This document shows positions 1-64,000 of a stretch of DNA of 64,000 nt, in pieces (position 1 is the first letter of the stretch; every line of letters begins with the position of its first letter). A program made the position numbers and the translations under genes. The notes beneath the pieces are model-generated. The model was not told the origin of the DNA. It saw only the letters and a program-made list of their open reading frames with translations, and made no database searches. Source of the DNA: Parasaccharibacter apium (GTDB taxonomy: Bacteria > Pseudomonadota > Alphaproteobacteria > Acetobacterales > Acetobacteraceae); contig NZ_MEJG01000001.1 in assembly GCF_002592045.1 (NCBI RefSeq), forward strand, positions 124,001-188,000, given 5' to 3'.

Positions 1-1
1 G

Positions 2-148
2 GTGCAGCGTCATAACCTCTTCCGTAGCTCACCTATGATGGTTGATCGCCTCTATTTGATGGAACATCTCTTCTCTCAAGGAGAGGATCATTTCCAGCTT
101 TTGGAGCAATATCCAGCCATCCCAGCTATGCTCGTTGGAGAGGTGTAG
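2..148 (+). CDS. C-terminal end of an unidentified protein (partial)
   Basis: An open frame enters from the left edge and runs 48 codons to a TAG stop. The visible peptide contains the stretch MMVDRLYLMEHLF and ends LVGEV. It converges on the mprF-like gene, whose stop lies 10 bp further on, so the tight tail-to-tail packing fits a real gene end. The opposite strand has no long frame here that continues mprF. I do not recognise the family, and too little is visible to assign a role. Confidence 0.45.
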   Translation: MQRHNLFRSSPMMVDRLYLMEHLFSQGEDHFQLLEQYPAIPAMLVGEV

Positions 149-157
149 GAGGCGAGT

Positions 158-2203
158 TTAAAACCCTATGACTTTTCGTAAGGCTAGATAATCTTCTACA
201 TGGCAAAGGAGAAACCAGCCTTCTTCCCCCTCCAGGGAGAACGCCTCTAAGCCAATAGAGCGGTAAATATCTGCCTGCCTTGCACCATGTTGAAGAATCG
301 CCAAACGACACCCTTCTTGCACCGCATAATCGCGTAATCGCCAAATCGCCCCAGCCCGTTGTTTAGGGGCCCCCACAGCGCCTCCCAGACATAACAAAAT
401 AGGCTCTGACAATAAGAAAAGCTGCAATTGAGTCATCGCACACGCAGCTTTACCCATTGCATCAAATATAATGCCATCTGGCGATAACCCACGCGCCAAA
501 GGGACAGACAAAGCCGCACGTGCATCTTGCAAACAGGCATAACGAATCCTCATCGTCAAAGTCCATGGTTGCACATGCAAACGTGCCCGCCGGAGGGCTA
601 GGCCGAACCCTAATAAACAACATAAAGCCGAGCCACCCAAAACCCAGCGGCCTATGGCTGTATGGGCATCATAAACCATCGCCCGCCACCAAATCGGCCC
701 TAAATGATGTTGGCGTGCAATCCACCTCACCCCTGCCAAACCACAAAGCCATAAGGATAAAGGGGCAAGAATAAAGGGGGAAAATGGCTCTACCCGCCAA
801 TAAGCCTGCCGGTAATAAGCGTTCCGAAACGGGATTAACGTTACTAACACAGCCATCACCACAACAAACACGGCCCAATGGGCTTGCCGTAGCATTAAAA
901 TCCCCACCGTGCCGCTCAACACAATCACCGAGAGCCGCCATGCCAGTGCAACCCGGCGCGAAAGCCCTGTGGAGAGGGCGATCAACACCACCCCAGCGAC
1001 TACCAGAAGAAAGGCCGCACCTTGCATAAGCCCGCCTTCTAGAGAGGAACGAAACGCAGGGAGAGGTGTAAGCAGCCCATACAGCACCAATGCTACGCCT
1101 AATACAGCCTGACTGCCCGTTGCCACGATGGTAGAGAAGTCCCCCTCCGACGTACGCAACGCTTGGCTTGCCTCAACAACACGCCCAAAGCGCGCTAGGA
1201 AGGGAGCCCCGCGTACCATTAGCTCATGCCCTGCGAACATCAGCCCAGCCACAAGTAGGGGGATAATGTAGTAAAATAGGCGAAAAACGAGGATGCCGCT
1301 CATAATATGGGGGATGGAAAACCACGGGGAGAGAGCCAGCATCATGGTGCTATCAAACACACCGAGGCCCCCGGGAACATTGGCCAAAAGCCCCGCTGTA
1401 TAAGCCCCGATATAAATCGCGAGGAACCCGCCAAAGGTTAGGTTACATCCCGCAGGCAAAGGACCCATCACGCACCAGGCGATCAAAGCCGTGGCAGACA
1501 TATCGGCCATACTCGCAAGAATCTGCCCCAGCCCGATACGCCATGTGGGGAGCGGCAAAGTCCATTTATAAAGCGTTATCTCACGCTTCCAACATGGGAT
1601 GAGTACATAAGCCAGCAAAACAGCAAAGCAACCACCCCCGGCAAGCTTAGGCACCCAAAGCGGCATCGTGCGAATATAAGGGATAATGCCCGGCTGAGTG
1701 AGCAAAATAACCCCAACTAAGCCAATCATCCCCAGCCAATATGTAATTGAACAAAACGCGACGATGGAGGCAATCTTCCGCCCCGAGACGCCCCAATTTC
1801 GGTACAGCCTATAGCGCACCGCCGTGCCTGATATCGCAGCGCAGCCTAAATTATGAGACAACACATAGGAGCAAAACGCCACAAAGGCCGAACGCCCCCA
1901 CGAGACACCCGCCCCCACATGGCGACATGCAAGACCATCGTAAAACGATAAAATCCCATAAGAGAGCAAAGTAGCCCCCGCCCCCTCCCACAAACTCAGA
2001 GCGGGGATAGCCCGTAATCCCCCAATAATTTGGGGGAAGGAAAGATACCGCACCTCACGCCACATCACAATAATGGCAGCGACCAACAACACCAGCCCGA
2101 CCAATGCAGGCAACCGAGTAAGCAACCGCCTTAACCATTTACCCTTTACAGAGCATGGCGTTTGGGCAGGCTCCTCCTGCGGCGTACCGGCATGCTCGGC
2201 CAT
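158..2203 (-). CDS. mprF: MprF-like membrane protein (lysyl-PG flippase/synthase family), shortened C-terminus
   Basis: The 681-aa protein has a long hydrophobic N-terminal part of roughly a dozen or more membrane segments to about residue 545, as in the flippase half of MprF/LpiA. A soluble C-terminal part follows and resembles the start of the DUF2156 lysyl-phosphatidylglycerol synthase domain. Family members are usually about 840-870 aa. This one stops after what matches only the first acyltransferase-like fold, so the half that normally transfers lysine from Lys-tRNA to phosphatidylglycerol seems absent. The ATG at 2203 follows the lysK stop by one base and has an AAGG site 5 nt upstream; a start at 2233 is possible but overlaps lysK. 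The gene directly follows LysRS, which supplies the MprF donor substrate. Lipid translocation is inferred and synthesis is doubtful. Confidence 0.75.
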   Translation of the reverse strand: MAEHAGTPQEEPAQTPCSVKGKWLRRLLTRLPALVGLVLLVAAIIVMWREVRYLSFPQIIGGLRAIPALSLWEGAGATLLSYGILSFYDGLACRHVGAGVSWGRSAFVAFCSYVLSHNLGCAAISGTAVRYRLYRNWGVSGRKIASIVAFCSITYWLGMIGLVGVILLTQPGIIPYIRTMPLWVPKLAGGGCFAVLLAYVLIPCWKREITLYKWTLPLPTWRIGLGQILASMADMSATALIAWCVMGPLPAGCNLTFGGFLAIYIGAYTAGLLANVPGGLGVFDSTMMLALSPWFSIPHIMSGILVFRLFYYIIPLLVAGLMFAGHELMVRGAPFLARFGRVVEASQALRTSEGDFSTIVATGSQAVLGVALVLYGLLTPLPAFRSSLEGGLMQGAAFLLVVAGVVLIALSTGLSRRVALAWRLSVIVLSGTVGILMLRQAHWAVFVVVMAVLVTLIPFRNAYYRQAYWRVEPFSPFILAPLSLWLCGLAGVRWIARQHHLGPIWWRAMVYDAHTAIGRWVLGGSALCCLLGFGLALRRARLHVQPWTLTMRIRYACLQDARAALSVPLARGLSPDGIIFDAMGKAACAMTQLQLFLLSEPILLCLGGAVGAPKQRAGAIWRLRDYAVQEGCRLAILQHGARQADIYRSIGLEAFSLEGEEGWFLLCHVEDYLALRKVIGF

Positions 2204-2204
2204 C

Positions 2205-3821
2205 TTAGCCTTCAGCCTCTCCAGCATGGGCATCTACAGGGCACGCTAGAGCTTCATCAATCAAAGCAATGGTTTCTTTCAGCCCAAAGAGTGCTGCAAA
2301 AATGCCAAAGCGCGGCCCTTCCTTCTGGCCCAGTAGGACCTCATATAAACAACCGAACCATGACCGCAGCTCTGGCTTGGCAAAATACCGCTTACCCACT
2401 TCAAAGACGACATTTTGCACATCATCCGGGCTGGCCGTCTCGGGTACAGTCTTTAGCGTGGCGGCAAGATCCTCCAACGCTTTGCGCTCTGTCTCCGTTG
2501 GGGCACGGAAGACCTTTGTCGGGCGGACGCGTTCATTAAAATAATCCAACGCATGTTGCACCAACCGCGCCACATAAGGATGTGTCTCTGGCGAGAGAGA
2601 CGCATCATAACGGCGCAGGAACTTCCATAACGTCTCCACCTCCCGCGCATTCGCCACACTAGCCAGATTCAACAGAGCTGTGAAGGAAACCGGGCTGGTA
2701 TCTTGCGGGCGTAACGTCCCACCATGCACAAACCAAACCGGATTAGAGCGGAATTCCTCCGCTGTTTGCTGCTCGCCCTTTTGCACAAGAGCCAAATATT
2801 CATCCGTAGCACGCGGAATCATATCGGTGTAAAGCCGCTTCGCCCGCGTAGGTTGTTGGAACATATAATGCGCCAAACTTTCCGCCGGGCCATAGCGCAG
2901 CCACTCCTCTACCGAGAGGCCATTACCTTTGGACTTACTAATCTTCTGCCCATGAGCATCAAGGAACAGCTCATAGGTCAGATTTAGCGGCGGCTCTTTC
3001 CCCAAAATACGGCAGATTTTGGAGGAAAGCTTCACACTATCGATGAGGTCCTTACCGGACATCTCGTAATCGACCCCTAAGGCGTACCAGCGCATGGCCC
3101 AATCCGCCTTCCATTGCATTTTGGCCTGGCCGCCATACACAGAGGTCTCAAAGCTCTTGCCGTCCTCATCCTTCCAAGCCACTGTACCAGCATCAGGATT
3201 CACACTGATGATAGGCACCTGCATGACACGGCCCGTCTCTGGATGGATGGGCAGCACGGGGGAATAAGTCGCCCGGCGTTCCTTCCCCAATGTAGGGGCG
3301 ATGACCTCAATAATGCGGTCATGCTCCTCCAGAACACGCTTCAGGGCCGCATCGAAAATGCCGGAGGTATAATAATCAGTGGCTGAGGCGAATTCGTAAT
3401 CAAAGCCAAAGGCATCTAAAAACTGACGCAGGCGAGCATTATTATGGGCCGCAAAGCTTTCGTGCGTACCAAAAGGATCAGGAATACGTGAGAGGGGCAA
3501 GCCGAGATGCTCTGCCAACATCTCTTGTTGTGGCACATTGCCCGGCACTTTACGCAAAGCGTCCATATCATCAGAGAACGCCAAGAGCCGGGTCTTACGG
3601 CCTGTAAGCTCCTCAAATGCCTGACGGACCCATGTTGTCCGCGCTACCTCGCCAAATGTGCCAATATGCGGCAGACCAGAGGGGCCATAACCTGTCTCCA
3701 TCAAGACCGGTTTGCTAGGGTCCCTCTCTGCCACTCGGGCGGCGAGCTTGCGGGCTTCCTCAAACGGCCAGAGCTTGGGAAGGGACGAATCAGTCTGAGA
3801 AGACGGTGAATGTTTTGTCAT
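2205..3821 (-). CDS. lysK: Lysine--tRNA ligase, class I
   Basis: This 538-aa cytoplasmic enzyme charges tRNA-Lys with lysine. It is the class I (Rossmann-fold) form found in archaea and many alphaproteobacteria, not the class II LysS of E. coli. The HIGH-type motif is HIGT at residues 52-55, and the KMSKS-type loop is KISKS at 293-297. The start is the ATG at 3821; an upstream in-frame extension to 3983 has no family-like sequence and would run into the divergent helicase gene. The next gene, mprF, begins one base after its stop, so the two are probably co-transcribed and translationally coupled. Confidence 0.93.
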   Translation of the reverse strand: MTKHSPSSQTDSSLPKLWPFEEARKLAARVAERDPSKPVLMETGYGPSGLPHIGTFGEVARTTWVRQAFEELTGRKTRLLAFSDDMDALRKVPGNVPQQEMLAEHLGLPLSRIPDPFGTHESFAAHNNARLRQFLDAFGFDYEFASATDYYTSGIFDAALKRVLEEHDRIIEVIAPTLGKERRATYSPVLPIHPETGRVMQVPIISVNPDAGTVAWKDEDGKSFETSVYGGQAKMQWKADWAMRWYALGVDYEMSGKDLIDSVKLSSKICRILGKEPPLNLTYELFLDAHGQKISKSKGNGLSVEEWLRYGPAESLAHYMFQQPTRAKRLYTDMIPRATDEYLALVQKGEQQTAEEFRSNPVWFVHGGTLRPQDTSPVSFTALLNLASVANAREVETLWKFLRRYDASLSPETHPYVARLVQHALDYFNERVRPTKVFRAPTETERKALEDLAATLKTVPETASPDDVQNVVFEVGKRYFAKPELRSWFGCLYEVLLGQKEGPRFGIFAALFGLKETIALIDEALACPVDAHAGEAEG

Positions 3822-3929
3822 AATCCCACGGTAATTATGAAGCCACACTCTACGGGTCAAGTATCCTAATGCGAGGGAGGCATGTCTTCTCCCTCGCAGA
3901 AAAGACCATTCGCGTGTATGGTAGCAGCA

Positions 3930-6860
3930 ATGCCCAGCCTTTTTCACTCCTTTTTTGATGCCCCGGCTCTCATTGCCCGCCATGGCTTATCCTCCCTCAT
4001 CACACCTGATGGGGAAATGCTGGACTTACCGTTAGAAGAGCTGCGCAGCACATTACGCCAGCTTCCCCCGCCTTTGCTCATCCACGGCCCGGCCACGCTA
4101 CGCCTGTTGGACCTCCCGCCAGAACCCCCACCAGCCCCGTGGTTAGACCTGCTGGAGCTTTTCCTTCTCATTCATCCTGCGCGTAATGTTACCCCTACCG
4201 CCCGTGGCCTCGCCTTAGAGCTTGGCCTCATCGCCCCCGAGGATACACGGCCCCTCCAAGCTGATAGCCTTTATGAAATCGCGCAGAAACTGCTTGATGA
4301 CCTCCCCGCGCGTCCACCTCATCACCTTGCCACAATTCGCCTCCTTCTTCCCTCCCTAAAGCAAGCAGGGTGGAGCTGGCATGACATCGTCACGCAGGCC
4401 CTTCCGCCATCGCCTGACACAACACCCCCCAACCACGCGCAAGAGATTGATGCGCTGAAGATATGGAAACGTCTCCCCCAATGGGAGGAGCGCGCGCCTC
4501 GCCCCCAAGCCGCTAGCCAACCGGTGGACCCGCAAGAGGCCCGCAAACGCCTCGCCACCTTGCTCGGTCACACGGCAGAGCCACGGCCCGGCCAAGCGGA
4601 TTTTGCCTCTGCTGCCAGCTATGCTTTTGCCCCACGCGATATTGCCAACGCCCCCAACATCATGTTGGCCGAGGCTGGAACAGGCACAGGCAAAACGATG
4701 GGCTATATCGCCCCAGCCAGCTTATGGGCGGAAAAGAACGATGGGGCGGTATGGGTCAGCACCTATACACGCCATCTACAACGCCAAATTGAGCAAGAAC
4801 TCACCCGCCTCTATCCCGACCCAATAGAGCGGCGGGAGCAAGCCGTCATCCGTAAAGGACGTGAGAATTATCTTTGCCTTTTAAACTTGGAAGACCTCAC
4901 AAATGCGTGGCTTAACCGCCCCCCGCATGAGCAACATGGCCTTATCCCGCTTATCTTTCTTGCCCTTTGGGCTGAACATACGCAGGATGGTGACCTCATG
5001 GGGGGCGACCTCCCCGGCTGGTTTGGGGAGCTGTTTCAACGTGGTTTATTAAATATGCTGGCAGACCGGCGCGGTGAGTGCATCCATTCGGCCTGCCCAC
5101 ATTATCAAAGCTGCTTTATTGAGCATGGCATACGCCGTGCCCATCATGCCCAATTCGTCATCGCTAATCATGCGCTCGTCCTCTCCCAAGCGGCATGGAA
5201 TGCCCTCCTCCCCCAAGAGCTTGCCCCCGGCAATTTGCCCGATGAAAACGGCATCCCCTCCCGTTATGTATTTGATGAAGGCCATCACATCCCCGATGCC
5301 GCCGATAGTGCCTTCTCCCTCACCTTCTCCGGGTTAGAAACCGCAGAGCTACGGCGTTGGATTCTCGGTGCGGAAGGGAGCCGCTCTCGCGCACGCGGCT
5401 TATTACGCCGGATGGAGGACCTCATAGAGGCTCTCCCTGCCCTAAAAGACCCCTTCCAAAAACTGGTCTATGCCACACAGCAAGGCTTACCCCGCCCCGG
5501 TTGGAGCGACCGGCTCCATGAGGCACGGCAAAACCGCCTCAATGCTCCTATTATGGAAGCCGAGCATGAAGCCAACCTAGATGATGCCGCAGCACAACAA
5601 CCAGCAGAGGCTTTTCTCCAATCTCTTGATACCCATCTTGATGCCCGCTTGGCAGAAATCAGCCTACAAACACGAGGCGAGCATGGAGCCTATGCACGGC
5701 AAGAATGTGACCTCCACCCTATTCCCCCGACTCTGAAAGACCAAACCGAGGCCCTCCTTACCGCTCTGCAAGCGATTGTCACACCGCTTGATGACATCCT
5801 GCGTATTCTTCGTGAGGCGTTGGAAGACCAAGAGGAGCTCGACACCGCTTTTCAACAACGGGTGGAAGGCGCAATACGCAGCCTCTACCGCCGTGCCCTC
5901 TCCCGTTTGCAGGGGTGGATTAGTATGTTGCGCTCTATCCTTGCAAGCTCTCCCCTCAGCCCAACACTCCCCACCTTTGTGGACTTCATCCATCGCGAAC
6001 CCTTACCCACGGCACGCTTTGGGCAAGAGGGGCATGATATTGCCCTCAACCGCCATTGGTTAGACCCTACCATCCCCTTTGCCAGCACACTGCAAAGCAC
6101 CACCCACGGGCTGCTTATTACCTCTGCAACATTGCGGGACCGCAAAGCTGATGATGATGAAAAAGACGGCTGGGAACGCGCTGAAAGGCGGCTAGGGACG
6201 ACGCATTTCCTCAAGCCGCCTATGCGGGCTTCTTTAATGAGCCCCTTTGATTACGCCCATCAAACCCGCGCTTACATCATTACCGACCTCGCCAAAGGCC
6301 CTGCCGCGCAGGCGCAAGCCTTCCAAGCCCTTTTTGAAGTTGCTCATGGCGGCGCGTTAGGGTTATTTACCGCCATTAATCGGCTTAAAGAGGTTCATCG
6401 CCGTATTCATGAACCTTTGGGGATGAAACACATCCCCCTCTATGCCCAGCATATTGATGCGATGAATAACGCCACCTTGGTGGATGTTTTCCGCACCGAG
6501 ACCAATAGCTGCTTACTCGGCACAGATGCGATGCGCGATGGCGTGGATGTCCCCGGTGAGGCCTTGCGTATGGTCGTGTTAGAGCGCACCCCTTGGCCAC
6601 GGCCCGATATCCTCCACCGTGAACGCCGCCGCCATCTCTCCGGCGGCAGGCCGGGTGATTATGACGACCTCATCACCCGGATGCGCCTACAACAAGCCTT
6701 TGGGCGGCTTATTCGCCGTGCGGATGACCGCGGCGTGTTCATTATTTTAGACCGCCGCATGCCCTCCCGCTTACTCTCCGCCTTCCCCGAGGGAGTGCCC
6801 ATCCAAAGGCTCCCTCTTGCTGAAGCGTTGGAGGATATTAATGGGTTTCTTAACCCATAA
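3930..6860 (+). CDS. ATP-dependent DNA helicase, DinG/XPD-like Fe-S superfamily 2
   Basis: The 976-aa protein is a DinG/Rad3-type 5'-3' helicase. Walker A (EAGTGTGKT) lies near residue 250, followed by a Cys residue in NYLCLL and three more in the CIHSACPHYQSC segment that would hold a 4Fe-4S cluster. Walker B is the DEGH box in VFDEGHH. Further motifs are SATLRDR and the C-terminal QAFGRLIRR arginine-finger motif. An N-terminal region of about 200 residues precedes the helicase core, as in alphaproteobacterial members. The start is uncertain: 3930 (MPSLFHSFF) reads like a natural N-terminus, but 3882 and 3918 are in frame and no site has a well-spaced Shine-Dalgarno. It diverges from lysK and ends at a shared terminator facing groL. 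A role in repair of stalled forks or R-loops is inferred from the family. Confidence 0.88.
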   Translation: MPSLFHSFFDAPALIARHGLSSLITPDGEMLDLPLEELRSTLRQLPPPLLIHGPATLRLLDLPPEPPPAPWLDLLELFLLIHPARNVTPTARGLALELGLIAPEDTRPLQADSLYEIAQKLLDDLPARPPHHLATIRLLLPSLKQAGWSWHDIVTQALPPSPDTTPPNHAQEIDALKIWKRLPQWEERAPRPQAASQPVDPQEARKRLATLLGHTAEPRPGQADFASAASYAFAPRDIANAPNIMLAEAGTGTGKTMGYIAPASLWAEKNDGAVWVSTYTRHLQRQIEQELTRLYPDPIERREQAVIRKGRENYLCLLNLEDLTNAWLNRPPHEQHGLIPLIFLALWAEHTQDGDLMGGDLPGWFGELFQRGLLNMLADRRGECIHSACPHYQSCFIEHGIRRAHHAQFVIANHALVLSQAAWNALLPQELAPGNLPDENGIPSRYVFDEGHHIPDAADSAFSLTFSGLETAELRRWILGAEGSRSRARGLLRRMEDLIEALPALKDPFQKLVYATQQGLPRPGWSDRLHEARQNRLNAPIMEAEHEANLDDAAAQQPAEAFLQSLDTHLDARLAEISLQTRGEHGAYARQECDLHPIPPTLKDQTEALLTALQAIVTPLDDILRILREALEDQEELDTAFQQRVEGAIRSLYRRALSRLQGWISMLRSILASSPLSPTLPTFVDFIHREPLPTARFGQEGHDIALNRHWLDPTIPFASTLQSTTHGLLITSATLRDRKADDDEKDGWERAERRLGTTHFLKPPMRASLMSPFDYAHQTRAYIITDLAKGPAAQAQAFQALFEVAHGGALGLFTAINRLKEVHRRIHEPLGMKHIPLYAQHIDAMNNATLVDVFRTETNSCLLGTDAMRDGVDVPGEALRMVVLERTPWPRPDILHRERRRHLSGGRPGDYDDLITRMRLQQAFGRLIRRADDRGVFIILDRRMPSRLLSAFPEGVPIQRLPLAEALEDINGFLNP

Positions 6861-6879
6861 CGCACAAAAACAACGCATA

Positions 6880-6921
6880 AAAAAAAAGCCCCGCTCCGGT
6901 AAGGAACGGGGCTTTTCTTTT
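6880..6921. terminator. Bidirectional rho-independent terminator between dinG-like gene and groL
   Basis: A GCCCCG/CGGGGC stem (6888-6893 with 6907-6912) has a 13-nt loop. An A-run lies on its left and a T-rich tail on its right, so it can act on both strands. It lies between convergent gene ends. Confidence 0.85.
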
Positions 6922-6980
6922 GACCTGTCGTAACAGGCGGCCATCCCGGCCACATGACCGGGATGGGGAAGAATGAGCGA

Positions 6981-8657
<1,677 letters not shown>

Positions 8658-8699
8658 TTAAACAAAGGTCAGAACAGGATTTAACGAGAGGGCGCAGCC

Positions 8700-8990
8700 T
8701 TAGCCAACAACGCCGAGAATGTCGCTCTCTTTCATGATCAACAGGTCTTCCCCATTGACCTTCACCTCAGTGCCGGACCATTTGCCAAAGAGGACACGGT
8801 CGCCCACTTTAACATCCAACGGCACAACCTGGCCTTGCTCGTTACGGGCACCAGAGCCAACAGCGAGAACCTCGCCTTCCATTGGCTTTTCCTTAGCGGT
8901 CTCAGGAATGATAATGCCACCAGCGGTTTTTTCCTCACCATCTAGGCGACGGACCACTACACGGTCGTGAAGGGGACGAAATTTCGTCAT
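8700..8990 (-). CDS. groS: Co-chaperonin GroES (Hsp10)
   Basis: The 96-aa co-chaperonin caps the GroEL ring. The sequence has the GroES opening [12 protein letters not shown], the mobile loop [10 protein letters not shown] near residues 21-30, and the C-terminal half with [13 protein letters not shown]. The ATG has a GGAG site 6 nt upstream. It is the first gene of a groS-groL operon, with the promoter about 110 bp upstream. Confidence 0.98.
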
Positions 8991-9075
8991 GGATCACTCC
9001 ATTCTAGGCTGGCCCTTCTCATAAAGCAGCGCAGCCGGGTTATTGCGCTCAATCTAGCAGCGCACCAAGAAAACT

Positions 9076-9090
9076 CCCCAGTTCGTGGGG
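9076..9090. promoter_or_regulatory. Short palindrome at the expected groSL transcription start
   Basis: CCCCA and TGGGG are separated by 5 nt, immediately downstream of the predicted -10 element. It could be an mRNA leader hairpin or a small operator. The stem is only 5 bp, so chance is possible. Confidence 0.3.
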
Positions 9091-9097
9091 CGAATGA

Positions 9098-9127
9098 GAG
9101 ATAGTGATACCCTCTAGCAGCGTCAAG
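9098..9127 (-). promoter_or_regulatory. Predicted RpoH (sigma-32)-type promoter of groSL
   Basis: On the minus strand CTTGAC (9122-9127) is followed after exactly 17 nt by CTATCT (9099-9104). This fits the alphaproteobacterial RpoH pattern CTTGAC-N16/17-CTATAT, and it also reads as an acceptable sigma-70 promoter. It lies about 110 bp upstream of groS. No CIRCE (TTAGCACTC-N9-GAGTGCTAA) is visible. Confidence 0.6.
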
Positions 9128-9287
9128 CAGGAGAGAGGCGTCCTTATGATGTTTTTTAATCGTTATTGCCTTTTAATGTCTATTATTCATTAGATTTTCT
9201 TATTCTATATCATCCACCATCTCCCTCTTGCACTCCTCTCCGAGAGGATGAATGGTGTGAAGGTCTTTTAAAAGGGGGAGCCAGATT

Positions 9288-10076
9288 ATGGACCTACATC
9301 TTACGCGCCGCTCGGCCATTATTATGGGGGGTAGCCAAGGGCTGGGACTAGGGGCCGCCCTAGCCCTTGCAAAAGAAGGGGTACGCCCTTATCTCCTCGC
9401 TCGCAATGAGGCGACCCTCCAACAGGCTGCAACAAAAATCACGGCTGAGACAAGCATCACACCACAGTGGCATAGTGTAGATTTTGCCTCTCAAGAGAGT
9501 GTCCAAGCGTGCCTCAAAACCTTAAAAGCACATTTGCCAGAAGTTGATATTATCATCGGCAATGGCGGCGGCCCGCCCCTTGGCCCTGCAACAGAGTGCG
9601 ACTCAGCCCTATGGCAGCAAGAAGCCACAACCATGCTGCTGCCCATTATGCAGCTTGTCAGCCAATATCTACCGGGGATGCGGCAACGGCAATTTGGGCG
9701 CATCCTTATGATTTCCTCCACCAGTATTGTGGAGCCTATCCCTAATCTTGTTCTCTCTAGCGCGTTACGCTCTGCTTTGGCGAGTTGGGGCAAAACGCTT
9801 GCGCGTGAGGTAGCGCAGGATGGCGTGACTGTTAACACCATTCTCCCCGGTCGGTTTGAGACAGAACGCACTGCAACGCTTAATAAAATCCGTGCCGAAA
9901 AAGCGGGGATTCCCCTCGCAGAGTTTCGCAAACAAAAAGAAGCTGGGATCCCCGCAGGCCGTTATGCCCAGCCTGAGGAGTTCGGCCATCTCGTAGCATT
10001 TCTCGCAAGCCCACTTGCCGCTTATATCACCGGGACGCGCATCCCGATTGATGGCGGCTTGCTCCACGGATTTTAG
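9288..10076 (+). CDS. SDR-family oxidoreductase lacking the usual catalytic Tyr
   Basis: The 262-aa protein has a Rossmann fold of the short-chain dehydrogenase/reductase family. The cofactor motif MGGSQGLG is at residues 13-20, an NGG element (the NAG equivalent) is at 92-94, the Ser of the active site is at about 143-144 and Lys is at 169. Tyr of the YxxxK motif would fall at residue 165, which is Ala. The C-terminus (GTRIPIDGGLLHGF) is typical of the fold. A GGGGGAG site precedes the ATG. Related SDRs without Tyr (PIPNLVLS-type) are often annotated as FabG-like, but the substrate is unknown and ordinary reductase chemistry should not be assumed. It is monocistronic, with a terminator behind it. 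Confidence 0.85.
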   Translation: MDLHLTRRSAIIMGGSQGLGLGAALALAKEGVRPYLLARNEATLQQAATKITAETSITPQWHSVDFASQESVQACLKTLKAHLPEVDIIIGNGGGPPLGPATECDSALWQQEATTMLLPIMQLVSQYLPGMRQRQFGRILMISSTSIVEPIPNLVLSSALRSALASWGKTLAREVAQDGVTVNTILPGRFETERTATLNKIRAEKAGIPLAEFRKQKEAGIPAGRYAQPEEFGHLVAFLASPLAAYITGTRIPIDGGLLHGF

Positions 10077-10095
10077 GCCCCATTCATCCTAGAAA

Positions 10096-10142
10096 AAGAT
10101 AAAAAAAGCCCCTCTGCTTACGATGGAACAGAGGGGCTTTTC
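10096..10142. terminator. Bidirectional terminator between SDR gene and mtnP
   Basis: An AAGCCCCTCTG / CAGAGGGGCTT stem is flanked by an A-run on the left and a short T-run on the right, between convergent genes. Confidence 0.85.
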
Positions 10143-10176
10143 TACAGCGTCATTCCTGCATCATTACAGGCTGGAC

Positions 10177-11073
10177 TTAGCCCATCAAAACACGGCCTGC
10201 GACCGCATCCAAACGTGAAATAGCCGCAAAATCCCGTGCTTCTGGCGGGGTGATAATGGCGTTATCCAACGCACGCTCTGCCGCACCGGGGCCTGTGCAA
10301 ATAGGCCGCGGCTTCCCAAGGGCAGGAATAGCGCGGCGGACAAGCTCCCGCGCATGGGTGGAGTTGCTCTTCATCGTCCGAATTACAGCCTCCACCGTGA
10401 CATGCTCATGCTCCTCATGCCAGCAATCATAATCCGTCACCATCGCAACGGTAACGTAGTTCATCTCTGCTTCCCGCGCGAGGCGTGCTTCTGGCATGTT
10501 TGTCATCCCAATGACAGACGCCCCCCAAGAGCGATAAAGCTCACTCTCAGCCCGTGTGGAGAATTGAGGCCCCTCGATCACCACATAAGTCCCGCCCTTC
10601 GTGACGGAAATATCCAGCTTTTCAGCTTCTTCCGCTAATGTTTTAGCCATCCGTGCTGAAACAGGCTCACCCATGGCCACATGGGCCACGCAGCCTTCCT
10701 CAAAGAAGGTCCGGGGGCGGCCTTGTGTAAGGTCGATAAACTGATCAACCAACACAAAATGGCCGGGAGCTAAATCTTCCTTCAAAGAGCCAACAGCGGA
10801 AAGGGAAATAATATCCGTCACACCTGCACGTTTGAGCGCATCAATATTAGCACGATAATTCAAACGGGAAGGTGGGATAGGATGCCCACGGCCATGGCGT
10901 GGTAAAAAGACGCATCGCACACCCTCCAGCGTGCCAAAAAGCAGCTCGTCCGAAGGCTTACCCCATGGCGACTCACAACGACGCCATTCCCGGTTTTCCA
11001 GCCCATCAATCTCATAAAGGCCGGAGCCTCCGATAACACCAATGACAGGCTCGATTGTATCTTCTGCAACCAT
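10177..11073 (-). CDS. mtnP: S-methyl-5'-thioadenosine phosphorylase
   Basis: The 298-aa enzyme phosphorolytically cleaves methylthioadenosine to adenine and 5-methylthioribose-1-phosphate in methionine salvage. Visible family features are the phosphate loop GVIGGSGLYEIDGL near the N-terminus, the RHGRGH element, the SAVGSL strand and the purine-site block FSTRAESELYRSWG followed by GMTNMPEARLAREAEM. Length matches the usual MTAP size. The gene stands alone: it faces the SDR gene across a terminator and is divergent from hemF across a gap of about 317 bp. Confidence 0.93.
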   Translation of the reverse strand: MVAEDTIEPVIGVIGGSGLYEIDGLENREWRRCESPWGKPSDELLFGTLEGVRCVFLPRHGRGHPIPPSRLNYRANIDALKRAGVTDIISLSAVGSLKEDLAPGHFVLVDQFIDLTQGRPRTFFEEGCVAHVAMGEPVSARMAKTLAEEAEKLDISVTKGGTYVVIEGPQFSTRAESELYRSWGASVIGMTNMPEARLAREAEMNYVTVAMVTDYDCWHEEHEHVTVEAVIRTMKSNSTHARELVRRAIPALGKPRPICTGPGAAERALDNAIITPPEARDFAAISRLDAVAGRVLMG

Positions 11074-11316
11074 AAATCCTCACTCCATCCTGCCTAAACC
11101 CGGCCTGGCTGATAAGCTCTCCATAGCCCCCTACCAAGCTGCTGACAGTCCTTTCTCAGATAACGAAGAGTTTTTCAGAAGAGCAACCCTAAAATCAAGA
11201 GTTAAAGACGATCTTCTATCTCTCTTCACCTTTTACAGCATGGGAGAACAGACTAACTATAGTTTTGCGTCTCCTAATTACAGAATCAAGAACAGCCAGT
11301 AAGCAGACACGGCTTT
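11074..11316. other. Intergenic region upstream of mtnP
   Basis: This is the mtnP-proximal part of a 317-bp gap between the divergent mtnP and hemF genes. An 86-codon frame crosses part of it (from 11042), overlapping the start of mtnP antisense, but it has no ribosome-binding site and no family resemblance. I see no RNA gene here. A promoter for mtnP must lie here but none stands out. Confidence 0.5.
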
Positions 11317-11344
11317 TTGTCTTGTGAGGACATTCCCCTATGAT
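11317..11344 (+). promoter_or_regulatory. Predicted sigma-70 promoter of hemF
   Basis: TTGTCT (11317-11322) is followed after 16 nt by TATGAT (11339-11344). The expected start is near 11351, about 40 nt before the hemF ATG. The -10 overlaps the palindrome at 11343-11371. Confidence 0.5.
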
Positions 11345-11371
11345 AGAATGAAAGAAATCGCTTCATTCTAT
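11343..11371. promoter_or_regulatory. Perfect 10-9-10 inverted repeat, candidate hemF operator
   Basis: ATAGAATGAA and its exact reverse complement TTCATTCTAT are separated by 9 nt. The element begins inside the predicted -10 and covers the expected transcription start, the usual place for a repressor site. It has no loop-plus-T-run layout of a terminator. The regulator is unknown, and the sequence differs from FNR, CIRCE and Fur consensus sites. Confidence 0.55.
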
Positions 11372-11390
11372 GAGGAATAGGAAGATCATT

Positions 11391-12296
11391 ATGCCTTCCT
11401 CCAATAGCTTCACTCTACCTGACCTCCCTCATACAGCGTTAACAAAAGACGCCCAATATTGGTTTGAGAACCTGCGTGATCGCCTTTGTGCCACCTATGA
11501 AGCTTTGGAGGATAAGGCCGTTGCAGAAAATGCCCCAACATTGAAGGGGCGTACGGAGGCTGGTCGCTTCCAACAAACATCATGGAAGCGTGCTGAAGGT
11601 GGCGGCGGGGTTATGTCCGTCATGAAAGGCCGCGTGTTTGAGAAAGTGGGCGTCAATATTTCCACCGTGTGGGGAGAATTTACACCAGAGTTCCGCAAAT
11701 CCATCCCCGGGGCAGAGAGTGACCCACGCTTTTTTGCCACTGGTATTTCTCTTGTAGCTCATCCCTGTAACCCGCATGTCAGTGCAGCGCATTTCAACAC
11801 ACGGATGATCCTGACCTCCAAAGGCTGGTTTGGCGGTGGTGGCGACATCACCCCCATGTTCCCCGAGAGCCAAGAAGCTCTTGATGATGCGGCTATGTTT
11901 CATGCCGCCTTTAAGCAAGCGTGCGATAGGCACGACCCTGCTTATTACCCACGCTTTAAAGCTTGGTGTGATGAATATTTCTTCCTCAAACATCGCAATG
12001 AACCACGCGGGCTTGGAGGCATCTTTTATGATTGGCTCGATAGCGGTAATCTCGCAAGCGACTTTACCTTCACCCGCGATGTCGGCGATGCGTTTTTGGA
12101 ATGCTACGCTGCCATTGTCCGCAAACGCATGTTCACCCCATGGAGCGAGGAAGACCGCCTAGCACAGCTCAAGCGGCGCGGTCGTTATGTGGAGTTTAAC
12201 CTCCTTTACGACAGAGGCACGCTCTTTGGGTTAAAAACAGGGGGCAATACGGAGGCTATCCTCATGTCCATGCCCCCAGAGGTTATCTGGCCTTAA
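11391..12296 (+). CDS. hemF: Oxygen-dependent coproporphyrinogen III oxidase
   Basis: The 301-aa enzyme decarboxylates two propionates of coproporphyrinogen III with O2 to give protoporphyrinogen IX in heme synthesis. The family block is continuous: [19 protein letters not shown] near residues 64-82, the FNTRM and [11 protein letters not shown] segments, and the C-terminal [21 protein letters not shown]. The start at 11391 has GGAA about 9 nt upstream; the in-frame ATG at 11370 lies inside the palindrome and is less likely. It is monocistronic, with its own promoter and candidate operator. Use of the O2-dependent form fits an aerobic lifestyle. Confidence 0.95.
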
Positions 12297-12320
12297 TCCT
12301 CCCATAGAGAGGGCGCCTTC

Positions 12321-13097
12321 TTAAGCATCCTCTCCTATAATGCCATCTACCAGCACATGAGGCAGGCCACGGGGGCAGACCTCGAGACGGGTCTCAACCC
12401 CATAAACATCACCGAGAACCTCAGGTGTGGTAACACCCATCACGCTACCCTGTGCGACAAGGCGACCATTGCGCATATAGACGACATCATCAGCGCGTTG
12501 GAGAGCGATGTTGAGGTCATGCACAACCAGCAATGTGACGATATTGCGTTTACGCGTCTCCCGCCTCACAACATCCATCACAGCAAACTGATAGCGTAAA
12601 TCCAACGCGCTTAAGGGCTCATCCAGCAACAACATCGCAGGACGGCGGACTAAGGCTTGTGCCAGACCAACCATCTGACGCTGCCCACCGGAGAGTTCAT
12701 CCATATAACGGAGGGCAAGGTGGCCAATCCCTAGCTCTTCCAACACATCAGTGCTATCGCGCAAAGCACATTCAGCCGAGACAGCCTCGCCTGCCCGCCG
12801 CGCTACCATCACCGCTTCAATCACCTGAAGATGCACTGTTGGAGGGAGGCTCTGCGGTAAATACGCCGCTAAGCGTGACCGCTCCCCCACAGCAAGGCTA
12901 GAGAGGTCCTTCCCCCCTAGGCGAATACGCCCCTCTGCCCGAACAAGCCCCGCAATACCGCGCATAAAGGTCGATTTTCCCGACCCGTTCGGCCCTAACA
13001 GGGCCGTAACACGCCCTGCCTGCATGGGGGCCAACGTCATACGGTGCAGCACTTCCCGCCGCCCATAATGGACGCAAAGGCTCTCAATCTCCAGCAT
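12321..13097 (-). CDS. Iron-type ABC importer, ATP-binding protein (FecE/FhuC-like)
   Basis: The 258-aa cytoplasmic ATPase belongs to an FecCD-type importer. Walker A GPNGSGKST is at residues 35-43, the signature LSGGQRQMV near 135, Walker B LLLDEP shortly after, and the switch His in VVHDLN. Its ATG directly abuts the TAA of the permease gene, so the two are translationally coupled. It is the third gene of the binding protein-permease-ATPase operon. Siderophore or heme iron is the likely cargo by family and by the Fur-like box upstream, but the exact ligand cannot be read from the sequence. Confidence 0.9.
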   Translation of the reverse strand: MLEIESLCVHYGRREVLHRMTLAPMQAGRVTALLGPNGSGKSTFMRGIAGLVRAEGRIRLGGKDLSSLAVGERSRLAAYLPQSLPPTVHLQVIEAVMVARRAGEAVSAECALRDSTDVLEELGIGHLALRYMDELSGGQRQMVGLAQALVRRPAMLLLDEPLSALDLRYQFAVMDVVRRETRKRNIVTLLVVHDLNIALQRADDVVYMRNGRLVAQGSVMGVTTPEVLGDVYGVETRLEVCPRGLPHVLVDGIIGEDA

Positions 13098-14195
13098 TTA
13101 CGCCCCCTTTCGTAAAACCACAGCAAGGAAGAAAGGAATCCCCACTAAGGAGGTCACAATCCCAACAGGAATCACTACCCCCGGCATGATGTTCTTCGCT
13201 GCGATGGAGGCAAGAGACATTATCAAGCACCCACATAGGGCAGAACCGGGAAGATAAAAACGATGATCCTCCCCCAAAAGTCGCCGTGCAATATGCGGGG
13301 CTACCAGCCCGACAAACCCAATCGTCCCCACAAAAGACACCGCTAAGGCTGAGAGGACGCTAATCCGCAATAAAGACATCATCCGCAAATGTTTGACATC
13401 CACCCCATAGCTCGCCGCACGATCCTCCCCCAGACGCAGAGCCGTTAAAGCTGGGGCTGCACGGAAGCAAAAAGGCAAAACCACCGCACAGCCTACCGCC
13501 ATGACGCTAATCTTCCCCCAATCGGCGCGTGTTAAACTGCCCATTGTCCAAAAGACGAGGTCTTGTAGGGCATCCTCATCAGCAATGAACTGCATCAACG
13601 CCACAAAAGCATGGAAGGTAAACACAAGCGCAATCCCGAACAAAACCACCATCGTGGTGGAATGGCCACGTGCCCGTGCCACAACCTCCAGCAAACAAGC
13701 TGATCCAACAGCAAATAAGAAGGCCTCTAGCGGGACCATCCATGTCTCTGGCACATAAGGAATGTGCCAATGCAGCACAATCGCTAAAGATGCCCCAAAG
13801 GCCGCAGCCGCAGACACGCCAAGCGTGTAGGGGCTGGCCAATGGATTATCCAACACAGTTTGCATCTCGCCACCGGCAATGCCTAAAGCACACCCAACAA
13901 GGATAGCCATAAGCGCGTAAGGCAAGCGAATATGCCAGACAATTACACCATTTGTCCCGGAGGAGGGGTTAAGGAGCGCATGTACTAAAGCACGTGGCCC
14001 CAGCCCAGCTGGCCCTAAGGAGAAGTCCAATAAAAGTGACAGCAAAATCAATCCAGCCAACACGCTTAATAGAGCCACCCTATGGCGCGTAAGCTGCACA
14101 TAAGCTGTTTGTATGCCCGTCAAACGTGTGGCTAGACGGGTCATCTCCTCAGATGACCCATCACCCAACGCTTTTTTTACCTCATTACTGGACAT
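13098..14195 (-). CDS. Iron-type ABC importer permease (FecCD family)
   Basis: The 365-aa inner-membrane permease is of the BtuC/FecCD type, with about nine to ten hydrophobic segments. Typical stretches are GCALGIAGGEMQTVLDNPLASPYTLGV around the third and fourth segments and FVGLVAPHIARRLLG in the cytoplasmic loop that contacts the ATPase. The ATG at 14195 overlaps the binding-protein stop by 11 nt. A longer frame from 14252 would read through the binding-protein gene and is unlikely. It lies between the binding-protein and ATPase genes. Confidence 0.9.
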   Translation of the reverse strand: MSSNEVKKALGDGSSEEMTRLATRLTGIQTAYVQLTRHRVALLSVLAGLILLSLLLDFSLGPAGLGPRALVHALLNPSSGTNGVIVWHIRLPYALMAILVGCALGIAGGEMQTVLDNPLASPYTLGVSAAAAFGASLAIVLHWHIPYVPETWMVPLEAFLFAVGSACLLEVVARARGHSTTMVVLFGIALVFTFHAFVALMQFIADEDALQDLVFWTMGSLTRADWGKISVMAVGCAVVLPFCFRAAPALTALRLGEDRAASYGVDVKHLRMMSLLRISVLSALAVSFVGTIGFVGLVAPHIARRLLGEDHRFYLPGSALCGCLIMSLASIAAKNIMPGVVIPVGIVTSLVGIPFFLAVVLRKGA

Positions 14196-15321
14196 GCGCC
14201 TTGATCCAATATGTCCCGCTATTTGGCATAGCTGTAAAGCGGCTCTGCACAAGGCTGCGATCCGCCTCTGGGTCTAAATCCTTAAACCGCTCTGGGTAAA
14301 ACCACTTAGCCATGACCTCAATCGCTAGGATATTAAAGGGGCTGTCATAAAATGTATGCCAGATGCCATAAGCACGCCCATTCCGCACAGCCTTCAACCC
14401 TGCAAGCTCCGGGGCTTGTAAGAGGCTATTTAATGAGGCTTCTGCCATCTCCGGCGTGACTTGAGAGCCCATCTTTAGGCCTGGACCACTGGGGCCGGGG
14501 CCGCGTGTCCCATCCAAGATAAGTACGTCAGGGTCTTGGGCGATAACCATCTCGGCAGAGACATCCCCAATATAACCAGGCAAAAGAGATGCCGCGATAT
14601 TACGACCACCAGCGGCCTCGATAAACGCACCCATATTCCCACGCCCAGCTGTATGACAGCAGCTTTGGCGTGCCCCGGCTAGCATATTGATAAATACAGT
14701 CGGCTTTTGTGCCTCTGGGATGGTCTCCACGACCGAACGAATGGCCTTTAACCGTTCTTCATAAAAATCCGTATAGGCTTTGGCCTCGGCCTCACGACCA
14801 AGAGCCTGCCCTAAAATGAGCATACTCGGCACAGTCGTCTTTACCGGGTCTTGGCGGAAATCCACAAATAAAACAGGAATGTGCGCTGCTCTAAGCCGCG
14901 CCGTTACATCGCCAGATTGCCCCGGCCCGTGGCCTGTTGTGCTAAAGATGGCAAGGTCTGGGTGGAGGTCTAGCACCTTCTCTGGGCTAATCGTATCGGC
15001 TGTTGTGCGGCCAATCACTGCAACATGTGCCGCCTCTGGGAAGGTTTTGAGCATTTGCTCGTAATTCTGCGTATCTGCCTCGCGGAACTCCCCTTGCCAG
15101 CCCACGATATGGTCAAACAAATGGCGGCCTTCTAAAGGCTCCAGCGCGTAAATCAGCCGCCCTTCCCCAAGGATGATCCGCTGCGGATGGTCGGGGACAG
15201 AGACAACCTCCCCCGTAATATCGCGCACATCCTTCGCTTGAGCCTGTAACGGGAGCATAGCTCCTGCCAACATAGCCATCGTTAAACTTACAGGATTAAA
15301 GAAGCTTTTGAGTGAGACCAT
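14185..15321 (-). CDS. Iron-type ABC importer periplasmic substrate-binding protein
   Basis: The 378-aa protein begins with a cleavable signal peptide (ends LPLQAQA, about residue 22-28) and continues with the helical-backbone binding-protein fold of the FepB/BtuF type. The opening DITGEVVSVPDHPQRII and the segment SPEKVLDLHPDLAIFS are typical. The start is ATG 15321, with AAAGG about 9 nt upstream; a GTG at 15342 is also in frame. It contains a paired Cys (QSCCHT), unusual for this fold. It is the first gene of the operon, downstream of a Fur-like box. The cargo, a ferric siderophore or similar complex, is inferred. Confidence 0.85.
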   Translation of the reverse strand: MVSLKSFFNPVSLTMAMLAGAMLPLQAQAKDVRDITGEVVSVPDHPQRIILGEGRLIYALEPLEGRHLFDHIVGWQGEFREADTQNYEQMLKTFPEAAHVAVIGRTTADTISPEKVLDLHPDLAIFSTTGHGPGQSGDVTARLRAAHIPVLFVDFRQDPVKTTVPSMLILGQALGREAEAKAYTDFYEERLKAIRSVVETIPEAQKPTVFINMLAGARQSCCHTAGRGNMGAFIEAAGGRNIAASLLPGYIGDVSAEMVIAQDPDVLILDGTRGPGPSGPGLKMGSQVTPEMAEASLNSLLQAPELAGLKAVRNGRAYGIWHTFYDSPFNILAIEVMAKWFYPERFKDLDPEADRSLVQSRFTAMPNSGTYWIKAHVQ

Positions 15322-15395
15322 CGTTATTACGCCTTTACCCACTAGAGACGCCGGTCCATCGTTGCTTCTGCTCGATGGTCTGGACTTTATGCCTC

Positions 15396-15412
15396 AATTA
15401 ATAATCATTCGC
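15396..15412 (-). promoter_or_regulatory. Fur-like box upstream of the iron ABC importer
   Basis: On the minus strand GCGAATGATTATTAATT shares the pattern GCGAAY-RATT-NTNAWT with the two boxes in the TonB receptor/PepSY intergenic gap. It lies about 75 bp before the binding-protein ATG, and a CATAAA -10-like hexamer follows 17 nt after the CGCGA. Such AT-rich dyads near iron uptake genes are typical Fur sites. Confidence 0.5.
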
Positions 15413-15475
15413 GTTCTATTGGTTATAGAAGAGCCTTCGCCCTTATCCAAGGGTAAATAACATCTTTCTCACCGC

Positions 15476-16048
15476 CTAACGTTTCTTTCGTAATAAAAGC
15501 CTTAAAGCCCCTTGATTACCGCGATGACTATGGACAACCCCCAACACCATTGGCGCAATATCGCCGCGCTGCAACCATAAGGGCAATTCTTGCCGGATTG
15601 TCCCGCCGCGCGCCCCGCTGCCCAGCCCTGTAACAATTTCCACACATCGCCACCCCATCACGCGGCCGCGTTGCATAAACCGATGGAACACCTCAAAAGC
15701 CTCTTGCACGATATAGCCATGTAAATCGAGCCGTGCATCAACACGTAATTGCCCCCGTGAGAGACGCCGCCATTGTGTATCATCCAACCCAGCCGCCCGT
15801 ACCCCCACATGTGACACAGGCCGAGGCTTGATGAGCGGTTTAGCAGGCGATACAGCAAGCTGCATCATCACCATTGGGGCGGACTGCACCAGCTTTTCCT
15901 CCCCCACCTCTTGCTTTAACTCTGGCTTATGAGGGGACTTAGGCGGACGCACCGCCTTAACAGCCTGACGAGAGCGCAATGGCGTGACATCCTGCATCAC
16001 GGCACGCCAAAGGGCGGCTTCATCTTCACCTAATGCTCGCTTTGCCAC
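15476..16048 (-). CDS. Smr-domain protein
   Basis: The 190-aa protein has a basic, low-complexity N-terminal half and a C-terminal Smr domain (residues about 100-185). It shows the LDLHGYIVQEAF motif and the VTGLGSGARGGTIR loop with the glycine-rich turn typical of MutS2-C-terminal-like nucleases. Stand-alone Smr proteins of this size are common in alphaproteobacteria near mltA and secB; their role is poorly defined, with nicking or RNA cleavage shown for some relatives. It is the last gene of the timA-mltA-methyltransferase-smr run, 21 bp after the methyltransferase stop. Confidence 0.85.
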   Translation of the reverse strand: MAKRALGEDEAALWRAVMQDVTPLRSRQAVKAVRPPKSPHKPELKQEVGEEKLVQSAPMVMMQLAVSPAKPLIKPRPVSHVGVRAAGLDDTQWRRLSRGQLRVDARLDLHGYIVQEAFEVFHRFMQRGRVMGWRCVEIVTGLGSGARGGTIRQELPLWLQRGDIAPMVLGVVHSHRGNQGALRLLLRKKR

Positions 16049-16069
16049 GCTCTTACCGCCCCACTTCCA

Positions 16070-16894
16070 TCATACATCCGCCTCTTGGCCTTGCTCTATC
16101 ATCGCACGCAGACGCTTACGCGCAAAGCGGACATATGTTGTATCGGCTTCAATCCCGATGGACCGCACCTTTAACGCCTCTGCGGCGATAAGGGTGGTGC
16201 CTGTGCCCATAAAGGGGTCTAACACCATCATATCAGGCCTCAAGCCATGCAGGCGAATACAACGCTCTGGCAAGGCAACAGGAAATGTCCCTGGATGGCT
16301 ATACCGTGCGTGGCGACTCCGTACCGTCTCGTAAGGGATGAACCATGTATCCCCCCGACACCGCCTATCCTCTTGATGTTGGCGACGATGAATATTGCTC
16401 TTATCCGTAAAGGGCACCCCCGCCCCTAGCCTATCAAGCTCTACTGCACCTTGTTTGGTGAGGTGAAAAATATGTTCATGATTACGATTAACATAGCGCG
16501 GGGAGTTTACAGGCTTAAAATGCCCATGCGTAACCTCACCAATAGCTATAGATTTAACCCATGAAATATGATTTTGCAGCACAAAGATACCACGCAACCG
16601 GACCATAAGCTCAAAAGGTAACCAAGGCTGTGCGGAGGAGCCTGCAATATTGAGAAAAAACGAACCATCTTCTTTAAGAACACGGGCTATCTTTTGGCAG
16701 ATAAGCTCCATCCAATCCAAATAGCTTTCTTCAGAGAGGCTATCTTTATAACTACGATAGGCAAGACCAAGATTATAGGGAGGCGATGTTACTACGACAT
16801 CCACACTCCCCATAGGCATACGCCGCATCACGCTGAGGCAATCACCCCGGATTAAAGCATGTTCTCCTAGCGTCTCACGACGCGCACGTATCAT
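16070..16894 (-). CDS. Orphan site-specific DNA methyltransferase (beta-class, TSPPY)
   Basis: The 274-aa S-adenosylmethionine-dependent DNA methyltransferase has beta-class order: catalytic motif IV TSPPYNLG lies N-terminal (near residue 36), and the AdoMet motif I DPFMGTGTT lies C-terminal (near 230). An SPPY motif is most often linked with N4-cytosine methylation, while CcrM-type adenine enzymes usually have DPPY; the specificity cannot be read. It is shorter than CcrM and lacks its C-terminal extension. No restriction endonuclease lies beside it. Its ATG overlaps the mltA stop by 4 nt (ATGA), so it is coupled to that operon. An epigenetic or protective role is inference. Confidence 0.85.
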   Translation of the reverse strand: MIRARRETLGEHALIRGDCLSVMRRMPMGSVDVVVTSPPYNLGLAYRSYKDSLSEESYLDWMELICQKIARVLKEDGSFFLNIAGSSAQPWLPFELMVRLRGIFVLQNHISWVKSIAIGEVTHGHFKPVNSPRYVNRNHEHIFHLTKQGAVELDRLGAGVPFTDKSNIHRRQHQEDRRCRGDTWFIPYETVRSRHARYSHPGTFPVALPERCIRLHGLRPDMMVLDPFMGTGTTLIAAEALKVRSIGIEADTTYVRFARKRLRAMIEQGQEADV

Positions 16895-18110
16895 TTGGCC
16901 GTCTGTCCCCCTCCAGCGGTTGCCTGGCCGGCCGGAACATTGGGTGCGAGCGTCAAAGAGGTGCGTGGGACCAAAACAAACATACGGCCATAATCCTTCA
17001 TGTTCCCCGCAATATTAGCAGCTTCCTGCCCCCAACCAAGGAAGAGGTCGCCCCGTCCAGCCCCTCGTATATCGCTCCCTGTATCTTGGGCAAACGTCAT
17101 CTGCGCCCATATAACAGCCTGCCCATCACGCCCTTTACCGCTCATATCAGCCCATATTGGCATCCCATATCCAATAAGCCGCCTATCCACAGCCATAGAA
17201 CGACCCGCTGTTAGCGGTACGCCAAAAGCCCCCATCGGCCCTTCCTCAGCCTTACGCTCTACAGGGCGGAAAAAACATAACTCGGATTTGCTTCCAAGAC
17301 GGGCTTCACTTGGTCTGGATGTGCCTCCAACCACGCGCGAATATTCTTAATATTCACATCCTCTGCGCGCATCTCGCCTTTATGTACTAACACACGCCCG
17401 ATCGGTACATAAGGCTGCCCATTGCGGCCGTCATACCCAACAAACATCTCCCCCCCATCCTGCAACCGCAAGCGACCAGAACCTTGTGTTTGCAATAGGA
17501 AAAGATCTAACGGGCTTTTTAACCATGCTAATTCTAGCCCTTTTCCCTCCAAAGACCCACCATCAATAGCGGCTCGGTCATCATAAGGGCGGAATACTGA
17601 ATTCACCCAATGCCCAAACTCTAACTCACCATTGGCATTACGCCCCCGGAGAAGGTCTTTAGGACGACGATAAAGAGGGATCTGATACGCACCAGCTTTT
17701 GTAAGAGAGGCGGGGACTTCTGGGTCATAATATCCTGTATAAAATGCCTCTTTAACGACTAAATAAGGCTGAAACCATGTCTCAAAAAACTGCCGCGCTT
17801 GTGCATCATCACCATTCTGCACATCTGCAAGAGCTGCGCATACATTACGCCAATCTTCCACATGCTGCCCAGAAGGCAGAGTCCGTGCCCCACCTAAAAA
17901 CGTCCCGGCGGGAAGTTTATCAATGCGCTGACATTCATCAGCTAACATTTTAATAAGCCGTGGATGATCTTCACGCTCCCAACCAGAGAGATTGCTATAC
18001 TCTGCTGATGTCACATCCATTTTCCCCGAAGGCAAACCCGGCATACAACCTGCCAGAGCCACCAGTAAAGGGAACATAACAACACTAATTGAAGGAAAAG
18101 AACGTTTCAT
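16891..18110 (-). pseudogene. mltA: Membrane-bound lytic murein transglycosylase A, frameshifted
   Basis: MltA cleaves peptidoglycan glycan strands at the outer membrane. The first frame (18110 down to 17259) starts with a lipoprotein signal whose lipobox LAGC ends at Cys22 and carries the MltA domain. It runs to NPSYVF, then out of frame to a TAG. The second frame continues at once with FRPVERKAEEGPMGAFGVPL and holds the 3D domain with the catalytic-type Asp segment DTGSDIRGAGRGD, ending at 16891. The break falls in a run of six T (17270-17275). One extra T, or a -1 slip at UUU, would restore the whole protein. It is either a true inactivation, a sequencing homopolymer error or slippage-dependent expression. 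The methyltransferase start overlaps its stop. Confidence 0.85.
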
Positions 18111-18208
18111 CATACCACGACACATTACGGTCCACCTTAGAGTAGTGGACTGTTTCAATATAATCTCCCATCACATATATGAGAGAGGCTTTTTGCCCCC
18201 AAAGACGC

Positions 18209-18904
18209 TCAATCCGCCCTTGTTGCAACAATCTTCCATTGGCCTTTCATATCATATTCAAAGGTCCAACAATCCCTAAATTCCGTCAAAGCTTCTGTCC
18301 CTTCGACGATGGTCCCTTTTTCATCCCGGCAATAACTGACCTGCCACGAGATAATCCGCACCCCTAACTGGCACGGCCCCTCTTCTGCTTTATCCCCCGT
18401 TGCAAAGATGTACTCTAGCCGTTCGATCTGCCGTAACTCCAGATGCACTTGCTCATGTCGTTCAGCACGTTCATCAAGCACTTTCGTAAAATGCTCTAGC
18501 AACTCAGGGGCGAGAACAGATGCAAGCATTGACCGATCAGCACAAGCGAAAGCCTTCACTGTTCGTGCAAATACATCTTCCGCTTTTTTAAGAAAAAATT
18601 CTGCTGAGAAGCCACTTACAACATCACCGACTCGCCCCAGGGACTGCGCTAAAGCACTATCGCCCGTTGGGATGCCATATTCTGTTACTTTTTGCTCCGG
18701 TCCGACGCGGTTAGGCAAAGGTGGTGGCTTAAGCGCATCTGCCGACGAAGCCTCCTTGGAGGCACGCACAGCTAAGGAAGAAGAGATCGTCTCACGCCGG
18801 AAAGCCTGCGCACCCATACGCCGCCCTAATACAAAAAATACAGCACTGCCAATAATGACAGCTACTACAGCCCACACCACGATATCCCAGGGGAAATCCA
18901 CCAT
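18209..18904 (-). CDS. TimA-like Tim44-domain protein
   Basis: The 231-aa protein has one N-terminal membrane anchor (about residues 5-27, IVVWAVVAVIIGSAVFFVL), a linker of about 60 residues and a C-terminal Tim44-like domain from about residue 90. The start MVDFPWDIVVW at 18904, with AGGA 6 nt upstream, matches the compact N-terminus of alphaproteobacterial TimA; the frame extends to 18958 through weaker starts. It is the first gene of the run leading to mltA and is divergent from secB, the conserved alphaproteobacterial setting. A role at the membrane, analogous to the mitochondrial Tim44 anchor, is only inferred. Confidence 0.82.
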   Translation of the reverse strand: MVDFPWDIVVWAVVAVIIGSAVFFVLGRRMGAQAFRRETISSSLAVRASKEASSADALKPPPLPNRVGPEQKVTEYGIPTGDSALAQSLGRVGDVVSGFSAEFFLKKAEDVFARTVKAFACADRSMLASVLAPELLEHFTKVLDERAERHEQVHLELRQIERLEYIFATGDKAEEGPCQLGVRIISWQVSYCRDEKGTIVEGTEALTEFRDCWTFEYDMKGQWKIVATRAD

Positions 18905-19222
18905 TGTATGTCCTAAATCATCCATCCAAGCTGGGAAGGCATAATGCACTTCCCCCAATAATTCCTCATAGGTAGGACGCCCCCGCTACAATCTCAAGAG
19001 CATCTATTGCTCCTTAGTAACAGGATAAGCACAAATACACCTCTTTTTTGTTCCTAAAAACATGCCAGAATTTCGATAAAAGATCATCCCTCTCGCTTGG
19101 CCCTCTCCCTAAGACATGCTACCGCCTGAGAACGATAGACGCCTCTACTTTATGGGGAGATTGTCCTCATAAAGCATGCATACATCACCTTATAATCCTC
19201 TCATCATGCAAGGATGACCCCC
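18905..19222. other. Divergent gap between the TimA-like gene and secB
   Basis: This gap of about 320 bp must hold promoters in both directions. A clean TATAAT lies near the secB end. The stretch 18905-18958 is an in-frame upstream extension of the TimA-like gene, possibly untranslated. I see no RNA gene or repeat in the rest. Confidence 0.5.
19191..19196 (+). promoter_or_regulatory. Consensus -10 element before secB
   Basis: A perfect TATAAT lies 26 bp before the secB ATG, which would give a leader of about 20 nt containing the AAGGA site. No good -35 stands at 16-18 nt (CATAAA is present), so the call is tentative. Confidence 0.4.
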
Positions 19223-19741
19223 ATGTCAGCTTCTAACGGCCCTACCGCTGGGCAGGATAACACCCCGCCAGCCCTGCCTTTGGCCATTAATCTGCAATAT
19301 ACAAAGGACCTCTCTTTTGAAGTCCCCCGCGGGGCAGCGACCTTTGCTTCCCTCCAAGCACCACCGCAAGTAGGTGTGAATATTGATGTCCAAGCCAGCC
19401 GGATTGAAGAAGAGCAATCCATCTATGAGGTCACGCTCATCATCCGTGCAGAAGCCACCGAGGCCCCTGCTGAGGGTGAACAAACGGCTGGGCCTGTCGT
19501 CTTTATTGCAGAGCTCTCCTATGCCGCCATCATCACGTTAGAGAACCCACCCCAAGAGCTGATTGAGCCGATTCTGTTGGTTGAAATCCCTCGTTTGCTC
19601 TTCCCCTTCGCCCGCGCCATCATCAGTGATGTAACGCGTGATGGAGGCTTCCCGCCGGTTGTTCTCCAGCCGATTGATTTCGCAGCCCTATGGCAAGCAA
19701 AGCAGGAACAAAACTTCCCCGAGCCAGAAGGCGAAGCATAA
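19223..19741 (+). CDS. secB: Protein-export chaperone SecB
   Basis: The 172-aa cytoplasmic tetrameric chaperone keeps preproteins unfolded and hands them to SecA. The family core is clear: LAINLQYTKDLSFEVP near residues 20-35, SRIEEEQSIYEVTLIIRAEA, and LLVEIPRLLFPFARAIISDVTRDGGFPPVVLQPIDFAALW at the C-terminal part. The second ATG (19223) has AAGGA 8 nt upstream, while the first (19214) lies inside that site. It is divergent from the TimA-like gene and convergent with hemD. Confidence 0.96.
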   Translation: MSASNGPTAGQDNTPPALPLAINLQYTKDLSFEVPRGAATFASLQAPPQVGVNIDVQASRIEEEQSIYEVTLIIRAEATEAPAEGEQTAGPVVFIAELSYAAIITLENPPQELIEPILLVEIPRLLFPFARAIISDVTRDGGFPPVVLQPIDFAALWQAKQEQNFPEPEGEA

Positions 19742-19746
19742 TCACC

Positions 19747-19773
19747 GAAGGCCTAGCCTCTTGGCCTCCTTTT
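19747..19773 (+). terminator. Weak terminator-like hairpin after secB
   Basis: AGGCC and GGCCT (19749-19753 and 19763-19767) pair across 9 nt and are followed by CCTTTTA. The stem is only 5 bp, so the call is weak. Confidence 0.35.
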
Positions 19774-19787
19774 ACCCTCCATAGCCG

Positions 19788-20471
19788 CTATATGTGGCCC
19801 AAAAGGGTAAGAGGAGGCCCAAACTCCACCTCGCCCCATATATCATAGCTTCTGGCATGAGCTGCGATGGCCTCCGACAAGCAAAGCGCACGGCAATGGC
19901 GTAATACAGCGCGTAGCTCTGCGGGGCAGAGTTCCATAAAAAGCGTTACCGTCTCACGCGAATAAAAGAGGATAGCCGCTACTTCATCATGAGCAAGAGC
20001 CCTCAGGGCTGCATCACTTAAAGACGGAACCGACCGCACATGATACGCCTCGAGCCGTTGCACCCCCAAGGACTGCACTAGCCCTGCCCCGTAAAGCTGG
20101 CCATCACGCCCACGTCCACACGCCAAAACAAGGCTCGGCCCGCGCAAGCCTTTTTGTTGGCAAAGAGTCTCTAACGCTTCTTGGTCGCCACTTGCGGCCT
20201 CGACATGCTGAAAGCCCATCGCCCGCGCATGACGCGCTGTGGCCTCCCCCACAGTCAGGACCAAACGCTCTCGATTCTGATGCGCTAAAAAAGGGAGGGC
20301 CTGCCGACTCGTCACCAACATCGCCTGGCAGGGATAATCAGCAATAGGCGGGGTGGGCTGTATGTGCATCACAGGGCTTGCCACACCGTGCCAACCTTGT
20401 GCCTGCACACGCGCAAGTGTCTCCCGCAAGCCCGGCTCTGGCCGGGTGATAAGAACAACCCGGCGCATCAT
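19788..20471 (-). CDS. hemD: Uroporphyrinogen-III synthase
   Basis: The 227-aa enzyme cyclises hydroxymethylbilane with D-ring inversion to uroporphyrinogen III. The family is poorly conserved, but the N-terminal VLITRPEPGLRETLARVQAQGW, the middle VGEATARHARAMGF and the two-domain layout are characteristic. The C-terminal part has SEAIAAHA, matching the usual LSEAVA region. It starts 2 bp after the hemC stop on the same strand, so the gene order hemC-hemD supports the assignment. Confidence 0.9.
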   Translation of the reverse strand: MMRRVVLITRPEPGLRETLARVQAQGWHGVASPVMHIQPTPPIADYPCQAMLVTSRQALPFLAHQNRERLVLTVGEATARHARAMGFQHVEAASGDQEALETLCQQKGLRGPSLVLACGRGRDGQLYGAGLVQSLGVQRLEAYHVRSVPSLSDAALRALAHDEVAAILFYSRETVTLFMELCPAELRAVLRHCRALCLSEAIAAHARSYDIWGEVEFGPPLTLLGHI

Positions 20472-20473
20472 CT

Positions 20474-21523
20474 TTATGATTGAACAATCTTTGCAAAAAT
20501 CGCCGGTGGTGTATCGCGCCTTAGCTCACAAGCAAGCTCATACCCCATCCGCGCGGCATCCTCTGGGAGGCCCTCATACTCACGCCGTAGCAAGAAGGTG
20601 CCATCCTCACTCGCCACAAGGCCAGAGAGATGCAACCGCCCTTCTTTCAACTGGGCATAACCCCCAATCGGGGTCCGGCACGAGCCATCAAGCTCTGCCA
20701 ATAAAGCACGCTCAGCCGTCGCAACAGCGCGGGCCTCCGGGTCCTCAATTGCTGAGAGAAGCTCCCGTAATTCATGATCGCTCTCGCGCACGGTAACACC
20801 GACAATCCCTTGGCCAGAGGCAGGCAACATCACCTCGGGGGAGAGAGGAACATCAATCCGGTCCTCCATGCCTAACCGTTTTAGCCCCGCATAAGCCAAC
20901 AAGGTGGCATCACATTGCCCCGCACCCAGCTTATCCAAGCGAGTCTGCACATTTCCACGCAGAAGGGTGAAGCGGAGGTCTGGCCGTACATGGAGCATCT
21001 GCGCCTGCCGCCGTACAGACGCACAGCCCACTAAGGCGCCTTCTGGCAGGCAATCAAACGGCTTGGCCGGGTCCACCTTTACCCCACGCTTACGTAGCAT
21101 GAGGACATCGCGCGCATCTTCACGCTTCATCGTACAAGCTAGCACAAGCCCCGGCGGGAGATGCGTCTCAAGGTCTTTAAGACTATGGACGGCAAAATCA
21201 ATCCCACCTACAGCGAGAAGCTCATGAATTTCCTTAGAGAACAGCCCTTTTCCGCCAATCTCAGCGAGCCTGTCTTTTAGATTCAGGTCGCCAGAGGTTT
21301 GCATCTGCTCCTCTTTAAAAGCCCCCATATCCCGCAATACGGGGCAAAATCGCGTTAGCCGCGTTAAAAAATGCCGCGTTTGCACAAGGGCCAGTGGGGA
21401 TGCCCGCGTCCCCACTCGTAAGGGAAGTTTACGGCGGTCCGGCGGGGTTTGCGCGTGCGAACGGCGCGCTGCCTCAGCAGCGACCTTTTGGAGCGAAGCG
21501 GAAGAAAAAGAAGAAGCATTCAT
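20474..21523 (-). CDS. hemC: Hydroxymethylbilane synthase (porphobilinogen deaminase)
   Basis: The 349-aa enzyme polymerises four porphobilinogen units to hydroxymethylbilane in heme synthesis. Typical segments are RVGTRASPLALVQT near residue 37, KDLETHLPPGL, the active-site RRQAQ segment, and ELDGSCRTPIGGYA, whose Cys anchors the dipyrromethane cofactor. About 35 residues with Ser/Ala and basic character precede the family start, and an inner start cannot be excluded. It is transcribed with hemD and is divergent from tsaD. Confidence 0.96.
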   Translation of the reverse strand: MNASSFSSASLQKVAAEAARRSHAQTPPDRRKLPLRVGTRASPLALVQTRHFLTRLTRFCPVLRDMGAFKEEQMQTSGDLNLKDRLAEIGGKGLFSKEIHELLAVGGIDFAVHSLKDLETHLPPGLVLACTMKREDARDVLMLRKRGVKVDPAKPFDCLPEGALVGCASVRRQAQMLHVRPDLRFTLLRGNVQTRLDKLGAGQCDATLLAYAGLKRLGMEDRIDVPLSPEVMLPASGQGIVGVTVRESDHELRELLSAIEDPEARAVATAERALLAELDGSCRTPIGGYAQLKEGRLHLSGLVASEDGTFLLRREYEGLPEDAARMGYELACELRRDTPPAIFAKIVQS

Positions 21524-21592
21524 GGTCTGCCCTCCATAACCGATTTTCTAAGGGGTGTCATGCTTCTGGAGAATCCGGCATAATAAGGCACT

Positions 21593-22708
21593 ATGTCCGA
21601 CCTATCCTCCCTCACCCCCCTCTTAGCTATTGAGACCTCCTGCGATGATACCGCCTGCGCGATTCTCGATAGTCATGGCACCTTGTTGGGGGAAAGCGTC
21701 CTCTCGCAAGAGGACCACGCAGCCTTAGGGGGGGTCGTGCCGGAAATTGCCGCCCGTGCCCATCTTAAAGCTTTGCCCAGCCTTGTGGACCTCACCTTAG
21801 AGCGTGCAGGGCTAGCCCTTAGCGATATTGCCCTTTTTGCCGCCACGACAGGCCCCGGTTTAATTGGCGGTTTGATTGTTGGTAGCTCTTACGCCAAGGG
21901 GCTAGCCATGGCGCGCAGGAAGCCCTTTATGGGCATTAATCATATTGAAGCGCACATCCTCACACCACGCCTACCGGCCTCTCTCCGCCCAGAAGAAACC
22001 GCACCAAACTTCCCTTACTTAGCCTTGTTAGTCTCTGGGGGGCATTGCCAATGCATCCTTGTGGAAGGCGTCGGCCAATATCGCCGTCTTGGCGGTACGA
22101 TTGATGATTCTGCAGGGGAAGCCTTCGATAAAGTTGCAAAGATGCTTGGCCTTGGCTGGCCCGGCGGCCCCGCTTTGGAGGCACTGGCAAAAGAGGGTAA
22201 CCCCCGCGCTTACACCCTGCCCCGCCCGCTCAAAGGTCGCCCCGGCTGTGACTTCTCCTTCTCCGGGCTTAAAACAGCCGTCTCCCGCCATCTTGAACCC
22301 TTTGGCCGAGAGGCTCTGCCTCGACACATCGCCGCAGACCTTGCTGCATCCTTTCAGCAAGCTGTCGCTGATGTAATGACAGACCGTGTAAAGCAAGCTC
22401 TCGCTATAGTCCCACCTGTCACGGCTTTGGTCGTAGCGGGTGGAGTGGCTGCGAATCAAACGCTGCGCCAACGCTTAGAGAACATTGCACAAGAGCATCA
22501 TATCGCCTTCCTCGCCCCGCCTTTGCGCTTCTGCACCGATAATGCAGCCATGATTGGCTGGGCCGCTTTGGAACGCCTATATCAAGGTGAGCAACCCGGT
22601 GATATTGCCCTTGCCCCACGCCCTCGTTGGCCGTTAAGCGAACGCTGTGCGCCTTCTGCTCATCCTTCTGCTTCAACCTCCCCCTCGTTAATGGAGCCAT
22701 CATCATGA
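21593..22708 (+). CDS. tsaD: tRNA N6-adenosine threonylcarbamoyltransferase TsaD
   Basis: The 371-aa ASKHA-fold protein transfers threonylcarbamoyl to A37 of ANN-decoding tRNAs. It shows the opening LAIETSCDDTACAI, the metal-binding HIEAH motif in GINHIEAHIL, SGGHCQ, and the C-terminal CTDNAAMIGWAALER. A Ser/Pro-rich tail of about 20 residues follows the family end. It overlaps gpsA by 4 nt (ATGA), so tsaD-gpsA are translationally coupled, an arrangement common in alphaproteobacteria. Confidence 0.96.
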   Translation: MSDLSSLTPLLAIETSCDDTACAILDSHGTLLGESVLSQEDHAALGGVVPEIAARAHLKALPSLVDLTLERAGLALSDIALFAATTGPGLIGGLIVGSSYAKGLAMARRKPFMGINHIEAHILTPRLPASLRPEETAPNFPYLALLVSGGHCQCILVEGVGQYRRLGGTIDDSAGEAFDKVAKMLGLGWPGGPALEALAKEGNPRAYTLPRPLKGRPGCDFSFSGLKTAVSRHLEPFGREALPRHIAADLAASFQQAVADVMTDRVKQALAIVPPVTALVVAGGVAANQTLRQRLENIAQEHHIAFLAPPLRFCTDNAAMIGWAALERLYQGEQPGDIALAPRPRWPLSERCAPSAHPSASTSPSLMEPSS

Positions 22709-23676
22709 CTGCCCCGCCACGCATTGCCGTCATCGGGGCTGGAGCGTGGGGAATCGCCCTCGCCTGTAGCCTCGCCCCTATTGCTAAGGTCAGCTTATGG
22801 ACGCGCACCCCCGTCCCCGCAGGGACGCGTAACATGCCGCATCTCCCCCAAGTGACCGTCCCCGAGAGCGTTACAATTTCCAGCTCATTGCCTAGCGAGG
22901 CGGATATTGTGTTGCTGGTCGTCCCCACTCAGGGGCTGCGTGATACAAGCCTTGCACTACAAAAGCAGCTTGCTGCTCATGTCCCTGTCGTCACATGCTG
23001 CAAAGGGATGGAGCAAGGCACCTTCCTCCTCCCGTTGGAGGTCCTTGCCCAAACCATGCCCGGCCGCCCTGCTGCGGTTTTATCCGGTCCCAATTTTGCT
23101 ATCGAAGTCGCCCAAGGTATGCCCAGCGCGGCCACGCTAGCTACAGAGGATGCCGCATTAAGCGCACAACTTACGCAGGCCCTCACAACACCGAGCTTAC
23201 GTCTTTATGCCAGTACGGACCCGCTTGGTGTGCAACTTGCTGGGGCTGCGAAAAATGTCATCGCCATTGGGGCGGGCATTAGTGTGGGGGCAGGCATGGG
23301 AGAAAATGCCCGTGCTGCCATCATTACCCGTGCTTTAGCCGAGACCGCCCGCCTTGTCGAAGCTATGGGCGGGCAAGGGCGCACTATGTACGGCCTCGCT
23401 GGGATGGGGGACCTCATCCTCACTGCCACGGGGGCGGGCTCACGCAATTATAGCCTTGGTGTGGCAATGGGTAAGGGCGAGAATATTGATGACATCCTCG
23501 CCCGCCGCAATACAGTGGCAGAAGGCGTTCTCACCGCCCCAACCCTACGCGAACTTGGCCGCCGTTTTGAAATTGATACGCCCATTATTAATGTCATCAC
23601 CCGCTTACTCTCCGGGGAGCTGACCCCCCATCAAGCCCGTGATGAATTATTGGACCGTCCTCCTTGTTTTGAATAA
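22705..23676 (+). CDS. gpsA: NAD(P)-dependent glycerol-3-phosphate dehydrogenase
   Basis: The 323-aa enzyme reduces dihydroxyacetone phosphate to sn-glycerol-3-phosphate for phospholipid synthesis. The dinucleotide motif GAGAWG is near residue 11, and VLSGPNFAIEVAQGMPSA, the catalytic-Lys segment GAAKNVIAIGAG and GLAGMGDLILTATG are all typical. The start at 22705 forms an ATGA overlap with tsaD; the longer frame from 22627 lies inside tsaD and is not family-like. gpx follows 56 bp downstream. Confidence 0.96.
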   Translation: MTAPPRIAVIGAGAWGIALACSLAPIAKVSLWTRTPVPAGTRNMPHLPQVTVPESVTISSSLPSEADIVLLVVPTQGLRDTSLALQKQLAAHVPVVTCCKGMEQGTFLLPLEVLAQTMPGRPAAVLSGPNFAIEVAQGMPSAATLATEDAALSAQLTQALTTPSLRLYASTDPLGVQLAGAAKNVIAIGAGISVGAGMGENARAAIITRALAETARLVEAMGGQGRTMYGLAGMGDLILTATGAGSRNYSLGVAMGKGENIDDILARRNTVAEGVLTAPTLRELGRRFEIDTPIINVITRLLSGELTPHQARDELLDRPPCFE

Positions 23677-23732
23677 TATGCCGCCCCGAGTCCGGCTCTT
23701 ATGGCCTTATGCTGCTTTCAGGATATACCCTC

Positions 23733-24230
23733 ATGACCAGCCTGTATGATTTCAAACTACCCGCGCTTGAAGGGGGAGAGATTGACCTCTCACAATGGCG
23801 GGGGCGTCCGGTTTTAATCGTCAATACAGCATCAGAATGTGGCTTTACCAAGCAATATGAGGGCCTCCAACAACTCTGGCGGGAGATGGGTCATTCTACG
23901 CCGGATGGACTTATCATCTTAGGCGTTCCCAGTAATGATTTTGGCCAGCAAGAACCGGGGGATTCAGGGCAGATTAAGCAATTCTGCCAACGGCGTTATG
24001 GTGTGAGTTTCCCCCTTGCCGCGCGATCCATCGTCAAGGGACATGCGGCGATTCCGCTCTTTCAATGGTTAGCAAAAGAAGGCGGCTTCCTCTCCCGCCC
24101 GCGTTGGAACTTCTATAAATATCTTATCAATCGGGAGGGGCATTTACAACGCTGGTTCACCCCCCTCACAACCCCGCACGCCCCCCGTCTGTTGGAGGAA
24201 ATCCAACGGGTAAGCGCACAACGCCGCTAA
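23733..24230 (+). CDS. Glutathione peroxidase family protein (Cys type)
   Basis: The 165-aa thioredoxin-fold peroxidase has the catalytic triad of the family: Cys in NTASECGFTKQY, Gln in VPSNDFGQQEPGD, and Trp in RWNFYKYL. It uses cysteine, not selenocysteine, and is probably thioredoxin-dependent, as most bacterial members are, though this is not visible here. The start at 23733 has AGGA about 10 nt upstream, and an ATG-like start at 23709 lacks support. The gene ends 3 bp before murJ and may be co-transcribed with it. Confidence 0.9.
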   Translation: MTSLYDFKLPALEGGEIDLSQWRGRPVLIVNTASECGFTKQYEGLQQLWREMGHSTPDGLIILGVPSNDFGQQEPGDSGQIKQFCQRRYGVSFPLAARSIVKGHAAIPLFQWLAKEGGFLSRPRWNFYKYLINREGHLQRWFTPLTTPHAPRLLEEIQRVSAQRR

Positions 24231-24233
24231 TTT

Positions 24234-25790
24234 ATGCTGCGGAACCTCCTCACTGTTGGCGGGTGGACCATGCTCTCCCGCCTGCTCGGCCTTGTGCGAG
24301 ACCAGCTCCTTGCTATGTTCCTCGGTGCGGGAGCGGTGCAAGATGCGTATCAAATCGCCTTCCGCCTGCCCAATATGTTCCGCCGCTTATTTGGCGAGGG
24401 CGCGCTTAACGCAGCCTTTGTGCCACTCTTTACCGCACGTTATGAAGAACAGGGCCGCAAGCAAGCCCTCTTACTCGCAGGGCAAGCCTTCTCTTTATTG
24501 CTGCTATGGCTCACCTTCCTCACCCTCCTTGCTGAAATCTTCATGCCATGGGTGATTGACCTCATCGCCCCCGGCTTCCGCCATTCTGGGGCAGAGCGTT
24601 TCACCCTCGCAGTCCAGCTCACGCGCATTACAATGCCCTATACGGTGCTGATTTGCGGCGCGGCCCTTGTGGCGGGCATCCTCAATGCACGCAGCCATTT
24701 TGCGGCGGCCTCTGCTGCTTATATCAGCTTCAATATTGTTGGGATTGCGGCCATCTTAGTCGGGGCTTATTGCGGGCAACATAGCGTCGCCCCAGCCAGT
24801 GCTTGGGGCATTACCCTCTCTGGTATTGTCCAACTCGCCGGCCTTTTATGGGCCGCTAAACGCGCCGGGGTCATGCTCCCTTTGGTCCGCCCCACTCTTT
24901 CAGCCGACATAAAACGCTTACTCCGCCGTATGATGCCGGGGCTTATTGGCTCTGGCGTAACGCAAATCAACCTCACGATTGATACCATCATCGCCACCTT
25001 ATTGCCCACAGGCTCTATCTCGTGGCTCTATTTTGCCGACCGCGTTAATCAGCTGCCTTTAGGCGTCTTAGGGGCGGCGTTAGGCACAACGCTTCTCCCC
25101 CTCTTTACACGCCATATCACCGCCAATGACCGCCCTGCCCTCCAAGCTAGCCTTAACCGCGCTCTGGATTACGCGCTGCTCCTCAGCCTACCGGCGATGA
25201 TTGGCCTATTCAGCCTCGCCCCAGAAATTATGGCAACCTTATTTGGCTATGGGCACTTCACCCCCCGTGATGTTCACAACTCCGCAGCGGCTTTGCGTAT
25301 GTATGCGCTTGGCCTGCCCGCTTTTATCATCGTGAAATTATTAGCCCCGGCCTTTTTTGCTGAAGGCGATACCACAACGCCTGTGCGTATCGGTTTCGTC
25401 ACGCTAGGGCTCAATCTCGCCCTCAATCTCCTCCTTTACCGCACATTAGCTCATCTTGCCCCGCCCCTTGCCAGCACCTTAGCCGCACTCGTGAATATGA
25501 TCGCCCTCGGCTGGATGTTATGGCGGCGAGACTCCTTCCTCCCCACCATGACAAGCCTGACGCGCGCGGGGCGTATCCTAGGGGCAGGCGTGCTGATGGG
25601 GCTGTGGGCATGGGGTGGAGCGGCCCTCTTTGCCCCTAACCTCCCCAACTGGCATGCCCTACCCAAATTAGGGATGTTGATGCTGCTCATCAGCAGCAGT
25701 GCGGCCCTTTATGGGGGGCTGCTCCTTCTCCTCGGTGTTTTAAACCTCACCGAGCTGCGCGCACGTCTCCTCCAACGCTTAAAACGCTAG
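24234..25790 (+). CDS. murJ: Lipid II flippase MurJ
   Basis: The 518-aa integral membrane protein of the MOP/MVF family has about 14 hydrophobic segments. It translocates lipid-linked peptidoglycan precursors. The N-terminal block TMLSRLLGLVRDQLLAMFLG and the segment NMFRRLFGEGALNAAFVPLF are hallmarks. The stretch SGVTQINLTIDTIIATLL in segments 7-8 also fits. It begins 3 bp after the gpx stop without a strong ribosome-binding site, so coupling is likely. It converges with the fRMsr gene, with only 4 bp between stops. Confidence 0.96.
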   Translation: MLRNLLTVGGWTMLSRLLGLVRDQLLAMFLGAGAVQDAYQIAFRLPNMFRRLFGEGALNAAFVPLFTARYEEQGRKQALLLAGQAFSLLLLWLTFLTLLAEIFMPWVIDLIAPGFRHSGAERFTLAVQLTRITMPYTVLICGAALVAGILNARSHFAAASAAYISFNIVGIAAILVGAYCGQHSVAPASAWGITLSGIVQLAGLLWAAKRAGVMLPLVRPTLSADIKRLLRRMMPGLIGSGVTQINLTIDTIIATLLPTGSISWLYFADRVNQLPLGVLGAALGTTLLPLFTRHITANDRPALQASLNRALDYALLLSLPAMIGLFSLAPEIMATLFGYGHFTPRDVHNSAAALRMYALGLPAFIIVKLLAPAFFAEGDTTTPVRIGFVTLGLNLALNLLLYRTLAHLAPPLASTLAALVNMIALGWMLWRRDSFLPTMTSLTRAGRILGAGVLMGLWAWGGAALFAPNLPNWHALPKLGMLMLLISSSAALYGGLLLLLGVLNLTELRARLLQRLKR

Positions 25791-25794
25791 GCCT

Positions 25795-26268
25795 TCAGCC
25801 AGCGAAGTGCGCTTCTATCAAACGGACTAATGATTCAAGCTGCTCTTGGTCATCTGCTGAAAAACGATTCGTCACGGGGCTATCAATATCCAACACGCCA
25901 TAAACCTGCCCGTCGCGCATAATCGGGATAACAATCTCCGAGGCTGAGGCCCCATCGCAGGCAATATGACCGGGAAAGGTATGCACATCCGCCACGCGCT
26001 GGGTCGCACGCTCTGCTACGGCGGTGCCACACACGCCTTTACCAACAGCAATCCGCGTACAAGCAATCCGCCCTTGGAAAGGCCCAAGCACAAGCTCGCC
26101 GGCTTTCATCACGTAAAACCCAACCCAATTTACTTGAGCCATCGCCTCAAACAACAAAGCAGCGATATTGGCGAGGTTAGCAATCTCATCACATTCGGCC
26201 TCTAGCAATCCTTGGGCCATCGGCAGAACATCATCAAATAAAATTGGATTTTGCGGTTCAGTACTCAT
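25795..26268 (-). CDS. Free methionine-(R)-sulfoxide reductase (GAF-domain fRMsr)
   Basis: The 157-aa GAF-domain enzyme reduces free methionine-R-sulfoxide. The diagnostic cysteines are in place: RIACTRIAVGKGVCGTAV gives two, and FPGHIACDGASASEIVIP gives the third. The DIDSP strand near the C-terminus completes the domain. The start MSTEPQNPI at 26268 is favoured over the 12-residue longer frame, which looks unlike the family. It is monocistronic and divergent from mutS. Confidence 0.9.
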   Translation of the reverse strand: MSTEPQNPILFDDVLPMAQGLLEAECDEIANLANIAALLFEAMAQVNWVGFYVMKAGELVLGPFQGRIACTRIAVGKGVCGTAVAERATQRVADVHTFPGHIACDGASASEIVIPIMRDGQVYGVLDIDSPVTNRFSADDQEQLESLVRLIEAHFAG

Positions 26269-26449
26269 AAACACACCATGCCATTCTCCCCCCAATGATA
26301 ACAAGGAAAGAATTACGCTGTCTTTTTAGGTAACTTCCAACATTCTTCCCATCATTGAGCGAGAAAATAGTCGCATTCTTGATTGAAACCCTGTTACTCT
26401 TAGATAAATAGGTTAATTGTTGCTTATTCGTTAAGGTTCTCTTTCCTAC

Positions 26450-29134
26450 ATGGTCAACCAAAAGCCACATATCCCCCCTATTCCCGCTCAAAAAACGGGC
26501 AAAGTCACACCGACCATGGAGCAATGGTTTAGCCTAAAACATCAAGAACCTGACGCATTACTTTTCTTCCGCATGGGGGATTTTTACGAATTATTCTTCG
26601 GGGATGCAGAAGCCGCCTCTCTGGCTTTGGACATCACCCTCACCCAGCGCGGTATGCATGATGATGCCCCTATCCCTATGTGCGGCGTCCCTGTTGGCAC
26701 GGCACAAATTTACCTCTCCCGCCTCATCCGCCGTGGCTTCCGCGTTGCCGTTGCCGAGCAGACAGAAACCCCAAGTAAAGGCCAAAAAGGCCCGCTCCGG
26801 CGCGAGATCATCCGTGTTATAACCCCCGGCACCCTCACAGAGGATGAACTCTTAGAAGCTGGGCGGGCCAACACGCTCCTTGCCATTACCGCCGCTGATA
26901 AACGCCATAAAAACCGGCTCGGCGCAGCATGGATTGATATTTCCACCGGCACGTTGGAAATGCTCGCACTCACACAAGATGCCCTTGCTGAACTTCTTGC
27001 CCGCCTGGCCCCCTCCGAGATTTTGGCTGAGCCATCCCTCATCCCTGCTGATTATGCTGGCCTTCTCACCCCCTCCACGGCTTGCCCAGACCAAGCCACA
27101 GCAGAGCGCACGATAAAAGAGGCTTATCACGTTGCTCAAATAGATTCGTTAGGGGATTTCAGTACAGAGCAAAGCATAGCCTGTGCGGTATTACTAAATT
27201 ATGTCCGCCGTAGTCAGGCTGGCGGCCTCCCCCGCTTAGCCCCACCCATCGACCATGGTTTAGACACCATCATGGGGCTAGACCCTGCCACACGCAGCAG
27301 CCTTGATATTCTCCAATCCCGCGATGGCGATACAAAACACACGCTTTTTAACAGCGTGAATCAGACCAATACGGCCGCTGGGACACGCCTCTTAGCGTCA
27401 TGGCTTAGCAGCCCTAGCACAGACCTCACCCTCATCACGCAACGACAAGAGGGATGGGATTGGCTGCATCAACACCCTCAGCTGACCATTACGTTACGCG
27501 ACATCCTCAAACAGGCCCCTGATTCTGCACGTGCTTTAGGCCGTATCTCCAGCGGACGCCCCCTCCCACGGGACCTTGCAGCACTCCGCGATACGCTACG
27601 AACAGCCAACCTCGTCACCGAGGCCCTAGCCCCATTAGCAACGGAGTCTATGCCCTCCTATATCCGTCAGATTGGCGCTAAACTCTATGGCCGTGCTGAC
27701 ACATTGCTCGAACGCTTAGACGCTGCGCTAAACCCGGACCTCCCCGCCAAGATTGAGGATGGCGGGGTCATCGCCCCCGGCTTTGATGCGGAATTAGACC
27801 ATCAACGGGACCTCCGCGATAATAGCCGCCGTCTGGTGGCTCAGCTTCAAGTCCGTTTGGCAGAGCATTACAACATAACAAGCTTGCGTATCCGCCATCA
27901 CAATCAACTTGGTTATGTTATCGAGGTCCCCACGGCGGCCGGTCGTACCTTACGCCAGCATGAGGAGTTAAGCTTCCGCCAAGGGACGACAAGCCTCGCG
28001 CGTTTCTCCAACGAAGAACTCACATCCCTTAATCAAGCTATTTTAGAAGCATCTGAAAAAGCAGACCAATTAGAACGCCACCTCTTTACCGACCTCGCCC
28101 AGCAATGCCTAAACACCCCTGCCCTTGATGAAATCGGCCTTGCTTTGGCCGAGCTGGATGTTCTGCTCTCATGCGCTACTCTCATGGCACGCGGCTCATG
28201 GTGCCGCCCGGTCATGACCGAGGGGCGGGATTTCAGCCTCCATGCCTGCCGTCACCCTGTGGTGGAAGCGGCTTTGCAGGATAACCCTGCCCATAATAGC
28301 CCCTTCATCGCGAATGATTGCACCCTACCGTCAGAAAAACACGCTATCTTACTCACCGGGCCTAACATGGCGGGGAAATCGACCTTCCTCCGCCAAAATG
28401 CTCTAGCGGTCATTCTTGCCCAAGCCGGCCTCCCCCTCCCTGCTCAAGAGGCCAAAATTGGGATTGTGGACCGTCTCTTCTCCCGCGTTGGAGCCGCTGA
28501 TGACCTCGCGCGTGGCCGCTCCACCTTTATGGTGGAAATGACCGAGACCGCCGCTATCCTCAACCAAGCGGGACCGCGCTCCCTTGTCGTGGTGGATGAA
28601 ATTGGCCGTGGCACCTCAACGCTAGATGGGCTTTCCATCGCATGGGCAACGTTGGAAGCTCTCCATTCCCAATTACGCTGCCGCACCATCTTTGCCACGC
28701 ATTATCATGAGCTTGGCGCATTACTGGACACACTCCCCCGCCTTGGGGCCTATACAATGGCCGTGCGGGAATGGAAGGGAGAGGTCATCTTCCAACATGA
28801 AGTCCGCCCCGGTCTTGCACAAAAAAGCTGGGGTTTGCATGTTGCAAAATTAGCAGGAATACCGTCCACTATCATTCACCGAGCGCGCATCCTCCTAACG
28901 CATTTAGAGGAGGAGCGCAGCAACAACCAAAAAGCCACGTCTCTCCCTCTTTTTGAACAAAATCATCATGCCCCTCTCACCGACTCACCCTTAGAAGCCA
29001 TCCAGCTCCTTGAGGACTTGGACCCGGATTCTCTCTCCCCACGAGAGGCCCATAATGTTCTTTACCAGTTAAAAAAACTGCTTAAAGACCATCATGAAAC
29101 AGGCACGCCACATGAAGAAAGGTCGCCGTCATGA
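26450..29134 (+). CDS. mutS: DNA mismatch repair protein MutS
   Basis: The 894-aa mismatch-recognition ATPase has the FxE wedge motif in FRMGDFYELFF near residue 45. The connector and lever domains follow. The C-terminal ATPase has Walker A in TGPNMAGKSTFLRQNA and Walker B in VVDEIGRGTSTLDGLS, and the helix-turn-helix region ends the protein. The length is normal. The stop overlaps a possible glnD start (ATGA). mutS next to glnD is a recurrent alphaproteobacterial pair. Confidence 0.97.
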   Translation: MVNQKPHIPPIPAQKTGKVTPTMEQWFSLKHQEPDALLFFRMGDFYELFFGDAEAASLALDITLTQRGMHDDAPIPMCGVPVGTAQIYLSRLIRRGFRVAVAEQTETPSKGQKGPLRREIIRVITPGTLTEDELLEAGRANTLLAITAADKRHKNRLGAAWIDISTGTLEMLALTQDALAELLARLAPSEILAEPSLIPADYAGLLTPSTACPDQATAERTIKEAYHVAQIDSLGDFSTEQSIACAVLLNYVRRSQAGGLPRLAPPIDHGLDTIMGLDPATRSSLDILQSRDGDTKHTLFNSVNQTNTAAGTRLLASWLSSPSTDLTLITQRQEGWDWLHQHPQLTITLRDILKQAPDSARALGRISSGRPLPRDLAALRDTLRTANLVTEALAPLATESMPSYIRQIGAKLYGRADTLLERLDAALNPDLPAKIEDGGVIAPGFDAELDHQRDLRDNSRRLVAQLQVRLAEHYNITSLRIRHHNQLGYVIEVPTAAGRTLRQHEELSFRQGTTSLARFSNEELTSLNQAILEASEKADQLERHLFTDLAQQCLNTPALDEIGLALAELDVLLSCATLMARGSWCRPVMTEGRDFSLHACRHPVVEAALQDNPAHNSPFIANDCTLPSEKHAILLTGPNMAGKSTFLRQNALAVILAQAGLPLPAQEAKIGIVDRLFSRVGAADDLARGRSTFMVEMTETAAILNQAGPRSLVVVDEIGRGTSTLDGLSIAWATLEALHSQLRCRTIFATHYHELGALLDTLPRLGAYTMAVREWKGEVIFQHEVRPGLAQKSWGLHVAKLAGIPSTIIHRARILLTHLEEERSNNQKATSLPLFEQNHHAPLTDSPLEAIQLLEDLDPDSLSPREAHNVLYQLKKLLKDHHETGTPHEERSPS

Positions 29135-31953
29135 CCATATCCTGGCCAAACGCCCCTGTAGAGAGGAACGACCCTATGTCCGCTTCTGATCACCATGTGG
29201 CCTATCAACCTCGCCTTCCTCGGGAAGAAGCCCTCACACGCCTCTGTGCGGAGCTAAGTACCCAGCGCGAGTCTATTCGTCAGCGTTTTGAGCAGCGCGA
29301 AGCTAACGGTATAGCCACAGCCCGCAGCCTCGCCTTCCTCATGGACCATATCATCAACAAGCTCGCCCATTATGCGAATCTACCTGCCCATACGCAGGAT
29401 GATGATACAGAAGAAGCCTTTTGCCTCTGTGCAACGGGGGGGTACGGGGCTGCTTTAATGGCGCCTTTTAGTGATGTGGACCTCCTCTTCCTAACTAAGG
29501 AAGCCCCTTCGCCAAAGCTCATTAAAGCTATTGAGTATGTGCTCTATACTCTCTGGGACCTTGGTGTGCGCGTAGGCCATGCTACCCGCACTATTGAGAG
29601 CGCGATGGAGATGGCCAAAACAGACCAAACCGCCTGTACAACCCTCCTAGACATCCGCCCTCTCTATGGTCAAGAGGGCCTCGCCCATACATTACGCAAA
29701 CAGCATGATGCTTATCTAAAAGGGCCAACCCTTAAAAAATTCATCCGTGGGGCCATTGCCCAACGAGAGGACCGCCATCACGCCTTTGGCGATACACCTT
29801 ACCTTGTCGAACCTCACATTAAAGAAGGGAAAGGCGGCCTGCGGGACCTCCAAGTCCTTAGTTGGATCGGTCATGCTGCTTTAGGCTATGACGTGCCAGA
29901 ACATTCCACCTTTCGGCACGCGCGCGGGCTTGCGCCTATCAGCACGTTATTAGGTTTGCTGACAAAACGTGAAATCACCCGTACACGCATTTTATGGAAC
30001 TTCTTTTGGACAGTCCGCCTTCACCTCCATTACATCACCGGGCGTAATGAAGAGCGACTAACATTTGACGTCCAGCCCATTATTGGTGCGCGGATGCGTT
30101 ATGGTAACCATGGCCATCAACGGGGGGTGGACCGCTTTATGCGGCATCATTTCCTCATGGCACGCGCAGTGATGCGGCTATCGCATGTTTTCCAGCCGGC
30201 TCTTATTCTCTATCTGCGCCATCAAATCCAACAAAGCCCTCCGCATATTGAAGCCGGGCCTGAGGGATTCCAACGTGTTGATGGGTATCTTAACCTGCCT
30301 AACCCGCTTATCTTGGTAAAAGAGCCAATCACTATTTTCCGCTTATTAGATTGTGCCCGGCGTTATCAATTACCGTTACACCCAGCTGCCTTCCAGCAGC
30401 TTATCCGTTTTGAACGTCACGCAGCAGCGCTATGTGGGAATGCAGAGGCTTCATCGCTTTTCTTACAACTACTCTGCGACCCCCTAAAGGATGCCCCCTC
30501 CCAACCGGAGGCCTCCCCCGCCCATACAGAGCACGAACGCACCTTCTGGCTGCCTTTACTTAATGAGACGGGGATACTCTCACACTTCCTCCCCGGCTGG
30601 TCTCGCATTTTAGGGCGGACACAATTTGACGGCTATCACCTTTATAGTGTTGATGCCCACATCATTGAATCTATCCGTATTTTGCGGCTGATTGAGCAAG
30701 GGCAAATGGCTGATGAGCTTCCCCTTGCTTATAAAGTTGCCCGCACCATTACCCAAAGAACAGTCCTTTATCTCGCAGCCTTATTGCACGATATTGGCAA
30801 GGGGCGTGGGGGCGGACATTCCGAAATTGGCGCACAACTCGCCACGCGCATTTGCCAGCAACTTGGTCTCTCTGCTAGCGATAGCGATACAGTCTCATGG
30901 CTTGTGCTGCATCATTTACTCCTCTCCCGCACCGCCTTTAGCCGGGATATTGATGACCCACAAACCATCTTAGACCTCGCCGATATTATCCAGTCCCCCA
31001 AGCGGCTCCGGCTCTTATTGCTCCTTAGCATTATTGATATTCGTGCCGTTGGCCCACACGCATGGAATGCGTGGAAGGCGACCCTCCTTGGCCGCCTCTA
31101 TAGCCGTATTGCTGATGTCTTAGAGGGTGGATTACAAGCCCAAGAAGATGATGAGCGCGTAGAGCAAAATAAAATCTTTGTCCAAGAGACATTACAAGCA
31201 GAAGGCATGGCCCCTGCTGATATTGCTCATTTCATCAAGCTAGGCCGCCCGGGCTATTGGCTTGGCTTTGATGGTGATAGCCAGCTCCGCCATGCACGGC
31301 TTGTCAGCCGCTATCGTGCCGAAGGGCGCTATGATGCCATCCTCTTAGATATTGCCCCCCTACCAGAGCGCGGCATTACAGAGCTAACCGTTTTTTGTAA
31401 GGATCAACCGGGGCTATTCTCCCGCATTACGGGGGCGTTAGCGTTATGTGGGGCTTCCATTGCCGATGCGCGCATCCATACGCTTAACGGCAATATGGTG
31501 CTCGATACATTCTGGTTCCAAGACCCCTATGGGGAAGCCTTTATAGAGGAAGAGCATCTGGACCGCTTGCGTGAGACGGTCATCCAAGCCATTCATGGTG
31601 AGATTGACCTCAGCGAGACGCTCAAGGCAGCGCAATTCCCGCTCACACGGCGGCTAGAGGCCCTGCATATCCCCTCGCAAGTACTTATTGATAATGAAGC
31701 CTCAGAAAGCTGTAGTATTGTGGAGGTCAATGGGCGGGACCGGCCTGCTCTTCTGCACAACATCACAGCCACGCTCAGCCGGATGAAGCTGCATATCTCC
31801 TCCGCCCATATTATGACCTATGGGCTACGCGCGGTGGATGTCTTTTACATCACTGATGCAACGGGCCATAAACTCACCTCCCCAGCGCAGGAAGAAGCCT
31901 TGGCGGCTGCGTTAATCAACACCCTCCATCAAACAGCAGAGCCACCAACCTAG
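29131..31953 (+). CDS. glnD: Bifunctional [protein-PII] uridylyltransferase/uridylyl-removing enzyme
   Basis: The 940-aa nitrogen sensor uridylylates and deuridylylates PII proteins according to glutamine level. Domains in order are the nucleotidyltransferase (GGYGAALMAPFSDVDLLF near residue 105, catalytic Asp pair present, but the usual GGYGRG reads GGYGAA), a linker helical region, the HD domain (ALLHDIGKGRGGGHSEIG near 545), and two C-terminal ACT domains (VFCKDQPGLFSR and VNGRDRPALLHN). The start may be 29131, overlapping mutS, or 29176, which has GAGAGGA 8 nt upstream. It is probably co-transcribed with mutS and ends at a terminator. Confidence 0.96.
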   Translation: MTISWPNAPVERNDPMSASDHHVAYQPRLPREEALTRLCAELSTQRESIRQRFEQREANGIATARSLAFLMDHIINKLAHYANLPAHTQDDDTEEAFCLCATGGYGAALMAPFSDVDLLFLTKEAPSPKLIKAIEYVLYTLWDLGVRVGHATRTIESAMEMAKTDQTACTTLLDIRPLYGQEGLAHTLRKQHDAYLKGPTLKKFIRGAIAQREDRHHAFGDTPYLVEPHIKEGKGGLRDLQVLSWIGHAALGYDVPEHSTFRHARGLAPISTLLGLLTKREITRTRILWNFFWTVRLHLHYITGRNEERLTFDVQPIIGARMRYGNHGHQRGVDRFMRHHFLMARAVMRLSHVFQPALILYLRHQIQQSPPHIEAGPEGFQRVDGYLNLPNPLILVKEPITIFRLLDCARRYQLPLHPAAFQQLIRFERHAAALCGNAEASSLFLQLLCDPLKDAPSQPEASPAHTEHERTFWLPLLNETGILSHFLPGWSRILGRTQFDGYHLYSVDAHIIESIRILRLIEQGQMADELPLAYKVARTITQRTVLYLAALLHDIGKGRGGGHSEIGAQLATRICQQLGLSASDSDTVSWLVLHHLLLSRTAFSRDIDDPQTILDLADIIQSPKRLRLLLLLSIIDIRAVGPHAWNAWKATLLGRLYSRIADVLEGGLQAQEDDERVEQNKIFVQETLQAEGMAPADIAHFIKLGRPGYWLGFDGDSQLRHARLVSRYRAEGRYDAILLDIAPLPERGITELTVFCKDQPGLFSRITGALALCGASIADARIHTLNGNMVLDTFWFQDPYGEAFIEEEHLDRLRETVIQAIHGEIDLSETLKAAQFPLTRRLEALHIPSQVLIDNEASESCSIVEVNGRDRPALLHNITATLSRMKLHISSAHIMTYGLRAVDVFYITDATGHKLTSPAQEEALAAALINTLHQTAEPPT

Positions 31954-31965
31954 CTTTACCCGCCC

Positions 31966-32006
31966 CTTAAAAAGGACCATGCCATTTTACTGCATGGTCC
32001 TTTTCC
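31966..32006. terminator. Bidirectional terminator between glnD and TonB receptor gene
   Basis: An AAAAGGACCATGC / GCATGGTCCTTTT stem of about 13 bp has a short loop and flanking A and T runs, between convergent genes. Confidence 0.88.
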
Positions 32007-32017
32007 ATAAGCTGGTC

Positions 32018-34267
32018 TTATAAATCCATCGTCAACGAGGCTTTGAAGGTCCGCGGTAGCCCCTCTGTCAGATAGCCACCATAAGAGGATGCCCAATAAT
32101 GGCTATTGGTCAGGTTCTCTACACCAAAGCGTAATGTCATAGGCTGTTTACGCGTCATCAAGAACGTATATCGCCCGCCGAGGTCGTAAGTCGTCCAGTT
32201 GGCAATACGCTGTGTGTTCTGTGCATTCGCCCATTGATGTCCGGTATGAATCACGCGCCCCGTTAAGGTCAGCCCTTTAGCAAAAGGGATGTCATATTCT
32301 ATATTCCCATTGATCGTATAACCGGGCACCCCGATGGCCCGTTGCCCTTCATAGGTTCCTTTCATCTGTTTGGCATCAATGAGGGCCGTTCCCCCATTAA
32401 AGCGCAGGCCCTTGATAATTTCCCCATTGATATTGAACTCAATCCCTTGGTTACGCTGCTCTCCATCCACGGTGAAAATACCTTGCCCTGTATTGCCATA
32501 AGGGCGGACATAGCTATTAGGCTGCGTTAAGCGGTAAAAAGCTAAAGACGCGCTAAACCGTCCAATATCGTACTTCCCGCCGAACTCATATTGCACTGTC
32601 CGCACTGGGGCAAAGAGCTGGCCCATATTAACAATATTCGCCCCTGTTGCCTGTGGCCCCGGCGCCAACCCTTCAACACGGTTAAAATAAAAGGAGGAAT
32701 GTTTTGTCATATGGATGACAAGCCCTACCACAGGGGTGATGGCATCACGGTCATAATGGTCCGTCAAAACCTGCTTATAGCCGTAGGATTTTGTCATAAT
32801 GTTCTGATAACGGAAGCCCCCTGTCAAAGCGATGCGGTCATGCCAGAAGGACACAGTATCGGAGAAGAACACGCTATAAAGCCGTGTCATCATATCTCTT
32901 TTAGGATGATGAACATTCCCCCCTGTTAAGGTCGTCGCTGGCAAAGGCGAATAAATCGGCGCATAGAGGTTGCTCGCACTCGACTTCCCAAAACCCCATG
33001 CGCGTGCAACCTCATTCCACAAGCTGGATGCCCCAAGATTAATCTCATGCTTTAATGGCCCGGTATTAACATGCACACGCGCCCCGCCACGCGTACTCTC
33101 ATTCGTCTCCTGATACGGCACATAAAGGAAGCCATCTGTCCCCGCCCCTGTTTGGGCGTTCGTCACGGTGAGAGAGCTATAATTCCCTTCCTCTTTCCCT
33201 GTTAACCCGCCAAACGCTCCGTAAAGCGTGATGTGCTTGTTAAGGTCATGCTCTACATTCACCATCCCAAAGACATAATGCATGTCTTCATAGCTCCAAC
33301 GCTGACCCCAATTATGAGACGGTGCCGTTGGTTTGGGGACAGAGGTTAAGGCAGATGATAACAAAACCCCACCGCGCCCCTGCTGGACGTTCTGATTCTG
33401 GTAGTTAATATCCATCGTAATGCGGGTTGTCTCTGCCTCATTATGCCAATCCGTATCCAACCCTAATGCCACGGAATGTCGCCGCTCCCCGTGGATGGAG
33501 GTCTGCCCGTCCATTCCAGCAGCATTAAAGCGAACACCAAATTGCTGGCTTTCCCCAAACCGCCGGCTCATATCCACATTACCGCCGCCTTGGCCTGTCC
33601 CGGTATAATCGCCTGTTACGCGTAATAGCGGGTCTTTCCCGGCATGTTTGAATTGAAGATTGATATTCCCACCAATAGAGGTCCCACCGGGAGCCGCCCC
33701 ATTGAGGAAGGCATTCGCCCCATTCATCACCTGCACAGAATCATAAAGCTGCGGGGAGACAAGCTGGCGCGGGGTAATGCCATAAAGCCCATTAATGGCA
33801 ACATCATCCCCATAAATAGGCAGACCACGAATGATAAATACTTCCGAGAAATTGCCGTAGCCATAGGTTGTCCGTACGGAGGGGTCATTCTCCAAAACCT
33901 GACCTAATGTCTGTGATTGCTGATTCAAAATCATGCTGGAGGTATAGCTACGGAGGTTAAAGGGGAGGTCTAACCCCTTTTTAGTCCCCAACACACCAGC
34001 TTGCCCCCCAAGCTGAACCTCCATCCGCTCACGCCGCCGCGCTTTAACGATGATCGTCTCTTGTGGAGGGTGTTGCTGTTTTAGGTTCGCTTTCGTCACT
34101 TTGGAAGAAGGGTGTTGTGCGTCACTCTTTCCTTTACCAACAGGAGCATAGTGAGATGATTCCGCAGCCCATAAAGATGGGCTTGCCACGCTGCTCCCAA
34201 CCACCAATCCCCATAAACCAACAGTTTTATAAGACATACGAAATAGAGACACCATCTCTTCAATCAT
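32018..34267 (-). CDS. TonB-dependent siderophore receptor
   Basis: The 749-aa outer-membrane protein starts with a signal peptide (SYKTVGLWGLVVGSSVASPSLWAAES). A TonB-box-like region ETIIVKARR follows near residue 73, then a plug domain (about 100-215) with the FIIRGLPIYGDDVAINGLYG segment and GAAPGGTSIGGNINLQF, and a beta-barrel. It lacks an N-terminal signalling (STN) domain, so it is a transporter rather than a transducer. Starts at 34267, 34255 and 34237 are all possible. It is divergent from a PepSY gene across two Fur-like boxes, so iron-repressed expression is likely. The ligand is unknown, and hydroxamate-type siderophores are common for this group. Confidence 0.9.
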   Translation of the reverse strand: MIEEMVSLFRMSYKTVGLWGLVVGSSVASPSLWAAESSHYAPVGKGKSDAQHPSSKVTKANLKQQHPPQETIIVKARRRERMEVQLGGQAGVLGTKKGLDLPFNLRSYTSSMILNQQSQTLGQVLENDPSVRTTYGYGNFSEVFIIRGLPIYGDDVAINGLYGITPRQLVSPQLYDSVQVMNGANAFLNGAAPGGTSIGGNINLQFKHAGKDPLLRVTGDYTGTGQGGGNVDMSRRFGESQQFGVRFNAAGMDGQTSIHGERRHSVALGLDTDWHNEAETTRITMDINYQNQNVQQGRGGVLLSSALTSVPKPTAPSHNWGQRWSYEDMHYVFGMVNVEHDLNKHITLYGAFGGLTGKEEGNYSSLTVTNAQTGAGTDGFLYVPYQETNESTRGGARVHVNTGPLKHEINLGASSLWNEVARAWGFGKSSASNLYAPIYSPLPATTLTGGNVHHPKRDMMTRLYSVFFSDTVSFWHDRIALTGGFRYQNIMTKSYGYKQVLTDHYDRDAITPVVGLVIHMTKHSSFYFNRVEGLAPGPQATGANIVNMGQLFAPVRTVQYEFGGKYDIGRFSASLAFYRLTQPNSYVRPYGNTGQGIFTVDGEQRNQGIEFNINGEIIKGLRFNGGTALIDAKQMKGTYEGQRAIGVPGYTINGNIEYDIPFAKGLTLTGRVIHTGHQWANAQNTQRIANWTTYDLGGRYTFLMTRKQPMTLRFGVENLTNSHYWASSYGGYLTEGLPRTFKASLTMDL

Positions 34268-34294
34268 CCTAAATAAGGGAGCCAGGGAGTGCTG

Positions 34295-34322
34295 TTTATA
34301 TGTAAATGAAAATTATTCGCAA
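34295..34322 (-). promoter_or_regulatory. Predicted promoter of the TonB receptor gene
   Basis: On the minus strand TTGCGA (34317-34322) is followed after 16 nt by TATAAA (34295-34300). The Fur-like box sits in the -35/spacer region, which would allow repression by occlusion. Confidence 0.55.
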
Positions 34323-34328
34323 TGATTC
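34305..34328. promoter_or_regulatory. Fur-like box 1 in the receptor/PepSY gap
   Basis: The core reads GCGAATAATTTTCATT on the minus strand (34305-34320), extended by AATGATTC on the plus side. It shares GCGAAY-RATT-NTNAWT with the box at 34424 and the one before the iron ABC operon, and overlaps the predicted receptor promoter. Confidence 0.6.
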
Positions 34329-34423
34329 TTTATCAGCACTCTCACCTTCCCCCTCCCTCTGTTGCTAAGCTTTAACAATCTTTCTCACCGCCATTTACAG
34401 CGTTTAGAAAGCCCATTAAAGAT

Positions 34424-34440
34424 GCGAACAATTCTCATTC
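34424..34440 (+). promoter_or_regulatory. Fur-like box 2 before the PepSY gene
   Basis: GCGAACAATTCTCATTC matches box 1 at most positions but points the other way. It lies 18 bp before the PepSY ATG, overlapping where that operon's promoter should be; a TATGTT hexamer begins 1 nt after it. Confidence 0.55.
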
Positions 34441-34458
34441 ATATGTTGTCGCACCCCT

Positions 34459-35931
34459 ATGTCCCCTAGGCTCCGCACCATTTTGCGCGTTATCCACCGT
34501 TGGGTTGGCTTTCCCTTTGGGGTCTTTTTATTCATCCTCTGTTTTACAGGGAGCCTTGCTTGCTTTGGGCCAGAAGTCCAAAACTGGATGCAGCCAGAGG
34601 CAGCCTTGCGCCCCTCCTCCCCTCTCATGAGCCAAACCGGCCTTATAGAGGCAAGCCATCAGCTTAAAGCCCAGCTTGATAAAGGCCAGTTCGCCTTTTT
34701 AAAACTGCCCTCACAACGAGACCCTGTTTTCCGCCTATGGCATTATGATGGCCATATTTTCCGCGGCCCTACGCTTGCTGCCGATACCGGCTTGCCTCTC
34801 CTCACATCGGATGTTGTCGGGGGCTCCTTTTTCACCACCCTCCATAGCAGCCTGTATCTTCCTACGCCGTGGGGACAATGTCTCACTGCCTTAGCTGGCT
34901 TGACCTTGATGATAGCCCTCATCAGCGGTTTATGGCTTCAACTCCGCCGCTTTCTCCCTGATTTACTCCTTTTCCGCCCTCATGCGGCACGCCATCGCCA
35001 ATGGCTGGACCTCCACCTCCTTGGGGGAACGCTCAGCATACCAATTCTTTTCATCGTGGGGGGCTCTGGCCTTGTGCTGCAATCCCAAGAACTCCTTCAT
35101 TTTATCAATCCGCCCTCCCACACAGCACGACCTGCAAACCGCCATCAGGCCCATAGTCAGACATCACCCCCTATCTCTGATGCACTCATCACCAAATTAG
35201 CCCAAAACGCACAACAGCAATGGGGTGATGAGGGCGATGGCTTCTTCATGCTTGCGGGCAAAGAGCTCGCCTTATATGCCCCTGATACACTACATTTCTG
35301 CCTTTACCGCCAAGCCATAACAGCTTCACGCCCGCGCCTTCCCCCTCACAATTTATGCCCTACTCTACATAGCGTTTTCCTCGGGGTGCATAACCTGCGC
35401 TGGGCGGGGTTCGTCACACGTTGTCTTTATGGGCTCACTGGCCTTTTAGGGTGCTTAATTATCGGCTCCGGCATGAGGCTGTTCTTACAATCGGAGCAAA
35501 ATCACCTCTGCCATCATCACGCCATCACTTACAGTCAGCATATTCAGCAACGGCTCTATCGCGCGGTGAGCATGGCGACAATATTCGGCTTACCCCTCGC
35601 CACCCTTGCTCTTTTCTGGAGTACACGGCTCCCTGCCCCCCTCCCCCCCATCTTATGGGAGGAAGGGCTTTTCTTCACCTTATGGGGTGTCTCACTTCTT
35701 TACGCCTTGATAAGCCGCCATGCTGCCCGCCATTTATTGATGATGTTGATGCTCTTAGGCCTTGGCACAAGCGGGCTAGACCTTGCCACTCGTCCCTTCC
35801 ATACAGGCCGCCCAGCTCTTTTTCTTAGCGTTGATGCTCTTGCTGCCTGTCTGGGAGGGGCGTGCCTATTGGCCCTCCTTTACCATCCTCATTATGCCAA
35901 AAAACGCGCTATTTTGAGGTCAAAACGATGA
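34459..35931 (+). CDS. PepSY-associated transmembrane protein, likely iron-linked
   Basis: The 490-aa inner-membrane protein opens with the family signature RVIHRWVGFPFGVFLFILCFTGSLACF (residues about 10-37). It then has a periplasmic PepSY-like region, further membrane segments near 140-160, 190-210 and 325-345, and several at the C-terminus. Conserved histidines in HRWVG, TTLHSSLY and LHLLGG resemble heme-binding positions in the related ferric-reductase-like proteins. Members beside TonB siderophore receptors are thought to help release iron. No clear ribosome-binding site precedes the ATG, so the message may be near-leaderless. The stop overlaps the next start (ATGA). Confidence 0.85.
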   Translation: MSPRLRTILRVIHRWVGFPFGVFLFILCFTGSLACFGPEVQNWMQPEAALRPSSPLMSQTGLIEASHQLKAQLDKGQFAFLKLPSQRDPVFRLWHYDGHIFRGPTLAADTGLPLLTSDVVGGSFFTTLHSSLYLPTPWGQCLTALAGLTLMIALISGLWLQLRRFLPDLLLFRPHAARHRQWLDLHLLGGTLSIPILFIVGGSGLVLQSQELLHFINPPSHTARPANRHQAHSQTSPPISDALITKLAQNAQQQWGDEGDGFFMLAGKELALYAPDTLHFCLYRQAITASRPRLPPHNLCPTLHSVFLGVHNLRWAGFVTRCLYGLTGLLGCLIIGSGMRLFLQSEQNHLCHHHAITYSQHIQQRLYRAVSMATIFGLPLATLALFWSTRLPAPLPPILWEEGLFFTLWGVSLLYALISRHAARHLLMMLMLLGLGTSGLDLATRPFHTGRPALFLSVDALAACLGGACLLALLYHPHYAKKRAILRSKR

Positions 35932-36236
35932 TATCCCTTCTGATACTCCTCCCCCTATGGGGATTCATTGGGCTCTGTTATCTCAACAGCCTGCCTCCCC
36001 ATAGGCGGCAAAACCCATGCCATCTTCCACGCTCTACCCCATGGCAACGTTCCTGCTATATCGCAGGCCCTTTCATCGCTTTAGCCTTAAGCTATCGCCT
36101 CGCGGGGCTAGATGGCCTCTTCCTCTGGGGCTTTAGCGCGCCACTTATGGGTATTGTCCTCGGTATTACCCTACCTTACTGGCCCAAAAAGCATGTGCAA
36201 AAAGAAGCTCTGAGCGATCACTACTTGCAAAAATGA
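35928..36236 (+). CDS. Small membrane protein, DUF3325-like
   Basis: The 102-aa protein has about three hydrophobic segments (residues 2-18, 46-63 and 68-85) separated by a basic, Pro-rich loop. Size, topology and position directly after a PepSY gene fit the DUF3325 family often found with siderophore uptake genes; sequence support alone is modest. The start at 35928 overlaps the PepSY stop by 4 nt (ATGA), and its own stop overlaps the next start the same way, so all three are translationally coupled. The function is unknown. Confidence 0.65.
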   Translation: MISLLILLPLWGFIGLCYLNSLPPHRRQNPCHLPRSTPWQRSCYIAGPFIALALSYRLAGLDGLFLWGFSAPLMGIVLGITLPYWPKKHVQKEALSDHYLQK

Positions 36237-37270
36237 CAGGAAGCCTCAAAATACCCGTTATGAAAGTCTGTTTCTCTCGCCTTTTGGCCTCAGCTTTAGC
36301 CCTCCCCGCCGCCCTCTTGGGCGTGAGTACTGCCGCACATGCGGACCGCCCTTGGCAGGATGTCCCAACACCCGCGCAGGTGATAAAGGAGTTCCCCCTC
36401 AGCCAACCGCTCGCCCCTGTGCTAACAGCCCTTCCCGCTGGCACACCCTTTACATTGAGCAAAAATGGCAAACTCTACCGCTTAGACCCCGTTGATGGCC
36501 GCCTTACCACCTTAATGGATGAGCTTCCCCCCCTCAGTGCCGTCACTGCTACAGCACAAGGCTTATGGGCCGTCGCGCCGGCCCCTAAGCCAGAGCTCCT
36601 CAATCTCGCGCCTGATACTGGTGTTATTCTTAATCATATTAGCATTACAAAAGTTCTCACAACGGGTAGCCATATCGCAGCGATGCGTATTGCGCATGAT
36701 ACCGCCATTCTTGCTGATGATGGCGTCCCGGCCTTTATCATCATCGACCTAAAAACAGGCAAAATGCAACGGCTGCTAGAAGGCTCCCCTACCTTAAGCG
36801 GGCACGGCCCTCTTATGCGCCGGGGGCAGCCTGTTACCACCGCTAGCGGCCAAGCAGAGACAGGCGGGAATATCCGCTTCCTCGCTTTAGATCACAACCG
36901 CCAATGGCTTTTTTATCAGGCTCCAACAGGGCCGCTTTATCGCATTGGTACAAACCTACTCACCGACCCGAGCCTCGGCCCAGCTGAACGCATTGAGGGC
37001 ATGGCAAATTGGCGGCGCACCCCTAGCCTTGGTGGCCTAACGATAGATAGCCACGATGTGCTTTATATGGCTGATATTGAGCATGGCGACCTCCTCGCCT
37101 TTGGGCCAGACCGAATCCCGCTGCGTCTCCTCCATGATGACCGGCTTTATGATGCCCAAGCCCTCACTGTTTTAAAGGATAAAACCAGCCCACAACGCCA
37201 TCTGGCGGTCCTGCTTGGCCCAACAGCAGCAGATAGCCATTATCATCTTCTGGAAATTGCTCTGCCCTAA
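36233..37270 (+). CDS. Secreted MRJP/yellow-like beta-propeller protein
   Basis: The 345-aa protein has a signal peptide (hydrophobic core LLASALALPAALLGV, cleaved near AHA). Its body resembles the major royal jelly protein/yellow family. The segment with PAFIIIDLKTGKMQRLLEG, the block IRFLALDHNRQWLFYQAPTG with PLYRIGT, and LGGLTIDSHDVLYMADIEHG are the family pattern of repeated propeller blades. Bacterial members are often named dopachrome tautomerase-related or gluconolactonase-like, and the substrate is unknown. The ATG at 36233 overlaps the previous stop by 4 nt; an inner ATG at 36260 is also possible. Its place in a Fur-boxed operon suggests an envelope role tied to iron, which is inference. 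Confidence 0.72.
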   Translation: MTGSLKIPVMKVCFSRLLASALALPAALLGVSTAAHADRPWQDVPTPAQVIKEFPLSQPLAPVLTALPAGTPFTLSKNGKLYRLDPVDGRLTTLMDELPPLSAVTATAQGLWAVAPAPKPELLNLAPDTGVILNHISITKVLTTGSHIAAMRIAHDTAILADDGVPAFIIIDLKTGKMQRLLEGSPTLSGHGPLMRRGQPVTTASGQAETGGNIRFLALDHNRQWLFYQAPTGPLYRIGTNLLTDPSLGPAERIEGMANWRRTPSLGGLTIDSHDVLYMADIEHGDLLAFGPDRIPLRLLHDDRLYDAQALTVLKDKTSPQRHLAVLLGPTAADSHYHLLEIALP

Positions 37271-37296
37271 TGGCATTTCAGTGTTATAGAGGTTCC

Positions 37297-38694
37297 ATGC
37301 GTTATCGATCTACTCGCGGCACATTAGATGCCGCTGCTCCTGATTTTTCCGATATCCTTCTCAGCGGATTGGCCGATGATGGCGGGCTATATATGCCCGA
37401 CCATTGGCCCCACATCCCGCGTGAGACCTTAACAAGCTGGCGTGCCCTCCCTTATGCTGACCTTGCTGCAGAGGTCATCGGCCTCTTTACCGAAGGCAGC
37501 ATAGACCGCGATACACTCCGCACAATGGCGCGGGAGGTTTATGGCACCTTCGACCATGCCGCTGTTACCCCGTTAGTTGAGGTGGATGACGGGCTGTTCT
37601 CGCTAGAATTATTCCACGGCCCTACCCTCGCTTTTAAAGATATGGCCATGCAGATGCTTGGCCGCCTTTTTGAATATGTGTTGAAGCAACGCAACCGCCA
37701 TGTAACCATCGTTGGGGCTACTTCTGGCGATACAGGCTCTGCCGCGATTGAGGCCTTCCGCGGGCGAGAGCATATCTCCATCATCATCCTCCACCCCCAT
37801 AATCGGACATCCGAGGTCCAGCGGCGGCAAATGACCACCGTGTTGGAGGATAACGTCCTCAACATCGCCATAGAGGGCGATTTTGATGATTGTCAGGATA
37901 TGGTGAAAGCCATGTTCGCTGATGAGACCTTCCGTCAGGAATGTTCGCTCTCGGCTGTTAATTCCATCAACTGGGCACGGATTGCCGCACAAATCCCCTA
38001 TTATATACATGCAGCCCTCGCCCTTGGTGGGCCGGATAGGCCTGTCTCCTTTGCTGTGCCGACGGGTAATTTTGGCAATATTCTCGCCGCATGGGTCGCC
38101 AGCCAGATGGGCCTACCCATTGAGCATCTCTGCGTTGGCTCCAACCGTAATGACATTCTCACGCGCTTCCTCCTCAATAACGACATGACCAAGCGCAAGG
38201 TGGAGCCGAGCCTCTCACCCTCGATGGATATTCAAGTCTCCTCCAATTTCGAGCGGTTATTGTTTGAGATGCTAGGCCGGGATTCCAACCGCTGCCGCGC
38301 TATTATGACGGAGTTCCGCCAAACCGGGTGCATGGCGGTCCCCCATGATGCGTGGGAGCAAATTCGGGAGGTCTTTTCTGGCATGGCCTTGGATGATGAG
38401 CACACTGCCGAGACTATGCGCGCACTTTATAAAAGCAGCCATTATCTAGCGGACCCTCACACGGCCATCGGCCTTGCTGCGGGTAAACGCTTCCGCGAGG
38501 CAGGCGTGCCGATGGTTACAGCTGCCACGGCGCATCCAGCAAAGTTCCCCGATGCGGTGAAAAAAGCAACGGGGATTCACCCAGCCCTTCCCCCTCATCT
38601 GGCCGACTTGTTCTCTCGTAAGGAGCGTTATGACGTCCTGCCAAACGATGTAGACAAGGTCAAAGCGGCTGTGCGCGCTCATCGGGGTCGTTAA
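37297..38694 (+). CDS. thrC: Threonine synthase
   Basis: The 465-aa PLP enzyme converts O-phosphohomoserine to threonine. MRYRSTRG is the usual ThrC N-terminus and is preceded by AGAGG 5-6 nt upstream, which decides for 37297 over the frame start at 37270. The PLP lysine lies in PTLAFKDMAMQ, and GATSGDTGSAAIEAFRG binds phosphate. NSINWARIAAQIPYY and VPTGNFGNILAAW follow as expected. It sits 26 bp after the MRJP-like gene, so read-through from the iron operon is possible. Confidence 0.96.
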   Translation: MRYRSTRGTLDAAAPDFSDILLSGLADDGGLYMPDHWPHIPRETLTSWRALPYADLAAEVIGLFTEGSIDRDTLRTMAREVYGTFDHAAVTPLVEVDDGLFSLELFHGPTLAFKDMAMQMLGRLFEYVLKQRNRHVTIVGATSGDTGSAAIEAFRGREHISIIILHPHNRTSEVQRRQMTTVLEDNVLNIAIEGDFDDCQDMVKAMFADETFRQECSLSAVNSINWARIAAQIPYYIHAALALGGPDRPVSFAVPTGNFGNILAAWVASQMGLPIEHLCVGSNRNDILTRFLLNNDMTKRKVEPSLSPSMDIQVSSNFERLLFEMLGRDSNRCRAIMTEFRQTGCMAVPHDAWEQIREVFSGMALDDEHTAETMRALYKSSHYLADPHTAIGLAAGKRFREAGVPMVTAATAHPAKFPDAVKKATGIHPALPPHLADLFSRKERYDVLPNDVDKVKAAVRAHRGR

Positions 38695-38742
38695 AGTGCG
38701 CATATCCCATTCTTTTACACGCATGGACCATCACGAAACTGC

Positions 38743-40011
38743 ATGAACGAACAAATCAAACGTACAACTCTTGATAATGGCCTCAACATCGTCACAGAGC
38801 GGATGGAACGGGTCGAGACGGTCTCTTTTGGGGCCTATGTTGCCGCTGGCAGCCGTCATGAGGAGGCAGAGACAAACGGAGCGGCTCACTTCCTTGAGCA
38901 TATGGCCTTTAAGGGCACACAACGCCGCTCTGCCATCCGCATTGCCGAGGAGATTGAGAATGTCGGCGGGTATATCAACGCCTATACGGCGCGCGAAAAT
39001 ACTGCTTATTACGTCAAGCTCCTTAAAAATGACCTCCCTTTAGGGGTGGATCTCATTGGCGATATTCTCACCCACAGCACCTTCCTCCCAGAGGAGGTAG
39101 AGCGTGAGCGGGGCGTTATTCTGCAAGAAATTGGCCAAGCCAATGATACGCCTGATGACATCGTTTTTGACCATTTTCAGGATTGTGCTTATCCCGACCA
39201 ACCGATGGGCCGCCCCATCCTCGGGACGGAAAACGGCATCGCTACTATGAGCCGTGACACCTTAATGGCTTATATGCATCGCCATTATAGCACGCAAAAT
39301 ATGGTCATCGCCGCAGCAGGGAATCTCCATCATGATGAGGTGGTCGCATTAGTCCGCAAACATTTTGCCGACCTCCCCACACATACGCCCCCGCAAGCCG
39401 TTCCCGCCCATTATAAAGGGGGGATGAAGCAGACAGAACGCAAGCTAGACCAAGTGCATATCCTTATGGGCTTCCCCGCCCCTGGCTATCGGGAGCAAGG
39501 CTATTATAGCGCGATGGTCCTCTCCACCTTACTCGGTGGGGGCATGTCCTCCCGTTTGTTCCAAGAAATCCGGGAGCGGCGCGGTTTGGTTTATAGCGTC
39601 TATTCCTTCGCTAGCCCCTTTGCTGATAGCGGCTTGTTCGGCCTTTATGCTGGGACAGGGCCAGATAAAACCGATGAGCTTATCCCCGCCGCCCTTGCTG
39701 AGCTACGCAATCTGCAACATGGCATCAATGATGAGGAGCTCAATCGCGCCCGCACGCAGCTAAAAGCCTCTTTGCTCATGTCGCTGGAAAGTACAGGCAG
39801 CCGTTGCGCCCAAATTGCGCGGCAAATCCAGGTTCATGACCGCATCATCTCGACAGAGGAGATTGTCCGCAAGATTGACGCTGTGACAGAGGGCGATGTT
39901 CTCGCTATGGCACGCACCATCTTTGAAGGGGCACCAACCCTCACCACTATGGGACCCGCGCGCAACATTCCAACGCTTGATAGCCTCCATAACGCTTTGA
40001 AGGCGGCATGA
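38743..40011 (+). CDS. M16-family zinc peptidase (processing-protease-like)
   Basis: The 422-aa protein is homologous to the beta subunit of mitochondrial processing peptidase. The inverted zinc motif HFLEH lies in AAHFLEHMAFKGT near residue 50, and the third metal ligand Glu lies in ERGVILQEIGQAND about 75 residues later. The C-terminal half has the R/Y region GGGMSSRLFQEIRERRGLVYSV. The length is the normal single-subunit form. It is presumably cytoplasmic or periplasmic, and no signal peptide is visible. The stop overlaps the pmbA start (ATGA), so the two are coupled. The substrate is unknown. Confidence 0.93.
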   Translation: MNEQIKRTTLDNGLNIVTERMERVETVSFGAYVAAGSRHEEAETNGAAHFLEHMAFKGTQRRSAIRIAEEIENVGGYINAYTARENTAYYVKLLKNDLPLGVDLIGDILTHSTFLPEEVERERGVILQEIGQANDTPDDIVFDHFQDCAYPDQPMGRPILGTENGIATMSRDTLMAYMHRHYSTQNMVIAAAGNLHHDEVVALVRKHFADLPTHTPPQAVPAHYKGGMKQTERKLDQVHILMGFPAPGYREQGYYSAMVLSTLLGGGMSSRLFQEIRERRGLVYSVYSFASPFADSGLFGLYAGTGPDKTDELIPAALAELRNLQHGINDEELNRARTQLKASLLMSLESTGSRCAQIARQIQVHDRIISTEEIVRKIDAVTEGDVLAMARTIFEGAPTLTTMGPARNIPTLDSLHNALKAA

Positions 40012-41354
40012 CAGACCTCCTCACTCCCCTTCACGATGCTCTCACACGTGCGCGCCATCACGGAGCGGACCATGCTGATGCCCTCATTATGCGGAGCCAG
40101 AACCGCTCTGCTATAATTCGGCAAGGCAAGGCGGAGGGAATCCGTCATGCAGAGGGGCTCTCCCTCAGCTTGCGTGTCTTTCATCAAGGGCGTGTTGCCA
40201 GTGTGTCAGGCAATGACCTCACCACACACGCACTCGACCAGCTAGCCGAACGTGCTTGTGCGATGGCTCAAGCCGTTCCGCCCTCCCCAGAGGATGGATT
40301 AGCTGAGCATCCGCTCATCCCGCTCCCACAAGAGGCCATCACAAAGCTAGACCTCTTTGACTCCACACCCACACCAGAGATAGACGCCCTCCTCGCCACA
40401 GCGAAGGAAATGGAAGGTACGGCCCTCGCCCATAAAGGCATCACAAATAGTAGCGGGGCCGCAGCGAGTGCCAGCACGCATGACATCGCCCTTGCCACAA
40501 GCGCAGGTTTTGCGGGGCAGTATCAACGCAGTGGGCATAGCCGAAGCATCAGCGTTGTGGCAGGCACAGGTCCGCATATGCAGCGTGATTATGCCTTCCA
40601 TAACGCGGTGCATCAGGCCGATTTGCACAATCCGACTCACTTAGGGGATGAAGCAGCCCGTCATGCGTTGGCTCGTCTCAACCCTATCCGGCCTAAAACG
40701 GGCTTTTATCCCGTATTATTCGCCCCACGCGTCTCCGCCTCTCTCTTAGCGCATTTCGCCGCAGCTATTAATGGCGCGGCCATTGTACAAGAGGCCTCCT
40801 TTCTTAAAGATAAGCGCGGAGCGGCCCTTTTTCGTAAGGGCATCACCTTAACTGATGACCCAACCCTCCCTCGCCTTGCGGGGTCTCGCCCCTTTGATGG
40901 TGAAGGGAGCGCGACTCTTCCATTAAATCTTGTTGAGAATGGCCAACTCAACCACTGGTTGCTAGATAGCCGCTGCGCACGTAAGCTAGGCTTCCCTACA
41001 AGCAATGGGCGGGCTGTCCGCAGCGGAGGGAGTGTACGGCCGGGTCTTTCCACATTCTATCTCCATCCTGGAGACCATTCCCCCTCTGCGTTGCAATCTG
41101 ATATTAAAGAAGGCGTGTTACTGACAGAACTTATGGGCAATGCCATCAATATGCTCACTGGGGATTATAGCCGTGGTGGCTCTGGCTTTATGATTCGCAA
41201 TGGTGAGATTGCCGAGCCTGTCTCTGGCATTACCATTGCTGGCAATCTGCTTGAGATGTTTGCCCGCCTTATCCCGGCCAATGACCTCGACCTCATGGCT
41301 GGTTATCACGCCCCGACCATTCGTATCGACCATATGAGTCTTGCTGGAGACTAA
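40008..41354 (+). CDS. pmbA: TldD/PmbA-family protein (PmbA)
   Basis: The 448-aa protein belongs to the TldD/PmbA family of metalloprotease partners. In E. coli TldD and TldE/PmbA form a heterodimer that degrades unfolded peptides and matures microcin B17; PmbA lacks the zinc site. Family stretches include LSLRVFHQGRVASVSGNDL, the C-terminal LDSRCARKLGFPTSNGRAVR and GDYSRGGSGFMIRNGEI. No tldD lies in this window. It is coupled to the M16 peptidase gene by a 4-nt overlap, which suggests a shared role in peptide turnover. Confidence 0.9.
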   Translation: MTDLLTPLHDALTRARHHGADHADALIMRSQNRSAIIRQGKAEGIRHAEGLSLSLRVFHQGRVASVSGNDLTTHALDQLAERACAMAQAVPPSPEDGLAEHPLIPLPQEAITKLDLFDSTPTPEIDALLATAKEMEGTALAHKGITNSSGAAASASTHDIALATSAGFAGQYQRSGHSRSISVVAGTGPHMQRDYAFHNAVHQADLHNPTHLGDEAARHALARLNPIRPKTGFYPVLFAPRVSASLLAHFAAAINGAAIVQEASFLKDKRGAALFRKGITLTDDPTLPRLAGSRPFDGEGSATLPLNLVENGQLNHWLLDSRCARKLGFPTSNGRAVRSGGSVRPGLSTFYLHPGDHSPSALQSDIKEGVLLTELMGNAINMLTGDYSRGGSGFMIRNGEIAEPVSGITIAGNLLEMFARLIPANDLDLMAGYHAPTIRIDHMSLAGD

Positions 41355-41361
41355 CCCGATT

Positions 41362-42327
41362 ATGCGTATTCGTCTTATCCCTCTTGCCACAGCGGTGCTA
41401 TGCCTGCCGCTCTTTGCCCTCGCCCCTGCCGCTGAGGCCCGCGCTGGGATGGGCTCCTCCCTTGGCAGCCGTGGCTCCCGTACATGGAGCGCACCGCCTC
41501 GCACCAGCGTTACCCCTAGCTGGACACGGCCTATGGACCGTAGCATGACCCCACGCACCCCCTCTTACGGCACGGCAGAGCCTTCCATGGGCAGTGGCTT
41601 TAACCGTCCTGCTTTTGGTGGTGGGATGCGCCCTCCCTTTGCGGCACGTCATCCCTTCCTGACCAGCTTGGCCGGTGGCTTCTTAGGGGCTGGCCTTTTT
41701 GGAATGCTTAGCGGACATGGCTTCTTTGGGGGCTTTAGTGGTGGCGGTTCCTTCTTTGGCTTTATCTTCCAAGTACTGCTCGTTGCGCTGCTGATAAACT
41801 TCGTCATCAAATTATGGCGGCGATCCTCAAGCACGAATAATGGCCCTACAACGGGGTTTACGCCCGCTAATGGTGGGGCATCTCCCTTCCCCAACCAACC
41901 TCAGGCTGCACCAGCACAAGATGTTACCTTAACGCCAGAGGATTATCAGAGCTTCCAACAACTCTTGCTCAATGTCCAAGCAGCATGGAGCGCGCAGGAC
42001 ATGACCTCCCTGCAACGTATGGCCACGCCGGAGATGGTAAGTTACTTCAATAACCAACTCTCCGAGCTTACAAGCCGTGGGGCGCGCAATATTGTCTCTC
42101 AGGTACGTTTCATTCGTGGGGACCTCGCCGAGGCATGGCGGGAAGGCAACATCACTTACGCGAGCGTTGCTCTACAATATTCTGCCATTGATGTCACAAC
42201 CGATAATATGGGCACAGTGCTTGATGGTAGCAAAACCGAGCCACAAACTATTACAGAGCTTTGGACCTTCCTCCGGGCCGATGGGCGCGGTAATTGGATT
42301 CTCTCTGCCATCCAACAGGCAGGATAA
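41362..42327 (+). CDS. Tim44-like domain protein with signal peptide
   Basis: The 321-aa protein has an N-terminal signal or anchor (LIPLATAVLCLPLFALAPAAEA) and a Ser/Arg/Pro/Gly-rich low-complexity region to about residue 95. A glycine/phenylalanine-rich hydrophobic stretch follows (LTSLAGGFLGAGLFGMLSGHGFF and on), then a membrane segment near 135-150. The C-terminal Tim44-like domain runs from about residue 190, including YQSFQQLLLNVQAAWSAQD and ELWTFLRADGRGNWILSAIQ. This layout matches the common bacterial Tim44-like proteins; the function is unknown. The start is 41362, 7 bp after pmbA, and a terminator follows. Confidence 0.85.
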   Translation: MRIRLIPLATAVLCLPLFALAPAAEARAGMGSSLGSRGSRTWSAPPRTSVTPSWTRPMDRSMTPRTPSYGTAEPSMGSGFNRPAFGGGMRPPFAARHPFLTSLAGGFLGAGLFGMLSGHGFFGGFSGGGSFFGFIFQVLLVALLINFVIKLWRRSSSTNNGPTTGFTPANGGASPFPNQPQAAPAQDVTLTPEDYQSFQQLLLNVQAAWSAQDMTSLQRMATPEMVSYFNNQLSELTSRGARNIVSQVRFIRGDLAEAWREGNITYASVALQYSAIDVTTDNMGTVLDGSKTEPQTITELWTFLRADGRGNWILSAIQQAG

Positions 42328-42355
42328 TCTTACACCTGCTGAGCAATAGGTAAAG

Positions 42356-42401
42356 AAAACCCCGCATCCTGCCTGCGCTGGTGAGATGCGGGGTTTTTTA
42401 T
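42356..42401 (+). terminator. Rho-independent terminator after the Tim44-like gene
   Basis: An AACCCCGCATC / GATGCGGGGTT stem is followed by a TTTTTT tail and preceded by A-rich sequence. It may also serve the coxF-ctaB operon coming from the other side. Confidence 0.88.
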
Positions 42402-42420
42402 AAGCCCTCATAAGGGCACC

Positions 42421-42531
42421 TTACAGCCGGTAAAGAGCTGCCACAAAAAGGGAAAGAGCAAAAAAGGACAAGCCAACAACAATGCCAAAAAGGCGGCCTT
42501 GCCGGCGGGGGGGCGTATTAAGATCGCTCAT
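42421..42531 (-). CDS. 36-aa membrane protein, CoxF-like
   Basis: A small open frame encodes a protein starting MSDLNTPPRRQGRLFG, with one membrane segment (IVVGLSFFALSLFVAALY, residues 17-34) and a short basic N-terminal tail. The ATG overlaps the ctaB stop by 4 nt (ATGA), which strongly supports translation. Its place right after ctaB and its N-in basic/TM layout match the tiny CoxF-type proteins of alphaproteobacterial cytochrome c oxidase operons, whose function is not well known. The name rests on position and topology. Confidence 0.6.
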   Translation of the reverse strand: MSDLNTPPRRQGRLFGIVVGLSFFALSLFVAALYRL

Positions 42532-43493
42532 GCCAGAAGAACCCTATCAATCAATAGACCACAAAATAGAAAAAAGAGATATGCCAGCGAGTAGCGAAAA
42601 GCATAGCGAGCTGGCATATCCTTTGTCAGGCTGTTACCCTTATCATCTTGCTTATCACAGAGAACGCGCAGCCCGTAATAGATAAAGCCGAGGTCTAACA
42701 GGCTGGTGCAAACTGTGTAAAACCAGCCACATTGACCCACCACACTCGGCACGAGCGAGACAAGGCTTAAAATCACAGTATAAATGACAATCTGCCAGCG
42801 CGTATGGCGTGCACCTTTTACGACTGGCAACATGGGGATGCCCGCACTCTCATAATCCTTACACGCATAAAGAGAGAGAGACCAAAAATGCGGCGGCGTC
42901 CATAAAAAGACAATCGCGAACATCACTACAGGCAACACATCTAGCGAGCCCATGCTCGCAGCCCAGCCTATCATGGGGGGGAAAGCCCCCGCCGCCCCAC
43001 CAATCACAATATTCTGCGGCGTGCTACGCTTAAGCCACATCGTATAAATCACGCCGTAAAAGAAGATGGAGAACGCCAAAATCCCCGCTGCGAGCAAGTT
43101 TGTCGCCAACCACAGCACCACAACCGACGCCACGGAGAGAATCACGGCATAAACCAGCGCGCTCGTCGGCTCTACACGCCCGCCTGGCACAGGGCGAACC
43201 TGCGTACGCTTCATAATCGCATCAATATCGCGGTCATACCACATATTGATGGCCCCAGCCGCCCCAGCCCCGATGCAAATACAAGCAATGATAACAAGAC
43301 CAACGGGGATAGACGGCCATTTAGGGGCCACAGCCATGCCTGCAAGCCCCGTAAATACAACCAGCGAAATCACCCGCGGTTTGAGCAAGGCGATCCAATC
43401 TTGCAAGGCGGCATCACCATTTTGCCCCTCTACACGCAACATAGCCATAAACCGCGTTAGTAGCGATGAGGATGGTGTGGATGATGCCTGCAT
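42528..43493 (-). CDS. ctaB: Protoheme IX farnesyltransferase (heme O synthase)
   Basis: The 321-aa membrane prenyltransferase of the UbiA family attaches farnesyl to heme B to give heme O, needed by bo3- or aa3-type oxidases. The first Asp-rich motif lies in NMWYDRDIDAIMKRT near residue 100; LKPRVISLVVFTGLAGM is the family N-terminus; the second motif region reads ACKDYESAGIPMLPVVKG. About nine hydrophobic segments are visible. The start MQASSTPSS at 43493 follows the upstream stop by 7 bp with AAGGG in front, and the frame back to 43538 lies inside the neighbouring gene. It sits between an oxidase-like gene and the CoxF-like gene. Confidence 0.95.
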   Translation of the reverse strand: MQASSTPSSSLLTRFMAMLRVEGQNGDAALQDWIALLKPRVISLVVFTGLAGMAVAPKWPSIPVGLVIIACICIGAGAAGAINMWYDRDIDAIMKRTQVRPVPGGRVEPTSALVYAVILSVASVVVLWLATNLLAAGILAFSIFFYGVIYTMWLKRSTPQNIVIGGAAGAFPPMIGWAASMGSLDVLPVVMFAIVFLWTPPHFWSLSLYACKDYESAGIPMLPVVKGARHTRWQIVIYTVILSLVSLVPSVVGQCGWFYTVCTSLLDLGFIYYGLRVLCDKQDDKGNSLTKDMPARYAFRYSLAYLFFLFCGLLIDRVLLA

Positions 43494-43500
43494 GATGCGA

Positions 43501-44730
43501 TTACCCTTTACACTCAAGCTCAGCTCCAATTTTGGCACGCGCCACCAACAAAGCGTACCAGAGCCGCCCTGCGACCAACCCGAACATGACCAGACTCGCC
43601 GCCATCAAGATAACCGCGGGGAGGGCAAGCTGCGGTATGACCGAGCAGACCGCCCCTATAAATGTCACAAAAGCATGGAGGGAGCCAAAAAAGGCCAGCC
43701 CTTTATTATGCTGAGCCACCCCCATAGAGCACCACGCATAAAATGCCGCGCCTAATGCCAATAAGCTACCAAACATAACTAATTGATGGCTCGCCGCGCC
43801 TGAAAGCCCAAAGGGGAGTGACTGCACATCCCCCAACACCATCAAAATCCAGCCCGCTAAAAGCAGCACCAAACCACCAGAGGCCCAGCTTGCCACAGGG
43901 CCGGATGGCAGACGCGCGCGCCACATATCAACTAGAAACGCTCCTAAAAGAGCCAAGCAGGGCATCGCGAGCCCCACCACAAGCCCGACCCTATACGCCG
44001 TAGAGGATAGCCCCCCAAATAGATGGTCCGCCCAGCATAAAACAGGCACAAGCCCCATCACCCCAAAAGCATAAGGGGCACATCGTGCGACCATGCCACG
44101 TTCCGCTTTGGCAGGGAGCAAGGCTGCAACAATAATCCCTAAAGAAGGAATGCTCAGCAAGCTCATCTCGACCCCACCATGCAGGACTGCCAGCAAAGCC
44201 GTTGCCCCACCACCCGCAAAGCCACTACGCACGAGGAAAGCCAAAAGAACCGGTGCTACGATGAGAACAGACAAAGCACTCCCCACAAAAGCCCAAATGA
44301 GGGGAGGAAACGCCCGAAAGGTGATAGAGCGCATCTCCAATATTGTGGCAAGAACATTGACGGCCAAAGCCAACATCCCCAAGGCCCAAAGAGCTAACCC
44401 CCCATAAGGCATAACAGGCAGCAAAAGCACACCGACAGCTAACAGCACAAACCCGGCGTGAGAGGCAGTGGGGAGGGCCATCCCCTCACCCTTTAAAAGC
44501 TTGGGGAGGAACCATTGCGCCATACCCCCCAACATCACAGGGCAGACGACATAAAGCGTCATCAACAACGCATGAGCCACCACAACACCAGCAGAGGGTT
44601 GCACATGGAGGAAAGGCAGCCCTAAGCTTCCCCCTAACATGCCCGCAAAAAATGCGAGCAAGAAGAACCTTCCCCCCTCACGATGTAGGGCGGTAGAATA
44701 TGTTTTCTGAAATAAAGGCCTTGTAGTCAC
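43501..44730 (-). CDS. Degenerate heme-copper oxidase subunit I-like membrane protein
   Basis: The 409-aa protein has about 12 hydrophobic segments and aligns by eye along its length with CtaD/CoxA. YSTALHREGG matches the NHKDIG region, AHALLMTLYVVCPVMLGG matches the segment with the low-spin heme His (His53 kept), and PPLIWAFVGSALSVLIVAPVLLA matches the pre-CuB segment. HGGVEMSLLSIPSLGII matches GHPEVY...LPGFGII with the CuB His and cross-linked Tyr lost. ADHLF replaces AHHMF, and ASHQLV replaces AHFHYV. It is shorter than CtaD (usually about 530 aa). With most metal and heme ligands gone it cannot be a normal oxidase. It heads the ctaB-coxF operon, so it looks like a repurposed or decaying operon remnant. 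Confidence 0.7.
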   Translation of the reverse strand: MTTRPLFQKTYSTALHREGGRFFLLAFFAGMLGGSLGLPFLHVQPSAGVVVAHALLMTLYVVCPVMLGGMAQWFLPKLLKGEGMALPTASHAGFVLLAVGVLLLPVMPYGGLALWALGMLALAVNVLATILEMRSITFRAFPPLIWAFVGSALSVLIVAPVLLAFLVRSGFAGGGATALLAVLHGGVEMSLLSIPSLGIIVAALLPAKAERGMVARCAPYAFGVMGLVPVLCWADHLFGGLSSTAYRVGLVVGLAMPCLALLGAFLVDMWRARLPSGPVASWASGGLVLLLAGWILMVLGDVQSLPFGLSGAASHQLVMFGSLLALGAAFYAWCSMGVAQHNKGLAFFGSLHAFVTFIGAVCSVIPQLALPAVILMAASLVMFGLVAGRLWYALLVARAKIGAELECKG

Positions 44731-44794
44731 GTCTTTGATGCCAGTTTAGTCTTGTCTCAATTCAATCTAACCATCCTTAACCGGATGGAAGACC

Positions 44795-45454
44795 TTATTC
44801 TTTAGACGCCTCTTGCGGCAATGTCACGAGGGTAAACAACCCCGCTGGGGGGACAGGTGTAACCGTCGCACGCGCTAAATCCTCCGGTGGTAGAAGTGAT
44901 TCAATCGCAAAATCAGGGTGCCACCCTAGCGCGCGCGAGGCCCGTGCCATCACACGCTCAACACGTAAGCGAATCCCCCTCTGCGCTAGGAAGTGGTTGA
45001 CAAATAGAATATGCCCTCCCGGCTTTACCACCCGTTTTAGCTCAGCCAAAAGGCGGTCGGGGTGCGGCACCACAGAGGCCACAAACATCCCTACAGCGAT
45101 GTCAAAACTATTATCAGCAAAGCTTGTTTGCTCTGCATCCATCACCAAAAGTTCATCAATATTACGCAGGCCATCGCGCTTTACGCGCTCCTTAGCTAAA
45201 GCCAGCATATCTTCTGAAAGATCGATTCCTGTAATGCGTTTTTCAGCCCGATAAGAGGGCAAAGCAAGCCCGGTACCAACCCCGACCTCCAGCACGCGCT
45301 CTCCTGGTAGGGCATTCACCGCAGCTACAGCCCGGCGTCGCCCAAAGGCTGAGACACCCCCAAAAACTTTGTCATACATATGCGCCCAACGACGATACGC
45401 CTCACGCACGCTATCTGCATCAAGAGAAGAACGAGGGTTAGGGGAAGACACCAT
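44795..45454 (-). CDS. Class I SAM methyltransferase, PmtA-like
   Basis: The 219-aa AdoMet-dependent methyltransferase has motif I VLEVGVGTGLALPSY near residue 55, the acidic loop ITGIDLSEDML, and post-motif segments VMDAEQTSFADNSFD and RVVKPGGHILFVNHF. The N-terminal YRRWAHMYDKVFGG and the tail of about 60 residues resemble phosphatidylethanolamine N-methyltransferases of the Rhodobacter/Acetobacter PmtA type, which make phosphatidylcholine. A UbiE-like role is the main alternative. It is monocistronic between the oxidase-like gene and a small membrane protein gene. Confidence 0.75.
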   Translation of the reverse strand: MVSSPNPRSSLDADSVREAYRRWAHMYDKVFGGVSAFGRRRAVAAVNALPGERVLEVGVGTGLALPSYRAEKRITGIDLSEDMLALAKERVKRDGLRNIDELLVMDAEQTSFADNSFDIAVGMFVASVVPHPDRLLAELKRVVKPGGHILFVNHFLAQRGIRLRVERVMARASRALGWHPDFAIESLLPPEDLARATVTPVPPAGLFTLVTLPQEASKE

Positions 45455-45642
45455 GAAAAAAACGCAGCCTCAACAGTCTGCCCCCAATTAAAGCGGGGAG
45501 CATGATCGCTACTGATACCTATCAGTTTGCCCCTTCTTGCCTCTCCTCACCCTTTGCTGACAAGGTGGCTAAGGGGTATAATGGAAAAAAAATTCGTTTA
45601 TCTGCCTTGCAGGGCCCCACTCTACAGTGCAGGACTACCATA

Positions 45643-45951
45643 ATGAAGCATCTTAACCTCATTCTTGCTCTGCTCTGCCTAGTTGTATGGGCTAGTCTCT
45701 ATATTGTCTATTATAAAGAGCAACTTATCCCCTGGGCGGTTAACCGCTTCACCCGTGATAAAATGCCCAAAGATACAGAGATTAAAGACGGCTATTTCTC
45801 TGACGGTATAGCCGTCCCCTTCCGCGAAAATCTTTACCCTTCTAAAAAGCCCACGCAAGCGGGAAAAGAGCAAAACACAGAGCCACCCCCTCAACAGCCG
45901 CAGAAGCATGATGCGGAGGGTGATGCGCCACCTCCCCCGCACCAGCCATAG
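45643..45951 (+). CDS. Hypothetical small membrane-anchored protein, Pro/Gln-rich tail
   Basis: The 102-aa protein starts MKHLNLILALLCLVVWASLYI with one N-terminal hydrophobic segment (residues 4-24). A mixed-charge middle follows and then a Pro/Gln/His-rich tail from about residue 70, ending PPPPHQP. AGGA lies 8 nt before the ATG at 45643, so the longer frame from 45502 is rejected. I do not recognise the family. It stands alone, convergent with gshB (8 bp between stops). It could be an envelope-anchored linker protein, but no function can be given. Confidence 0.6.
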   Translation: MKHLNLILALLCLVVWASLYIVYYKEQLIPWAVNRFTRDKMPKDTEIKDGYFSDGIAVPFRENLYPSKKPTQAGKEQNTEPPPQQPQKHDAEGDAPPPPHQP

Positions 45952-45959
45952 GGTAGAGG

Positions 45960-46946
45960 TCAGGCTAGACGCCCCTCAATACATTCCCAAATTAACCCAG
46001 CACTATTAATGCCATCAAAGCGGTCCAGCTCTTGCAAGCCTGTTGGGGAGGTGACGTTGATCTCCGTCAGCCAATCGCCAATCACATCAATGCCGGTGAA
46101 GATAAGCCCGTGCTCTTTAAGGTAAGGGCCAATCGCTTTGCAGATCTCCTTATCCCGCGCTGTCAGGGCCACACGCTCGGCACGACCACCGACATGCATG
46201 TTAGAGCGCGCATCACCCTGGGCTGGCACGCGGTTGATCGCCCCAATCGGCTCCCCATCCACAAGGATGATGCGCTTATCGCCTAACCGCACAGCAGGTT
46301 CGTAACGCTGCACCATTAAAGGCTCACGCGAGCGAGAGAAGTGCATCTCCAAAAGAGATGAGAAGTTCTCATCATCTTCCTTCACCCGGAAGATGCCCAC
46401 CCCGCCATTGCCGTACAGAGGCTTGAGGATAATGTCCTTATGCGTCTGGCGGAAAGCGGCAATCGCCTCCTTATCCCATGTAACCAAGGTTGGCGGCATA
46501 AGCTGGGGAAAATGTGTGACCAGCAACTTCTCTGGCGCATTGCGCACCGAGATAGGGTCATTCACCACCAATGCCCGCCCCGGCCCTGTGCCATGAATAT
46601 GCTCTAACATATGGGTCGCTGTGATATAGCCCATATCAAAAGGCGGGTCTTGCCGCATGAGAATGACATCAAAACTGCCGAGGTCTAACACCTCCTCTGG
46701 GCCAAAAGCCGCATGGTCCCCCTTTTTACGCTGGACACTCACCTTACGTCCCCGCGCTTGGAGGCGGCTTGAGGTGCCCTTCCCCTCCAATAAAGACAAT
46801 GTGGTGGGATGATAGACATAAAGCTCATGGCCACGCCGTTGGGCTTCTAACATCAATGCGAAGGTGGAATCGCCATCAATATTAATCTCCTCCAACGGGT
46901 CCATCTGCACAGCCACACGGCATGAGGACGATGATAACGACACCAT
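45960..46946 (-). CDS. gshB: Glutathione synthase
   Basis: The 328-aa ATP-grasp enzyme joins gamma-glutamylcysteine and glycine. The N-terminal [20 protein letters not shown], the central [21 protein letters not shown] and the ATP-grasp segments [16 protein letters not shown] and [20 protein letters not shown] are all typical. The gene is the last of a minus-strand run uvrB-galM-greB-gshB; a gap of about 62 bp separates it from greB, so it may have its own promoter. Confidence 0.96.
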
Positions 46947-47008
46947 AACTTATTACTCCGCAAAGCAGGTCACAAAGGCGCAAGCCAGATGGCTCTCTTA
47001 GGCCGGAC

Positions 47009-47509
47009 TTAGGCCGGATGAGGATAGGTGATAGATAGGACCTCTACCAATACAGGGCCAGAGGGGGTGTGCATAGTCACTTCATCATGCACAGCCGCCT
47101 TCATCAAGGCCCGTGCAGCAGGGGCTTGCAGGCTAATCTCCCCATGCTCCAACCGCGCTTCATCCACACCGAGGATGGTCACCGTATAATGGCGGTCCTC
47201 CTCATCAGCATAACATACAGTAGCCCCAAAAAAGACACGCTGGCGGTTGGTCTGCGCGGCGGGGTCCACAATCACGGCCTGATCCAGCCTTTTGGTTAGG
47301 AAGCGGATGCGCCGGTCAATCTCGCGGAGGCGGCGTTTACCATATTGATAATCCGCATTCTCGGAGCGATCCCCATTACTCGCCGCCCAAGAGACAATCT
47401 CCACAACTTGCGGGCGTTCCTTTTGGGTTAGCTCTTTAAGCTCCGCCCGCATCCGCGCAGCCCCTTGAGGGGAGAGATAACGATGCAGCGCAATCTTCTC
47501 ACCAGCCAT
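47009..47509 (-). CDS. greB: Transcription elongation factor GreB
   Basis: The 166-aa factor stimulates RNA cleavage in backtracked RNA polymerase. An N-terminal coiled coil (residues about 14-80) contains the tip acidic pair in NGDRSENADYQYGKRRLREID, where the DxxE tip residues promote cleavage. The C-terminal FKBP-like domain follows. The length and the YQYGKRRLREIDRR segment favour GreB over GreA. It begins 5 bp after the galM stop in a minus-strand run. Confidence 0.92.
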   Translation of the reverse strand: MAGEKIALHRYLSPQGAARMRAELKELTQKERPQVVEIVSWAASNGDRSENADYQYGKRRLREIDRRIRFLTKRLDQAVIVDPAAQTNRQRVFFGATVCYADEEDRHYTVTILGVDEARLEHGEISLQAPAARALMKAAVHDEVTMHTPSGPVLVEVLSITYPHPA

Positions 47510-47514
47510 ACAGC

Positions 47515-48420
47515 CTAGCCTTCTGCCGGGCGGCGTGGGGCCTCAACCTGGACATGCAGCATTCCCCCACAGCTTTGCCCCGGCGCAAGAACATGTACGC
47601 CCCGCCCTGCACTATCAGGCCGATTAAGCGCGTCCGTCATACTCGTTACAGGCTCAATAGCCACATAGTCATCAGCGAGTTGGGAGAACACCACCAGATG
47701 AGAGAATATTCCATCCGCCTTTATCGTCACAGACGGAATTGTAGGGGATGGCTCCAAAAGCGCAGAGCCGGTAAAGCCTGCAAAACCGTTATCCAACACG
47801 CGCCCTGCCAAAGCCTGCCCTTTGGAGAAATCCCACTCCCCCTCGCAGGCTTTTTGCGTCTCTGGCAGGCCTGTCTTATCCGTCAACCACACGGAGGCCG
47901 CGTTAAAGGTTAAACGGGCTGCCTCTGTTGCATGGAAGAAGGGATGAAAGCCAAACCCTACAGGCTGGTCACGCTCATCGCAATTCTTCATCACTAAAGA
48001 GATATACAACCCATCAGCGCGTAACTCATACGAGATGACAGCCCGATACGCGTAAGGCCATTCCCGCTTCGCCGCTTCATCCTCTGGTTTATGTTCGAAG
48101 GTCAAAATAGCGTGGCTCTCCGTCTTATGAGAGACCTGCCATTCATGCTCCCACCCATTACCGTGGATAGAGTGAGGGCAGCCCTCCATATTCAAAGCAA
48201 GCTGATGCGCCTCCCCCCCAAAAGCGAATTGCCCCTTCGCAAGACGATTCACATAAGGCAGAAGCGGATAAGCCCCCACCGCTATACCCTTTTGCCCGCG
48301 TAAGGCCTCATTAGCGACAGGGCGAAGAATATCATGCCCCCGCACCTGCCATTGCACCAAAGCGGCCCCGACATCAGGCAGGATAGTAAGGCTCTGCTCG
48401 TCTCTCTTTAGGGTTAACAT
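47515..48420 (-). CDS. Aldose 1-epimerase family protein
   Basis: The 301-aa galactose mutarotase-fold protein has LPYVNRLAKGQF near residue 55, the catalytic His in CPHSIHGNGWEHEW and the second His in VGFGFHPFFHATE. The C-terminal block ends with FSQLADDYVAIEPVTS, including the catalytic Glu. It interconverts sugar anomers, and the natural sugar is not evident. It lies 2 bp after uvrB and 5 bp before greB on the same strand. Confidence 0.88.
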   Translation of the reverse strand: MLTLKRDEQSLTILPDVGAALVQWQVRGHDILRPVANEALRGQKGIAVGAYPLLPYVNRLAKGQFAFGGEAHQLALNMEGCPHSIHGNGWEHEWQVSHKTESHAILTFEHKPEDEAAKREWPYAYRAVISYELRADGLYISLVMKNCDERDQPVGFGFHPFFHATEAARLTFNAASVWLTDKTGLPETQKACEGEWDFSKGQALAGRVLDNGFAGFTGSALLEPSPTIPSVTIKADGIFSHLVVFSQLADDYVAIEPVTSMTDALNRPDSAGRGVHVLAPGQSCGGMLHVQVEAPRRPAEG

Positions 48421-48422
48421 GG

Positions 48423-50546
48423 CTAATCCTTCTTTCTGCGTTTGCTTGTCTTACGGGCTGGCCCTTGGGGGACGGCTTTGGCGGGCATGGGGGGAGCTAT
48501 CAAGCCAATATCACTTGCCTCCCGCCGATGAATCTCATCACGAAAGGCCGCTGCTTGCTCGAAGTCAAGCTCTGCTGCGGCTTCTCGCATCTTTTTACGC
48601 AATTCATCAAGGGTAAGCTGTGGGTCTGCCTCGGCAGAAGGCTCCTTGCCCGCGATTTCTTCTTGAAAGAGCGTATCACTAATACGGCTTCGCACAGTTT
48701 GCGGGGTGATGCCGTGGGCCTCATTCCACGCCATTTGCTTCTCACGGCGGCGGGCTGTTTCCTCAATCGCATAACGTAGGCTATCGGTCTCCTTATCCGC
48801 ATAAAGTAAGACACGGCCATTCACGTTACGAGCGGCACGGCCAATAGTCTGCACAAGCGAAGTACGCGAGCGCAAAAAGCCCTCTTTATCCGCATCAAGA
48901 ATCGCCACAAGGGCACATTCGGGAATATCCAACCCCTCCCGCAGGAGGTTAATGCCCACCAGCACATCAAACGCGCCTAACCGCAAATCTCGAATAATCT
49001 CCATGCGCTCCAACGTATCAATATCGGAATGGAGATAGCGAACCTTTACGCCATGTTCGGAGAGATATTCTGTCAAATCCTCGGCCATGCGTTTTGTGAG
49101 GGTGGTGACCAGAACACGACCATTCTCGGCAATCGTAGCTTTGGCCTCATGCAACAAATCGTCCACCTGCCCTTCTACCGGGCGGATGATGGTTATCGGG
49201 TCTGTTAAGCCTGTGGGGCGGATAATCTGTTCAGCAAAGGCCCCTTCTGTTTGTTCCATTTCCCACGGCCCTGGCGTGGCGGAAACGAAGATACTTTGCG
49301 GGCGGAACGCATCCCACTCCGAAAAAGATAAAGGCCGGTTATCCAAACATGATGGCAAACGAAAGCCGAAATCCGCCAGCGTTTCCTTCCGTGCGCGGTC
49401 GCCTCGCTCCATCCCACCAATTTGCGGCACGCCCACATGGCTCTCATCAACAATGAGCAACGCATCTTCGGGGAGATATTCAAAGAGGGTTGGTGGCGGG
49501 TCACCGGGCCTGCGTCCAGAGAGATAGCGGGAGTAATTCTCGATCCCCTTACACACACCTGTTGTCTCTAGCATTTCAAGGTCAAAATTGGTCCGTTGGA
49601 GGATGCGCTCCTCCTCCAGCGGTTTCCCCGCATTTTGGAAATACCGAATCCGCTCTTGCAACTCATCTTTAATGCTCACCATCGCTTGATTCAGCGTTGG
49701 CCGGGGCGTGACGTAATGAGAGCTGGCATAGAGGCTTACCTCCTCCAACTCTGCCGTTTTCTCCCCTGTTAACGGGTCGAACTCTGTAATACTCTCCACC
49801 TCATCACCAAAGAGCATTACACGCCAAGCACGATCCTCATTCTGGATGGGGAAAATATCCACCTGCTCCCCCCGCACACGGAAGGTCCCACGCTCAAAAG
49901 CGAGGTCATTGCGTTGATATTGCAGCTCCACCAAATGACGGATGAGGTCGTCACGGTCGATAATCTCCCCCGGTACGAGGCGAATCTTCATCCGCGCATA
50001 TGATTCGGGCGAGCCAATACCGTAAATACAAGAGACAGACGCTACGATGATGACATCATTGCGCTCCAACAATGCTTGTGTGGCGGCATGGCGCATCCGG
50101 TCGATGCGCTCATTACGCTGGCTATCTTTCTCAATGAACGTATCTGAGCGCGGAACGTAAGCTTCTGGCTGGTAATAATCATAGTAGGAGACGAAATATT
50201 CCACCGCATTATCGGGGAAAAACTGCTTCATCTCGCTATAAAGCTGGGCGGCCAAGGTCTTATTGGGGGCCATGATGAGCGTAGGACGTTGGGCGGCCTC
50301 AATCACCTTCGCCATGGTGAAGGTCTTACCAGAGCCTGTCACGCCCATAAGCACTTGGTCCCGCTCCCCAGCTGCCAACCCTTCTACCAAACTTGCAATC
50401 GCTTGGGGTTGATCACCAGAAGGCTCATAGTCCGACTGCACAACAAGCCGCTTTAGCTTTGGCTTTGCCGGTTGGCGCTCAGGGAAAAAATCCGTCTGAC
50501 GCGGGGCGATAGGTTTTTTCTTCTTACGAGAGGATGAGACTGCCAT
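48423..50546 (-). CDS. uvrB: Excinuclease ABC subunit B
   Basis: The 707-aa nucleotide-excision-repair helicase-like protein has Walker A in [17 protein letters not shown] near residue 65, the beta-hairpin [12 protein letters not shown], the DEAD-like VDESHV, motif [21 protein letters not shown], and the C-terminal UVR domain near residue 645 that binds UvrA/UvrC. A basic Lys/Arg-rich N-terminal extension of about 30 residues precedes the core. It heads the uvrB-galM-greB-(gshB) run. Confidence 0.97.
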
Positions 50547-50717
50547 GCCCCCTAAATGGGGTTATCACCCGGCCGTCACAAGATGCTGATTATGCAATAA
50601 ATAACCTACCTTCATCTTGCCACGTCATCTCCATAGAATAGACTAATAGTTCTTGAAGGGTTCTTCCCCACGAGCCCGCTTCTTCAAACGTCACATCTCT
50701 AAAAAGGTTGGACCCTT

Positions 50718-51074
50718 ATGGATATTGAACAAATTACGCGGAGCTACACGCAGTTTCGCAACACAGCGCAAGAGGCTTTTCAACTCATTGACCGGCTAAC
50801 CGGCCAAATGCAGGAAGCCTCCCAAAATGGCGATGCGCAAGCTGGTGAATGGGCCGAGAGCCTCCAGAAAATTTCCTCCATCTTCCAAAATGGTCAAGGC
50901 CATGCGGGCGACCTTGTGGGGCAGCTTGCTGGGCTTGTTAGCCATCTTGGTGAAAAGACAGACGGAGCAAGCTCTGGGGAGCAAGGCGGCGATGTCGCAA
51001 ACTTCGGCAAGTCCCTTCAGCAAGATGTTATCCAAGAGATTGGTGGGGCATTGCTAAAGAAGTTCCTCCGGTAA
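50718..51074 (+). CDS. Hypothetical protein, 118 aa, helical and Gln/Gly-rich
   Basis: The soluble protein has no signal or membrane segment. Its first half is rich in Gln, Glu and Ala and looks helical (ITRSYTQFRNTAQEAFQLIDRL and on). A Gly/Ser-rich stretch near residues 80-90 precedes a C-terminal amphipathic helix ending LLKKFLR. AAGG lies 9 nt before the ATG and a strong terminator follows, so it looks like a real monocistronic gene. I do not recognise any family. It sits between the divergently transcribed uvrB and the convergent ABC1 gene. Confidence 0.65.
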   Translation: MDIEQITRSYTQFRNTAQEAFQLIDRLTGQMQEASQNGDAQAGEWAESLQKISSIFQNGQGHAGDLVGQLAGLVSHLGEKTDGASSGEQGGDVANFGKSLQQDVIQEIGGALLKKFLR

Positions 51075-51100
51075 GGACCGGCCATAATCTGCATTATGAT

Positions 51101-51138
51101 GAGGCCCAACACGTATTAAGCGCGTTGGGCCTTATTTT
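51101..51138. terminator. Terminator between the 118-aa gene and the ABC1 gene
   Basis: GGCCCAAC-A-CG and CG-C-GTTGGGCC pair around a short loop, followed by TTATTTTTA. Its right end touches the ABC1 stop codon. Confidence 0.82.
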
Positions 51139-52505
51139 TACTGAGCGGGACTAACCTGCGCTTTCTCCAAGGCCTCTTTTTGGCGGGCTGTGAGGGCTTC
51201 CACCGTGAAGCCCTGTGTGAGCTCCATAAAGAGCCGGTGCCAATTCACCTTCGCCCCCAACCGTAAGAAGGCACTGCCTAACCCAATGGCAGAGCGGTCT
51301 AACATCACGAACTCACGCGGTAAGGTGATGCCGCCCGTCCGTTTTAACCCCTCATAAACACGCTCTAACACTTTACGGGCCTCTTGGGGGTTATTGCTCT
51401 CCCCTACATCACAAACATGGTCCGTCATCAAAGGGCGGTAGAAAAAGCGTGCCCATTCATTCAACACCGCTGCACGCTCGCGGGAAATATCCTTAAAGCC
51501 CCAAGCATGATAAGCCTCATAAGCGCGCTCCTCATCCCCATCCCGCAGCGCATGAAAAAGCGCAAGGACACCCCCTACAAAACGAGGCGAGAAAATCCGC
51601 ACCGCGCCGAAATCCAACAGATTCAACCCGCCATTTTTTCGCACGGTAAAATTACCCATATGCGGGTCACCATGAATCACCCCATAGCGATAAAAGGGCG
51701 TGTACCATGCTTTAAACAACGCTACCGCAATCGCATTGCGCTCCTCTTGGGAGCGTTGCTCAGCCAAAACGGACTTCATGGAGCGACCCGGCACCCAATC
51801 CATCGTCAAAAGTCGCCCTGTTGTTAGCTCTGCCACAGGATGAGGGACGGTAACCTCTGGCACATCGGCCAACATATGCTGGTAAAGCCGCACATGGCTG
51901 GCCTCACGAATATAATCCAACTCCTCGCGCATCCGCTCCGCAAGCTCGGTATAGACCTCATCTTGCCTGATGGCATTACCCACAAGACTAAAGACCCCTA
52001 AACCGCGTTTAAGCTGCTTTAAATCCTGCTCCATCGCGCCGGCCATACCGGGATATTGCAGTTTGCATGCAACCTCGCGCCCATCGGCCAAAGCCGCGCG
52101 ATGCACCTGTCCTAATGATGCCGCTGCAACAGCCTCATGGCTAAAAGAGCGGAAATGCCCCTCCCAGCCCGGCCCTAGCTCGGCCTTCATCCGCCGTTGC
52201 ACGAAGCTCCACCCCATAGGCGGCGCATTGGATTGGAGATGTGCTAACTCCTCCGCATATTCATCCGGCAAAGCCCCGGGGATGGTGGAAAGAAGCTGCG
52301 CGGCTTTCATCATCGGCCCTTTTAATGAGCCTAAAACAGCGCGTAACTCCTCCGCATGGCTCGTTTTATTGCTGCGCAGCCCCAGCTTATGGCCTGCCAT
52401 GCGCACTGCAACACCGCCCACCATGCCAGATGCCTGAAACATACGCTGCATGTTATCGACAAAGCCGGTCTTATCGATGTCACGTTCATACGCCATGCTC
52501 ATCAT
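51138..52505 (-). CDS. ABC1/UbiB-family kinase-like protein
   Basis: The 455-aa atypical kinase-like protein has the KxGQ-type motif (LKGPMMKAAQLLS, near residue 65), the Ala-rich nucleotide loop AAASLGQVHRA, the HGDPHMGNF catalytic loop and the DFG in LLDFGAV. The family includes UbiB/Coq8, needed for ubiquinone synthesis, and eukaryotic ABC1 proteins. KAAQ in place of KxGQ suggests a divergent member. It lacks the two C-terminal membrane helices of UbiB, so it is more like a soluble paralogue. Start codons cluster at 52505-52496. It follows pepF by 38 bp. Confidence 0.85.
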   Translation of the reverse strand: MMSMAYERDIDKTGFVDNMQRMFQASGMVGGVAVRMAGHKLGLRSNKTSHAEELRAVLGSLKGPMMKAAQLLSTIPGALPDEYAEELAHLQSNAPPMGWSFVQRRMKAELGPGWEGHFRSFSHEAVAAASLGQVHRAALADGREVACKLQYPGMAGAMEQDLKQLKRGLGVFSLVGNAIRQDEVYTELAERMREELDYIREASHVRLYQHMLADVPEVTVPHPVAELTTGRLLTMDWVPGRSMKSVLAEQRSQEERNAIAVALFKAWYTPFYRYGVIHGDPHMGNFTVRKNGGLNLLDFGAVRIFSPRFVGGVLALFHALRDGDEERAYEAYHAWGFKDISRERAAVLNEWARFFYRPLMTDHVCDVGESNNPQEARKVLERVYEGLKRTGGITLPREFVMLDRSAIGLGSAFLRLGAKVNWHRLFMELTQGFTVEALTARQKEALEKAQVSPAQ

Positions 52506-52543
52506 CCTTCTTTACTCTGCCCATGAGGGCGGGGAATGACCTT

Positions 52544-54364
52544 TTAGGAATGAGGCGTGGCCTCAAGCTGGTCAATAAGGCCAGAAATCACATCCAACCC
52601 ACGCGTCCAGAAGGATGGATCACCCGCATTCAACCCAAAAGGAGCGAGCAGCTCTTGGTGACGCAACGTCCCCCCAGCGGCCAACATCTCCTTATACTTA
52701 CCGGCAAAACCTGCGGGACTATCCTGGTACACACCATAAAGGGCATTCACCAAACAATCGCCAAACGCATAAGCATAGACATAAAAAGGCGAATGAATGA
52801 AATGTGGGATATATGACCAATAAAGGTCATAATCCGGGGTGAAATGGAAGGCCGGCCCTAAGCTGCGCGTTTGCACATCACGCCAGATTTCCCCTAAACG
52901 CTCGGCAGGGATTTCCCCTTTGCGGCGTTCATCATGGACCTGTACCTCAAAGAGGTAAAAGGCAATTTGCCGCACCACAGTATTGAGCATATCCTCCACT
53001 TTGGATGCGAGGAGATGATGGCGGCATTTAGCGTCACTCTCCCCATCCAATAGGGATTGGAAAGTCAACATCTCCCCAAAAACTGAGGCTGTCTCTGCCA
53101 AAGTCAAAGGCGTGTTGGAGCGTAAATAGCCCTGCTTCTGCCCTGCTAACATCTGATGAATCCCATGCCCCATCTCATGGGCTAAGGTCATCACATCGCG
53201 CGGGCGGCCATGATAATTCATCAATAAATAAGGATGGACAGATGGCACAACAGGATGCGCAAACGCCCCGGAGGACTTACCCGGCACTGCTGCCGCATCA
53301 ATCCATGGATTGCTCAAAAAACTATGAGCATGACGGCCCATCTCCTCATCAAAATCCTGATAAGCGCGATGAACAATAGCCTTGCCCTCATCCCAGCTTA
53401 GTCGTTTATCCTGAACATCTGGCAGCGGGGCGTTACGGTCCCAATGCTCCAGCTGCTCTAACCCCAGCCAACGGGCCTTCATGCTGTAATAGCGGTGCGA
53501 TAAACGCGGGAAAGCCGCCTGCACAGCATCCACCAGCGCATCAACAACCTCATCCTCCACCATATTGGCCCGGTTACGGCTGCTCACAGGGCGCGGATAA
53601 CCGCGCATGGCATCAGTTGTGGCTTTATCCTTTGCTAAGGTGTTGGTAATACCAACAAGCAGCTTATTCTCCGCTGCTAATGTCGCACTAATGGCCTTTG
53701 CCGCGGCCTCCCGCCGCTCACGCTGACTATCGGTAAGGTAATTGAACACATCACCAAGGGGCTGGTCTTTCCCCTCAAAATGGACCATCAACCCGGCCAT
53801 GGTCTCATCAAAAAGCCGTACCCACGCATTACGACCAGACACGGCCATATCCATCAATACACGCTCTACCTCATCAGAGAGCTGATAAGGCCGAAAGACG
53901 CGTAAATCCCGCAGATAAGATTGCCATGAGGCGAGGTCTTTATTCTCCTGAAAGCCAGCCTCTAAAACAGCATCATCAAGCCGGTTTAGCTCCAAGGGGA
54001 AAAAGAGCAGATGAGCCGAAAGAGCCGTTAGACGCTCACGCACGCTCTGGGCAAACCGCCCTACGCTGGCCTCTGTCGTATGGGCCGCAAAGAGAAGCTG
54101 AGCGTAAGAGCCAATCTTCCCGAGCCCCTCCTCTATCACCTCATACCCTTGCAGGGCATGGGCCAGCTCCGCAGCGGAGGCTTTGCCGAGTTTACCCTTC
54201 CAGCGGGTCTCAAAGCTCTGAGCCTCCGCTGTTAAGCGGATGAAGTCCGACTCAAGGGCTGGGTCCTCTGGTGAGGTATAGAGGTCTGACAAATCCCAGC
54301 GTGGGGCCGCAACCGGGCCAGAGGCTGAGACAGACGAAGGCGAGGTGAGAAAAGATGTTATCAT
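52544..54364 (-). CDS. pepF: M3-family oligoendopeptidase F
   Basis: The 606-aa zinc metallopeptidase has the active-site motif HEMGHGIHQML near residue 400, with the third ligand Glu about 25 residues later in TLAETASVFGEML. The N-terminal half matches the M3 helical domain (WDLSDLYTSPEDPALESDF). It cleaves oligopeptides in the cytoplasm. Its length matches the alphaproteobacterial PepF group. It lies 72 bp downstream of gltB and may be read from that operon. Confidence 0.93.
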   Translation of the reverse strand: MITSFLTSPSSVSASGPVAAPRWDLSDLYTSPEDPALESDFIRLTAEAQSFETRWKGKLGKASAAELAHALQGYEVIEEGLGKIGSYAQLLFAAHTTEASVGRFAQSVRERLTALSAHLLFFPLELNRLDDAVLEAGFQENKDLASWQSYLRDLRVFRPYQLSDEVERVLMDMAVSGRNAWVRLFDETMAGLMVHFEGKDQPLGDVFNYLTDSQRERREAAAKAISATLAAENKLLVGITNTLAKDKATTDAMRGYPRPVSSRNRANMVEDEVVDALVDAVQAAFPRLSHRYYSMKARWLGLEQLEHWDRNAPLPDVQDKRLSWDEGKAIVHRAYQDFDEEMGRHAHSFLSNPWIDAAAVPGKSSGAFAHPVVPSVHPYLLMNYHGRPRDVMTLAHEMGHGIHQMLAGQKQGYLRSNTPLTLAETASVFGEMLTFQSLLDGESDAKCRHHLLASKVEDMLNTVVRQIAFYLFEVQVHDERRKGEIPAERLGEIWRDVQTRSLGPAFHFTPDYDLYWSYIPHFIHSPFYVYAYAFGDCLVNALYGVYQDSPAGFAGKYKEMLAAGGTLRHQELLAPFGLNAGDPSFWTRGLDVISGLIDQLEATPHS

Positions 54365-54436
54365 GCTGTCAGACTACCGCAAGCAAGCAGCCTCTGAAAA
54401 CACCCTTTATCACTCTCCTCACCTCATTAGGCTAAA

Positions 54437-57400
54437 TTAGGCCGAAAGATTTTTTAAATCCGCCTCCTCATAGCCAATGATGCGAGCATAATCCTTCGGC
54501 ACGACATGCCAAAAATGCGGCATCATCTCATCCCAATGGTGCAGTAAGTCCGCTGCATAGGCACTGCCTGTCTCACGCTCGTGCCGCTCTACAAGGGTGC
54601 GTAGCTCGTCCTTCCAGCGTTGTGCTGTCACGGGCTGGCACATCACCGTGTCGTGATTCACCCGTTTGAGGAAGTCCCCTTCCCGGTCCAGCACATAAGC
54701 TGTTCCACCGGTAAAGCCTGCCCCAAAATTATCGCCCGCTTTACCCAGCACAACGACTGTCCCGCCGGTCATATATTCACAACCATTAGAGCCACAGCCC
54801 TCCACCACGGCAATAGCACCGGAGTTACGCACAGCAAATCGCTCCCCCGCTTGCCCAGCGGCAAATAATGCCCCCGCCGTGGCCCCATAAAGCACCGTAT
54901 TGCCGATGATGGCGTTCTTCTCTGTCGCACAAGGTGTGGCTTTGCTAGGCCGCAGCACTAAGGTCGCCCCAGAGAGGCCTTTGCCAACATAATCATTCGC
55001 ATCCCCCTCTACCTCAATGCGTAGCCCTTGCACGGCAAAAGCCCCTAGCGATTGCCCCGCAGAGCCGCGCAACGACAATGTGAGGTGCCCTTCTGGCAGA
55101 CTTGCCATCCCAAAGCGGCGGGTGATGAGGGAGGAAAGACGCGTCCCCACCGCGCGATGTGTATTGCGGACAATATAATGAAGATGCAATTTCTCGCGCC
55201 GCTCAAAGAGTGGTTGAGCATCAGCAATAATCTGCGCATCAAGCGTATCAGGCACTTCATTACGGCCCTCTAGGGTGCAATGGCGGGCAAAACCACCCGT
55301 ATCGGCCTGCACGAGCAGCGCGTTTAAGTCCAAATCATCCAAATAATCCGAGCCACGATAGACCTGATGCAGCAAATCTGTCCGCCCGATAATCTCATCA
55401 AGGGAGCGGAAGCCTAAACGTGCAAGGATATTACGAACATCCTCGGCAATGAGGGTAAAGAGGTTAATCACCTTCTCTGGTGTGCCCTCAAACTTCTTAC
55501 GCAGCTCCTCATCCTGCACACATACCCCAACAGGGCAGGTGTTGGTATGGCATTGCCGCACCATGATGCAGCCCATCGCGACCAGAGCCGCCGTACCGAT
55601 GCCGAACTCCTCCGCCCCTAACATCGCGGCCATGACGACATCACGCCCGGTTTTAATCCCGCCATCCACACGCAACTTCAACCGATGACGCAAGCGATTA
55701 AGCATCAACACCTGATGCGTCTCACTCAACCCCATCTCCCATGGTAAGCCTGCATAATAGATGGAGGATTGGGCACTCGCCCCTGTCCCGCCTGAATGAC
55801 CAGAAATCAAAATCGCATCCGCTTTGGCTTTCGCCACACCAGCGGCAATCGTGCCGATGCCTGTCCGTGCCACAAGCTTGACCGTCACGCTGGCCTCTGG
55901 ATTGATTTGCTTGAGGTCATAAATCAGCTGGGCGAGGTCCTCGATGGAGTAAATATCATGATGCGGGGGTGGGGAAATCAACGTCACACCCGGTGTTGCA
56001 TGGCGCAAGCGTGCAATCAGCTCCGTCACTTTAAAGCCCGGAAGCTGACCCCCTTCCCCCGGTTTTGCCCCTTGAGCGACCTTAATCTCCAACTCACGGC
56101 AATTATTGAGATATTCTGCCGTAACGCCAAAACGCCCCGAGGCAACCTGCTTAATCGCAGAGGACGCATTATCCCCATTAGGCCGCGGCATCGCCCGCGC
56201 CGGGTCCTCCCCCCCCTCGCCGGAATCAGACTTCGCACCGATGCGATTCATGGCGATGGCTAAGGTCTCGTGCGCTTCAGGGCTTAAAGCCCCGAGGGAA
56301 ATACCCGGTGCCACCAAGCGGCGGCGAATTTGAGTGATGCCTTCAACATCATCAACATCAATAGGCCGCGCGGTGGAGCGGAAATCCAACAAGTCACGCA
56401 GAGCAACAGGCTCTTGGGCTTCCAACGTCTCAACATAACGGCGAAAGAGCTTGTAACTATTGGCCTGCACTGCCGTTTGCAGCATATGCACAGCACTCGC
56501 CGAGAAGGAATGAGCCTCCCCACCGGGGCGGATTTTATACCGTCCTCCAATGGGCAGGGGCGAAATATTCGCCGCTTGCCATGCGCGTTTATGCGCCTTG
56601 ATGACATTACGCGCGATGCCCGGCAGCCCAATGCCCGAAATACGCGAGGCCATACCGGGGAAGAACTCCGCCACCAAAGCACGCGACAGGCCAATTGCCT
56701 CGAAATTATAGCCCCCACGATAAGCCGAGACGACCGAAATCCCCGCTTTGGACATAATCTTCAAAAGGCCTTTATCCACGGCCTTACGGTATTGCTCCAT
56801 CGCTTGGCGAAAGGTCATTTTGCCAAACAGGCCCCGGCGGAGACGCTCTGCAATACTTTGCTGAGCCAACCACGGATTCACAGTCGAGGCCCCAACACCG
56901 ACCATCACCGCTAGACTATGAACATCCAACACATCTGAGGCCCGTACATTCACGGAGGTGAAGGTTCGCAAACTATGCGTGATGAGATGCACATGCACCG
57001 CCGCTACAGCCAGCACCATCGGCACGGCGGCACGCTCTGCCGTACTATGCTCATCTGTGAGGAAGAGATGCGCACAACCGCCGCGCACGGCCTCCTCAGC
57101 CTGTTGGCATAGATGGGTCAAAGCCGCGCGCATACCCTCCTCCCCATCTGCTACGGGGAAGGTGCAATCAATCGTTGCCCCCTGCGAACCGCACATCTCC
57201 TGAAGGCGATGGAACTCCCCATTGGTTAAAATCGGGCTAGAGAGTTGAAGAAGCCGGCATTGGCTTGCTTCCTCCGCAAGGATATTGCCCAGATTCCCCA
57301 AGCGGGTCACAAGGCTCATAGCCCGCGTCTCTCGCAAACTATCAATCGGGGGGTTAGTAACTTGGCTAAAACCTTGGCGGAAATAATGCGATAGGCCCCG

Positions 57401-58999
57401 ATAATAGCGCGAGAGCACCTGCAAGGGCGTATCATCGCCCATAGAGGCCAAGGCCTCGCTCCCATTTTCCACCATCGGATGAAGTGTGGCTTCCATATCC
57501 TCATAAGTGAGGTTGACCGCTAATTGACGGCGGCGGAGTGTTTCAGGGTCGATGCCCTCAGGCTCACTCACCTGTGCCATTATAGGGGCAAGGTCTTGGA
57601 TGCCCTCTTTAATCCAGCCCTCATAATCCTGCCGTGTGATGAGCTGCTCTTGCACATCATCAGGTGTGTAAAAACGCCCTTCATCCAAATCGAGCGCGAG
57701 GGTTTGGCCCGGCCCTAGCCGCCCCCGTTGTGCGATGGCCTCATCAGGCACGCGGACCATCCCCGTCTCAGAGCCAACAATCAGCAACCCATCCTTTGTA
57801 AGGCTGTAGCGCAAGGGCCTAAGACCTGCCCGATCCAACCCCGCAATCACCCAACGGCCATCTGTTCCACATAAGGCCGCAGGGCCGTCCCATGGCTCAA
57901 TAACGGCATTGCAATAACGGTAAAACGCCTTCGCCCGGCTAGAGAGGGACGAGTTCGCCCCCGCAGCAGCGGGGATAAGCAACGCTTTAGCAAAAGGCGC
58001 ATGACGCCCCGCAAATGTCAGCAGCTCGAACACATTATCCAACGCCGCAGTGTCGGAGCCTGCAACCTGCACAACCGGTTTTAGGGCGTCCATATAAGCA
58101 TCAAGCTTAGGGCTGCTCAGGCGTGTCTCATGCGCGCGCATCCAATTCACATTGCCCGAAAGCGTATTGATTTCCCCATTATGAGCAATCTTGCGGAAGG
58201 GCTGCGCGAGCTTCCATGTTGGGAAGGTATTGGTGGAGTAACGCTGATGGTAAATCGCAAAGCGAGAGATGAAACGCTCATCAAGCAAATCAGGGTAAAA
58301 ATCCGTCAGATTTTCCGCAAGGAACATGCCCTTATAAATCAAAGAACGGCATGAGAGAGAGCAGATATATAAATCCACATGCGCCTGTGTGGCCGCCTTC
58401 TCAATACGCCGGCGGATGATGTAGAGGTCACGCTCGAGCGTCTCCTCATCACGCCCCAGCGCGTTACGAATCATAATCTGCTCAATCTCGGGGCGGGTTT
58501 CATTCGCTTTTTCGCCAATGCAGGCTGTATTAATCGGCACTTGCCGCCAGCCATAAATCCCGTACCCAAATTTGAGGATTTCTGTCTCGATAATCTGCCG
58601 GCACCGCTCCTGCGCGGCGAGGTCTGTACGTGGCAGAAAGACCATCCCGACAGAAATACGGCCCTGAATCCGTAAATCCCCCGCATTATGAATGGCATCT
58701 TCAAAGAAGTTCTGCGGGATTTCGACATGAATCCCCGCCCCATCCCCGGTTTTGCCATCGGCATCTACCGCACCGCGATGCCAAATATTACCTAACGCCT
58801 CGATACCCGCTTTCACCACGGCACGGCTGGGTTTGCCATCCATCGCCGCGACCAGCCCAACACCGCAAGCATCATGCTCTTGGCGAGGGTCGTACAACCC
58901 CTCCAACCGTTGGAGATTCGCCTGATAAGAGGCCACAAAACCCTGCGCCGTCTCGGCTGAAGAAGGTGCGCTTTTAGGATGTTTGTAAGAGGCTGACAT
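54437..58999 (-). CDS. gltB: Glutamate synthase (NADPH), large subunit
   Basis: The 1520-aa enzyme moves the amide of glutamine to 2-oxoglutarate to form two glutamates. The mature N-terminal nucleophile Cys lies in EHDACGVGLVAAMDG near residue 45, after a propeptide. The amidotransferase domain, central domain and FMN synthase domain (GHSGGTGASAQSSIYYAG) follow. The 3Fe-4S cysteines lie in MGCIMVRQCHTNTCPVGVC. The C-terminal GXGXG beta-helix ends the protein. The start at 58999 overlaps the gltD TAA by one base (TAATG) and has GGGGAG about 9 nt upstream. Confidence 0.98.
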   Translation of the reverse strand: MSASYKHPKSAPSSAETAQGFVASYQANLQRLEGLYDPRQEHDACGVGLVAAMDGKPSRAVVKAGIEALGNIWHRGAVDADGKTGDGAGIHVEIPQNFFEDAIHNAGDLRIQGRISVGMVFLPRTDLAAQERCRQIIETEILKFGYGIYGWRQVPINTACIGEKANETRPEIEQIMIRNALGRDEETLERDLYIIRRRIEKAATQAHVDLYICSLSCRSLIYKGMFLAENLTDFYPDLLDERFISRFAIYHQRYSTNTFPTWKLAQPFRKIAHNGEINTLSGNVNWMRAHETRLSSPKLDAYMDALKPVVQVAGSDTAALDNVFELLTFAGRHAPFAKALLIPAAAGANSSLSSRAKAFYRYCNAVIEPWDGPAALCGTDGRWVIAGLDRAGLRPLRYSLTKDGLLIVGSETGMVRVPDEAIAQRGRLGPGQTLALDLDEGRFYTPDDVQEQLITRQDYEGWIKEGIQDLAPIMAQVSEPEGIDPETLRRRQLAVNLTYEDMEATLHPMVENGSEALASMGDDTPLQVLSRYYRGLSHYFRQGFSQVTNPPIDSLRETRAMSLVTRLGNLGNILAEEASQCRLLQLSSPILTNGEFHRLQEMCGSQGATIDCTFPVADGEEGMRAALTHLCQQAEEAVRGGCAHLFLTDEHSTAERAAVPMVLAVAAVHVHLITHSLRTFTSVNVRASDVLDVHSLAVMVGVGASTVNPWLAQQSIAERLRRGLFGKMTFRQAMEQYRKAVDKGLLKIMSKAGISVVSAYRGGYNFEAIGLSRALVAEFFPGMASRISGIGLPGIARNVIKAHKRAWQAANISPLPIGGRYKIRPGGEAHSFSASAVHMLQTAVQANSYKLFRRYVETLEAQEPVALRDLLDFRSTARPIDVDDVEGITQIRRRLVAPGISLGALSPEAHETLAIAMNRIGAKSDSGEGGEDPARAMPRPNGDNASSAIKQVASGRFGVTAEYLNNCRELEIKVAQGAKPGEGGQLPGFKVTELIARLRHATPGVTLISPPPHHDIYSIEDLAQLIYDLKQINPEASVTVKLVARTGIGTIAAGVAKAKADAILISGHSGGTGASAQSSIYYAGLPWEMGLSETHQVLMLNRLRHRLKLRVDGGIKTGRDVVMAAMLGAEEFGIGTAALVAMGCIMVRQCHTNTCPVGVCVQDEELRKKFEGTPEKVINLFTLIAEDVRNILARLGFRSLDEIIGRTDLLHQVYRGSDYLDDLDLNALLVQADTGGFARHCTLEGRNEVPDTLDAQIIADAQPLFERREKLHLHYIVRNTHRAVGTRLSSLITRRFGMASLPEGHLTLSLRGSAGQSLGAFAVQGLRIEVEGDANDYVGKGLSGATLVLRPSKATPCATEKNAIIGNTVLYGATAGALFAAGQAGERFAVRNSGAIAVVEGCGSNGCEYMTGGTVVVLGKAGDNFGAGFTGGTAYVLDREGDFLKRVNHDTVMCQPVTAQRWKDELRTLVERHERETGSAYAADLLHHWDEMMPHFWHVVPKDYARIIGYEEADLKNLSA

Positions 59000-60432
59000 T
59001 AAGCACACTCCCCAACGGATGGTTCTTCACTCACAGAGCAGGCAGAAAGATGCTTCATGATGGCGTCTGCCGCCCCTCGCCCATCACGAATAGCCCACAC
59101 AACCAAGCTCGCCCCGCGCACAATATCCCCCCCAGCAAACACACCGGGTAGGCTCGTCTCATAGCCACGCTCCCCCACAGCTAATGTCCCCCACGATGTC
59201 ACCGCTAAGTCTGGCTCTGCCCATAAGGTGGGGAGAGGCTCTGCCTCAAACCCCAAAGCGCAAATCACCATATCGGCTTTAAGGTCTCTCACCTGCTCGG
59301 TCGGCTCTACGGCTCGGCGGCCTGTCTCATCAGCCGCGCCAAGGCGCATCTCACGCAGCCGCACAGCTTCCACCTGCCCATCGCCTAAGAAGGCCTCTGG
59401 AGTGAGCATCCATTCAAACCGCGCGCCTTCTTCCTCGGCATTGAGCACTTCTTGGCGGGAGCCGGGCATATTGTCACGATCCCGCCGATACGCGCAGACC
59501 ACATCCGCCGCCCCTTGCCGAATAGCGGTGCGCATACAATCCATTGCCGTATCACCACCACCTAACACAACAACGCGCTTCCCTCGCGCTGTAAGGCTCT
59601 CTGTTGTGGATTCATCACTTTGGGAGGCTTTAAGATAAGGCAGGGCCTCCACCACATTGGCTAAACCCACACCGGGGGCTTTGACCTGCCGCGCCCGATA
59701 CACACCTGTCGCTAGAAACACAGCATCATGCTGCTGGCGTAAGGTCTCTAACGCAATCGCCCCTTCACCATGCCCAATCGCTTGGCCTAGATGAAAGATA
59801 ATGCCTTGTGCCTCCAGCAACTTCCAGCGGCGCTCCACCACGCTTTTATCTAGCTTAAAGCCGGGGATGCCGTACATGAGCAACCCGCCGGGCTTCTCCT
59901 GCCGCTCATAAACATGCACCTCATACCCCGCCGCGCGCAGCCGCTCGGCACAGGCTAAACCCGCCGGGCCAGAGCCAACAATCCCGATACTCTGCCCTAT
60001 CTCATGGCGCGGTATGCGTGGTTGCACCCAGCCTTCCTCAAAAGCGGTCTCGGTAATGTAGCGCTCTACCGCCCCGATGGTCACGCTCTTAAAGCCGGGT
60101 TGGATAACGCAATTCCCCTCACAAAGGCGATCTTGAGGGCAAATACGCCCGCAAATCTCAGGGAAGCTATTGGTTTGGGAGGACAGCGCATAAGCCTCCT
60201 GCAACCGTCCTTCTGTCGCTAAACGCAACCATTCGGGGATGATATTGCCTAACGGGCAATGCACCGTGCAGTAAGGAATACCGCATTGCGAACAACGAGA
60301 GGCTTGCTCCCGCGCAGCGTCCGAGCGAAAGCCTTCATAAATCTCCCTAAAATCCCGGCATCTCTCCGCAGCAGGGCGTTTCGTAGGGCGTTTTTGAGAC
60401 CATTTTACAAATTGCAACATCTGCTCAGCCAT
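58999..60432 (-). CDS. gltD: Glutamate synthase, small subunit (NADPH-dependent)
   Basis: The 477-aa flavoprotein feeds electrons from NADPH to GltB. The N-terminal Cys pattern CSQCGIPYCTVHC and the later CGRICPQDRLCEGNC build 4Fe-4S clusters. The FAD-binding motif GSGPAGLACAERL lies near residue 150, and the NADPH motif in VVLGGGDTAMDC near 290. The start MAEQMLQFVKW at 60432, with a GGGG site upstream, matches Acetobacteraceae-type GltD; the frame extends to 60480. It is the first gene of the gltD-gltB operon, so order and stoichiometry differ from the gltB-gltD order of enterics. Confidence 0.96.
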   Translation of the reverse strand: MAEQMLQFVKWSQKRPTKRPAAERCRDFREIYEGFRSDAAREQASRCSQCGIPYCTVHCPLGNIIPEWLRLATEGRLQEAYALSSQTNSFPEICGRICPQDRLCEGNCVIQPGFKSVTIGAVERYITETAFEEGWVQPRIPRHEIGQSIGIVGSGPAGLACAERLRAAGYEVHVYERQEKPGGLLMYGIPGFKLDKSVVERRWKLLEAQGIIFHLGQAIGHGEGAIALETLRQQHDAVFLATGVYRARQVKAPGVGLANVVEALPYLKASQSDESTTESLTARGKRVVVLGGGDTAMDCMRTAIRQGAADVVCAYRRDRDNMPGSRQEVLNAEEEGARFEWMLTPEAFLGDGQVEAVRLREMRLGAADETGRRAVEPTEQVRDLKADMVICALGFEAEPLPTLWAEPDLAVTSWGTLAVGERGYETSLPGVFAGGDIVRGASLVVWAIRDGRGAADAIMKHLSACSVSEEPSVGECA

Positions 60433-60647
60433 TTTACGCCCCATCCCTAAATCCGCATATCGTACCTTTCCCATAAACAAATGAAGGATAGAAAAATAGA
60501 CAGCATTACTGACTAATTTTCTGCATACCTCTTTCTAAGAACGGCTCTTAATTGGTGCAGTCTGCATAAATAAGTCCGATACGGTCCTTTTTGTGTCTCC
60601 TTTACCATCTTGCAAAAAAGACCAGTTCCCCCTAGAAACCTCCTCAA

Positions 60648-60734
60648 GCCCAGATGGCGGAATTGGTAGACGCGCAGGCTTCAGGTGCCTGTGTCCGCAA
60701 GGACGTGGAAGTTCGAGTCTTCTTCTGGGCACCA
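60648..60734 (+). tRNA. tRNA-Leu(CAG)
   Basis: An 87-nt tRNA has the acceptor stem GCCCAGA/TCTGGGC, discriminator A and an encoded CCA end. The anticodon arm CAGGC-TTCAGGT-GCCTG places CAG at positions 34-36. The long variable arm (class II) and the T-loop TTCGAGT support leucine. It reads CUG codons. The upstream 60433-60647 region shows no other gene. Confidence 0.96.
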
Positions 60735-60794
60735 AGGCTTTCTCCCCGCTTATGTGGGGGGATGTGTTCTCCCCTTAGACAATCCGGTGGTTTT

Positions 60795-61445
60795 ATGAGT
60801 ACTCCGCACAACGCCATTCATCTTCATGAGGGCGACCTCCCGGACGGATTGGACCTGGGGAAAATTGTCGCGATTGATACCGAAACAATGGGCCTTAACC
60901 CTCACCGCGATAGGCTATGTCTTGTCCAACTCTCAAGCGGGGATGGGCAGGCGCATCTTGTCCAATTCATCCCGGAACATCTTGGCGGGCGCGGCTATCA
61001 TCATTGCCCGAATCTCAAGGCCTTATTGCAAGATGCCTCTGTCACCAAGCTGATGCATTTTGCCCGCTTTGATGTCGCTGTATTGCAGCATTATTTAGGC
61101 ATCACACTTAACGCAATCATCTGCACAAAAATCGCCGCACGGCTTGTTTATACATTCACCGATAAGCATGGCCTTGCCTATCTCAGCCGGGAGCTTCTCG
61201 GTATTGAGATGTCCAAACAGCAACAAAGCTCCGATTGGGGGAACCCGCATTTAACAGAGGAGCAGCTCCGCTATGCAGCCTCTGATGTGTTGTACCTCCA
61301 TGCCCTTTGGGAGAAGCTAGAAGCTATGCTCATCCGCGAAGGGCGGCGTGAGCTTGCTCAGGACTGTTATGAGTTTCTGCCCACCCGTGCAAAGCTAGAC
61401 CTTCTCGGCTATGATGTGTCGGATATTTTTGCTCACCGCGCTTGA
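60795..61445 (+). CDS. rnd: Ribonuclease D (DEDDy exonuclease)
   Basis: The 216-aa 3'-5' exonuclease has the DEDD motifs: DTETMGL near residue 30 (ExoI), the HFARFDVAVL segment (ExoII), and YAASDVLYL (ExoIII, Tyr-type). It is the short form without HRDC domains, common in alphaproteobacteria, and acts in tRNA 3'-end maturation and turnover. The ATG at 60795 has GGTGG upstream; the frame back to 60654 is tRNA-Leu sequence and is rejected. It lies 60 bp after the tRNA and may be transcribed with it, and ends 12 bp before kdsD. Confidence 0.9.
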   Translation: MSTPHNAIHLHEGDLPDGLDLGKIVAIDTETMGLNPHRDRLCLVQLSSGDGQAHLVQFIPEHLGGRGYHHCPNLKALLQDASVTKLMHFARFDVAVLQHYLGITLNAIICTKIAARLVYTFTDKHGLAYLSRELLGIEMSKQQQSSDWGNPHLTEEQLRYAASDVLYLHALWEKLEAMLIREGRRELAQDCYEFLPTRAKLDLLGYDVSDIFAHRA

Positions 61446-61457
61446 TACGACTGCTTC

Positions 61458-62435
61458 ATGACCTCTCCCTCCCTCGCAACAGCCTGCCACGCCTTATTGA
61501 TGGAGCGTCAGGGGCTTGAGCAGCTTGAAGCCGCTTTGCAAGGGCCTATGCAGGTAGGGTTTGAGGCGGCTTTAGAGGCTATCCTCACTATGAAAGGCCG
61601 CCTTGTTCTCACAGGGATGGGGAAGTCTGGCCATATTGGGCGTAAAATCAACGCGACCTTAGCCTCCACGGGAACCCCCTCCCTCTTTCTCCATGCTGCT
61701 GAGGCAGCGCATGGGGACCTCGGCATGGTCGAGCGTGGCGATGTCATCCTCTATCTTTCCAACTCCGGCGAGACGGATGAATTAGCCCCGATTCTCCTTC
61801 ATGCGACGCGGTTGGGGTTGGTGCAAATTGCCCTCACCAGCAATCCCGATTCTACCCTTGCTCGTGCTGTGCAGATTCCGCTTATCCTCCCACAAGCACC
61901 CGAGGCCTGCCCAATGGGCCTAGCCCCTACGACCTCTTGCCTGCTGCAACTCGCTCTGGGTGATGCTCTAGCGATTGCCCTTTTAGGCCGCCGGGGGTTT
62001 AATCAAGAAGATTTTCACCAACTGCACCCTGCTGGCACATTAGGCGCGCGCTTACGCCCTGTAAGTGACTTTATGCATAGCGGCGATGAGATGCCTCTCG
62101 GGCAAGAGACCATGCCGCTGCGTTCTATCATTTTAGAAATGACGCGCAAACGCTTTGGCTGTATCGGTATTTTAGATGAAGCTGGCCGCCTGAGTGGCTT
62201 TATCAGCGATGGTGACCTCCGCCCCGCTTTGGAGCGCGACCTTGATGCAACCTGTGCAGCCGATATTATGAATCGCAGCCCGCTCACCACAACAGCACAT
62301 GCCCGCGCACAGGAGGTGCAACATCTTATGAGCCACCGTCCCACCCCTGTGAGCAGCTTGTTCGTCTTGGATGAAGAGCACCGGCCTCTTGGTATCCTCC
62401 ATATTCATGACCTTTTACGGGCAGGTCTCTCATGA
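61458..62435 (+). CDS. kdsD: Arabinose-5-phosphate isomerase
   Basis: The 325-aa enzyme isomerises ribulose-5-phosphate to arabinose-5-phosphate, the first step to Kdo in lipopolysaccharide. The SIS domain runs from about residue 45 with TGMGKSGHIGRKINATLAST and the LSNSGETDEL phosphate loop. Two CBS repeats fill the C-terminal part (from about residue 205), with GFISDGDLRPAL and ILHIHDLLRAGL. It overlaps lptC by 4 nt (ATGA). The order kdsD-lptC-lptA matches the conserved LPS transport operon. Confidence 0.95.
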   Translation: MTSPSLATACHALLMERQGLEQLEAALQGPMQVGFEAALEAILTMKGRLVLTGMGKSGHIGRKINATLASTGTPSLFLHAAEAAHGDLGMVERGDVILYLSNSGETDELAPILLHATRLGLVQIALTSNPDSTLARAVQIPLILPQAPEACPMGLAPTTSCLLQLALGDALAIALLGRRGFNQEDFHQLHPAGTLGARLRPVSDFMHSGDEMPLGQETMPLRSIILEMTRKRFGCIGILDEAGRLSGFISDGDLRPALERDLDATCAADIMNRSPLTTTAHARAQEVQHLMSHRPTPVSSLFVLDEEHRPLGILHIHDLLRAGLS

Positions 62436-63172
62436 AGGCTCCCCCTCCTAATCGAGATGATTTTGACCCAGACCGCGCAGCAAAAACGCAGCAACTAGCC
62501 CAATTACGGCAAGAGGCCCTCGCGCGCCGGCGCACACCGCCCTCTGCCGCTGCAATGGCCCGCCGCCGCTTATTGTTTAAACGGGCAAAATGGGGGTTGC
62601 CGAGTTTTGCATTCCTTATGCTGCTCTGCATTGCTATTTGGCCGGAGATCAATCATCTCATCCACCAAAATAAAGCTATCTTAGAGATGATGCGCCATAC
62701 CCATACTGATAGCGGTATGATGGAACATGCTATTTATCACGATATTGATTCGCATGAACGGCCCTACACGCTCACCGCGCGCATCGCCCAACAAAGCGAG
62801 CATAATCGCATTGATATGACCGACCCCGTGGCAGATATTATGCTCCATAACGGGCAATGGGTCCATGTGAGGGCTGATATAGGGATGTACCTCCAGCATG
62901 AGCAAACATTGACCCTAACCGGCCATGTTGTCCTTTATCGCAGTGATGGCTTATTGCTGAATAGCCCTACGGCTGATATCGACCTGCCACAACAAATTGT
63001 CGCCACGCATGATTGGGTCCATGCAGAAGGGCCTTTTGGCACACAGGACGCTGAAGGGGCTTTTATGGACCAACAAACAAATACGATTCAGTTCATCGGG
63101 GCGGGAAAGACGAATCATTTTGCTGATTTATCGCCCACCCCCTCTTCTCCCAACCCCGTAAAAAGCCCATAA
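62432..63172 (+). CDS. lptC: LPS export protein LptC
   Basis: The 246-aa single-span inner-membrane protein links the LptBFG transporter to the periplasmic LptA bridge. A basic, Arg-rich cytoplasmic tail of about 50 residues precedes the membrane segment GLPSFAFLMLLCIAIW (about residues 53-68). The beta-jellyroll domain follows, with repeated VTLTARIA-, VHVRADIGMYL- and LTGHVVLYRSDG-like strands. The long N-terminal tail is typical of alphaproteobacteria and absent from E. coli. It overlaps kdsD by 4 nt, and lptA starts 10 bp downstream. Confidence 0.88.
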   Translation: MKAPPPNRDDFDPDRAAKTQQLAQLRQEALARRRTPPSAAAMARRRLLFKRAKWGLPSFAFLMLLCIAIWPEINHLIHQNKAILEMMRHTHTDSGMMEHAIYHDIDSHERPYTLTARIAQQSEHNRIDMTDPVADIMLHNGQWVHVRADIGMYLQHEQTLTLTGHVVLYRSDGLLLNSPTADIDLPQQIVATHDWVHAEGPFGTQDAEGAFMDQQTNTIQFIGAGKTNHFADLSPTPSSPNPVKSP

Positions 63173-63182
63173 GGAGGGCATG

Positions 63183-64000
63183 ATGCGTTTTTCTGTCCTC
63201 TCTCGCTCTTATACTCCTCTGGCAGTGGCCGGGTTAACACTCGCCACCTCCCTTCTTGCAGCCCCTTGCTCTGCTCATGCGGCTGATACTGTCATGCCCG
63301 ACCAATCACACGGGCAAGTTGTGCATCTCTTTTGGAAGAAGGAGGAGATTTACGACCATAACCGCCAGACCGTTACCCTCACAGGTGGGGCGCGTGCCCA
63401 GCGTGGTGATATGACTGTGGATGCAGATACGCTGGTTGGTTATCTCCGCCCCAAACCCCAAAGCGCACAAACTACAGAGAGCGATACGGGGAATATGGAG
63501 CTTTACCGTGTAGAAGCCTTTGGGCATGTCCATATCTATAACCTTGTGGACCAAGGATGGGGGGATCACGGGCTTTATGATGTCGATAAAGGCGTCATGC
63601 TGATGACTGGCAAAGCCATGAAGTTCACAAGCCCACGCCATCTCCTCACCGCACGCGACCTTGTGGAATATTACCCCCATACGCGCGTCTCCATCGGCTG
63701 GGGGGATGCTACTGTCAATACGAGTGACGGCAAACGCATCACCGCCGATATTATGCAAGCTTTTGAACTCACTGATGCCCAGAAGGCGGCTAACCGTGCC
63801 AGCCAAAAGGGGCAGAGTGCTAACAATTCTGACCAACAAGACACAAACCTAGACCGCGCTTACGGTTGGGGGCATGTCATTGTCCGTACCGAGCGACAAA
63901 CTGCCACAGGGGACCGAGGGGTTTATCTAGCTGGGCCGCAACTTGCCCGTATGGTGGGTAATGTGCATGTCACCCAAGGGCAGAACCAAAATAACGGCTC
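63183..64000 (+). CDS. lptA: LPS transport periplasmic protein LptA (partial)
   Basis: The visible 272 codons start with a signal peptide (MRFSVLSRSYTPLAVAGLTLATSLLAAPCSAHA). An OstA/LptA-type beta-jellyroll follows, with the strand VTLTGGARAQRGDMTVDADTLVGYL and later VYLAGPQLARMVGNVHVTQG. The second ATG (63183) has AAGGAGG 5 nt upstream and is preferred to the adjacent ATG at 63180. The gene continues beyond the window. An insert rich in Gln/Ser/Asn near residues 190-220 is unusual for LptA. It bridges LptC and the outer-membrane LptD. Confidence 0.88.
   Translation, partial: MRFSVLSRSYTPLAVAGLTLATSLLAAPCSAHAADTVMPDQSHGQVVHLFWKKEEIYDHNRQTVTLTGGARAQRGDMTVDADTLVGYLRPKPQSAQTTESDTGNMELYRVEAFGHVHIYNLVDQGWGDHGLYDVDKGVMLMTGKAMKFTSPRHLLTARDLVEYYPHTRVSIGWGDATVNTSDGKRITADIMQAFELTDAQKAANRASQKGQSANNSDQQDTNLDRAYGWGHVIVRTERQTATGDRGVYLAGPQLARMVGNVHVTQGQNQNNG

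Follow-up and report, generated by a model that had tools for sequence, protein, structure and literature searches.

The gene directly before ctaB in the window (the whole 64,000-nucleotide stretch of DNA analysed here) encodes, beyond doubt, a genuine homologue of the aa3-oxidase subunit I (COX1/CtaD), one in which the oxygen-reducing binuclear site is gone and both axial histidines of the low-spin heme are kept. Judged by its sequence, this CtaD-like protein probably functions as a protein with a single heme and is not mere debris, since the two histidines occur in all 69 versions compared and the gene nearly always lies beside a heme-making gene. The window genome belongs to Bombella, with 97% protein identity to B. 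saccharophila TMW 2.2558.

A COX1 homologue encoded directly before ctaB

A preliminary description of this DNA had taken the gene for an intact reading frame homologous to CtaD and placed it in an operon with ctaB and a CoxF-like gene, and on each of these points it holds (Table 1). Pfam and NCBIfam scans of the window protein itself returned no match, a failure that was overcome by profile searches. The proposed check against PF00115 accordingly fails for the window protein and succeeds for 50 of 66 family members. On its own, the window protein matches COX1 chains of the PDB with E 1.4e-10, and a profile of the 66 family members matches Paracoccus COX1 with E about 1e-71. An AlphaFold2 model made with the family alignment (mean pLDDT 90.3, pTM 0.90) was superposed with VIA-align on P. 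denitrificans and Rhodobacter COX1 at Z about 32 and 3.0–3.4 Å over ~365 residues (for 1ar1, Z 32 and 3.0 Å over 364 residues), and Foldseek likewise points to the COX1 fold. Similarity to COX1/CtaD extends over the full length by sequence, profile and structure, and we hold this evolutionary and structural identity to be very nearly certain.

Table 1. Positions in the window of the CtaD-like gene, its neighbours and the codons of its low-spin heme ligands
Feature	Position	Strand	Description	Evidence
CtaD-like pseudo-oxidase subunit I	43501..44730	-	409 aa, GTG start, COX1 fold	ORF, sequence, AF2 model
PmtA-like SAM methyltransferase (phospholipid N-methyltransferase-like)	44795..45454	-	conserved upstream neighbour	Methyltransf_11 3e-23
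ctaB, heme O synthase	42528..43493	-		TIGR01473 329 bits, over cut-off
CoxF-like 36-aa single-helix peptide	42421..42531	-	ATGA overlap with ctaB stop	sequence
Terminator-like GC hairpin and T run	42355..42393	-	3' of CoxF-like ORF	direct sequence reading
His53 codon	44572..44574	-	helix II low-spin heme ligand; P. denitrificans His94, bovine His61
His315 codon	43786..43788	-	helix X low-spin heme ligand; P. denitrificans His413, bovine His378

The protein shares its fold, and the low-spin heme histidines of helices II and X, with aa3 cytochrome c oxidase subunit I (1ar1, 1qle, 3om3), but it is without the CuB, heme a3 and Tyr280 residues, the K-channel Lys and the propionate Arg pair, and no CtaC, CtaE or CtaG gene adjoins it. 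The same fold is found in CyoB, the heme O-using subunit I of cytochrome bo3, which is encoded elsewhere in the window genome, belongs to a different subfamily and, unlike the CtaD-like protein, retains its ligand motifs.

The order methyltransferase, CtaD-like gene, ctaB, CoxF-like peptide is near-universal: at all 58 other loci the CtaD-like gene is preceded by a methyltransferase gene and followed directly by ctaB, on one strand, with a four-base ATGA overlap between the CtaD-like gene and ctaB at 41 of them, and a small CoxF-like ORF (judged by eye) follows ctaB at 57. PmtA is the best NCBIfam match of the window's methyltransferase, below cut-off. The ORFs after ctaB (window, L074–L131) encode single-helix peptides of 30–50 aa, R-rich at the start and hydrophobic towards the end; the window peptide has no match to Coa3_cc (PF09813), and the peptide beside a real COX1 (L132) matches Coa3_cc and mitochondrial COA3 weakly and below cut-off (E 0.025). 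An interface prediction treating the CtaD-like protein and CtaB as one chain was dropped, the two genes being in frame at only two of the 58 loci. Convergent with the ctaB operon, a Tim44-domain protein is encoded at 41341–42327 on the forward strand.

Catalytic ligands are lost and low-spin heme ligands kept

The main alignment comprised 68 CtaD-like proteins, 10 from the genus (window included) and 58 from other genera, with nine real COX1s as the comparison set for invariant columns and for the tree. Loss of the CuB and heme a3 motifs, noted for the window protein in the preliminary description, proved to be family-wide. The CuB ligand His276, the cross-linked Tyr280 and the K-channel Lys354 are retained in none of the 68, the high-spin heme a3 ligand His411 in two, and the other CuB ligands in 29 (His325) and nine (His326); the Arg473/474 positions that contact the propionates are deleted in every one, and the Arg that contacts the heme a formyl group is mostly absent. 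The WADH of the window keeps one His of the HH pair, which is not conserved among relatives.

What does not stand is the further claim that the AHFHY motif is wholly replaced and that only His53 and scattered histidines remain. The window reads AASHQLVMFG here, and both low-spin axial ligands are kept, not His53 alone, because the partner of His315 in the alignment is the second of the two histidines in AHFHY, the low-spin heme ligand, and because His315 stands at the same distance from the invariant Y331 (+16) and W333 (+18) as in real COX1. This bis-His pair is complete in 68 of 68 proteins, or 69 of 69 when L142 is counted (separate alignments). As measured against an A-family heme-copper oxidase subunit I, the window protein thus has the COX1 fold, the sequence homology and both low-spin histidines, and lacks the full CuB His trio as well as His411/Tyr280, Lys354 and Arg473/474.

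The pair stands out against the divergence of the family. Eight of the 265 columns that are invariant in the nine real COX1s are still invariant in the 68, both low-spin ligands among them, and the chance of finding both among eight random survivors is about 8e-4. In a separate alignment of 66 proteins, most of them 20–40% identical to the window protein, only G19, G33, H53, W146, W233, W282, H315, Y331 and W333 are invariant. It has been suggested that such a protein stabilises CtaB (PMC10715153), and it might be a heme-free scaffold that does only this, its histidines being kept for packing; the operon and the overlap with ctaB would fit, as would the loss of the other heme contacts. Yet a scaffold predicts no special retention of two histidines, which make up two of the nine invariant columns in the 66 proteins, the others being Gly, Trp and Tyr, and the CuB and heme a3 ligand positions have been free to vary. 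We therefore regard a heme-free scaffold as unlikely.

Heme and oxidase genes of the host genomes

The search for another ctaD and for cyoABCD that had been proposed turned up a single subunit I above the COX1 cut-off in the window genome, the bo3-type CyoB; the sole COX2-family protein adjoins cyoB, and no heme O synthase other than ctaB scores above its cut-off. No heme A synthase (CtaA) was found in Bombella, window genome included, and no Surf1 heme chaperone in 17 genomes, again including that of the window. The window genome's only cyoB (L001, G000:C1:118257-122603) lies about 3 kb before the window start as a 530-codon open frame that then continues in another frame, and the same-species genome G301 has a cyoB frame of 674 codons; the split is either an artefact of assembly or a true frameshift in the only heme-copper oxidase the genome has.

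All tested genomes that carry the CtaD-like gene also have a bo3-type subunit I. The gene is missing from G010 and from G085/G209, where the methyltransferase, ctaB and a bo3-type oxidase are present; these are real losses, in at least two genera, and so the CtaD-like protein is accessory and not essential for heme O synthesis. In six genomes that lack a true ctaB (G062, G148, G098, G102, G240, G066) there is neither a CtaD-like match nor a bo3-type subunit I, and the COX1-family match is either absent or long and divergent. In G062, G148 and G098 the match is a single divergent COX1-family protein of 785–833 codons (E about 1e-42) that might be a quinol nitric oxide reductase. That the pseudo-oxidase and another subunit I can exist side by side is shown by G411 (L113 region), where the degenerate CtaD-like gene occurs with a second COX1-family gene of 544 codons, a gene for a bo3-type subunit I and one for yet another, divergent COX1-family protein. 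The COX1-like search scored the best four candidates per genome at a threshold of E 1e-8, which is probably why G103/L142 escaped it: there was no match at that threshold, yet the CtaD-like gene is present with both histidines kept. At L137, L143, L144 and L147, likewise without a COX1-like match, the contig is broken or a different gene adjoins ctaB.

Electrons enter COX1 at low-spin heme a, and a protein retaining this site could serve as a one-heme electron carrier or a quinol- or cytochrome c-linked redox protein, for example a bc1–cytochrome c outlet or a sensor. Bovine His413, part of the proposed H-pathway, has its counterpart in 63 of the 68 proteins, and genes for bc1 and cytochrome c are present in Bombella intestini, in which no cytochrome c oxidase genes were found (PMC5112900). 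Such a role is nevertheless improbable: there is no CuA donor, because the only COX2-family protein of the window genome is the one next to cyoB, and there is neither a second redox centre nor a partner redox gene in the operon.

Phylogeny and selection

The CtaD-like gene was found in every Bombella genome searched, and a family-wide search yielded many further members, from which the 58 degenerate proteins of other genera were taken. In a maximum-likelihood tree (IQ-TREE) a branch with full support separates all 68 from the nine real COX1s, a result consistent with a single origin and a single loss of the catalytic site; long branches limit any further reading of the tree. In a quick FastTree with L142 added, as rooted there, the nine real COX1s do not form a single clade.

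Pairwise Nei–Gojobori estimates within Bombella give a median dN/dS of 0.108 for the CtaD-like gene (23 usable pairs), which indicates purifying selection. The medians for its operon neighbours are 0.027 (ctaB) and 0.049 (methyltransferase), two to four times lower, so constraint on the CtaD-like gene is weaker, though clear. Its intact frames and a dN/dS of about 0.11 tell us that the gene is not debris. A dead ctaD accumulating mutations while carried along with ctaB, as the deranged gene described for Acetobacter (PMC10715153, citing Matsutani 2014), the fast divergence and the outright loss in some genera might suggest, is very unlikely and already largely refuted by intact frames across a widespread and deeply diverged clade, by this dN/dS, and by a pattern of loss that spares the low-spin ligands.

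A possible one-heme partner of CtaB

Our best overall explanation, to which we give an even chance, is a one-heme pseudo-oxidase that works with CtaB in heme O/A handling for a bo3/ba3 oxidase; the structural part is strong, and the function we infer. On this view the gene descends directly from the ctaD of an ancestral aa3 oxidase cluster; the O2-reducing binuclear centre of CuB and heme a3 is gone, as are the Tyr280 cofactor and the K channel, and what selection has retained would be a one-heme membrane protein. From the ligand pattern the protein is likely to bind a low-spin heme, presumably a single one held by the bis-His pair, and in Bombella, where no heme A synthase turned up, that heme must be b or O; in genera with ctaA, heme A might occupy the site instead. 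With CtaB and the CoxF-like peptide as partners, the protein may receive or hold newly made heme O at the low-spin site, and may thereby stabilise CtaB or hand the heme on to the quinol oxidase.

Heme handling together with CtaB is a tentative assignment, somewhat short of evenly balanced, and a b/o-type protein in a hand-over complex with CtaB and the CoxF-like peptide, in which an assembly intermediate has become a dedicated heme chaperone for bo3/ba3, is in so specific a form rather doubtful. The proposal is consistent with CtaB as sole heme O synthase over cut-off and with the failure to find Surf1 in the window genome; against it we count the formyl-contact Arg, mostly gone, and the deleted propionate Arg pair. 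The earlier suggestion of a repurposed protein, in heme handling or as partner of CtaB, is favoured by the intact orthologues, the selection and the fixed operon, but the losses in G010 and G085/G209 make the partnership plausible rather than obligatory, and inheritance alone could account for the fixed operon. In holding or passing heme O/A beside CtaB, the protein would resemble CtaA/Cox15 and Surf1, heme-handling membrane partners of CtaB/COX1; those families are, however, unrelated to it, and neither was found in the window genome.

Relation to earlier accounts and implications

In the 2014 work of Matsutani, A. pasteurianus CtaB expressed in E. coli was reportedly functional as a heme O synthase, a point against the heme-handling proposal. 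That function is repeated in PMC6915089, and in A. pasteurianus ctaD (APT_01775) adjoins ctaB (APT_01774) (PMC5158111). The deranged gene itself is already known in Acetobacter: as PMC10715153 summarises Matsutani 2014, a COX1-like gene beside ctaB lacks all metal ligands. Its product holds the same position before ctaB and has lost the O2-reduction site as in the window, and the two almost certainly belong to the same orthologous family. The window genome likewise has a COX1 homologue directly before ctaB together with a bo3-type oxidase, but the published lack of all conserved metal-binding residues is contradicted here, because the low-spin bis-His pair is conserved family-wide. The selection and the CoxF-like third gene also go beyond the published Acetobacter account; in the accessible literature (Matsutani 2014 via PMC10715153) we found no account of the bis-His pair, of the selection, or of a widespread, fixed three-gene unit and the losses it has sometimes undergone.

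The published view of these proteins as devoid of every cofactor ligand is thereby corrected, for a family hosted by the bee-associated Bombella and by many other genera of acetic acid bacteria. To our knowledge, every characterised heme-copper oxidase subunit I carries the low-spin heme and the binuclear site together. A family without the binuclear site in which the low-spin heme pair is absolutely kept would mean that the two functions have been separated in nature, and the standing question of how heme O or A passes from CtaB into an oxidase subunit I may become testable in tractable acetic acid bacteria.
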